Shown here: positions 1 through 24,861 of the stretch, one piece after another
Position numbering within the stretch: the first letter of the stretch is position 1
How the letters are laid out: each line of letters opens with the position of its first letter
Origin: a virus
Length of the DNA: 24,861 bases
Direction: 5' to 3' (one strand)
Virus record (IMG/VR): IMGVR_UViG_3300042471_001077
Location: 1 to 24,861 of that record
Position numbers and translations under genes: made by a program
Notes under the pieces: generated by a model
What the model saw: only the letters and a program-made list of their open reading frames with translations
Told to the model about the DNA's origin: nothing
Databases searched by the model: none

Positions 1-137
1 CGCAGGTCGCCGGCACCTTCTCCGCGTTCGCTGCCGGCGGCATGGGGATGGCCACGAAAGGCATCGCCGAACAGCAGCTCGACATCCTCAAGCAGATCGC
101 GTTCAACACGAAGGAACAGGCGAAGGTAGGACCATGA
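1..137 (+). CDS. C-terminal end of a probable tail tape measure protein (partial)
   Basis: The reading frame is open from the left edge (first full codon at base 3) and stops at 135-137, leaving 44 residues. They are Gly/Ala-rich (GTFSAFAAGGMGMATKG), followed by an amphipathic stretch, AEQQLDILKQIAFNTKEQAK. Many phage tape measure proteins end in a helical segment of this sort (repeated Gln/Asn/Lys, 'ILKQI..NTKEQ'). The stop overlaps the ATG of the next gene (ATGA), so the two are translationally coupled. The assignment rests on this short tail and on the tail-type genes that follow. A minor tail protein with a similar end cannot be excluded. Confidence 0.55.
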   Translation, partial: QVAGTFSAFAAGGMGMATKGIAEQQLDILKQIAFNTKEQAKVGP

Positions 138-1045
138 CGATCCAGTGGACGCGCGACACCGAAAGCAACACGGCGACTATCGCTCGCCTCGGCACCCGCG
201 GCACACTCTCGAAGGACGTGCCGTACATCGTGCTTGGCGCGGCGACGGAGGACGAAATCCACGTCGCGGCGAACGCCTACATCTCGACCGTTGTCCCGAC
301 GTGGACATATCCGAATCAGCCGTCGGCCAGACTGCTGGCACAGTCCTACGACGTTGACTACCTCGGCGACAATGCCTGGCGAGTGACGATCCACTACGAA
401 AAGCAGGGGGCGGACAACGACAACCAGCAATCGCCGCTCAAGCGATCGCGGTCGTTCGACACCAGCGGTCACACGGAGCACACGACGCAGATCCCGTGGA
501 ACTCGGAAAGCGATGTCCGCAAGTTCACCGCGGCCGGAGGCGAAGAAGGCGCGAAGTGGAACGAGCACCCAATTGGATGGGATGGCGAGAAGCTGAATGG
601 TGTCGACCTCGTCTCACCGTCGCTGACGTGGACCGAGGTCTACGACGTGCCGTCGTCCTACGTCACGTCAGCCTACATCAAGCAGCTCGCGGCGTTCACC
701 GGCACGAAAAACGACGCTGCTTTTCGGTCGTTCGCGGCCGGCGAGGTACTATTCCTCGGGGCGAACGGGTCGCACGACTGGGACACGGTCGCTGGTGACA
801 GTCCGTGGAGGCTTCAGTACAAGTTCGAAGCGCGGCCGAACCAGGGAAACACGGGAGACGCGATTCCTTCGTCGAAGTCCATCATCGGCGGGATTCCGGT
901 GAACAAAAAGGGACACGATTACCTCTGGGTGAGGTATGCCACGGTCGTAACCAACAATCGCATTCTGCCGAGTGCCGAGGCGATCTACGTCGTGCCGGTC
1001 TACCGTTCGACGGATTTCTCCCTCCTGGGGATCGGCACGACATGA
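134..1045 (+). CDS. Phage tail-tip/baseplate-type structural protein (uncharacterised)
   Basis: 303 residues, soluble, with no signal peptide or membrane segment and rich in Thr/Ser/Trp/Tyr as virion proteins often are. The N-terminal half has beta-type segments (around residues 80-90, AWRVTIHYEKQGADND). The C-terminal half contains FAAGEVLFLGANGSHDWDTV and a late HDYLWVRYATVV segment. I associate this combination from memory with an unnamed family in planctomycete prophages, placed directly after the tape measure gene. Its position between the tape-measure-like end and two GPTG or Cys-rich proteins supports a distal tail role. It starts at ATG 134, overlapping the previous stop by 4 nt, and ends overlapping the next start by 4 nt. 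Function beyond probable tail component is not recognisable. Confidence 0.6.
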   Translation: MTIQWTRDTESNTATIARLGTRGTLSKDVPYIVLGAATEDEIHVAANAYISTVVPTWTYPNQPSARLLAQSYDVDYLGDNAWRVTIHYEKQGADNDNQQSPLKRSRSFDTSGHTEHTTQIPWNSESDVRKFTAAGGEEGAKWNEHPIGWDGEKLNGVDLVSPSLTWTEVYDVPSSYVTSAYIKQLAAFTGTKNDAAFRSFAAGEVLFLGANGSHDWDTVAGDSPWRLQYKFEARPNQGNTGDAIPSSKSIIGGIPVNKKGHDYLWVRYATVVTNNRILPSAEAIYVVPVYRSTDFSLLGIGTT

Positions 1046-1824
1046 GCCGGCCAGACGGACGCATCGAGGCCGGCCAACGTCTTTCGCAGGCGATCTCCGC
1101 CCGCGCTTGGAACCGTGCGCAGCAGGCCGCCGACATGGTGCTCGGCGGCATGGCTCCGCCGGGCGGGCCGGTCGGGAACACGATCCGACCCTACACCCCG
1201 ATTCTCGTTTGCAATCGCACCACCGGAACGGTGGACCGCTGGGGATGCCTGTCGATCGACGGGCTTCAAGTGCTGCCCTCGGGACCGACGGGTGCGGCCA
1301 CCTACACGTTTGAGGACACGCCGGTCCTCAAGGGCGGTCTTCCGACCGCTGGGCTGCCGTTCGTGGTGCCGGTGGAGCCGATCGCGCCGAGCGGCATCGG
1401 GTGGGCGGCGGTGGCGGGGGTGGTGCAGTGCAAGCTCGACATCGGGTCCGCATCGCACGAGTTCGCCATTGCGAAGGATGGAACCCTCGGGGAGTTGAAG
1501 TCGGCCTCCTCGGGGGAGGCCGAGATCCTGTGGAAGGAGTCTGGCACCGGTGCCGGAAAGTGGGCGCTGATCCGGTTCGGCAGTCCTGGGGGCGGCGGCA
1601 CGAAGATCGGGAAGTTCACGGGCGCCTGGTCGAAGGGTGCCACGGCCTCGGTGACGGAATGGAAGGGCGACCGATCCGCAGCGGTCACCGGACCAAGCGG
1701 TCCGGTGACGTTCGTCGTTCACAACCCGTGGCAAAGCGTCACCGGCCCAACCGGCGGCGCGTGGGCGATGGCGAACATCATCGACACGACCTGGACGCTG
1801 GCCGCCGTGGAGTGCAACGAGTAA
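1042..1824 (+). CDS. Probable virion/tail protein with GPTG-type motifs
   Basis: 260 residues from ATG 1042, chosen because it overlaps the upstream stop as ATGA; the frame is open further upstream but that part lies inside the previous gene. The N-terminus (MSRPDGRIEAGQRLSQAIS) is helical. The rest is Gly/Pro/Thr-rich with several scattered collagen-like triplets (SGPTGAATY, TGPSGPVTF, TGPTGGAW) and a putative beta-rich core. Such GPTG islands are common in phage fibre and tail-tip proteins, and one recurs in the protein at 5615-6148. No enzymatic motif is visible. A structural role is inferred from composition and from its place between two tail-type genes. Confidence 0.55.
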   Translation: MSRPDGRIEAGQRLSQAISARAWNRAQQAADMVLGGMAPPGGPVGNTIRPYTPILVCNRTTGTVDRWGCLSIDGLQVLPSGPTGAATYTFEDTPVLKGGLPTAGLPFVVPVEPIAPSGIGWAAVAGVVQCKLDIGSASHEFAIAKDGTLGELKSASSGEAEILWKESGTGAGKWALIRFGSPGGGGTKIGKFTGAWSKGATASVTEWKGDRSAAVTGPSGPVTFVVHNPWQSVTGPTGGAWAMANIIDTTWTLAAVECNE

Positions 1825-2960
1825 TGCTCCTCGGCGCCGTCGGCTGTCAGAAGTGTGACTGCAAGCCCTGCCAGCCGTGCGAGGCCGCGTGCGACGACAC
1901 GCCGGCGGAGAACTTTCAGGCGGTCTACCAGGCCAACGACACCGACGGCGTTCTGTCGTGGTCGGGTGACGCGATGGGGCCGATTGACGGGCCTTTCCCT
2001 GGGTTTGAAGGCAGCGGGCCGTTTTCGCAGACGATAACTCGTGCCGAAGACGCCTCGATCAGTCTGCCTGGTGATCGGTTCCCGTGCTACGCCCGCCTTC
2101 GCGTTTGGAAAAACATCTCTGGCGGAACAGGCAGCGAGGCAGTCACATCATCAATCACGATCACATGCACGAGCGGCAGGATTCGCGTCGGCATGTTTGA
2201 GCTGTCCGGCGGAGAGTCACTGTATATCGGTCCGGCGTCACATACGTCGACGGCCACATATCGGATCGACGGCGACGACCCGATCCCGACTGTGGCTGGC
2301 GACATGGACCAGAGCATGTCGTACCTCTTCGGCTCGTTCGTCGCCGAGGCAATCTGTTCGCCGGCAACGCTGTCGCTCACGGCTTCGATTTCCTGGAGCA
2401 ACGCAGACATTCAGCACAGCCTCTACGGGCAGTTCATGGAGTGCTACGACGACCTTCCGCCAGGCGACCAAGACGACTGCCTTGATTGCGACGGCACGCC
2501 TACTCCACAGCCAGATCCGATCTACTTGACGATCAGCAATTTCGACAGCGGTGGGGCGAAGGACTACAACGGCGACAACATCGACTGGTCTGGAACCTAC
2601 GCGATTTCTCCTGCGTTCACGTGCGGAGAGTATCGCGGGCAACTTCCACTGGAGATCGACCTCGGCGGCGGGGCTTCGGCGTTCATGCCAGCCGGATCAT
2701 TTGTCGCTCCGGCTTTTGCTGGCGGATTGTGGCTTGAACTCACTGGGTGGCAGTCTTCGTTCGGAAGTGGCGGTGGCATGCTGCCTGTTCACATTCGGAT
2801 CCCGCTGAAGCCGGAATGGGCTGGAACCAATTCTTTCGTCCAGGAGTTGTGTGGAGCCGGCCCGATCACAGGATCCGTCGAGGCGGAATGGCGTGACGGC
2901 TATTACCCGTTCGCACTGTCTGGCTATTCCGCGTCGTTCGACTGGGAGATTTCGTGGTGA
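1824..2960 (+). CDS. Cys-rich N-terminus, beta-rich probable tail or adhesion protein
   Basis: 378 residues from ATG 1824, which shares one base with the preceding TAA. The first 25 residues hold a dense cysteine cluster (CQKCDCKPCQPCEAAC), suggesting metal binding or disulfide pairing. A hydrophobic MLLGAVG segment precedes it but is too short and uncharged for a convincing signal peptide. The remainder is rich in Gly, Ser, Asp and aromatic residues, with two similar-looking sections; a CLDCDGTPTPQPDPIYLTI linker near residue 215 separates them. This looks like a two-domain beta protein used in a tail tip or receptor-binding position. It is the last gene of the tail-like block. No family was recognised. 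Confidence 0.5.
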   Translation: MLLGAVGCQKCDCKPCQPCEAACDDTPAENFQAVYQANDTDGVLSWSGDAMGPIDGPFPGFEGSGPFSQTITRAEDASISLPGDRFPCYARLRVWKNISGGTGSEAVTSSITITCTSGRIRVGMFELSGGESLYIGPASHTSTATYRIDGDDPIPTVAGDMDQSMSYLFGSFVAEAICSPATLSLTASISWSNADIQHSLYGQFMECYDDLPPGDQDDCLDCDGTPTPQPDPIYLTISNFDSGGAKDYNGDNIDWSGTYAISPAFTCGEYRGQLPLEIDLGGGASAFMPAGSFVAPAFAGGLWLELTGWQSSFGSGGGMLPVHIRIPLKPEWAGTNSFVQELCGAGPITGSVEAEWRDGYYPFALSGYSASFDWEISW

Positions 2961-3277
2961 GGTGCGACCTGTCGGCACCCGACGCCCGCTGCCCCGTCTG
3001 CGGGTTCCAGGCCCGCCGCCGCGACGGCCGCCTGGTGGTCGGGGCGATCCGGTCGTGCCCCGGCCCTCGCCCCCTGATCCGCCTCCCCCGCCCCCTGGTG
3101 GGTGACTGGATCGAGGCCGCCGCCCGGCTGGTCGGCATCACTCCGGAGCGGGTGGAGCGGTGGACGCGGCGGCCGTGCGGGTGTGTCCGGCGGAAACGCT
3201 GGATCAACGACCGTGCCGCGGCGGTGGCCGAGCGGCTGGAGCGGTGGCTACTTGACCCCCTCGGTCGGGGGCGCTAG
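2954..3277 (+). CDS. Small protein with zinc-ribbon-like motif and CGCxRRKxW element
   Basis: 107 residues if GTG 2954 is used; a second GTG at 2957 is equally possible, and both overlap the preceding gene. The N-terminus has a CPVCGF knuckle (residues about 13-18), and the middle has PCGCVRRKRWIND. The GCGC-RR-K-W pattern recurs in many small uncharacterised phage proteins. Four clustered cysteines in two pairs suggest one zinc site. The protein is very basic, so nucleic-acid contact is possible. It sits between the tail-type block and small accessory genes. Function unknown. Confidence 0.5.
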   Translation: MVRCDLSAPDARCPVCGFQARRRDGRLVVGAIRSCPGPRPLIRLPRPLVGDWIEAAARLVGITPERVERWTRRPCGCVRRKRWINDRAAAVAERLERWLLDPLGRGR

Positions 3278-3292
3278 GGTTGTTTCCAACCC
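3277..3292 (+). promoter_or_regulatory. Small hairpin between two genes
   Basis: A perfect 6-bp stem (GGGTTG 3277-3282 with CAACCC 3287-3292) closes a TTTC loop. It begins on the last base of the stop codon of the preceding gene and ends just before the GGAG at 3294-3297 that serves the next gene. It has no U tract, so it may tune translation or protect an mRNA end rather than terminate. Weak evidence. Confidence 0.3.
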
Positions 3293-3309
3293 CGGAGAAC
3301 CACCCACCA

Positions 3310-3537
3310 ATGCCCGCCATCGCAATCGCCGCCTACGCCCTGCTCCTCGCCGCCTGCGGCGGGGTGCTGGTCGCCCGCGACTCCCGGCCGCAGGAGCCGC
3401 GGGCCGCCTACTCTCGGCACGTTTGCGGCTGCGAGCAGTGCAGCCGGCTGGATGCACCGCTGTGCCCGCAGGGCGAGCAGATGCGCCGCCAGGCCCGGGA
3501 TTCGGACGGGCTCATCGATCCCGCCCTTGACCGCTGA
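3310..3537 (+). CDS. Small exported or lipoprotein-like protein
   Basis: 75 residues from ATG 3310, with GGAG at 3294-3297 as ribosome binding site. The N-terminus is a hydrophobic segment, AIAIAAYALLLAACGG, containing a lipobox-like LAAC (Cys at residue 16), although the n-region lacks a basic residue. The rest is hydrophilic with a CGCEQCSRLDAPLC cluster that could bind metal or form disulfides. An in-frame codon upstream at 3280 would overlap the hairpin, so I prefer 3310. Either a lipoprotein or a membrane-anchored small protein; function unknown. Confidence 0.5.
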   Translation: MPAIAIAAYALLLAACGGVLVARDSRPQEPRAAYSRHVCGCEQCSRLDAPLCPQGEQMRRQARDSDGLIDPALDR

Positions 3538-3573
3538 GCCACACCCGGTGCCACCCTCCGCGGTGACCGCCTA

Positions 3574-3627
3574 CCCTCTCGCGTGACCGGCAGACCGCTG
3601 CCGGCCTGTTTCTCGCGCGCGAGAGGG
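3574..3627 (+). promoter_or_regulatory. Nested inverted repeats (composite hairpin)
   Basis: Perfect 10-bp outer arms (CCCTCTCGCG 3574-3583, CGCGAGAGGG 3618-3627) enclose a second perfect hairpin (CCGGCAG 3587-3593, loop ACCG, CTGCCGG 3598-3604). The right arm also lies in a 14-bp palindrome, TCTCGCGCGCGAGA (3611-3624). The right arm runs into the SD of the micro-gene at 3636 (GAGAGGGAGG, 3621-3630), so folding would hide that ribosome binding site. It could be a terminator for the upstream genes or a translational switch. No U tract follows. Confidence 0.45.
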
Positions 3628-3635
3628 AGGTCGGC

Positions 3636-3725
3636 ATGGTCGCGGCGTTCGGCCCCTACGACGAGGATTTCGACCCGTTCGACGACGAGTTGGACGAGTC
3701 GGACATCATCATCTCGTGGGGGTGA
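3636..3725 (+). CDS. 29-residue acidic micro-protein
   Basis: An ATG at 3636 with an excellent SD (GAGGGAGG, 6 nt spacing) opens a 29-codon frame ending TGA 3723-3725. Ten of the 29 residues are Asp or Glu, in the pattern DEDFDPFDDELDESD, followed by a hydrophobic IIISWG end. It sits in the 206-nt gap before the metallophosphoesterase, whose own SD (GGAGGG 3731-3736) follows 5 nt after the stop. Spacing, SD and strong composition bias argue for translation. An acidic peptide could mimic DNA or bind a basic partner, but that is inference. It could also be a leader peptide for the next gene. Confidence 0.45.
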   Translation: MVAAFGPYDEDFDPFDDELDESDIIISWG

Positions 3726-3743
3726 CCACTGGAGGGTCACCGA

Positions 3744-4748
3744 GTGGCGAGACCTCACGACGACATTGCCCGCGTGGCGATGCGGCTCCTCGACGCTCAC
3801 CCAGACGCTCCCGCACGCACGCTCGCCCGCCGCCTGGTGGAGGAGGTCAACGGGGCGTTGACGCTCGAGCAGGCACGCTCGCGGATCCGAGTGTTGATCG
3901 GCCAGCACGGCAAAGATGACCGGAAGACGGGGACGGTCACGCACCCGCGGCCGGCACGGGCACCCGGGCAGGGTGTGGAGATGCCGACGAGCCGGGCGAG
4001 GCCGTGGACGCCGTTCCGATACCCGGCCATTGGTCGGATCGGCATCCTCTCTGACGCTCATGTCCCGTTCCACGACGACCAGGCTCTTCACGCCGCGGTC
4101 GATCACCTGCGGCGAATCGGCATCGCCGGCCTGCTGCTGAATGGGGACTGGGCCGACTTCTACTCGATCAGCCACTGGGTCAAGAACCCACGCGACCGCG
4201 ACTTTCGCGGCGAACTGCACGCGGTGCGGCTGTCACTTGAATGGCTGCGGCAGGAGTTCCCCGAGATCCCGATCGTCTACAAGCTCGGGAACCACGAGGA
4301 ACGCTGGCAATCCTGGCTCTGGCAACACGCCGTCGAGATCGCTGACGAGCCGGAAATGCACCTCTCGGGATGGCTGAAAACCGAGCGGCTTGGAATTGAG
4401 ATCGTCGAAGACAAGCGGATCATCGAGGTCGGCCATCTTCCGGTCCTCCACGGCCACGAATTGCCAAAGGGTGTCTCATCGCCAGTGAACGCCGCGCGCG
4501 GCGCGTACATGCGAACGAAACACAGCGCAATCGTTGGCCATCAACACCAGACGAGCGGGCATTGCGAGCCGGATCTCTATCACCGCGAGGTGTTTTGTTG
4601 GTCGACCGGATGCCTCTGTGACCTCACTCCTGAATACGCTCGAGTGAACCGGTGGAACCACGGGTTCGCCGTGGTTGAGTCGCGGGAGGACGGCGAGTAC
4701 GACGTTGAGAATCTGCGAATCGCAAACGGAGCAGTGAGGTCGTCGTGA
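3744..4748 (+). CDS. Calcineurin-like metallophosphoesterase with N-terminal helical extension
   Basis: 334 residues from GTG 3744, with GGAGGG 7 nt upstream. The two-metal phosphoesterase signature is complete: SDAHVPFHD (Asp104, His106), NGDWAD (Asp135), GNHE (Asn183-His184), HGH (236-238) and GHQH (His266, His268). These residues bind the two metals and the phosphate in this superfamily (Mre11, calcineurin, phage lambda phosphatase). The first 60 or so residues form a basic helical region with a possible HTH (ARTLARRLVEE), followed by a Pro/Arg-rich linker, so the enzyme may be brought to nucleic acid. Substrate is unknown: DNA end, nucleotide or phosphoprotein. The stop overlaps the next gene, which is predicted to act on nucleotides. 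Confidence 0.85.
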   Translation: MARPHDDIARVAMRLLDAHPDAPARTLARRLVEEVNGALTLEQARSRIRVLIGQHGKDDRKTGTVTHPRPARAPGQGVEMPTSRARPWTPFRYPAIGRIGILSDAHVPFHDDQALHAAVDHLRRIGIAGLLLNGDWADFYSISHWVKNPRDRDFRGELHAVRLSLEWLRQEFPEIPIVYKLGNHEERWQSWLWQHAVEIADEPEMHLSGWLKTERLGIEIVEDKRIIEVGHLPVLHGHELPKGVSSPVNAARGAYMRTKHSAIVGHQHQTSGHCEPDLYHREVFCWSTGCLCDLTPEYARVNRWNHGFAVVESREDGEYDVENLRIANGAVRSS

Positions 4749-5122
4749 TTGAAGGCGTGACTACCAAATTCGGCACGGGCGCGAGACGGTCAGACACCGT
4801 CGAAGAGTTCCGATACGACCTGATCACGCCGATCGGGCTCCGCGAAGTGGCGCGGACGTGCGCCGAGGGTGCAGCCAAATACGACGATTACAACTGGGAA
4901 AAAGGGATGCCGGTCCATGATCTGCTGAACCACGCTCTCGCGCACATCTACCAGTTCCTCGCCGGTGATCGAAGCGAGCCACACCTGCCACACGCCGCGT
5001 GGAATCTGCTCGCGGCGATCCACTCCGACGCACTGTGGCCTCATCTCAACGAAGGAACGCTTCGCGGCGACGGGTGCCAGCCTCCACAAAACAGGACGAC
5101 CGATGCCGCTGTCGAGAGATGA
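4745..5122 (+). CDS. dATP/dGTP diphosphohydrolase-like protein (DUF5664 family)
   Basis: 125 residues from GTG 4745, overlapping the phosphoesterase stop (GTGA). The order of motifs matches the DUF5664 / dGTP diphosphohydrolase N-terminal family: a short start region, FRYDLITPIGLREVA, a GAAKYDDYNWEKGMP block, then the acidic/histidine helix LLNHALAHIYQFLAGD and HLPHAAWNLLAAI. These all-alpha proteins resemble MazG-type nucleotide pyrophosphohydrolases and occur widely in phages, where they are thought to trim the dNTP pool. Relatives take part in 2-aminoadenine genome synthesis, but no PurZ is present in this window. Translational coupling with the metallophosphoesterase suggests a shared nucleotide or nucleic-acid role. 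Confidence 0.75.
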   Translation: MIEGVTTKFGTGARRSDTVEEFRYDLITPIGLREVARTCAEGAAKYDDYNWEKGMPVHDLLNHALAHIYQFLAGDRSEPHLPHAAWNLLAAIHSDALWPHLNEGTLRGDGCQPPQNRTTDAAVER

Positions 5123-5582
5123 GATCGAGGCCATCCGCCTCCACGCCGCCCGCTACGCAGGACCGTTCACTCCGACTTTCCAACGGCTGGCAGCCAACAT
5201 TGGCCGACTTGTGTCGCACATCCTGGAGACTCCCATGCCTGACGATCTGCCGACGACCGAGGAGAACGCTGCCGCGGCATCGCACGCCGACCACATCCTC
5301 CGCGGTGCGGAGGAGTTGAAGCGGCGACAGGCGGTCGAGGGCTGGCGGGAGAAGGCGCTCGCGTCGTCCGACCGATACCACGCCGCTCCGGCGGTGCCGT
5401 CTGCCTGCCGCTCGTGCCGGTGGTGGGACGAGCAGGAGCACGACCGCGGCCGCGGCCTCTGTCGGGCTGCACTGCCACAGGCAGACGTGGGCGGGGATGG
5501 CGTCTGGCCGGTCACCAGGGGTGACGACTGGTGCCGGATCCACGAGCCGGCTGCACCACACCCCCTCCGGGTACACGGCTGA
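5103..5582 (+). CDS. Uncharacterised phage protein with C-terminal four-Cys motif
   Basis: 159 residues from ATG 5103, overlapping the upstream gene by 20 nt; the frame is open earlier but lies inside that gene. Residues 1-90 are helical (DEIEAIRLHAARYAG, then EELKRRQAVEGWREKAL). Near residue 100 a CRSCRWWDEQ motif is followed by GLCRAALPQ and by WPVTRGDDWCRIHEP. This CxxCxxW...C...WP.t..dWC arrangement is common in small phage proteins and probably binds one zinc ion. Function unknown; it belongs to the same co-translated string as the two nucleotide-type enzymes before it. Confidence 0.55.
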   Translation: MPLSRDEIEAIRLHAARYAGPFTPTFQRLAANIGRLVSHILETPMPDDLPTTEENAAAASHADHILRGAEELKRRQAVEGWREKALASSDRYHAAPAVPSACRSCRWWDEQEHDRGRGLCRAALPQADVGGDGVWPVTRGDDWCRIHEPAAPHPLRVHG

Positions 5583-5614
5583 CCGACGGACGATAGCGGC
5601 ACGGAGGCTGACGC

Positions 5615-6148
5615 ATGGCAGTGACCGACACGTTTGCCGGCACCATCCGGACGTTCTTGAACCTCACGCGCACGCGCGTCGAGGACGAGCGGACGGAGGT
5701 GCAGACCGTCAACCCGACGACGACTCACACCCTCGTCGACGGCGGGGCGAATGTCGCCGGTGCCGATCTGATCTGGAGCGACACGCGATCGCTCACCGGC
5801 GGCACCACCGAGACGCTGGACTTGTTGTCGCTCCCCGACGCGAACTTCGGCGTCGCGGCCACAGGCATCATGCGATCGGTGCGAGCGGTGCGGATCGCAA
5901 ACAACATGACGATCACCGGCCCGAGGATCGTCGTCGGCCCGGCACCGACGGACGGCTGGAACCGTGTCGCCGGTGACGTCGGCCCCGGGGGCGAACTGCT
6001 GGCGGTGCAGGCGCGGAACCACTGGCCCGTCGGCGACACGACGCGGAACCTCCTGATCCACGCCACGGGGCCGACCGGTGCCACCGGGGCCATCTCGTAC
6101 ACGATCACTATCGTTGGCTCCGGTGTCACCGGTGCAACGGGGTACTGA
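5615..6148 (+). CDS. Probable virion-associated protein with C-terminal GPTGATG segment
   Basis: 177 residues from ATG 5615, with SD CGGAGG at good spacing. No signal peptide. The sequence is beta-type (alternating Val/Ile/Thr), with a GNWNR-like GWNRVAGDVGPGGELLAVQA region and an HATGPTGATGAISYTITIVG C-terminus with collagen-like triplets. It resembles small phage decoration, fibre or tail-tip proteins, and shares the GPTG style with the protein at 1042-1824. It begins a new block, separated from the previous gene by 32 nt, and is followed 9 nt later by a holin-like gene. Structural role inferred from composition only. Confidence 0.45.
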   Translation: MAVTDTFAGTIRTFLNLTRTRVEDERTEVQTVNPTTTHTLVDGGANVAGADLIWSDTRSLTGGTTETLDLLSLPDANFGVAATGIMRSVRAVRIANNMTITGPRIVVGPAPTDGWNRVAGDVGPGGELLAVQARNHWPVGDTTRNLLIHATGPTGATGAISYTITIVGSGVTGATGY

Positions 6149-6157
6149 GGAGAGGAC

Positions 6158-6499
6158 ATGCCAGTTCACGACTTGGACAAGCAAGTTCAAGAGTTCATTG
6201 CCGCGGCTCGCTCGCAGGCCCGCGGCGGGCTGACGGTCGCCGAGTTCGCTGACCTCGCGCAACGGCTCCTCCGTCTAGTCGTTTCCGGTCTGGAGCAGGT
6301 GCAAGCTCCCGGCGCGGACAAGCGCGCGTGGGCGCTCGACTGCGTGGGGATGCTCTTCGACGCGGTGGTGGCCTCACTCCTACCGATCTGGCTGGTGCCG
6401 GTGTGGCCGCTGATCCGCGGCAGCGTGCGGCAGATCGTCGTGACCGCCGCAGGCGTGGTGCTCGATCGTCTGACTCTGCCACTCGTGAGGTCCGCATGA
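6158..6499 (+). CDS. Holin-like small membrane-associated protein
   Basis: 113 residues from ATG 6158, with a GAGGAG SD. The N-terminal 60 residues are hydrophilic and helical (LDKQVQEFIAAARSQARGG). They are followed by two hydrophobic segments, CVGMLFDAVVASLLPIWLVP and a second around VRQIVVTAAGVVLDRLT. An amphipathic N-terminus with one or two C-terminal membrane segments, followed by genes for exported proteins, fits a holin or other lysis-cassette membrane protein. No family signature was recognised, so the holin call is contextual. The stop overlaps the next start (ATGA at 6496). Confidence 0.45.
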   Translation: MPVHDLDKQVQEFIAAARSQARGGLTVAEFADLAQRLLRLVVSGLEQVQAPGADKRAWALDCVGMLFDAVVASLLPIWLVPVWPLIRGSVRQIVVTAAGVVLDRLTLPLVRSA

Positions 6500-6795
6500 T
6501 CCCGATCATCCTGGCCGTGGCCGCCGTCGCCCTCTACGTCCTGCCGCTGATCGTGCCGAAGGCCCCCGAGCCGGATGACATCGCGCTCCCGCCGGTGCCG
6601 GGGGGGCCGGCGCCGCTGCCGGCGGCCGGTGCGTCGTTCCCGTCGGCGGTGTCGTCGCTCGATGCCGTCGTCTGCTACCTCGTGGTAGGGGACAGTTACG
6701 GGGCCGTGCAAGCGGATGCCGCCCGTGTCCTCCGGGCCGCCCTCGTCGATGCCGCCACTCCTCCCGCGCTGGTGCAGGAGGAGGTGCTTCGATGA
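6496..6795 (+). CDS. Small membrane-anchored protein with Pro-rich linker
   Basis: 99 residues from ATG 6496, overlapping the previous stop. An N-terminal membrane anchor (IPIILAVAAVALYVLPLIV) is followed by a Pro/Ala-rich spacer (ALPPVPGGPAPLPAAG) and a small folded region of 50 residues with one Cys (VVCYLVVGDSYGAVQADAARVL). Orientation is probably N-in with the C-terminal part outside. It is coupled to its neighbours on both sides. It may belong to a lysis or envelope module; no homologue recognised. Confidence 0.5.
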   Translation: MIPIILAVAAVALYVLPLIVPKAPEPDDIALPPVPGGPAPLPAAGASFPSAVSSLDAVVCYLVVGDSYGAVQADAARVLRAALVDAATPPALVQEEVLR

Positions 6796-7226
6796 CTCGC
6801 CAGACGATCGCCGCCGCCCTCCTAGCCGCCGCCGGCGTCGCGTGGTTCGCCTCGCAGCCTGGCACCGCCCCCGACGCTGCTCCCGACTCGCCGATCCGGC
6901 TGGAGTGGGTCGGCCCGACCGCTGCGGCAGATCGGGCGACGATGGGCGGGTTGTGCCTGGGCCTGGCCGACGCGCTGGAACACGACGGCAGCAGGAGCGA
7001 GCCAAAGATCCGCAGCGGCGCGCAACTCGAGGAGTTGCGCGTTACTGCCCGCGACCTGCGGATGCGTGGCGAAAGCATCGGTGAGCGGCAACCGGCCGCA
7101 CGCCAGGCGATCGGGGACTACCTCGACCGCGAGGTGGGAAAGAGCGGCGGACCGCTGGACGCTGACGGCCGTCAGCGGTGGGTCAAGGCGTTTCGCGGCG
7201 TGGCTGCGGCGTGTGGGGTGAAGTGA
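6792..7226 (+). CDS. Exported or membrane-anchored protein, function unknown
   Basis: 144 residues from ATG 6792 (ATGA overlap). The N-terminus MTRQTIAAALLAAAGVAWFA is a signal peptide or anchor, very similar in layout to that of the next gene (MTRRTQLLLAVVLAG). The mature part is mixed alpha, with a helical segment AQLEELRVTARDLRMRGESI and a WVKAFRGVAAACG end. This helical C-terminal region may form a small bundle. Its coupling to the papain-like peptidase gene (shared base A at 7226) suggests a partner, pro-region or inhibitor of that enzyme, but nothing in the sequence proves it. Confidence 0.5.
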   Translation: MTRQTIAAALLAAAGVAWFASQPGTAPDAAPDSPIRLEWVGPTAAADRATMGGLCLGLADALEHDGSRSEPKIRSGAQLEELRVTARDLRMRGESIGERQPAARQAIGDYLDREVGKSGGPLDADGRQRWVKAFRGVAAACGVK

Positions 7227-8281
7227 TGACACGCCGCACTCAACTCCTCCTGGCCGTCGTCCTCGCCGGCGCCGCTGCTGCGGCGTGGTGGGGTTCGCGT
7301 TCCGAGAATCGCGAACCGACGGGCTACGTCCCGAATCCCGAAGGAGTGCGGGAGTTCCTCGCGGAACTGGATCAGCCGCTGTTCCGCGGTGCCGCCCCCG
7401 AAGTGGTCGCCAAGGCGCAGGGAAAGGACACGTTCCTCTATCGGTCGGCCGTGAAGTCGCATCAAGCCCTCTACGGTGTGCCGTGGAGGACTGGCCGCCA
7501 GGGCATCGGTGACTGCGTGTCGTGGGGCTGGGCTCACGGCGTGTGGATCGCCCAGTCGGTGGACTGGGAGACGGGCCGGCTGGCGAAGCCGCCGCCGTTT
7601 CCGCTGACGGAGTCGATCTACGGTGGCTCGCGAGTCGAGGCCCGCGGCAAGCCAGGCGATGGTCGCTCGCCGGTCGGTGGATTCTCCGACGGCAGCTACG
7701 GTGCCGCCGCGGCCCGGTGGGTGCGTGACTGGGGCGTGATCTACCGGTCGAACGCCGCCGACTACCAGCCTGATCGGGCGAAGAGTTGGGGGGCCTATGG
7801 CAACGGTGGGCAGGGCGACGGCGGGAAGCTCGACGACGAGGCGAAGCGGAACCCGGTTCGCCATGTCGCCCTCGTCACGACATGGGACGAGGCCGCTGCC
7901 GCGATCGAGTCGGGCTACCCCGTGGTGGTCTGCTCGATGCAGGGCTTTCGCTCGACGCGCGACGCCAACGGTTACGCCGAGGCGTCGGGCCAGTGGGCGC
8001 ACTGCATGGTATTCGTGGCCGTGCGCTACGCGAAGAACGGCTCGCCGGAAGACGCCCTGCTGTGCCTGAACTCATGGGGCGAGTCGTGGATCACCGGCCC
8101 GGTGTGGCCTGCCGACATGCCCGCCGGGTCGTTTTGGGTGAGGCGGCAGATCGTCGAGCGGATGCTCCGCGGTGAGGATTCGTTCGCCGTCGGCGGCACC
8201 AATTTTCAGTGGCGTGACCTCGACAACCACGGCTGGCAGCAGTTGCCGCCGGCGTCGGTCGCTGGTGCGATCGCTTTCTAG
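7226..8281 (+). CDS. Exported papain-like (C1-type) cysteine peptidase
   Basis: 351 residues from ATG 7226, sharing one base with the upstream stop. An N-terminal hydrophobic signal or anchor (LLLAVVLAGAAAAAWW, residues 7-22) is followed by a papain-type catalytic domain. The oxyanion Gln and catalytic Cys are in RQGIGDCVSWGWAHG (Gln92, Cys97), the catalytic His in GQWAHCMVF (His259) and the Asn in LNSWGESWITG (Asn282). The order Q-C-H-N and the NSWG element are those of the papain superfamily; the Q-to-C spacing is one residue shorter than in papain. It would act in the periplasm or outside the cell. Position among holin-like and tiny membrane proteins suggests a role in lysis, entry or host-surface processing. 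Peptide substrate unknown. Confidence 0.8.
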   Translation: MTRRTQLLLAVVLAGAAAAAWWGSRSENREPTGYVPNPEGVREFLAELDQPLFRGAAPEVVAKAQGKDTFLYRSAVKSHQALYGVPWRTGRQGIGDCVSWGWAHGVWIAQSVDWETGRLAKPPPFPLTESIYGGSRVEARGKPGDGRSPVGGFSDGSYGAAAARWVRDWGVIYRSNAADYQPDRAKSWGAYGNGGQGDGGKLDDEAKRNPVRHVALVTTWDEAAAAIESGYPVVVCSMQGFRSTRDANGYAEASGQWAHCMVFVAVRYAKNGSPEDALLCLNSWGESWITGPVWPADMPAGSFWVRRQIVERMLRGEDSFAVGGTNFQWRDLDNHGWQQLPPASVAGAIAF

Positions 8282-8289
8282 GAGGTGAC

Positions 8290-8484
8290 ATGGAAGATCC
8301 ATTCCGAGACGGCGACGCTGTGACATTGCTCGGTGTGCTCGCCGGTGGCGTGATCGCCATCGTCGTGCTGATCTGTGTCGGAGCGTGGACAGTCGCATCG
8401 TGGCTGTCGCGGCCCGCACCGCCTGAGCCCACCAACCACCTCCCCCCTTCCGCTTCCGTCCTCGTCGAGGAGCCCAGCCGATGA
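8290..8484 (+). CDS. Small single-span membrane protein
   Basis: 64 residues from ATG 8290, with a near-perfect SD AGGAGGTGAC directly upstream. One strong membrane segment (LLGVLAGGVIAIVVLICVGAW, split here only by reading) lies at residues 13-36, followed by a short Pro-rich hydrophilic tail. Its stop overlaps the next gene's start by four bases. The combination of a one-span protein followed by a lipoprotein-like one recalls two-component spanins, but the tail is shorter and less helical than a typical inner-membrane spanin. Confidence 0.5.
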   Translation: MEDPFRDGDAVTLLGVLAGGVIAIVVLICVGAWTVASWLSRPAPPEPTNHLPPSASVLVEEPSR

Positions 8485-8801
8485 CCGCGCCACGTTCGTC
8501 CACGCCCTGGCTGATCGCCGCGTTCCTCGCCGGCTGCTTCGCCGCCGCGTGGTTCTCGCCTCGCACTGTCGCACCGTCGCCGTGGATGCCAACGCCGCTG
8601 CCCAGCCCTCACGAGTCGCGACCGGTACTCGCGCAGCTTGTCAGGCTGGCGAAGGCGGTCGGCTGGTTCGCGTTGATGGCACAACCCTCGCCGCCGGAGC
8701 CGGAGCCCGACGCGGTGCAGCGTGTCGCGGAGACTGACGACGAGCCGGCAGAGATTGGTGCCGACGGCGTCGCCGTGTTGCGCAACGCGAGGGGGTGGTG
8801 A
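8481..8801 (+). CDS. Lipoprotein-like small protein
   Basis: 106 residues from ATG 8481 (ATGA overlap). The N-terminus MTAPRSSTPWLIAAFLAGCF has a basic residue, a hydrophobic core and a canonical lipobox LAGC with Cys at residue 19, so it is a candidate for signal peptidase II processing. A second moderately hydrophobic segment (LVRLAKAVGWFALMAQ) is followed by an acidic Pro-rich tail. If the lipobox is functional, the mature protein would be membrane-tethered. It may pair with the one-span protein before it. Function unknown. Confidence 0.5.
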   Translation: MTAPRSSTPWLIAAFLAGCFAAAWFSPRTVAPSPWMPTPLPSPHESRPVLAQLVRLAKAVGWFALMAQPSPPEPEPDAVQRVAETDDEPAEIGADGVAVLRNARGW

Positions 8802-8802
8802 C

Positions 8803-8862
8803 ATGCCGACCGAGCGTGAGATCCGAAGCGGGATGTGGTGGGCGGCGGCGGTTACGCGGTAA
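8803..8862 (+). pseudogene. Truncated 19-codon duplicate of the small membrane gene at 9049
   Basis: ATG 8803 opens a 19-residue frame, MPTEREIRSGMWWAAAVTR, that ends at TAA 8860-8862. Its first 17 residues match those of the protein at 9049-9174 (MTTEREIRRGMWWAAAV) except at two positions, and the DNA is closely similar. After that point the copy lacks the membrane segment. It looks like a remnant of a partial tandem duplication. Whether the peptide is still translated is unknown. Confidence 0.65.
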
Positions 8863-8881
8863 TCAGGAATCAGAGGGGGTA

Positions 8882-9052
8882 ATGATGAACGGACGCGAAC
8901 TGGCGAATGGTGTGGTCGAGGCGATGGCGCCGAGCCGGTGGCAACTCGTCTGGTTCGTCGTCATGTTCGTCGTGCCGTGGGTGATTGGCCAGGCGTTCAT
9001 TCTGCTCCAGGCGGTGCTGTTCGTCTGTCGCGTTTGGGGGTGGCTCACATGA
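8882..9052 (+). CDS. Small membrane protein
   Basis: 56 residues from ATG 8882; a second ATG at 8885 gives better spacing to the GAGGGGG SD. After a short polar start (MNGRELANGVVEAMAPSRW) come one long or two short hydrophobic segments (LVWFVVMFVVPWVIGQAFIL and LLQAVLFVCRVWGWLT). It overlaps the next start as ATGA. Nothing identifies a function; it is one of five consecutive tiny membrane ORFs that probably act together in the envelope. Confidence 0.5.
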   Translation: MMNGRELANGVVEAMAPSRWQLVWFVVMFVVPWVIGQAFILLQAVLFVCRVWGWLT

Positions 9053-9174
9053 CGACCGAACGTGAGATCCGGCGCGGGATGTGGTGGGCTGCCGCGGTGG
9101 TGGCCATCGCCAGTGCCATCGTCACGGCGGTCGTGATCGAGGTTGCCATCCAACTCGTCTGGTGGCTGACATGA
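9049..9174 (+). CDS. 41-residue single-span membrane protein
   Basis: From ATG 9049, coupled on both sides by ATGA overlaps. A charged N-terminus (TTEREIRRG) precedes one hydrophobic helix, WWAAAVVAIASAIVTAVVIE, that continues to a WWLT end. An N-terminal partial copy of this gene lies 246 bp upstream at 8803-8862. Size and layout would fit a holin, antiholin or toxin-like membrane peptide, but none is recognised. Confidence 0.5.
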   Translation: MTTEREIRRGMWWAAAVVAIASAIVTAVVIEVAIQLVWWLT

Positions 9175-9302
9175 CCATCCGCGAATGGCTGGAAATCGTC
9201 GCGGTCGTGCTGGCGTGGACCGCGCCGGTGTGGCTGCCGGCACTCGCAGTTGGCTGGGCGGTCGGGCTGTGGTGCTGCCGGCAATGGAGGGGGCGACGAT
9301 GA
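9171..9302 (+). CDS. 43-residue membrane protein
   Basis: From ATG 9171 (ATGA overlap with the preceding gene). A short polar start (MTIREWLE) is followed by a long hydrophobic helix (IVAVVLAWTAPVWLPALAVG) and a basic CCRQWRGRR end, predicting the C-terminus in the cytoplasm by the positive-inside rule. The stop overlaps the next ATG. The unbroken chain of overlaps is the main evidence that it is a real gene. Confidence 0.5.
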   Translation: MTIREWLEIVAVVLAWTAPVWLPALAVGWAVGLWCCRQWRGRR

Positions 9303-9466
9303 TCGGACGATTCGTGATCGCCCTAGCCATGTTCGTCGTCGGCACACCGCTGGTAATTGCCGGCGGGCTGGCAAACGCCGTCGGTGGTGTCGTCTGCTGG
9401 ACGGGGCTGGTGCTGTGGGAGCGAGCGAACGAGCTGCTCGACATCGTGTGGGAGACGACGCCATGA
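9299..9466 (+). CDS. 55-residue membrane protein
   Basis: From ATG 9299, with a GGAGGGGGC SD in the end of the preceding gene. Two hydrophobic segments (FVIALAMFVVGTPLVIAGG and VGGVVCWTGLVLW) are separated by a short turn and followed by a charged ERANELLDIVWETTP tail. A two-span hairpin with polar ends is a common class II holin layout, so among the tiny membrane proteins this is a reasonable second holin candidate. The stop overlaps the next start. Confidence 0.5.
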   Translation: MIGRFVIALAMFVVGTPLVIAGGLANAVGGVVCWTGLVLWERANELLDIVWETTP

Positions 9467-9876
9467 GTACCATCCGCAACACCCTCGCCTCCCTCCTCTT
9501 GGCCGTCGCCGGCTGGCTGTCGGCCCCCCTGGCCGCCCCGGCGATCGACGCCGAGCCGGCACGGTGTGCCGCCGCGGTCGCGGTGGCCTACGCCGCCCTC
9601 GCCGGCGATGCCCCGGCACCGGTGCCCCCGCCGGCGCCCCCGACGCCGCCCGCACCCGAGGCCCCGTGCGGAAAAACGTGCAGCAATGGCGTCTACAAGC
9701 CGGACGGACGCATCCCGATGCAGTGCCCATCCGACTGCCCGTGTGGGTGCCGGCGGCCCAAGGCCGCGGTGAAGTGCCAGAGTTGCCTGGACACTCGGTC
9801 CGTGATGGGGGCCGACGGAGTCATCCGGCCGTGCCGCGTCTGCTCCTGCGCCTCTGGGTCGTGCCCGACTCGCTGA
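9463..9876 (+). CDS. Secreted cysteine-rich protein
   Basis: 137 residues from ATG 9463. A clear signal peptide (TLASLLLAVAGWLSAPLAA) is followed by a Pro/Ala-rich linker (PVPPPAPPTPPAPEAP). The C-terminal domain of about 70 residues holds thirteen cysteines in the patterns CGKTCSNG, CPSDCPCGC, CQSCLDT and CRVCSC. In an exported protein these are likely disulfide-bonded, although the CxxC pairs also resemble zinc knuckles. The last 56 bases overlap the end of the convergent HTH gene at 9821-10111. It closes the exported-protein block. No family recognised. Confidence 0.55.
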   Translation: MSTIRNTLASLLLAVAGWLSAPLAAPAIDAEPARCAAAVAVAYAALAGDAPAPVPPPAPPTPPAPEAPCGKTCSNGVYKPDGRIPMQCPSDCPCGCRRPKAAVKCQSCLDTRSVMGADGVIRPCRVCSCASGSCPTR

Positions 9877-10111
9877 CCCGCCCCCGCGCTGCTGGCGTGC
9901 GTGGCCTGCGGGTTCCACCCCCGCGGGGGCGGCTCACCGGGCCGGCGATCGCCTCCACCGCCGCCCGGTCGAGGAATAGGTGACCGTCGATCGTGATCGC
10001 CTGCAGCGTCCCGGCGGCGATCCGCTTGTGTACGCAGTCTCGAGTGACGCCGAGGATCCGGGCCGCGCTGGTCGGGCGGACGTAGTCGGCGGTATCGATG
10101 ATGGGGCTCAC
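9821..10111 (-). CDS. Excisionase-like helix-turn-helix protein
   Basis: 96 residues, starting at GTG (10109-10111) with AGAGG 7-8 nt upstream. The N-terminal 55 residues form a MerR/Xis-type winged helix-turn-helix: VRPTSAARILGVTRDCVHKR, followed by the wing AGTLQAITIDGHLFLDRAAV. This matches the small DNA-binding domain used by excisionases and AlpA-like regulators. The remaining 40 residues are basic and low complexity (RPRGGGTRRPRTP), possibly for non-specific DNA binding. It lies in the same minus-strand block as the integrase, which supports a role in excision or in controlling the block. The alternative is a plain transcription regulator. Confidence 0.65.
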   Translation of the reverse strand: MSPIIDTADYVRPTSAARILGVTRDCVHKRIAAGTLQAITIDGHLFLDRAAVEAIAGPVSRPRGGGTRRPRTPAARGRVSESGTTQRRRSRRGTAG

Positions 10112-10138
10112 TGCCGGGCCTCTTTTTGCATTGGTTCA

Positions 10139-10163
10139 GCCCGCCGGCAACGTGCCGGCGGGC
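10139..10163 (-). terminator. Strong hairpin between two minus-strand genes
   Basis: A perfect 11-bp stem (GCCCGCCGGCA 10139-10149; TGCCGGCGGGC 10153-10163, plus-strand reading) closes a 3-nt loop. It lies between the 63-aa gene and the excisionase-like gene, both on the minus strand. No U tract follows on either strand, so it may be a GC-rich terminator or attenuator that lowers excisionase expression, or an mRNA-stabilising structure. Confidence 0.4.
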
Positions 10164-10226
10164 GGGGGGTCGTCACTCGTCGTCGCCTTGCGCCTTGGTG
10201 GCGTTGGTGGTGTTGCGTGTGGTCAG

Positions 10227-10418
10227 TCAGACAGGCTTCATCCCAAACTTCTTGATGCACTTGCGGTAGTCGCACCGCCCGCCGTGCGTGTCAGTCGTGA
10301 ACGGCCAGCCCATCGACCGGCCGTCGCGGTCAAAGCTCTCGATTGACACGTTGCCGCTCGCGTGGACCGTGAACTTCCTCGTGAATCCGTGCTTGTCGAT
10401 TAGCTTGAAGGTCTTCAT
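10227..10418 (-). CDS. 63-residue basic protein, function unknown
   Basis: Starts at ATG (10416-10418) with a GGAG SD about 9 nt upstream in the mRNA. The protein is small and basic: KTFKLIDKHGFTRKFTVHA at the N-terminus, CDYRKCIKKFGMKP at the C-terminus. The two cysteines, with a nearby His and Asp, hint at a small fold. It has its own predicted sigma70-type promoter (10471-10499), which would also serve the downstream excisionase-like gene. Its base composition is somewhat less GC-rich than its neighbours. Function not recognised. Confidence 0.6.
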   Translation of the reverse strand: MKTFKLIDKHGFTRKFTVHASGNVSIESFDRDGRSMGWPFTTDTHGGRCDYRKCIKKFGMKPV

Positions 10419-10470
10419 CGTTCGTTCTCCGTTTCAAGGTTTTCCGCGGTCCCGTCCGCGTCATGCCACC

Positions 10471-10499
10471 ACTCTATACGATCGTAGATTGCCTGTCAA
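10471..10499 (-). promoter_or_regulatory. Predicted minus-strand promoter with palindromic spacer
   Basis: On the minus strand, TTGACA (10494-10499, perfect -35) lies 17 bp from TAGAGT (10471-10476, four of six matches to -10). The spacer contains a perfect 10-bp palindrome, TACGATCGTA (10477-10486), well placed for a repressor that blocks RNA polymerase. It lies between the integrase stop and the 63-aa gene, so it would drive that gene and the excisionase-like gene. Confidence 0.6.
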
Positions 10500-10550
10500 C
10501 ACCTTGAATCGGATTTTTCTGAAACCCACCGATTCCCCGCATGGAACCGC

Positions 10551-11426
10551 CTATTTCCCGGAAATCTCGGGGAGCATCCTGTGGGGCTCCCGCTTCGGCC
10601 TGACGCGGGGGTCGACATACCAGGTGCTGGCGACCTTCCCACCGCTCCCGGTCGCATGGCCGAGGAACTCCGGGGCATCCCCGCCGGCCGCCGCGATCCA
10701 TGACGCGGCCGATCCCCGCAGCCTCTGGAACCCGACCCGGTCCCCGCGCAACCCGGCCCGGGAGCAGACAGCCCGGAACCGCAGCCACAGGCTGGCCCTG
10801 GCGGTGGGCCACCAGAGGAGCTCCGCCCGGCCGGTGGCGTGAGCCTCGCGGACGCGGTCGGCGGTGGCCTCGGAAAGGGCGATGACGCGATCGTGCCGCC
10901 TGCCCTTCCGACACTCCGTCCGCACCGTGAGGACGTTGCCCTTCAGATCGCTGGTGCGGCAGTCGAGGACCGCACCTATCCGTTCGCCTGACTCCCACAG
11001 CAGGGCCAGCAACGCGCCCCACCAGACACCCCCGGACACAGGCCCCACGGGGTGCGTCTCGGCAGCGGCCGACGCGAACAGACGCCGCAGTTCCTCGACC
11101 GTCCACGCGGTCGGTGTCCGCAACGGCATCGGGGCCGGTGGGCAGACCGGCAGGCGGGGGATCATGCCCCGTTCCCAGGCCAGCCGGGCGAGAGCCAGGA
11201 GCGACGACCGCTCCCGCTCCACGGTCCACGGGGACCGGGTCGCGGCCCGGGCCTCGAGGTGGGCCGACAGCATCAACTCGTCGACCAGATCGTCCACCGT
11301 GGCGGGCCGGCCAAGGTGATCCCCGAGGCGGGCGACGGCCTGATGGTGAAGCCGGGTGGTGTTGGGGCTCCGCTGCCGGAGACGGAGCGGGCGATAGATC
11401 CTGTCGACGAACTCGGTGAGGAGCAT
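10551..11426 (-). CDS. int: Tyrosine-family site-specific integrase
   Basis: 291 residues from ATG (11424-11426), chosen for its GGAGG SD 6 nt upstream; the open frame extends further but lacks a binding site. The N-terminal 105 residues are a SAM-like core-binding domain (FVDRIYRPLRLRQRSPNTTR). The catalytic domain shows Arg149 (WESGERIGAVL), Lys174 (TECRKGRRHDRVI), QRLRG with Arg237, His257 (FLGHATG) and Tyr270 (ASTWYVDP). The usual His of the HxxR box is Gln234, a tolerated variation in phage integrases. It catalyses recombination between phage attP and host attB. It is transcribed away from the repressor, and the tRNA-like attP candidate lies 120 bp upstream of its start. Confidence 0.92.
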   Translation of the reverse strand: MLLTEFVDRIYRPLRLRQRSPNTTRLHHQAVARLGDHLGRPATVDDLVDELMLSAHLEARAATRSPWTVERERSSLLALARLAWERGMIPRLPVCPPAPMPLRTPTAWTVEELRRLFASAAAETHPVGPVSGGVWWGALLALLWESGERIGAVLDCRTSDLKGNVLTVRTECRKGRRHDRVIALSEATADRVREAHATGRAELLWWPTARASLWLRFRAVCSRAGLRGDRVGFQRLRGSAASWIAAAGGDAPEFLGHATGSGGKVASTWYVDPRVRPKREPHRMLPEISGK

Positions 11427-11531
11427 GGTGGACCTCCGATCGATTCTGGATCGCGGTCCAATGCGCTGTGGTGGCCCTCTCCGTCCTAGGAGGGGGGGGG
11501 CGGGGGGGTTACCTGTAGCATTTGGAGGGGA

Positions 11532-11548
11532 TGGGGGGCGGACCCCCA
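11532..11548 (+). repeat. Small GC hairpin flanking the attP candidate
   Basis: TGGGGG (11532-11537) and CCCCCA (11543-11548) can pair over a 5-nt loop directly beside the tRNA-like sequence. It may be part of the integration site or just local G/C-run symmetry; a G-rich tract covers 11490-11540. Confidence 0.3.
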
Positions 11549-11566
11549 CGAATCCTGTCCCCGCCA
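11549..11566 (+). other. attP: Candidate phage attachment site (attP core), tRNA 3'-end-like
   Basis: The 18 bases CGAATCCTGTCCCCGCCA look like the 3' part of a bacterial tRNA gene: the end of the T loop (CGAATC), the T-stem 3' strand and the acceptor 3' strand. No complete tRNA is present, since the upstream bases do not give the matching T-stem 5' strand with GTT. Integrases of this class often target tRNA 3' ends, and the phage copy restores the gene after integration. The site is between integrase and repressor, where attP usually sits. The host tRNA cannot be identified here. Confidence 0.6.
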
Positions 11567-11641
11567 TTCAGTCGATTCGGCCGCACCGCGGCCAGTTCAA
11601 TCAGTAGGACCGTCACGACCGGAAGTCCACTGGCGGTTGAA

Positions 11642-11920
11642 ATGGCGAAACCGCGAAGCAAGACTCGTCGCGTGATCGCCACCAGCAACCGGCACCCGGG
11701 CGGTGCCCCCCGAACCCACCAGTCCTGCCCCCTCGGCGAGCGGATCGAGGAGTTGGCGGCGGCCCGCCGGCTAACGCTCCCTGAGGTGGCGGAGCGGGCC
11801 GGGATCAGCGTCTCGGGGATGAACGACATCCGCCGTGGCCGATTCCGTCCGCGGCTCGACACCCTCGACAAAATCGCCGACGTGCTCGGCGTCTCTTCCG
11901 GTCGCCTCATCTCTGGCTGA
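11642..11920 (+). CDS. XRE-family HTH repressor (cI-like)
   Basis: 92 residues from ATG 11642. The N-terminal 28 residues are basic and Pro/Arg-rich; residues 33-88 are a classic XRE domain: LGERIEELAAARRLTLPEVA, then AGISVSGMNDIRRGRFRP and LDTLDKIADVLGVSS. There is no C-terminal oligomerisation or autocleavage domain, unlike lambda CI. The SD is weak (GGCGG 5 nt upstream). The frame is open back to 11522 through the attP candidate, so an N-terminally extended form is possible. It lies just upstream of, and in the same direction as, the early promoter with its palindromic operator, and it is the best candidate for the immunity repressor. Confidence 0.75.
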   Translation: MAKPRSKTRRVIATSNRHPGGAPRTHQSCPLGERIEELAAARRLTLPEVAERAGISVSGMNDIRRGRFRPRLDTLDKIADVLGVSSGRLISG

Positions 11921-11962
11921 CCGCTGTTTTCCTGCGGAAAGACGCTGTGTCTAGAACTGCTG

Positions 11963-11992
11963 TTGACAAGTCATAGACAGTCTGTCTACAAC
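11963..11992 (+). promoter_or_regulatory. Predicted early (lytic) promoter
   Basis: TTGACA (11963-11968, perfect -35) and TACAAC (11987-11992, four of six matches to -10) are 18 bp apart. The promoter is 43 bp downstream of the repressor stop and drives the replication operon that begins at about 12007-12049. The operator at 11974-11988 overlaps the spacer and the start of the -10, so binding there would block transcription. Confidence 0.65.
11974..11988 (+). promoter_or_regulatory. 15-bp palindromic operator
   Basis: TAGACAGTCTGTCTA is a perfect odd palindrome (7-bp arms around the central T at 11981). A further half-site TGTCTA occurs at 11948-11953, just upstream of the -35, as part of TGTCTAGA. 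Location between -35 and -10 of the early promoter and beside the XRE repressor gene is the usual arrangement of a phage operator. Confidence 0.65.
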
Positions 11993-12048
11993 CCCGCCCA
12001 TCACGCATGGAGCGTGACGCCACGCACGGCGATGGATGGGGGCAGTCG

Positions 12049-12375
12049 ATGGCGCAGGACGCGACTCAACGCATCGAGCGGCAGACCCAGACGCGCAGCA
12101 CGCGCGTCATGGACCTGCACGACGCCGGTCTCACCCGCGAGCAGATTGCACTCTCGCTGTCGCTGGATGTCCGCACCGTCTGGAAGATCGTCGCCCACTT
12201 CACGGGCGGCCCAGGCCCCGGCGATCCGACGCCCGAGGAGATCGCCGACCAATCGTGGCGCATCCGCTGCGGCGAAGTCCGTGTGGCGTCTCGCCACGCC
12301 ACCGGTCGTCGCGTCCTGTCCACCGGCGAGCGAACGATCCCGGCAAAACCGCCCACGCTGAGGAGGGACGCATGA
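12049..12375 (+). CDS. Small helix-turn-helix DNA-binding protein (early gene)
   Basis: 108 residues from ATG 12049 (a G-rich stretch lies 6-12 nt upstream). An in-frame ATG at 12007 would add 14 residues but sits about 15 nt from the -10 and has no SD, unless it is read leaderless. Residues 20-45 hold an HTH, LHDAGLTREQIALSLSLDVR, followed by TVWKIVAHF, of the type seen in resolvase and sigma-like DNA-binding domains. It is the first gene after the operator-controlled promoter, the place of Cro or early activators. Its C-terminal part is basic. The stop overlaps the next start. Confidence 0.55.
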   Translation: MAQDATQRIERQTQTRSTRVMDLHDAGLTREQIALSLSLDVRTVWKIVAHFTGGPGPGDPTPEEIADQSWRIRCGEVRVASRHATGRRVLSTGERTIPAKPPTLRRDA

Positions 12376-12857
12376 GCCGCCTCCGGTCGCCAGCGGTCCA
12401 CATCCAACGTCTCCTGCCGTCGATGGACGACGGCCAGGATGCCGCGTCGATCACGACGCGCTACGTCGCCCGCCGCGCCGTTGTCCGTCAGGCGACGGTT
12501 CGGGCCGATCCGCTGCGACTGCGCATGCCGCCGAGCCTCGATCCGAAAATCCGCACCCTGCTAACTGGCCTGGCCCGCGCTGCCGCGACATGCCGTGCCG
12601 GCATCGACGCCTACTGCCGGCCACGGTCCATCGGCGGTCGCACCGGCGAGCGGATCGCCGCCGGCGATCTGACGATCCTCGACGAGTTTGCTGCCGCGGC
12701 GGGGAATCAGATCGATGAGGTGCGGACCGTCATCGACACGCTGATCGTGCCGAGACGGGCGACGAGTGCCAACCCGGGCAGCCGGGCGAAGGTCGAGGAG
12801 CTGGCACGACGTGCCGCGGACGGTCGCGGCCTGTTTCACGACGGTGATCGGAGGTAG
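12372..12857 (+). CDS. Uncharacterised early protein, helical
   Basis: 161 residues from ATG 12372, with SD GAGGAGGG and an ATGA overlap with the gene before. The protein is Arg/Ala-rich, mainly alpha helical, with a basic first half (VARRAVVRQATVRADPLRLR) and a DEFAAAAGNQIDEVRTVIDT helix later. No cysteine or catalytic pattern stands out. It is directly upstream of the CsrA homologue, whose start overlaps or nearly touches its stop. Function unknown. Confidence 0.5.
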   Translation: MSRLRSPAVHIQRLLPSMDDGQDAASITTRYVARRAVVRQATVRADPLRLRMPPSLDPKIRTLLTGLARAAATCRAGIDAYCRPRSIGGRTGERIAAGDLTILDEFAAAAGNQIDEVRTVIDTLIVPRRATSANPGSRAKVEELARRAADGRGLFHDGDRR

Positions 12858-12859
12858 TG

Positions 12860-13078
12860 GTGCTGCGATTGTTTCGGAACATCGGCGAGACGGTTGTGAT
12901 TCCTTCGATCGACTGCGCGATCACGGTGGAAGACGTGGACGACGACGGCGTGGTGACGCTCACGTTCAACGCGCCGAGGAACGTTGAGATCGCGCGGCTC
13001 GAGGTGTGGCAGAGGAAGCAGAGGGAGATGGGTGCCTCGATCCTGGGAGAGAGGCCGACCGGAACGGTGAGGGAATAG
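12860..13078 (+). CDS. csrA-like: CsrA/RsmA-family RNA-binding translational regulator
   Basis: 72 residues from GTG 12860, which has GGAGG 5 nt upstream; GTG 12857 is too close to the SD. This start gives MLRLFRNIGETVVI, which aligns without gaps to E. coli CsrA MLILTRRVGETLMI. The centre ends in TLTFNAPRNVEIARLEVWQR, aligning with CsrA NAPKEVSVHREEIYQR. The RNA-contacting Leu4, Arg6 and the key Arg44 (here Arg46) are kept, while Arg7 is Asn. CsrA dimers bind GGA in mRNA hairpin loops and block or stabilise translation. A two-residue insertion lies between strands, and the C-terminal 20 residues are extra. It probably acts on phage mRNA, host mRNA or both. Confidence 0.85.
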   Translation: MLRLFRNIGETVVIPSIDCAITVEDVDDDGVVTLTFNAPRNVEIARLEVWQRKQREMGASILGERPTGTVRE

Positions 13079-13089
13079 GAGGACGACTG

Positions 13090-13299
13090 ATGGACGCACA
13101 CGAACGAGAAGCGGCTGGGGCAGTGGCGGCGGTTAGTAACAAGCCACTCGAACCCGGCGAACGCGTGATCGGTTACGCCGAGGGCATGCGATTCACGGGC
13201 ACGCTCTTCGCCGTGCAGGGCGATCGGTGCTACGTGAAGATCGACATAGCGTGGATCACCTGTCGCCCGTGTGACATCGAGCGATACACGGACGGCTGA
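13090..13299 (+). CDS. Small SH3-like protein, function unknown
   Basis: 69 residues from ATG 13090, with SD GGAGGA 6 nt upstream. After an acidic/Ala-rich start comes a compact segment, GERVIGYAEGMRFTGTLFAV, then QGDRCYVKIDIAWITC. This pattern of short beta strands with Gly turns resembles SH3/KOW-type folds. It lies between the CsrA homologue and the GGA-rich leader. The stop codon lies inside the first leader hairpin (13296-13318), so ribosomes ending this gene would disturb that structure. Function unknown. Confidence 0.5.
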   Translation: MDAHEREAAGAVAAVSNKPLEPGERVIGYAEGMRFTGTLFAVQGDRCYVKIDIAWITCRPCDIERYTDG

Positions 13300-13421
13300 C
13301 GTCGCGGAGCGGCGTCAGAGGGAGCCCGCGGAGCGGGTGTGGCATGGATGGATGGCCGGTCGGCGGATGGAGTCGCCGGCTGGGTGTGGATCGAGGACGC
13401 AGGACACGAGGAGGTGTGGAG
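13296..13421 (+). promoter_or_regulatory. GGA-rich structured leader, candidate CsrA target
   Basis: 126 nt between two operon genes with twelve GGA triplets (starts 13306, 13321, 13330, 13346, 13350, 13365, 13369, 13388, 13395, 13402, 13410, 13418). Four hairpins can be drawn. 13296-13318: 10-bp arms, loop GGA. 13325-13337: CCCGC/GCGGG, loop GGA. 13356-13383: 10-bp arms with two G-T pairs, loop GATGGAGT. 13404-13417: ACAC/GTGT, loop GAGGAG, which is the SD of the Sak4-like gene. GGA in a hairpin loop, including the SD, is the known CsrA recognition layout. The first two hairpins share the decamer CGCGGAGCGG. CsrA binding is inferred. Confidence 0.55.
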
Positions 13422-14378
13422 ATGGCTCTGAACGTAATTCGCGGCCGACGCCGCGTGGCAGTGCGGGCGGTGGTCTACGGGACCGAGGGGGTCGGGAAAT
13501 CGACGCTCGCGGCGTCGTTCCCTGACGCTGTGATTCTCGACACGGAGGACGGCACCAACCACCTGGACGTCGCCCGCATCCCGTGTGCGGACTGGGCGAC
13601 GCTCAAGGCGACCGTTTCCCAGTTGGGCGTGGAAAAGCACCAGTTCAAGACGGTGGTGATCGACACCGCCGACTGGGCCGAGCGGTCGCTCGTGGAAGAC
13701 ACGCTGAAGAAGGAGGGCAAGCGGTCGATCGAAGACTTCGGCTTCGGCAAGGGATGGGTGTTGGTCGGCGAGCGGTTTGCGGAGTTGCTCCACGGCTGTG
13801 ACCGCCTCATCGGCCTGGGCATCAACGTGGTGTTCGTGGCCCACTCGATCGTCAAGCGGACCACGCCACCAGACCAGACGGACGGGTGGGACCGCTACGA
13901 GCTGAAGTGCTCGAAGCAGGTGAGCGCGTTGCTCCGCGAGTGGTGTGACCTGCTGCTGTTCGCCACGTTCGAGACGCGGCTCGTGGCCGGGAAGGATGGC
14001 CGCACCCGGGCCACTGGAGGGAAGAGCCGCGTGATGTTCGCCGAGCGGTCGGCAGCCTTCGACGCGAAGAACAGGTTCGGCCTGCCAGAGAAGATCCCGA
14101 TGTCGATCGACGCCCTGGCGGCGGTGTTCACGCCCGAGTACCCGCAGCAGCCAGGTTGGCTCCAGCGGGTGCAGGCTGCGACGACGGTCCGGGAATTGGA
14201 GTCGATGAGGATGCGGGCCGACGACGCCTACTCCGCTGGCGAGTTGAACGAGGCACAGCGCCGGCGTCTGAGTGCCGAGATCGACAAGCGGTTTTCCGAG
14301 ATCACAAAGATCGAGCCCGAGGACACCGCCACCGAGCCATTCGATTCCGCCGAGGTGAACGCGGAGGCTAACCAGTGA
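13422..14378 (+). CDS. Sak4-like RecA-fold ATPase (single-strand annealing/recombination)
   Basis: 318 residues from ATG 13422, with SD GAGGAGG 7 nt upstream. Walker A is GTEGVGKST (20-28) and Walker B is KTVVIDT (76-82), with a later FVAHSIVKR sensor-type segment. This is the AAA_24 / Sak4 group of phage RecA-like core ATPases, which help SSB-coated single strands anneal or recombine. The C-terminal 80 residues carry a helical TTVRELESMRMRADDAYSAG region and an acidic end. An SSB-like gene follows two genes downstream, the usual Sak4 partner. An ATG at 13344 would extend the protein through the leader but has no SD. The stop overlaps the next start. Confidence 0.8.
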   Translation: MALNVIRGRRRVAVRAVVYGTEGVGKSTLAASFPDAVILDTEDGTNHLDVARIPCADWATLKATVSQLGVEKHQFKTVVIDTADWAERSLVEDTLKKEGKRSIEDFGFGKGWVLVGERFAELLHGCDRLIGLGINVVFVAHSIVKRTTPPDQTDGWDRYELKCSKQVSALLREWCDLLLFATFETRLVAGKDGRTRATGGKSRVMFAERSAAFDAKNRFGLPEKIPMSIDALAAVFTPEYPQQPGWLQRVQAATTVRELESMRMRADDAYSAGELNEAQRRRLSAEIDKRFSEITKIEPEDTATEPFDSAEVNAEANQ

Positions 14379-14644
14379 GCAACACGCCACAGTCCGTGTG
14401 CGGAGTGCTGGCCGCTGTCCACCTGCGCGGTGGCCCGCACGATGGAGCGATGACACCTCCGGTTTTCCCGCTTGAGTCGGCACCAGTGACAATTGACCTG
14501 CCGTCCGCACGAACGGAAGACGGTCACACCTACGGCCGCGAGACGCGGTATCGGTGGCGTGGTTCGTGGCACGGCGAGAACTGCGTGATCCTTGTCTATG
14601 CGTTCGATCGGTACGTCACGGAGGACTGCGATGGGGTGGGCTGA
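14375..14644 (+). CDS. GGPHDG-motif small phage protein
   Basis: 89 residues from GTG 14375 (GTGA overlap). The core is LRGGPHDGAMTPPVFPLE, followed by a beta-rich region ending in CVILVYAFDRY. The GGPxDG motif followed by a Pro-rich strand and a tyrosine near the end is found in many small uncharacterised proteins of phages and high-GC bacteria. Function unknown. It lies between the recombinase-like and SSB-like genes, so a role near DNA metabolism is possible. Confidence 0.5.
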   Translation: MSNTPQSVCGVLAAVHLRGGPHDGAMTPPVFPLESAPVTIDLPSARTEDGHTYGRETRYRWRGSWHGENCVILVYAFDRYVTEDCDGVG

Positions 14645-14849
14645 CGCGACGCCGTGGAAGCGGCGATTGGAGGATCACCAGCGGCGACTCGCTGAGGCGG
14701 AGCGAGTCGTCGGAGCGATGCGGAGCGGTGAGATGCCGTTCCGTGCGGGGTGGCCGCTGTTGATCGACATTGCCAGGGGTGAGGCCGACCGCGTGGTGCG
14801 GATCGGCAAGATGCACGAACCTGACCTGAAGACGGAGGGGGAAAAGTGA
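14631..14849 (+). CDS. Small helical protein, function unknown
   Basis: 72 residues from ATG 14631, overlapping the previous gene by 14 nt, with GGAGG 6 nt upstream. It begins with a basic helix, WKRRLEDHQRRLAEAERVVG, probably coiled-coil, followed by a short hydrophobic AGWPLLIDIARGEADRV helix. Its stop shares bases with the start of the SSB-like gene. Possibly a partner of one of the flanking DNA-metabolism proteins. No family recognised. Confidence 0.5.
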   Translation: MGWADATPWKRRLEDHQRRLAEAERVVGAMRSGEMPFRAGWPLLIDIARGEADRVVRIGKMHEPDLKTEGEK

Positions 14850-15400
14850 TGCAGAGCGATAATCTGAACTGGGATTTCTTCCCCGGCTGGGACGACCAGG
14901 CCGAGACCGAGGCGCGGCCGACGAACCTGCTGGAACCGGGCACCTACCCGGCCCGCGTCATCAAGGCCGAGGCCAGCTACCGGAACCGTGTCCCGGAGAA
15001 GTGGTCGGACACGAACCCCGAGGGGCGGCAACTGACGATCAAGCTGGCGATCAAGCACGCCGGCGAAGAGCACCACATCTACGTCGATCTTCCGGCGCAC
15101 TTCCGCGCCCTCATCGAGCGGGTGTGCGATGCCCTGTCGGCACCGCGGCCGGCGAAGGGAACCGCCTGGTCGACGGGGCTGCTGGTCGGCAAGCGGTGCC
15201 GCGTCGAGACCAGCCTCTACGAGGGTCGGCGGGTGAACGTGGACCGCTGGCTTCCGGACGACATCGTTGACAGCGGACGGCAGCCGGAGGCCGAGACGCC
15301 ACCGCCGGCCGCGAAGAAACTGCCCGCCCGGACGCCGGCACAGAAGATCGCCCGCGATGCCGGCGAGGAGCCGGGGAACAGCGACGACATCCCGTTCTGA
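14849..15400 (+). CDS. ssb-like: Phage single-stranded DNA-binding protein (SSB-like)
   Basis: 183 residues from ATG 14849; GTG 14846 is possible and would overlap the preceding stop. The N-terminal 130 residues are an OB-type candidate with the opening EPGTYPARVIKAEASYRN and a LTIKLAIKHAGEEHHIYVDL strand pair, as in DUF669-type phage ssDNA-binding proteins. A disordered Pro/Ala/Lys linker leads to the end NSDDIPF. This acidic DDIPF tip is the signature of bacterial SSB C-termini, which recruit replication and repair partners. It would coat single strands and help the Sak4-like ATPase upstream. A large hairpin follows the stop. Confidence 0.75.
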   Translation: MQSDNLNWDFFPGWDDQAETEARPTNLLEPGTYPARVIKAEASYRNRVPEKWSDTNPEGRQLTIKLAIKHAGEEHHIYVDLPAHFRALIERVCDALSAPRPAKGTAWSTGLLVGKRCRVETSLYEGRRVNVDRWLPDDIVDSGRQPEAETPPPAAKKLPARTPAQKIARDAGEEPGNSDDIPF

Positions 15401-15404
15401 ACAA

Positions 15405-15459
15405 CCCCGGCGGTCGTTCCCCGCTGCGGTCCCACACCGCCGCAGCGGGGCCGCCGGGG
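15405..15459 (+). terminator. Very stable 20-bp hairpin after the SSB-like gene
   Basis: Outer arms CCCCGGCGG (15405-15413) and CCGCCGGGG (15451-15459) and inner arms CCCCGCTGCGG (15419-15429) and CCGCAGCGGGG (15440-15450) are perfectly complementary, with a 5-nt bulge on the left side only and a 10-nt loop. It starts 4 nt after the SSB-like stop and is the longest inverted repeat I found in the window. No U tract follows. It may end or attenuate the first early operon or protect its mRNA end. Confidence 0.5.
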
Positions 15460-15514
15460 CTGGTGACTGTGTGACACCGTGCGACATGGTCAACGCAGCA
15501 AGGAAGCCAACCCC

Positions 15515-16042
15515 ATGACCTACCTCACCGACCTTGAGCAGCTCATCGCCTGTGCCCCCCTACCGTCCCTGCGGGGCTACGCCAGCGGCAGCGTCCGGGC
15601 CGTGATCCTCGACGCCTGTGACTCCGGCAAGGTCGGGGCTGCCGACGCGCTGCAGCTGTCAAGGCAGTGCGACCACCGGATCGACACGGAGGGGGTGCAG
15701 TTCGGCCACCCCCGGCGGCCCGAGCCTTCGGCCCCGGCCGCGGAGCCGTCGCGGGCGCCGCTGCCGCCGCCGCTGATCCTCGAGGATCGGGAACTCGTCT
15801 CGTGCAGCCAGCGGCGATGGTCACCCGACGAGCCGATTCGGATCGCGGACACCGCCTGGGAGCAGCTGTCACGCCTTGAGAACTACGCGCTCGCGATCGA
15901 ACTGACGGACCTGCAGTCGTGTGACGACCAGTGGGACCAGCGGCGGAAGGATGCGATCTGGGCCGCGGTGTGCATCGAGCTGGAGTTGACGATGGCGGCC
16001 AGGGGGCTGCGGCTGCGGAAGGAGGTGGCGAGTGTCGCGTGA
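15515..16042 (+). CDS. Uncharacterised protein
   Basis: 175 residues from ATG 15515, with SD AGGAAG upstream. Residues 1-60 are helical (YLTDLEQLIACAPLPSLRGY), then a Pro/Ala-rich linker (PEPSAPAAEPSRAPLPPP) leads to a helical C-terminal half with WEQLSRLENYALAIELTDLQ and DDQWDQRRKDAIWAAVC. It is the first gene after the large hairpin and overlaps the winged-helix gene by 11 nt. Two helical domains joined by a flexible linker suggest an adaptor, but function is unknown. Confidence 0.5.
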   Translation: MTYLTDLEQLIACAPLPSLRGYASGSVRAVILDACDSGKVGAADALQLSRQCDHRIDTEGVQFGHPRRPEPSAPAAEPSRAPLPPPLILEDRELVSCSQRRWSPDEPIRIADTAWEQLSRLENYALAIELTDLQSCDDQWDQRRKDAIWAAVCIELELTMAARGLRLRKEVASVA

Positions 16043-16346
16043 GCCATGGAAGTCGCCGCCGCTTCCGTTGTGGGGCGCTGTGGCACGGGACTCCGACCAG
16101 CCGACCTCGCACGCGGCGGCGAAGCGCGCTCCGGTGTCGGAGCACTGCCGCAAGATCATCGACGCCCTGGCTGCCGGGCCGGCTGGACAGTCTGGGCTGG
16201 CCGAGCGGACGGGGCTGACCATCGCACAGGTGTCGAAGCGTCTGCCTGATCTGCGGCGGGCTGGGCTGGTCGAGCGGGACGGCGAGACGGTGTCGGCGAG
16301 TGGGGGGCGGGAGGCGAGGTACAGGAGGGTGACGCATGGCCGGTGA
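16032..16346 (+). CDS. Winged-helix DNA-binding protein
   Basis: 104 residues from GTG 16032, inside the end of the previous gene. The N-terminal region carries SDQPTSHAAAKRAPVSEH. Then comes a MarR/ArsR-like winged helix (residues 40-95): CRKIIDALAAGPAGQSGLAE, RTGLTIAQVSKRLPDLRRAG, and the wing LVERDGETVSASGGREARYR. The 'TSxxAAxK' start plus winged helix is a common arrangement in small phage proteins near replication genes. It may regulate this part of the operon or assist the initiator encoded next, whose start lies inside its end (11 nt overlap). Confidence 0.65.
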   Translation: MSREPWKSPPLPLWGAVARDSDQPTSHAAAKRAPVSEHCRKIIDALAAGPAGQSGLAERTGLTIAQVSKRLPDLRRAGLVERDGETVSASGGREARYRRVTHGR

Positions 16347-17316
16347 ATGGCTCGCCATCGACCTGGGCCTCCCCGAGAAGCCCGAGGTTCAGGAGCTCGT
16401 CGACCTGACCGGCGAATCGGTCGAGGTGGTCGTGTACCGCCTGTACCGGCTCTGGGGATGGGCCTCCCTCCACTCCGCGGACGGCACCGCCCGCACGACA
16501 CCAGCTCGGCTGGCCCGGACGATCGGCGGAGACGAGGCGTGGTTCCGGGCGGTGGCGGAGGTGGGTTGGCTCGAGATCGACGACCAGGCGGGGACGGTGA
16601 CCGTCCCCGGGTGGGATCGCCGGTTTTCCCAGGCGGCGAAGGCCCGGATGCAGGCCCGGGACCGCGAAAAAGCCTACGACGAGAGGGTCCAGCGTCCACC
16701 CGCGCGTGAGCGCGGGAAGTCACCCGCGCGCGAGCGCGGGTCCGCTCCCGCGCCTGAGAGTGGGAGAGGAGAGGAGAGGAGAGGAGAAGTTCCTCCTCCT
16801 CCTCCGCGTGAGGCTGCGCCGGAATCCGAGCAGGCATGGCCGGCGCTCCGGGACGCCTGGAACGCCCAGGATGCCCCTGGGAAGCCCTGGAGGCACCCGC
16901 AGCCGCCAGACGGTCTGGCCGACCGGCTCCGGGAGCCTGGCTGGCTGGACGAGGCCGTGGCGGCGATTCCGCGGCTCCGTGGGGCGAGGTTCTTCGCCAC
17001 CCCGGTGACGCTGATCCAGTTCGCCAAGCCGGGCTTCGTCGAGCGGCTGGTCGGCGGGCAGTACGACGAACCGAAGTCGCGGCCCCCCGGCACCCCTGGC
17101 GACCGCCCGTCCGCGGAGGAGGCGGCCCGTCGGTTCGAGGCCGGAAGCCGCGAGCAGGCCCGCCGCCGGCGGGAGGCGGAGGCGGCCCGGGCTGCGCGGC
17201 CGAAGGCGAAGGCGTCGAAGCCAGAGCTGCCGCTGCCTGATCCGGTCAGTGATGACGAGTTTGAGCGACGGAAGGCGGCATTGATGCAGCAACTCCAGGA
17301 GGCAGCGACCACATGA
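16336..17316 (+). CDS. Replication-initiator-like protein with embedded repeats
   Basis: 326 residues from ATG 16336, with SD AGGAGGGTGAC. Residues 1-100 form a winged-helix-like domain: WLAIDLGLPEKPEVQELVDL, TGESVEVVVYRLYRLWGWA, and WFRAVAEVGWLEIDDQAGTV, as in phage replisome-organiser or DnaD-like initiator N-termini. A low-complexity region (about 120-155) has the 8-residue repeat PARERGKS / PARERGSA / PAPESGRG. The C-terminal half includes AWPALRDAWNAQDAPG and a FFATPVTLIQFAKPGFVERL helix, then a charged tail. Its probable job is origin binding and helicase loading. The DNA of the repeat region has iteron-like properties, as in lambda O, where the origin is inside the initiator gene. The beta-clamp gene follows. 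Confidence 0.65.
   Translation: MAGEWLAIDLGLPEKPEVQELVDLTGESVEVVVYRLYRLWGWASLHSADGTARTTPARLARTIGGDEAWFRAVAEVGWLEIDDQAGTVTVPGWDRRFSQAAKARMQARDREKAYDERVQRPPARERGKSPARERGSAPAPESGRGEERRGEVPPPPPREAAPESEQAWPALRDAWNAQDAPGKPWRHPQPPDGLADRLREPGWLDEAVAAIPRLRGARFFATPVTLIQFAKPGFVERLVGGQYDEPKSRPPGTPGDRPSAEEAARRFEAGSREQARRRREAEAARAARPKAKASKPELPLPDPVSDDEFERRKAALMQQLQEAATT
16697..16764 (+). repeat. Three iteron-like 24-bp direct repeats, candidate origin
   Basis: Repeats start at 16697, 16721 and 16745, exactly 24 bp apart. Copies 1 and 2 (20-nt cores) differ at one base; copy 3 matches copy 1 at 16 of 20. Each of the first two has inverted arms CCCGCG and CGCGGG around a 6-nt centre. They lie inside the initiator-like gene and are followed by a purine tract. 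This resembles iterons inside the lambda O gene, although the region is GC-rich and lacks the usual AT-rich unwinding element. Confidence 0.45.
16763..16805 (+). repeat. Purine tract of GGAGA units followed by a pyrimidine tract
   Basis: About five copies of GGAGA (16763-16788), a short AAGT turn, then TCC repeats (16791-16805). The two tracts can partly pair, and polypurine-polypyrimidine DNA can also form triplex or slipped structures. It lies directly after the iteron-like repeats and codes for the Glu/Arg and Pro-rich linker of the initiator-like protein. It is prone to slippage. Confidence 0.5.
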
Positions 17317-18368
17317 AAGCCAAGATCCCAATCACCAGCATCAAGGCGTCCCTCGCGGCGACTGCCCCGGCGGTCGGCCGCCAGGGGGTGACGACGGCAG
17401 TCCTGATCCGTGGAGGCGTGATGGCCGCCACCAATGGCGAGATCCGGATCGATGTGGAGTTCCCCTCGTCGGATATTTCCTGCCTGCTGCCGCACAAGCG
17501 ATTGCAGGCGATCGTAAGCGCCGCTACGGGCGACGAGATGACGATCGAGCCGAAGGGTGAGTCAGTGAGGCTCACCGCCGGCAGCGGCTCGTGGACGCTG
17601 CCCACGGAGGACTGGCAGACGTTCCCCGCTGGGATCGCCGGCGAGGCCAGGAAGATCGGCACGGTCGAGGCCAGCGTCCTGGCGGACATGCTCCGGTCGG
17701 TGTTGCCATGCACTGATTCGGAGTCATCCCGCTATGCCCTCGGTGCCGTGCTCCTCGAGATGGCGGACGGAATCTTGCACGCGGTGGCGACCGACGGTCG
17801 CCGGCTGGGGGCCGCGACGACGCAGGCGCAGGCGGAAGACGGCACGCTCCTGATTCCGCAGGCTGCCGCGTCGGCTCTCGTGCGACTGCTTGAGTCGGCC
17901 GCGTCCGTGGCGATCATGCGGACTGGGCCGGAGGCGGTGTTCGCTGCCGACAACGGAGCGCGGCTTGTGGCACGGCAGATTGAGGGGCGGTTTCCGAGAT
18001 GGAGAGAGGTGATTCCGAAGACTGAGGCGGCGGCCTGCATCGTCGACGCTGGCGAACTGCTGTCAGCGGTGCGGCAGGCTTCGATCGTCACCAACGAGCA
18101 GTCGAGGGCGGTGCGGTTCGGGTTCGGCGACCAGATCACTCTGACCGCGAAAAGCGCCGAGGCTGGCGAAAGCCGTGTTCGGTGTGACGTGGTGACGGCC
18201 GGGCCGCGCTGCACGGTTGGGCTGGACCCGCGCTTCGTCGCCGAGTTTCTCAAGGTCGTTCCCGCCGGCGAGACGGTGTCGATCGCGGCGGTGGATGCCG
18301 ACACTGGGTGTGTGCTCCGTGCCGGGCGGTGGGTGGGCGTGGTGATGCCGATGGCAATGGAGGCTTGA
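17313..18368 (+). CDS. dnaN-like: DNA polymerase III beta-subunit (sliding clamp) homologue
   Basis: 351 residues from ATG 17313 (ATGA overlap), slightly shorter than bacterial DnaN (about 366). It shows the three-domain clamp pattern: an N-terminal domain ending in LPTEDWQTFPAG; a middle domain with SSRYALGAVLLEMADGIL, AVATDGRRLG, and RQIEGRFPRWREVIPKTE; and a C-terminal domain with VDAGELLSAVRQASIVTNEQ, DPRFVAEFLKVV, and the ending VGVVMPMAMEA, equivalent to the MPMR end of DnaN. The clamp encircles DNA and tethers polymerase. A phage copy beside the initiator would favour phage replication. It may recruit a host polymerase; none is encoded in this window. Confidence 0.85.
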   Translation: MKAKIPITSIKASLAATAPAVGRQGVTTAVLIRGGVMAATNGEIRIDVEFPSSDISCLLPHKRLQAIVSAATGDEMTIEPKGESVRLTAGSGSWTLPTEDWQTFPAGIAGEARKIGTVEASVLADMLRSVLPCTDSESSRYALGAVLLEMADGILHAVATDGRRLGAATTQAQAEDGTLLIPQAAASALVRLLESAASVAIMRTGPEAVFAADNGARLVARQIEGRFPRWREVIPKTEAAACIVDAGELLSAVRQASIVTNEQSRAVRFGFGDQITLTAKSAEAGESRVRCDVVTAGPRCTVGLDPRFVAEFLKVVPAGETVSIAAVDADTGCVLRAGRWVGVVMPMAMEA

Positions 18369-18371
18369 ACG

Positions 18372-18896
18372 ATGAGTAAATGCGACCAGCACGGGTGCGA
18401 AGAGGTTGGCCGTTGGGGACCAGCGGACGGCGGCGAAGAGCGGAGGTGCGGCCTGCACCTGCCGACGAACGGCAAGCCGTTTGTGGTCCGTGATCCGCAG
18501 GCGGCACCCACGCCACCAGTGGACGACACGATCCTCGCCGCGGTCTGCCCGCCCGGGTGGCGGCGGTCGCCGCTCGACGGCCGGCCGGTCATGCCCTGCC
18601 TGGGAAAGCTGCTGTTTCCGTGCGAGCCAGGCGAACTGCCGACGATCGGCGACATGATGCAGCAGGTGGATGAGCTGCACGGCTACGCCGATTTGCTCAA
18701 TCCGTGCTGGATCTCACTGATACAGGCCGTGCTCGCAGACGCGATCCACAACCGGCGGCGAGGCCGTGAGGGGCTTTCGCAGGCGGCGGAGGCTGCGCTG
18801 TCGAAGTGCATCGACGCGATGCTGCGATCCCACGGCGAGGTGTGGATCAGGAAGACACCCAGAGGCAAATGGGAGGAGGGGGGGGGCAATGGCTGA
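18372..18896 (+). CDS. Protein with N-terminal zinc-finger-like motif
   Basis: 174 residues from ATG 18372, 3 nt after the clamp gene. The first 30 residues contain a Cys/His cluster, CDQHGCEEV then RCGLHL, typical of small treble-clef-like zinc motifs in phage proteins (C-x4-C...C-x2-H). The middle has a PGWRRSPLDGRPVMPCLGK segment, and the C-terminal half is helical (IQAVLADAIHNRRRGREGLS) with a basic end. Possibly nucleic-acid binding. Its end overlaps the start of the next gene by 8 nt. Confidence 0.5.
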   Translation: MSKCDQHGCEEVGRWGPADGGEERRCGLHLPTNGKPFVVRDPQAAPTPPVDDTILAAVCPPGWRRSPLDGRPVMPCLGKLLFPCEPGELPTIGDMMQQVDELHGYADLLNPCWISLIQAVLADAIHNRRRGREGLSQAAEAALSKCIDAMLRSHGEVWIRKTPRGKWEEGGGNG

Positions 18897-19197
18897 CATG
18901 ACGATTCAAGAGTTCTGCGATCTCCACGGCGCGTGCCGCGAGAACCGCGAATGGGCGATGGAAAATTGCCAGACGATGCGCGAGGTCTGGGAAACCGCAA
19001 AACCACTGTGGCTGATATGGGTCGCAACACGACCAGGCGTGCTGAGTGAACGAGAGCTGTGCCTGGCAGCCATGGCCGGGGCCTGGGCCGCAGCCGAGGG
19101 CTGGGCCGCAGCCGAAGCCGCGCAGGCCGAGTGGCTGCGAACGAACTGCACTCCGCGATTCGCACGGGTGGCGGGCAAAGAGGAGGTGACGGCGTGA
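18889..19197 (+). CDS. Small alpha-helical protein
   Basis: 102 residues from ATG 18889, preceded by the long G-rich SD region GGAGGAGGGGGGGGC. It is helical throughout: TIQEFCDLHGACRENREWAM, then VWETAKPLWLIWVATRPGVL, and a near-repeat AGAWAAAEGWAAAEAAQAEW toward the end. The 5-6 residue Trp-Ala-Ala-Ala-Glu repetition suggests a local duplication. The GTGA overlap links it to the next gene. Common phage hypothetical; no function assigned. Confidence 0.5.
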   Translation: MADMTIQEFCDLHGACRENREWAMENCQTMREVWETAKPLWLIWVATRPGVLSERELCLAAMAGAWAAAEGWAAAEAAQAEWLRTNCTPRFARVAGKEEVTA

Positions 19198-19415
19198 AGA
19201 TTCGCATTCTTGTGGCGGTGGATCGCGACGGCATGACGGCGGCAACGCAGATTTACGACGGTGATCGCGGGATGCGTGACGCCGTGAAGTACTTCCACCA
19301 TTTCGACCTGGAGCAAGATTCGATCCAGTACCGCATCGTCGAGGCCGACGTGCCCGGATGGCAGGAGCCGCCGGTGCCGGTGGTGCAGGGAGAGGTGAGG
19401 GAAGTGACACCGTAA
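19194..19415 (+). CDS. Small protein with a shared C-terminal tail (copy 1)
   Basis: 73 residues from GTG 19194, with SD AGGAGGTGAC. The body, KIRILVAVDRDGMTAATQIY then FHHFDLEQDSIQYRIVEADV, looks like a small alpha/beta fold. The tail PPVPVVQGEVREV is almost identical to that of the next protein (PPVPEVQGEVKEV), and the DNA is 36/39 identical (19368-19406 against 19724-19762). The shared tail may bind a common partner, or simply reflects local duplication. Function unknown. Confidence 0.5.
   Translation: MKIRILVAVDRDGMTAATQIYDGDRGMRDAVKYFHHFDLEQDSIQYRIVEADVPGWQEPPVPVVQGEVREVTP
19368..19406 (+). repeat. 39-bp direct repeat, copy 1 (shared protein tail)
   Basis: Matches 19724-19762 at 36 of 39 bases; encodes the conserved tail of two consecutive small proteins. 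The repeat ends shortly before each gene's stop codon. Confidence 0.7.
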
Positions 19416-19426
19416 GGAGTCAAGCG

Positions 19427-19798
19427 ATGTGCCGATACAAAAGTGAAGGCGACCCGAAGGGGCGTAGCGACTGCGATTCATTGCGCGAGGAAAATTGGCG
19501 GGTTCACGACATGAATCAAAAGCTGCACCAAGAGATCCGCAAGCTCCGCGAGGAGCGGCGGTGGATCGAAGGTCGAGTGGTTATCAGCCGCGAGACGTTC
19601 GATAAGGTTGTCGCTGCGTTGAGTCGTTGCACGATCGTCGCCAACGATGACGGCGAAGAGTGGAACGATGAAGAGGTGATTGACGCTCGGGACAGCATCA
19701 GTCGTGATGCGAAGATGCCGCTGCCGCCGGTGCCGGAGGTGCAGGGAGAGGTGAAGGAGGTGGGGACGGTGACACACAAACAGGAGGACGGGCGATGA
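19427..19798 (+). CDS. Coiled-coil protein with a shared C-terminal tail (copy 2)
   Basis: 123 residues from ATG 19427, with SD AAGGAG. The N-terminal half is a coiled coil (SLREENWRVHDMNQKLHQEI and RKLREERRWIEG), followed by a segment with FDKVVAALSRCTIVANDDGE and an acidic EEWNDEEVIDA stretch. It ends with the tail shared with the previous protein, extended by GTVTHKQEDGR. The stop overlaps the next ATG. Probably an oligomeric accessory protein; no function recognised. Confidence 0.5.
   Translation: MCRYKSEGDPKGRSDCDSLREENWRVHDMNQKLHQEIRKLREERRWIEGRVVISRETFDKVVAALSRCTIVANDDGEEWNDEEVIDARDSISRDAKMPLPPVPEVQGEVKEVGTVTHKQEDGR
19724..19762 (+). repeat. 39-bp direct repeat, copy 2 (shared protein tail)
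   Basis: Second copy of the tail repeat at 19368-19406, three mismatches. Both copies are in the same relative frame. Confidence 0.7.
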
Positions 19799-20379
19799 GC
19801 GAGACGGCGTGGCGTGACGTTACCCAGGATTGTCTTCGGGACGAGGGTGGCGAGCGATGGCTTCGGGCGATCGACGACGAGTGCTTTATTACGGTTCTGC
19901 ACCGCATGACAGGGTTTGGTTACATGGAGTGGGAGACGTTTATTGTCTTCCGCACGGATACTCTACTCATCCGAGGAGACTGGCGAGACGAATTGGCCGA
20001 GATGCCGAAGGAGCGGTTGCGAAGTTGGTACGACGAAAATATCGGTGCGGAGATGCGGCACGCGCTCGGCGTGGCGCGGCATGAGATTGCACGGCTGACC
20101 GCCGAACGGGACGCGGCGCTCCGCGAGCGGGAAGAGGAAAAGCAGAAGTTTCGAGAGTACGAACACTGGGTCATGACGGGACGCAGCGAACAGCACGACA
20201 GGCTGGTGACGGAGCGGGACACGGCCAACAAGGAGGTCAACAGACTACGGCTCACCGACGAGGAGCGGGAGGTCTTGGGGCGAGTAGCGGACGACGCCTG
20301 CTACCGGGCGATGGATCACACCGAGCATGTGGTGCGGAAGCTACTGGAGCGATCAACGGTCGCAGACGGCGGAAAATGA
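19795..20379 (+). CDS. Coiled-coil protein with LTDEERE C-terminal domain
   Basis: 194 residues from ATG 19795. The N-terminal 85 residues form a mixed domain (CFITVLHRMTGFGYMEWETF). A long coiled coil follows (about 90-150: RHEIARLTAERDAALREREE). The C-terminal 40 residues begin LRLTDEEREVLGRVADD, a helical module that recurs in the protein at 21193-21486, with a 22-bp identical DNA stretch (20251-20272 and 21370-21391). I remember LTDEERE-type helices as frequent in planctomycete accessory proteins. Function unknown; possibly self-assembling through the coiled coil. Confidence 0.5.
   Translation: MSETAWRDVTQDCLRDEGGERWLRAIDDECFITVLHRMTGFGYMEWETFIVFRTDTLLIRGDWRDELAEMPKERLRSWYDENIGAEMRHALGVARHEIARLTAERDAALREREEEKQKFREYEHWVMTGRSEQHDRLVTERDTANKEVNRLRLTDEEREVLGRVADDACYRAMDHTEHVVRKLLERSTVADGGK
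20251..20272 (+). repeat. 22-bp repeat encoding LTDEERE (copy 1)
   Basis: Identical to 21370-21391; both encode the start of the LTDEERE module in the same frame. It supports module shuffling between the small genes. Confidence 0.65.
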
Positions 20380-20493
20380 AGGACTTGTGGCTTCGCATCC
20401 GCCGGCCGTTCGGCAACATGGTCGGCTGGGCAAAAAACTGTTACCCCAGCGAACAAACTGTTACGCGACGGCTGGCGGCGGTAATTCGATGTA

Positions 20494-20524
20494 CGCGAAC
20501 AAAGGAGGCGGCCAACATGAGCGA
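20494..20524 (+). repeat. 31-bp ribosome-binding leader repeat (copy 1)
   Basis: Identical to 21170-21200. It contains AAAGGAGGCGGCCAACATG: a full SD, spacer and start codon plus the first codons (Met-Ser-Asp or Met-Ser-Glu). Two different genes share this start cassette. Confidence 0.8.
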
Positions 20525-20861
20525 TACGAACCGCCAGCGATCAGCGACTCGTCCGCTGCATCCGCGTGGTTCTGTGAGCGTAGAGGAGGCGGCGGTGAGG
20601 TGGATCAGCGTGGACGAGAAACTGCCGAAACGCGGGCAGCGAGTCGTCGTTGCCTACCGTCAATACGATTGGTCAAACACCAGCCACAGGCGATACAGGC
20701 TCAAGCGGCTTGGAGTTCGACATGCAACCTACTGGCTGAAAGGCCACATGGGTCTGCAATTTTGCTGCTCGGACGGTGACGTTGTGAACGAGCCTGTCGC
20801 GTGGATGCCGCGAGGCCGTGGACAACGTCGTCTCCCGGCCCCGCCGAGCGACGGCAAGTAA
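20517..20861 (+). CDS. DUF551-domain protein (copy 1)
   Basis: 114 residues from ATG 20517, chosen because it lies in the duplicated SD cassette (AAAGGAGG). An upstream in-frame ATG at 20376 overlaps the previous stop and could give 161 residues, but that stretch reads like non-coding DNA with a tandem AAACTGTTAC repeat (20435-20444, 20455-20464). From about residue 30 it shows the DUF551 pattern: WISVDEKLPKRGQRVVVAYR, then HATYWLKG and VAWMPRGRGQRRLPAPP. DUF551 proteins are short beta-rich phage and prophage proteins of unknown function. A second one is at 21526-22146. Confidence 0.6.
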   Translation: MSDTNRQRSATRPLHPRGSVSVEEAAVRWISVDEKLPKRGQRVVVAYRQYDWSNTSHRRYRLKRLGVRHATYWLKGHMGLQFCCSDGDVVNEPVAWMPRGRGQRRLPAPPSDGK

Positions 20862-20894
20862 CCACAGAACACGCAGAATCAGGAGCGGCGAGAC

Positions 20895-21152
20895 ATGAAC
20901 ACTGAAAACACCAACGACGACAAGGCGATGCCTCCTGCATTCGCTGGTTATGAACCCTGCCTGATCTGCGGCAGGCCGGTTCCGGGTTACACTCCCGACT
21001 TTTGTTGCAGCGGCACGGATTGCGGGTGCTCGGGCCAGCCGATCAATCCGTGCGTCTGCTCGGACGATTGCTACTCGGCCCTTTTTGAGGGCATCGGCAA
21101 GCCATATGACGAAAGGCGAGTGATCGCCGGAATCGCGAAGTGGCATTCATAA
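20895..21152 (+). CDS. Small cysteine-rich, probably zinc-binding protein
   Basis: 85 residues from ATG 20895, with SD CAGGAG; the leader (20873-20898) is repeated at 21678-21703. After a polar start it has CLICGRPVPGYTPDFCC, then CGCSGQPINPCVCSDDCY, nine cysteines in total, fitting one or two zinc sites of knuckle type. The C-terminal part is a short helix (YDERRVIAGIAKWH). In a cytoplasmic protein this points to zinc rather than disulfides. Function unknown. Confidence 0.5.
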   Translation: MNTENTNDDKAMPPAFAGYEPCLICGRPVPGYTPDFCCSGTDCGCSGQPINPCVCSDDCYSALFEGIGKPYDERRVIAGIAKWHS

Positions 21153-21169
21153 CACTGAAGGTCAGCAGC

Positions 21170-21200
21170 CGCGAACAAAGGAGGCGGCCAACATGAGCGA
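21170..21200 (+). repeat. 31-bp ribosome-binding leader repeat (copy 2)
   Basis: Second identical copy of 20494-20524, here in front of the gene at 21193. The flanking bases differ, so the identity is confined to SD, spacer and start. Confidence 0.8.
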
Positions 21201-21486
21201 GACGAATGAGCGGTCTGCTGCAATGCGTGTTTCTCAGGGACCTGCGGCGTGGGCTGCCTTCGCTGACGACAGCGGAGAAACGGGCGTTACGTCCTTGAAC
21301 CGTAAGGCTGTTGAGGAAGTGGCCGCCAGAATGGGCTGGCAAGTTTCCGCCCTCTACAGCGAGCCCACGCTCACCGACGAGGAGCGGGAGGCGATCGGCA
21401 TCGTTGCTGACTGGGCGTCTGGCCATCTAGGCGAGGACGATCCCGGCGTAATGGCACTTGTGGCGTTCCTTGGACGGGCGAAGTGA
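21193..21486 (+). CDS. Small protein with LTDEERE module
   Basis: 97 residues from ATG 21193 in the duplicated start cassette (AAAGGAGG). The first half has a segment AAWAAFADDSGETGVTSLNR and VEEVAARMGWQVSALYS. The C-terminal half is the helical module PTLTDEEREAIGIVADWASG, ending GVMALVAFLGRAK. The module also ends the protein at 19795-20379, and the DNA is identical over 22 bp. Function unknown. Probably a product of module exchange within this gene array. Confidence 0.5.
   Translation: MSETNERSAAMRVSQGPAAWAAFADDSGETGVTSLNRKAVEEVAARMGWQVSALYSEPTLTDEEREAIGIVADWASGHLGEDDPGVMALVAFLGRAK
21370..21391 (+). repeat. 22-bp repeat encoding LTDEERE (copy 2)
   Basis: Second copy of 20251-20272. The DNA diverges immediately after the repeat while the proteins stay similar in type. 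Confidence 0.65.
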
Positions 21487-21525
21487 GAACACGCAGGATT
21501 AGCAGCACCGAACACAGGAGCAACC

Positions 21526-22146
21526 ATGACAGACGAGGTAGATGAGATGTCCGCTGCATCGCGTGGTCCTACCGGCCACACACCCGACGCATCTCGGCCC
21601 CCCGACTGCGTGACGGGCTGGGTTGAGATCAATCCGGATCAAGTTTTCTGCGACGACGAGCAGTGGCTCATGGCCGTGCAGAATCAGGAGCGACGAGACA
21701 TGAGCAACGACAACACGCAGGGCGGTTCCGGGCCGTATCCTGCGTCCGCTGGTTCTGATGGGAGCGAGACGGCCATCGACTCGCGGACGCTGGCGGTCAA
21801 ACTTCACGCCGTCGCGGCTGCTGCCTGCTACGGCGATCAGGCGATTCGGGGCTGGCTTCACATCGCGGCGAACCACATCGCTATGCACAACATGGGCATC
21901 ACCGGATGCGGCCGATGGATTCCAGTGACGGAGCGGATGCCTGACGTTGAGCGATCTCAGCGCGGAAGCGTTGAGTGCATTGTCGCGTGCAGCACTGGGC
22001 TCGTCACGGCGATGAGGTACACAGAGAACAGGGGAGCCAAGACCGAAAAGGGCCGCAGGCCGAGATGGGAGTGGAACTGGAGAGTGGCAACGTGGGAGGT
22101 CACCCACTGGATGCCGCTCCCTGCCCCGCCCGAGACGAGCAAGTAG
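21526..22146 (+). CDS. DUF551-domain protein (copy 2), apparent fusion
   Basis: 206 residues from ATG 21526, with SD CAGGAGC. The C-terminal 85 residues are DUF551: CGRWIPVTERMPDVERSQRG, then WRVATWEVTHWMPLPAPPE, the family's hallmark ending. In the middle, at 21678-21703, lies an almost exact copy (25/26) of the SD-plus-ATG leader of the gene at 20895. This gives an internal in-frame start at 21700 (MSNDNTQGGSG, 148 residues). The frame therefore looks like a short upstream gene joined to a DUF551 gene that still carries its own start. Either or both starts may be used. Confidence 0.6.
   Translation: MTDEVDEMSAASRGPTGHTPDASRPPDCVTGWVEINPDQVFCDDEQWLMAVQNQERRDMSNDNTQGGSGPYPASAGSDGSETAIDSRTLAVKLHAVAAAACYGDQAIRGWLHIAANHIAMHNMGITGCGRWIPVTERMPDVERSQRGSVECIVACSTGLVTAMRYTENRGAKTEKGRRPRWEWNWRVATWEVTHWMPLPAPPETSK
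21678..21703 (+). repeat. 26-bp leader repeat inside a gene
   Basis: Matches 20873-20898 except one base; it contains AATCAGGAGC, the spacer and ATG 21700. Related, weaker copies of the AGAACACGCAG part occur before 21526 and after 22146. Confidence 0.7.
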
Positions 22147-22177
22147 CCACAGAACACGGAAGATCAACAGCCAAGAG

Positions 22178-22246
22178 TTTCCCGAGCGGGAAAGATCGAA
22201 CCAAAACGGTGGCCACGTGACCCAAAATGTCCCGAGCGGGAAAGAT
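22178..22246 (+). repeat. Two repeated hairpins (TCCCGAGCGGGAAAGAT)
   Basis: The 17-mer TCCCGAGCGGGAAAGAT occurs at 22180-22196 and 22230-22246. The first forms a 6-bp stem, TTTCCC-GAGC-GGGAAA; the second a 4-bp version. They lie in the 158-nt gap 22147-22304, which otherwise holds only a degenerate leader repeat (AGAACACG at 22151) and no clear gene. A regulator-binding site, terminator pair or RNA-processing signal is possible. Confidence 0.6.
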
Positions 22247-22304
22247 GCGTGGCGAACACGAGCAGGAGCGACAAACGACAGCCGCGCGGCGGCGAGGATT
22301 TGTG

Positions 22305-22514
22305 ATGACAAAAGAGAGTGGCTGTATCGGGCTTGGCAATCTCCATGCTCGCATGGAGCGACTAGAGGCGTTCGCCCGTGTGTACGCACGGTGCCCGTGC
22401 TGCGATGATGAGCGGCGATGCAGCCCGGATTGCGAACACGAAATCAACGCGCCGGACCAACACGCAGAAATGGTTGCCGCGCGAGAGGCGTTGTATGGCA
22501 AGGATGACGAGTGA
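22305..22514 (+). CDS. Small protein with CPCC / C-x4-C motif
   Basis: 69 residues from ATG 22305 with GAGG upstream; an in-frame ATG at 22227 would run through the repeated hairpin and is less likely. An N-terminal helix (LGNLHARMERLEAFARVYA) leads into RCPCCDDERRCSPDCEHEIN, a likely single zinc site, then an EMVAAREALYG helix. This coiled-coil-plus-zinc layout is common among small phage proteins. The stop shares a base with the next ATG. Function unknown. Confidence 0.5.
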   Translation: MTKESGCIGLGNLHARMERLEAFARVYARCPCCDDERRCSPDCEHEINAPDQHAEMVAAREALYGKDDE

Positions 22515-22633
22515 TGGAAAACCTGACTCTCACCTACCTGGCCGTCGTGCCGGCGTGGCTTGGGTTCATCTGCGGCATGCTGCTCGGCCTGGTGGCCGTG
22601 GCGGTGATCGAATGGCGAGAGAGGAGACTGTGA
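22514..22633 (+). CDS. 39-residue single-span membrane protein
   Basis: ATG 22514 overlaps the previous TGA and the TGA at 22631-22633 overlaps the next ATG. One membrane helix (LAVVPAWLGFICGMLLGLVA, continuing VAVIEW) is followed by a basic RERRL end, so N-out/C-in by the positive-inside rule. Perfect coupling on both sides supports a real gene. It is isolated from the other membrane proteins of the window. Function unknown. Confidence 0.5.
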   Translation: MENLTLTYLAVVPAWLGFICGMLLGLVAVAVIEWRERRL

Positions 22634-22905
22634 TGCCTGAGATCGACATCATCGACCGGGCCAACGAGCTGATCACGTCGGGGTACGAGAGCGAACCGGC
22701 CGACGACGTTGTCCACGGCCTGATCGCCGAAGTGCTGGCGCTGCGTGGTTTGGTGTCGCGATCCGACGCAGAGGTGTCGGTGCTGATCCGGGCGAACGGC
22801 CGATGGTCAACGCTGGCGGGGTTTCTGTACGGCGTGTTGGAGATGAACTGCACGGGTTTTGCGATGCAGATCGCACAGAAGAAGTGGGATGACGCACATG
22901 CGTGA
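22633..22905 (+). CDS. Small helical protein, function unknown
   Basis: 90 residues from ATG 22633, with GAGGAG just upstream. It is helical: IDIIDRANELITSGYESEPA, VVHGLIAEVLALRGLVSRSD, and NCTGFAMQIAQKKWDDAHA. A weakly hydrophobic middle segment (TLAGFLYGVLEM) is not long enough for a clear membrane span. The end is close to, and may overlap, the start of the nuclease gene that follows. No family recognised. Confidence 0.45.
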   Translation: MPEIDIIDRANELITSGYESEPADDVVHGLIAEVLALRGLVSRSDAEVSVLIRANGRWSTLAGFLYGVLEMNCTGFAMQIAQKKWDDAHA

Positions 22906-22918
22906 GGGAGGGCTGAAC

Positions 22919-23296
22919 GTGGGCTCAATGCAAAAACGCAAGGGCAAGGTCGGCGAACGTGAGGCCGCGGCCGAACTCGGCACGCTCCTCGGTTGTCATG
23001 CCCGCCGGGGCGTTCAGTACCACGGCGGGCCGGACTCGCCCGACGTGGTGCTCGACGGGGTCAACGTCCACGTCGAGGCGAAGCGAACCGAGACGCTGTC
23101 GCTCTACGTCGCGGTTGACCAGGCGGTGAGCGATGCCCCCACGGGCTCCGTGCCGATCGTGTGGCACCGGCGGAACCGCCGGGAATCACTTGTGGTAGTT
23201 CGGACGTCCGATCTCGTGAGACTCGCCCGCGAGGTGGTGCGGGCGTCGAGAAAGCCAGACGGGCTTGCATCAACGGGTCCTTCCGGCGGGTCGTAA
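22919..23296 (+). CDS. Hjc-like Holliday junction resolvase (PD-(D/E)XK nuclease)
   Basis: 125 residues from GTG 22919, chosen for GGGAGGG about 8 nt upstream; ATG 22928 and ATG 22898 are alternatives. The motif order fits archaeal-type Hjc and related phage nucleases: KGKVGEREAAAELG (Glu13/Glu15), ARRGVQYHGGPDSPDVV (Asp42) and HVEAKRTE (Glu53-x-Lys55), then SLYVAVDQAVSDAPTGSVPI and VWHRRNRRESLVVV. These residues bind metal and cut branched DNA. A phage uses such an enzyme to clear recombination junctions before packaging, and the terminase gene follows. Other PD-(D/E)XK nucleases are possible. Confidence 0.7.
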   Translation: MGSMQKRKGKVGEREAAAELGTLLGCHARRGVQYHGGPDSPDVVLDGVNVHVEAKRTETLSLYVAVDQAVSDAPTGSVPIVWHRRNRRESLVVVRTSDLVRLAREVVRASRKPDGLASTGPSGGS

Positions 23297-23362
23297 GCGG
23301 AAGCTTCGCAGGCGAGCCTACAGAAAATTGCACTGACTTTCCCCACCACGGAAGGGGTCGGC

Positions 23363-24861
23363 ATGGCGGCGAAAAAAAGGCCGGCCGCGCCCGCGACAGC
23401 GAGGTACGAAAAAACGAAGTCGAGGGCGGCTGCCCGCGATCGTCGCGCGTCAGCGGACGGCCGCGACATCGGCTCCATCTCCCCGCCGGCCGACGCCGCC
23501 CGCCGCGAGTCCTGCCGCAACGACTTCCGCCGATTCTGCGAGTCCTACTTCCCCGAGTCGTTCCCCCTCGCGTGGTCCGACGATCACCTCCGGTGCATCG
23601 CCAAGATCGAGGCCGCCGTCCTCCGCGGCGAACTGTTCGCGTTCGCCATGCCTCGCGGCAGCGGCAAAACAACGCTGTGCGAGAAGGCTTGCATCTGGGC
23701 GATGGTCTACGGCCACCGGCAGTTCATTGTCCTGATCGGGGCCGACCAGGCGATCGCCGAGCAGACGCTCGACTCGATCAAGGCGGAGCTCGAACACAAC
23801 GAGATTCTCGCCGTGGACTTCCCGGAGGTCTGCCACCCGATCCGCATGCTGGAGGGGATCAACAACCGTGCCCGCGGTCAGACGTGCAAAGGCGAGCGAA
23901 CACACATCGAGTGGAACGCCGATCAGATCACGCTCCCCTGGGTCGAAGGCTCCGCCGCGGCCGGCTCCTGCGTTCGTGTCGCCGGCATCACTGGTCGCAT
24001 CCGCGGGCTCAAGCACTCACGGCCTGACGGCCGGCAGCCGCGGCCCGATCTGGTGCTGATCGACGATCCGCAGACCGACGAGTCGGCGGCCTCCCCGGCA
24101 CAAGTCGCCACCCGCGAGAAGATCCTCTCCGGGGCGATCCTGGGGCTCGCCGGCCCGGGGAGGCGGATCGCCGGTCTCTGCACGGTGACGGTGATTCGCA
24201 CCGACGACCTGGCCGACCGGCTCCTCGATCGCGTTCGGCATCCGGCGTGGCAGGGGGAGCGAACGAAGTTGGTCTACGAATGGCCGACCGCCGAGGAACT
24301 GTGGAGCCAGTACGCAGAGATCCGCCGCGAGGGGCAGAGAACCGGGGAGGGGACTGCCGCGTCGACTGCGTTCTACGCGGACCGGCAGACCGAGATGGAC
24401 GCCGGATCCCGAGTGGCGTGGCCGGCACGCATAGCACCGGGCGACCTCTCCGCGATCCAGCACGCCTGGAATCTACGCATCGACCGCGGCGAAGCAGCGT
24501 TCCAAGCCGAGTTCCAGAACCAGCCGACGATCGACGACATGGCGAGCGACAAGCTCGACAAGCGGTCGCTCGCCGCTCGCGTCGTGTCGATCGCCCGCGG
24601 TACCGTCCCGGCCGGCCACAACACGCTCACCGCCTACGTCGACGTCCAGGAGCGGCTCCTCTACTGGCTCGTCGCGTCGTGGTCGTCGTCGTTCGGCGGG
24701 CACGTCGTCTCCTACGGGGCGTTCCCGGACCAGGTCTCGACCTTCTTCGAGGCGCAGACCGCGAAACGGACTCTCTCGATGGCAGCAGGCGGCGTGGCCC
24801 TAGAGGGTGCCATCCGCTCCGGGCTCGACGCGCTGATGCCGATCCTCCTCGGCCGCGAGTG
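23363..24861 (+). CDS. terL: Terminase large subunit (partial, 3' end outside window)
   Basis: At least 499 residues, from ATG 23363 with AAGGGG upstream; the frame is open to the right edge. The N-terminal 50 residues are basic. The ATPase motor shows Walker A PRGSGKTT (97-104) and Walker B LVLIDDP (230-236), with an R-rich AGITGRIRGLKHSRP segment before it and a C-motif-type TVTVIRTDD afterwards. The nuclease domain begins near residue 425 (TAYVDVQERLLYWLV, Asp427 as first acidic residue). The protein cuts concatemers and drives DNA into the procapsid. Small terminase is not recognised in the window; portal and capsid genes would be expected to the right. Confidence 0.9.
   Translation, partial: MAAKKRPAAPATARYEKTKSRAAARDRRASADGRDIGSISPPADAARRESCRNDFRRFCESYFPESFPLAWSDDHLRCIAKIEAAVLRGELFAFAMPRGSGKTTLCEKACIWAMVYGHRQFIVLIGADQAIAEQTLDSIKAELEHNEILAVDFPEVCHPIRMLEGINNRARGQTCKGERTHIEWNADQITLPWVEGSAAAGSCVRVAGITGRIRGLKHSRPDGRQPRPDLVLIDDPQTDESAASPAQVATREKILSGAILGLAGPGRRIAGLCTVTVIRTDDLADRLLDRVRHPAWQGERTKLVYEWPTAEELWSQYAEIRREGQRTGEGTAASTAFYADRQTEMDAGSRVAWPARIAPGDLSAIQHAWNLRIDRGEAAFQAEFQNQPTIDDMASDKLDKRSLAARVVSIARGTVPAGHNTLTAYVDVQERLLYWLVASWSSSFGGHVVSYGAFPDQVSTFFEAQTAKRTLSMAAGGVALEGAIRSGLDALMPILLGRE

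Follow-up and report, generated by a model that had tools for sequence, protein, structure and literature searches.

A conserved GGA-hairpin leader before csrA and sak4 suggests CsrA-type control of recombination in a group of uncultivated phages

Phage csrA genes are already known. According to the portions of the published papers that were available, csrA occurs in 30 of 2517 phage genomes (PMC7366521), many phage copies exist in GenBank and IMG/VR (PMC8450108), and one has been described in a Vibrio phage (PMC12038007). The targets proposed for these proteins, as far as the same portions go, are host functions such as CRISPR-Cas (PMC8450108). As the available part of another paper describes, GGA triplets in hairpin loops and over Shine-Dalgarno (SD) sequences are binding sites of CsrA (PMC7652899). 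The locus analyzed here raises the question of whether a phage could place its own genes under CsrA. The window, by which we mean the whole stretch of DNA analyzed, is a complete IMG/VR virus record of 24,861 bases in which a csrA homolog is followed by a small open reading frame (ORF), a GGA-rich leader and sak4 (Table 1). It also holds an integrase gene and a repressor-like gene of the helix-turn-helix (HTH) type, and therefore the phage is probably temperate. No sigma70-type promoter was found on either strand of 11900-14500; other promoter types were outside the scope of that search. Elsewhere in the window, 17313-18368 and 22859-23296 match a phage DNA polymerase processivity factor and a RusA-like resolvase.

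Table 1. Positions and supporting evidence for genes and RNA features of the window
Feature	Position	Strand	Evidence or remark
Integrase	10551-11567	-	Beside Cro/C1-type HTH gene
Cro/C1-type HTH repressor-like gene	11522-11920	+	Adjoins integrase
csrA homolog, 72 aa	12860-13078	+	PF02599, key residues, AlphaFold model
Small ORF, 69 aa	13090-13299	+	No Pfam or PHROG match at E 0.01
Five-GGA two-hairpin element	13290-13349	+	Descriptor match, GGA spacing, covariance model R1
Hairpin 1, 10 bp, GGA triloop	13296-13318	+	Local fold; loop GGA 13306
Hairpin 2, 6 bp, GGA triloop	13324-13338	+	Local fold; loop GGA 13330
Hairpin 3, 11 bp, loop ATGGAG	13356-13383	+	Local fold; loop GGA 13369
Hairpin 4, 4 bp, loop GAGGAG overlapping SD	13404-13417	+	Local fold; loop GGA 13410
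sak4 SD, AGGAGG, contains a GGA	13409-13414	+	
sak4, Sak4-like ssDNA-annealing ATPase	13422-14378	+	PF13479, E 8.5e-49; phrog_124, E 3.1e-47

An earlier note on this DNA had described the first gene of the block as a CsrA that keeps Leu4, Arg6 and the equivalent of Arg44, and this description was borne out. The protein meets the requirement for membership in the CsrA/RsmA family (PF02599; E 3.4e-8, 33.8 bits, cut-off 27), and alignment A2 shows that it keeps all three residues, which are invariant or near-invariant across the 18 aligned phage CsrA proteins. It is divergent, with 23-34% identity to the 17 others. Its start codon was picked by homology; the longest ORF begins at 12857. An AlphaFold model (pLDDT 87.5, pTM 0.61) met the test for a CsrA fold, and its top three PDB matches were RsmE-RsmZ SL1, RsmE-hcnA SD and RsmA-RsmZ (E 1.1e-3 to 1.4e-2 for the matches, none at or below 0.001; probability 1.00). 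As a single-sequence query against viral_contigs, the window CsrA returned no matches; tblastn against 50,697 phage records gave none for it and likewise none for a better-conserved phage CsrA.

The stretch between the small ORF and sak4 is enriched in GGA. Twelve GGA triplets lie at 13297-13421, as the earlier note had counted, and this is the maximum among + strand windows of equal length (125 nt). For 13300-13421, the 12 GGA compare with 5.9 in dinucleotide shuffles, the 10 unpaired GGA with 3.8 (each reached by 0 of 1000 shuffles), and the 4 GGA in loops with 0.55 (reached by 3 of 1000), so that the check on loop GGA proposed in that note was passed. Folding of 13290-13440 gave a z-score of -3.0, with 1 of 200 shuffles equally stable. 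All four of the predicted hairpins, each with a GGA in its loop, were found in the local fold. Five GGA belong to the element, at 13290, 13306 (loop 1), 13321 (linker), 13330 (loop 2) and 13346. When 13200-13500 was folded, most pairs of hairpin 1 had probabilities of 0.96-1.0 and those of hairpin 2 about 0.7; the loop GGA at 13306, 13330 and 13369 were unpaired at 0.9-1.0, and the outer GGA at 13290 and 13346 at only about 0.4. The prediction that the last hairpin presents the SD in its loop held for the short fold, in which the SD GGA at 13410 is unpaired, but not for longer ones: the probability of hairpin 4 falls to about 0.2 in the fold of 13200-13500, and that of an unpaired SD GGA is 0.22 there and 0.05 in a still longer fold. 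A good SD contains a GGA in any case. A coding stretch of the + strand at 15921-16040, just preceding an ORF at 16032 that appears winged-helix-like by eye, has five loop GGA in the local fold and ties for the loop-GGA count; when more sequence is folded, its GGA become largely paired and the structure is not stable.

Relatives were collected with Sak4. A scan of viral contigs contributed 80 of 110 loci, and a wider scan with a Sak4 profile added at least 79 locus ids not seen before, of which 13 lie on records that had already been found. The virus loci scanned total 1.1 Mb, duplicates included; we counted as duplicates those loci whose central 500 bases recur in another, and raw counts still include them. 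PF02599 was detected at E 0.001 in 33 of 40 and 18 of 40 Sak4 records (33 and 16 above the cut-off), in which csrA usually lies no more than about 0.7 kb upstream of sak4; csrA was present in 30 of the 79 loci of the wider scan.

We described the element as two hairpins with GGA in both loops and further GGA before, between and after them. This descriptor was written after leaders had been seen, as were the covariance model and the set of sak4 leaders used below. It matches the window once, at 13296-13340, and 200 shuffles of the whole + strand give 4 matches. On the + strand, 59 of 160 virus loci match, one being a copy of the window; with duplicates removed, 42 of 129 non-identical loci match besides the window. 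Each locus has a single match, and every one lies before csrA, sak4 or the gene upstream of csrA: 23 sit 50-61 nt before csrA, 11 sit 66-117 nt before sak4, and 8 precede the gene upstream of csrA, 1.0-1.5 kb before sak4 with csrA between. No match was found on the minus strands of the virus loci or in 80 bacterial Sak4 loci (737 kb). Leaders judged present by eye in L009, L017, L038 and L222 are missed by the descriptor. The five GGA of the window are spaced 0/16/31/40/56, inside the range of the 37 other distinct elements; for the 38 together the spacing is 0/13-16/28-33/38-42/55-58, and L240 is an outlier at two sites (25 and 52).

Covariance model R1, built from 11 csrA leaders with the window excluded, found its best match in the window at the sak4 leader (13288-13349, 23.3 bits, E 1.4e-5). 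A second match lies at 1120-1178 (16.1 bits, E 0.003). In 72 other virus loci, the 24 best matches were all at leaders before csrA, sak4 or the upstream gene, and the 25th was a non-leader sequence (L007:587-650, E 0.007). Because the second window match and the L007 sequence also score, the E-values of R1 are optimistic. R1 had no match below E 0.01 in the 80 bacterial loci.

A quick tree built from 83 Sak4 proteins confines both csrA and the element to a single group of 46 rows (SH-aLRT 99); in the stretches fetched for the other 37 rows, neither was present. The tree omits near copies, short proteins and rows having less than 700 nt upstream of sak4, and L238 is marked in it as lacking csrA, though its csrA overlaps the sak4 start. 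The best of the 80 bacterial Sak4 loci are in Verrucomicrobia. None of the 80 has csrA in the fetched stretch; PF02599 was found in 2 of the 16 whole genomes behind 16 of them.

The architecture of the element is conserved. From 5′ to 3′ it consists of a GGA, hairpin P1 with a GGA loop (often ACGGAT), a linker GGA, hairpin P2 with either a GGA triloop or an AGAGGA-type loop, and a further GGA, followed by further hairpins and the SD. Alignment A3 (type I) holds 22 of 26 distinct leaders from 27 candidates, omitting three near copies (L043, L048 and L244) and one divergent leader (L021). GGA is found before P1 in 22 of 22 rows, in the P1 loop in 21 (L009 has lost it), in the linker and the P2 loop in 22 each, and after P2 in 19. 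P1 is paired in 95.5% of cells, against at most 43% when the stem is slid, and 7 of its 9 pairs are altered on both sides, with 37 such cells compared to 9.6 after shuffling. RNAalifold, given A3 without a structure, recovered P1 together with a portion of P3, and 11 of its 15 pairs show compensatory changes; it did not predict P2, the two loop classes of which are mixed in A3. Considered by class, P2 pairs in all 14 triloop rows; among the 8 hexaloop rows, each of the five inner pairs of P2 is formed in 6 to 8. In alignment A7, which replaced an alignment that mixed two P1 classes (A6), all 16 pairs hold in 11 of 11 rows, and P1 and P2 have 7 pairs changed on both sides. An alignment of sak4 leaders was too gappy for counting pairs. 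The stems thus covary around fixed GGA, and the hairpins proved to be conserved in related phages, a check that the earlier note had also proposed. A second type of csrA leader (type II; alignment A4, 14 of 15 distinct leaders, L025 omitted) has two hairpins with loop GGA, often ACGGA, and a GGA linker, and its hairpins surround the stop codon of the upstream frame (for example, L020:4665-4782, L233:2686-2803 and L241:1873-1990). A type II leader pattern returned nothing from viral_contigs, known loci included; since loci in hand were also missed, that pattern is too strict.

We compared loop GGA among classes of leader. In 28 non-redundant csrA leaders there are 51, compared to 11.9 +/- 3.2 in shuffles (reached by 0 of 60); this set retains csrA leaders without a descriptor match, namely those of the window, L002, L017, L027, L029, L059 and L214. 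The mean per 120-nt leader is 1.8 for these 28 and 2.2 for 10 sak4 leaders, which were picked after GGA counts had been seen. It is 0.6 for the sak4 leaders of 15 other csrA-bearing phages (the window and L017 excepted, and not limited to descriptor-positive ones), 0.46 for 120 of 148 other leaders from the same loci and 0.27 for 78 bacterial sak4 leaders. The ordinary leaders of the same loci have a mild excess of loop GGA (55, compared to 35.1 shuffled; 0 of 20), and bacterial sak4 leaders exceed their shuffles in GGA count and in unpaired GGA (0 of 20 each). Since both classes exceed shuffles, part of any GGA excess is general, and it is the level rather than the mere excess that marks the element.

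The element is linked in position to csrA. A pattern of the element that includes no csrA sequence found 32 stretches in viral contigs, and csrA follows 104-113 nt on in 31; the remaining contig is cut off 107 nt from the start of the element. This pattern was derived from csrA leaders, and some of the matched contigs were already known. The element also occurs in records in which csrA was not found. A PF02599 search of 15 further records had no match in 14. Among these 14, a descriptor match precedes sak4 in fragments of 32.4, 26.1, 21.1 and 19.6 kb and in four that are shorter, and inspection by eye shows a GGA-rich hairpin leader in another fragment, of 33.6 kb. The same arrangement, a descriptor match before sak4 and no csrA found in the record, holds for L004, L005, L006, L026, L053 and L054. 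Because bearers have csrA close to sak4, csrA is absent from its usual place in such records. These records may be fragments; if csrA is truly absent, then the CsrA that is read must be that of the host. Leaders with GGA hairpins immediately upstream of sak4, with csrA not found, occur as descriptor matches in L212, L225, L232, L240 and L004, and sak4 leaders of this kind were seen by eye in L222 and L223, whose records also yielded no csrA.

We conclude that the sak4 leader of the window is probably a conserved phage leader RNA that serves as a CsrA-binding platform and controls translation of the csrA/sak4 block. Binding of CsrA, repression, the identity of the acting CsrA and the biological trigger are inferred; there are no binding or expression data. 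The two hairpins would offer a GGA in each loop, and three more GGA flank or separate these hairpins. One CsrA dimer would span two sites, a GGA in a loop and another close by, before taking the SD GGA of the next gene, which would block translation until CsrA is titrated or its level drops. By analogy with CsrA-repressed leaders of E. coli, the gene that follows the element should be repressed by CsrA. For the largest group of relatives, in which the element is followed by csrA and then by sak4, we propose autoregulation of the csrA-sak4 block. In the window, csrA and the small ORF precede the element, and we therefore propose that CsrA would control sak4 only. The idea in the earlier note that the phage regulates its own recombination genes is thus supported as a reading. 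Feedback on csrA fared differently: the leader stands on csrA in 23 of the 42 loci, but in the window it stands on sak4, and because no descriptor match precedes the window csrA, support for feedback is limited to the relatives and does not extend to the window. We can also suggest, with less than even confidence, a complete viral Csr circuit, in which the phage's own CsrA and an RsmZ-like five-site RNA in cis on the recombination block would let the free CsrA of the cell gate phage recombination and replication. Relatives that lack csrA keep the RNA on sak4 and would therefore, as part of such a circuit, read host CsrA directly, with the metabolic state of the host as the switch.

The element might instead be a sponge that mainly titrates host CsrA and frees host mRNAs during infection, its position being incidental. 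Five GGA in loops and linkers do resemble sponges of the CsrB/RsmZ type, and a sponge would be at home in the records without csrA, the four largest fragments included; against this stand the single descriptor match per locus and its position, 50-61 nt before csrA in 23 loci and 66-117 nt before sak4 in 11, with the other 8 elsewhere in the block. No terminator-like site was found on the + strand of 11900-14500, around the window leader, which also speaks against a sponge; no free small RNA is therefore predicted, and that candidate was rejected. We regard a sponge as unlikely. A function at the level of DNA, as single-stranded hairpins for Sak4 or as a replication or recombination signal, would fit the neighboring recombination gene and the retention of the element in csrA-less relatives, and single-stranded DNA hairpins would be equally strand-specific and covarying. 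Yet the distance of the element from the csrA or sak4 start codon is constrained, the conserved loop letters GGA are the CsrA core, and the element is absent from Sak4 phages outside the group and from the 80 bacterial Sak4 loci, all of which make a DNA-level role highly improbable in our judgment.

It remains that coding constraint or GC-rich composition might create such repeats without any RNA function. The 3′ end of the upstream open frame runs into P1 and P2 in many csrA leaders, so that selection on the protein may act on part of these sequences as well, and peptides like TDRxG recur; as for composition, the mild loop-GGA excess of ordinary leaders points the same way. The loop-1 GGA, however, stands in differing codon phases: among 35 elements it is in phase 2 in 23, phase 1 in 6 and phase 0 in 4, and outside the frame in 2, with the longest open frame upstream taken as the upstream ORF. 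Type II leaders have it in phase 0 without exception (10 of 10), and the window has it outside the upstream open frame. Moreover, stem changes are compensated even where they alter the peptide, and dinucleotide shuffles fail to yield the excess. We give this explanation next to no credence.

A CsrA-binding leader RNA, the reading that we prefer, has counterparts in bacteria. In the available part of the source, E. coli CsrA is described as repressing its own mRNA via four sites, and the E. coli csrA and glgC leaders as having four CsrA sites, one of them over the SD and, in glgC, one in a hairpin loop (PMC7652899). The phage leader differs from these in lying within a csrA-sak4 block and in conserving a five-GGA two-hairpin architecture over differing stems. 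The small RNAs RsmZ and CsrB display GGA both in hairpin loops and in single-stranded stretches, an arrangement that suits CsrA dimers. The phage leader resembles them in this respect, but it lies in cis before a gene, with no sign of a terminator and no Rfam match: Rfam families of CsrA sponges had no match at gathering score in the window and no relevant match at E up to 1 in 10 loci. The TwoAYGGAY motif (RF01731) is, as far as the accessible text of its report goes, a predicted CsrA-binding RNA with suggested hairpins that have GGA loops (PMC4333381), and these loops resemble the ACGGAT loops of many phage csrA leaders. RF01731 did not match the window at the gathering score, nor any of 10 loci, a copy of the window included, at E values up to 1.

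Published accounts of phage CsrA/RsmA, in the portions available, name neither a leader RNA nor a link to sak4. We found no report of such a phage leader in the literature on phage-encoded CsrA/RsmA and no paper on CsrA together with Sak4, most subscription papers being outside the scope of the search. In these phages, a conserved putative RNA target is found next to csrA, in front of either that gene or the recombination gene of the phage. If the proposal is correct, the element represents a viral RNA family, without an Rfam match in the searches made, and CsrA-type translational control of a phage recombination block; it would also provide a directly testable link from the Csr state of the host to phage replication, including which CsrA is read, that of the phage or that of the host. 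These data suggest that a group of uncultivated phages controls recombination by a small RNA-based CsrA circuit.

One virus record of 77 kb (G049, which holds L115 and L130) carries two csrA genes, at 18585 and 62138. In three other loci (L009:2465-2770, L037:61-375 and L048:2294-2596), CsrA has a C-terminal tail with a Cys/His-rich DAHECxCGR motif that is perhaps metal-binding.

Follow-up and report, generated by a model that had tools for sequence, protein, structure and literature searches.

A candidate lambda-like replication origin within a phage initiator gene, beside a putative recognition helix that covaries with its iterons

The initiator gene and its surroundings

The window, as we call the whole stretch of 24,861 nucleotides of viral DNA that was analysed, carries an initiator gene whose product matches the profile phrog_2509 'replication initiation protein' over residues 1-173 (E 1.6e-19) and phrog_9474 (E 3.1e-13); the products of its relatives match as well. 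No Pfam family, RepA_N included, was found above the cut-off for the window initiator. A sequence match to the PDB entry 8g8i (E 4.5e-12) was set aside as probably spurious, no stretch of it passing on its own. The gene lies within an early cluster, in which a Sak4-like annealing protein is encoded at 13344, a small winged-helix protein at 16032, a beta clamp at 17313 and, at 14846, a protein with an SSB-like acidic tail. This last protein (14846-15400) terminates with NSDDIPF and belongs to no clear family. In the relatives checked, the spot of the beta clamp after the initiator is taken instead by resolvases or methyltransferases, or the terminase soon follows. None of the window proteins tested was recognised as a helicase or loader in profile searches. 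A DnaC-like gene is present downstream of the initiator in PAN70, phiPSA1 and Rac, accompanied by DnaB in PAN70, and in TL-2011b and epsilon15 the equivalent of the C-terminal part belongs to Pfam DnaT. The DnaC-like neighbour and the DnaT part support the role of the protein as an initiator.

The AlphaFold2 model of the window protein consists of a confident N-domain, a single long helix (residues 100-119), a disordered stretch (about 120-166) and a helical C-domain (Table 1). Three residues of the putative recognition helix, K102, R104 and R110, are invariant. According to this model, the repeat array sits in the DNA that encodes the disordered stretch, where the constraint on the protein is predicted to be least.

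Table 1. Coordinates of the features of the initiator gene and of the gene that follows it (positions in the window)
Feature	Position	Strand	Basis or details
Initiator gene, 326 aa: N-domain, disordered linker, C-domain	16336..17316	+	phrog_2509, phrog_9474
Winged-helix-like N-domain, residues 1-104	16336..16647	+	AF2 pLDDT mostly above 90
Putative recognition helix, residues 100-119	16633..16692	+	AF2; covariation with iteron type
Disordered linker hosting the candidate origin, residues 120-166	16693..16833	+	AF2 pLDDT ~46-55, residues 121-160
Iteron copy 1	16697..16720		half-sites CCCGCGC 16699-16705, GCGCGGG 16710-16716
Iteron copy 2	16721..16744		half-sites CCCGCGC 16723-16729, GCGCGGG 16734-16740
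Iteron copy 3, degenerate	16745..16768		CCCGCGC 16747-16753, second arm GAGTGGG 16758-16764
Purine tract (GGAGA pentamers), candidate unwinding element	16756..16789	+	codon-shuffle p = 0.005; duplex stability
(TCC)5 triplet tract, read as proline	16791..16805	+	triplet repeat kept in relatives
Helical C-domain, residues 167-250, presumed replisome recruitment	16834..17085	+	AF2
Phage DNA polymerase III beta clamp, next gene	17313..18368	+	phrog_947 1.4e-50, Pfam DNA_pol3_beta_3 2e-11

A repeat array in the DNA of the linker

The earlier note had described three 24-bp repeats with inverted GC arms, exactly 24 bp apart and followed by a GGAGA purine tract, inside the initiator gene. Such repeats were indeed found at 16697-16805. 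Two good copies at 24-bp spacing (79% alike) were recovered, while the third copy proved degenerate. TRF reported a period of 24 at 16697-16753, with a score of 72 which is the top score in the window, and the purine tract as (GGAGA)5 at 16763-16787. The exact 24-bp spacing holds in the window but is peculiar to its iteron class, since most relatives have 22 or 23 bp. Synonymous recoding of the same protein stretch gave a null mean of 3.8 for the inverted-repeat score, compared with 15 in the window (p = 0.02), and the 36-bp segment at the purine tract is the least stable of the window's initiator gene. Taken in the window alone, the excess of palindromes and purine runs is modest. An 18-bp tandem repeat (GCCGAGGCCTGGGCCGCA, 2.5 copies) occurs in another coding region of the window (19075-19119).

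Conservation of the array among relatives

Scans of viral contigs and named phages yielded 178 sequences with the gene, the window included, of which 80 were non-redundant in the linker at 93%; every one of these 80 was inspected at the same place. A search of genome contigs for further relatives found none. The inverted-repeat score averaged 14.5 over the 80 linkers, compared with 3.8 in synonymous-codon shuffles and 3.2 elsewhere in the genes, and exceeded the codon shuffles at p <= 0.05 in 57 of the 80. Across these 80 linkers, the recurrence of the same layout puts the array far beyond chance.

The half-sites vary in sequence from phage to phage (CCTGCGC, CCCGCGC, CCGGCGC, CCGACGC, CGTGCGC, GGGGCGC, GTAACGC, GTCCGG, GTCCGC, TGTCACA and others), and their orientation alternates about every 11 bp. 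With one hexamer fixed per class, the linkers themselves having been classed by their half-sites, in 235 of 266 cases neighbouring half-sites lay 9-14 bp from each other. Spacings between half-sites of like orientation included 22 bp (72), 23 bp (66) and 11 bp (17), and only 25 of all 192 such spacings were multiples of three. This scarcity of multiples of three indicates that the reading frame varies across copies of one DNA motif. The most recurrent half-site occupied at least two frames in 72 of the 80 linkers, a count in which the choice of the most recurrent motif per linker favours repeats. In one relative (L011), the 18-mer GCGCACGCACCCGTGCGC occurs twice, 23 bp apart, and is read as AHAPVR and then, in another frame, within RTHPCA. 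On these counts, the 24-bp period of the window appears as a rare case that mimics a protein repeat. The earlier note had held that free divergence of the repeat DNA at synonymous sites, under a kept protein repeat, would speak against an origin; the relatives displayed the opposite. Another linker (L090) differs from the alternating arrays of the others in having six direct copies of GTCCGG at an exact 11-bp interval.

Purine runs beat the codon shuffles at p <= 0.05 in 66 of the 80 linkers. In 74 of 80, the 36-bp segment at the purine tract ranked within the 2% of the gene with the lowest duplex stability, a rank that is slightly helped by taking the best position within 15 nt. After the purine tract, the relatives have a triplet tract of 9-18 nt made of TCC, TTC, TCA or ACC, which is read as runs of P, S, H or T, with TCC and TCA each in two frames. 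From this comparison, the triplet tract is kept as DNA and read as different amino acid runs. A DnaA-trio reading of this tract was rejected: it would suit TTC/GAA, but not TCC, TCA or ACC. The purine tract gave the only megablast match (L484, 901-943) between ydaU of Rac 442/2 and a DnaT-type initiator gene of E. coli F11, and may for this reason be a joint between modules.

Covariation of the putative recognition helix with iteron type

For the covariation analysis, which covered 39 rows from the subfamily to which the window belongs, iteron classes were assigned from the DNA only, as were four manual corrections. The mean excess MI with iteron class was 0.150 in the helix compared with 0.009 in residues 1-104, and the six best columns were residues 114, 107, 111, 108, 115 and 118. 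Residues 107, 108, 111 and 114, which track iteron type, are all located on one predicted helix just before the iterons, and 107, 111 and 114 are spaced as a single helical face. With half-site positions numbered in our own alignment of the iteron classes, Q114 was found in 15 of 15 rows with T at position 3 and in 0 of 24 with another base, A or S108 in 21 of 21 with G3, and Q, E or D107 in 12 of 12 with A4 and also in 4 of 27 with G4. Exceptions, some of them in the held-out set, led us to give up a strict code for residues 107 and 108. Nine later linkers were consistent except L464, which is poorly classable, and the 107 and 108 rules had exceptions.

Since the helix and the iterons are neighbours in the DNA, shared inheritance contributes to the covariation. 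From residue 103 on, however, synonymous codons in and beside the helix were not associated with iteron class (z below 1.5), which makes linkage a poor explanation by itself and weakens it as the sole cause. Further upstream, codons 94 and 102 reached z values of 4-5. In this set of sequences, iteron type ignores the phylogeny of the N-domain; on a tree of residues 1-104, iteron class changes 19 times, compared with a shuffled mean of 21.4 (39 rows). Well-supported branches provided only five independent pairs, all of them concordant for T3/Q114 (p = 0.0625). These comparisons suggest that the iteron array is very probably bound by the initiator encoded around it.

A cassette-like exchange of helix and iterons between close relatives

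The genes L052 and L149 are 87-100% identical, mostly 97-100%, from nucleotide 2 to about 300, and 97-100% identical again for about 300 nt from nucleotide 429; at about 330-425 the identity is 33-63%. According to this alignment, the two differ in a cassette-like block of about 110 bp which holds the end of the helix and the iterons. Carin1 and SAC are 60% identical in a stretch of the N-domain, and their helix and iterons differ (GTCCGC versus GTAACG). BUCT711 and ST11-OXA245phi3.2 have the C-terminal part in common and different N-modules and iterons. Members of the family include Rac YdaU of E. coli 442/2, SPN1S, phiPSA1, PAN70, TL-2011b and epsilon15, whose array consists of two direct and two inverted half-sites. 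A more general proposal is that a self-contained cassette of about 110 bp, with the helix and its sites, has been swapped repeatedly among near-identical initiators, under a legible residue-to-base code and driven by the avoidance of incompatibility, satellites or origin-directed defences; we consider the odds for and against it to be about even.

The candidate origin and its alternatives

The earlier note had proposed an origin inside the initiator gene in the manner of lambda O, and the relatives' arrays with their frame independence make it the best-supported reading. We put a probability of roughly 0.87 on a lambda-like intragenic origin at 16697-16805, for which we infer origin activity, with an initiator that would read its own coding sequence via a swappable cassette. 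This reading draws on the array, its phasing and frame independence, the weak duplex, the covariation and the cassette-like difference between close relatives, all of them features of the sequences. N-domains would contact the phased CCCGCGC half-sites with their terminal helix (residues ~105-118); about one half-site would fall on each helical turn, and successive ones would face opposite ways. The assembled initiator complex would then melt the neighbouring purine tract, the weakest stretch of the gene, the C-domain would recruit the helicase or primosome, and replication would start here. Because a stretch of about 110 bp takes in both the helix and its target, the two could be exchanged together, and the origin type could be switched without changing the rest of the initiator. 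GC skew, a check proposed in the earlier note, gave no origin signal in the window or in six contigs of 40-45 kb; since it tracks gene direction and the genes share one direction, the skew carries no information here. No exact DnaA box (TTWTNCACA) was found in the window.

Iteron-binding initiators often autoregulate, and the array might bind the protein mainly for repression of its own gene or for copy-number control, the origin being elsewhere. We regard this as quite unlikely, since the array lies more than 360 bp inside the gene and adjoins its weakest duplex stretch, the placement and layout are as in lambda, and this region is the densest half-site cluster of the contig in all six contigs of 40-45 kb. 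Just as improbable is an RNA element for gene regulation, in which the palindromes would form hairpins in the mRNA, and the purine and TCC tracts would imitate ribosome-binding sites or cause pausing. The iteron region does fold strongly as RNA (z = -5.8), but direct 11-bp arrays, such as that of L090, and the partly direct array of epsilon15 need no hairpin, and duplex DNA would account for the helical phasing and for the covariation with a protein helix. Selection on the peptide, which the earlier note had raised and by which the DNA repeat would be a by-product of the 8-residue unit PARERGxx, would account for the PARERGxx repeats and for a period that is a multiple of three in the window, but is hardly credible because the relatives keep the DNA motif across frames at 22, 23 or 11 bp and not the peptide, the palindromes exceed synonymous shuffles and the repeat-coded linker is predicted to be disordered.

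Comparison with known systems

Origins inside initiator genes are already known from ori-lambda and RepA_N plasmids (PMC7466680, PMC5703833). Here, many natural variants display an origin type that appears to switch freely among close relatives, and a few helix residues that follow it. In lambda O, the iterons occupy nearly the same place in the gene (nt 349-433, compared with nt 362-429 here). As in the present family, they are palindromic and spaced at 20-24 bp, mostly not multiples of three, and a purine-rich weak stretch comes straight after them. The family differs from lambda in its many types of GC-rich half-site, in its triplet and GGAGA tracts, and in the position of the predicted recognition helix, which closes the N-domain and lies beside its target. 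An alignment of the family's N-domains had no profile similarity to the single lambda O sequence compared (hhalign probability 0.1%); N-domain homology was not seen at this level, and a very distant link is possible.

The RepA_N plasmid initiators, such as that of pSK41, have a winged-helix N-domain and carry the origin in the rep gene between the N- and C-domains (PMC5703833). They are also the best structural matches of the N-domain described here, albeit weak (Z 6.2, 3.0 A over 83; Foldseek E above 0.1), and the Pfam RepA_N domain had no match in the window initiator or its relatives. In PLE satellites, the origin and the N-domain of RepA covary and are exchanged modularly under attack by an origin-directed nuclease (PMC8263062). 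Unlike in PLE and RepA_N, the unit exchanged here can be about 110 bp rather than a whole domain. Extra copies of the origin arrest lambda (PMC4488673); together with the attack on PLE origins, this means that plausible pressures for origin switching exist. Sequence data make two questions testable: which pressure favours new origin types, and how an initiator can acquire another DNA target and still function. In geminivirus Rep, whose iteron-related domain offers a further likeness, initiator specificity and iteron sequence differ together among close relatives (PMC12548392, PMC2974675). Rep is an unrelated rolling-circle initiator, and its iterons lie outside the coding region, unlike here.

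The family may help the annotation of origins in many phages and prophages, the Rac family of E. coli included. The Rac prophage was reported to have an active origin, oriJ (PMC3945230), and Rac YdaU of E. coli 442/2 has GTAACG half-sites and a purine tract. In E. coli K-12, YdaU (L483 405-1262, K-12 MG1655p) has a DUF1376 N-domain and the linker repeats TGTTCAAACA/TGTTTGAACA; the two YdaU proteins have the C-terminal part in common and differ in N-domain and repeats. This comparison suggests that the different N-domain of K-12 YdaU also keeps its sites in the linker.
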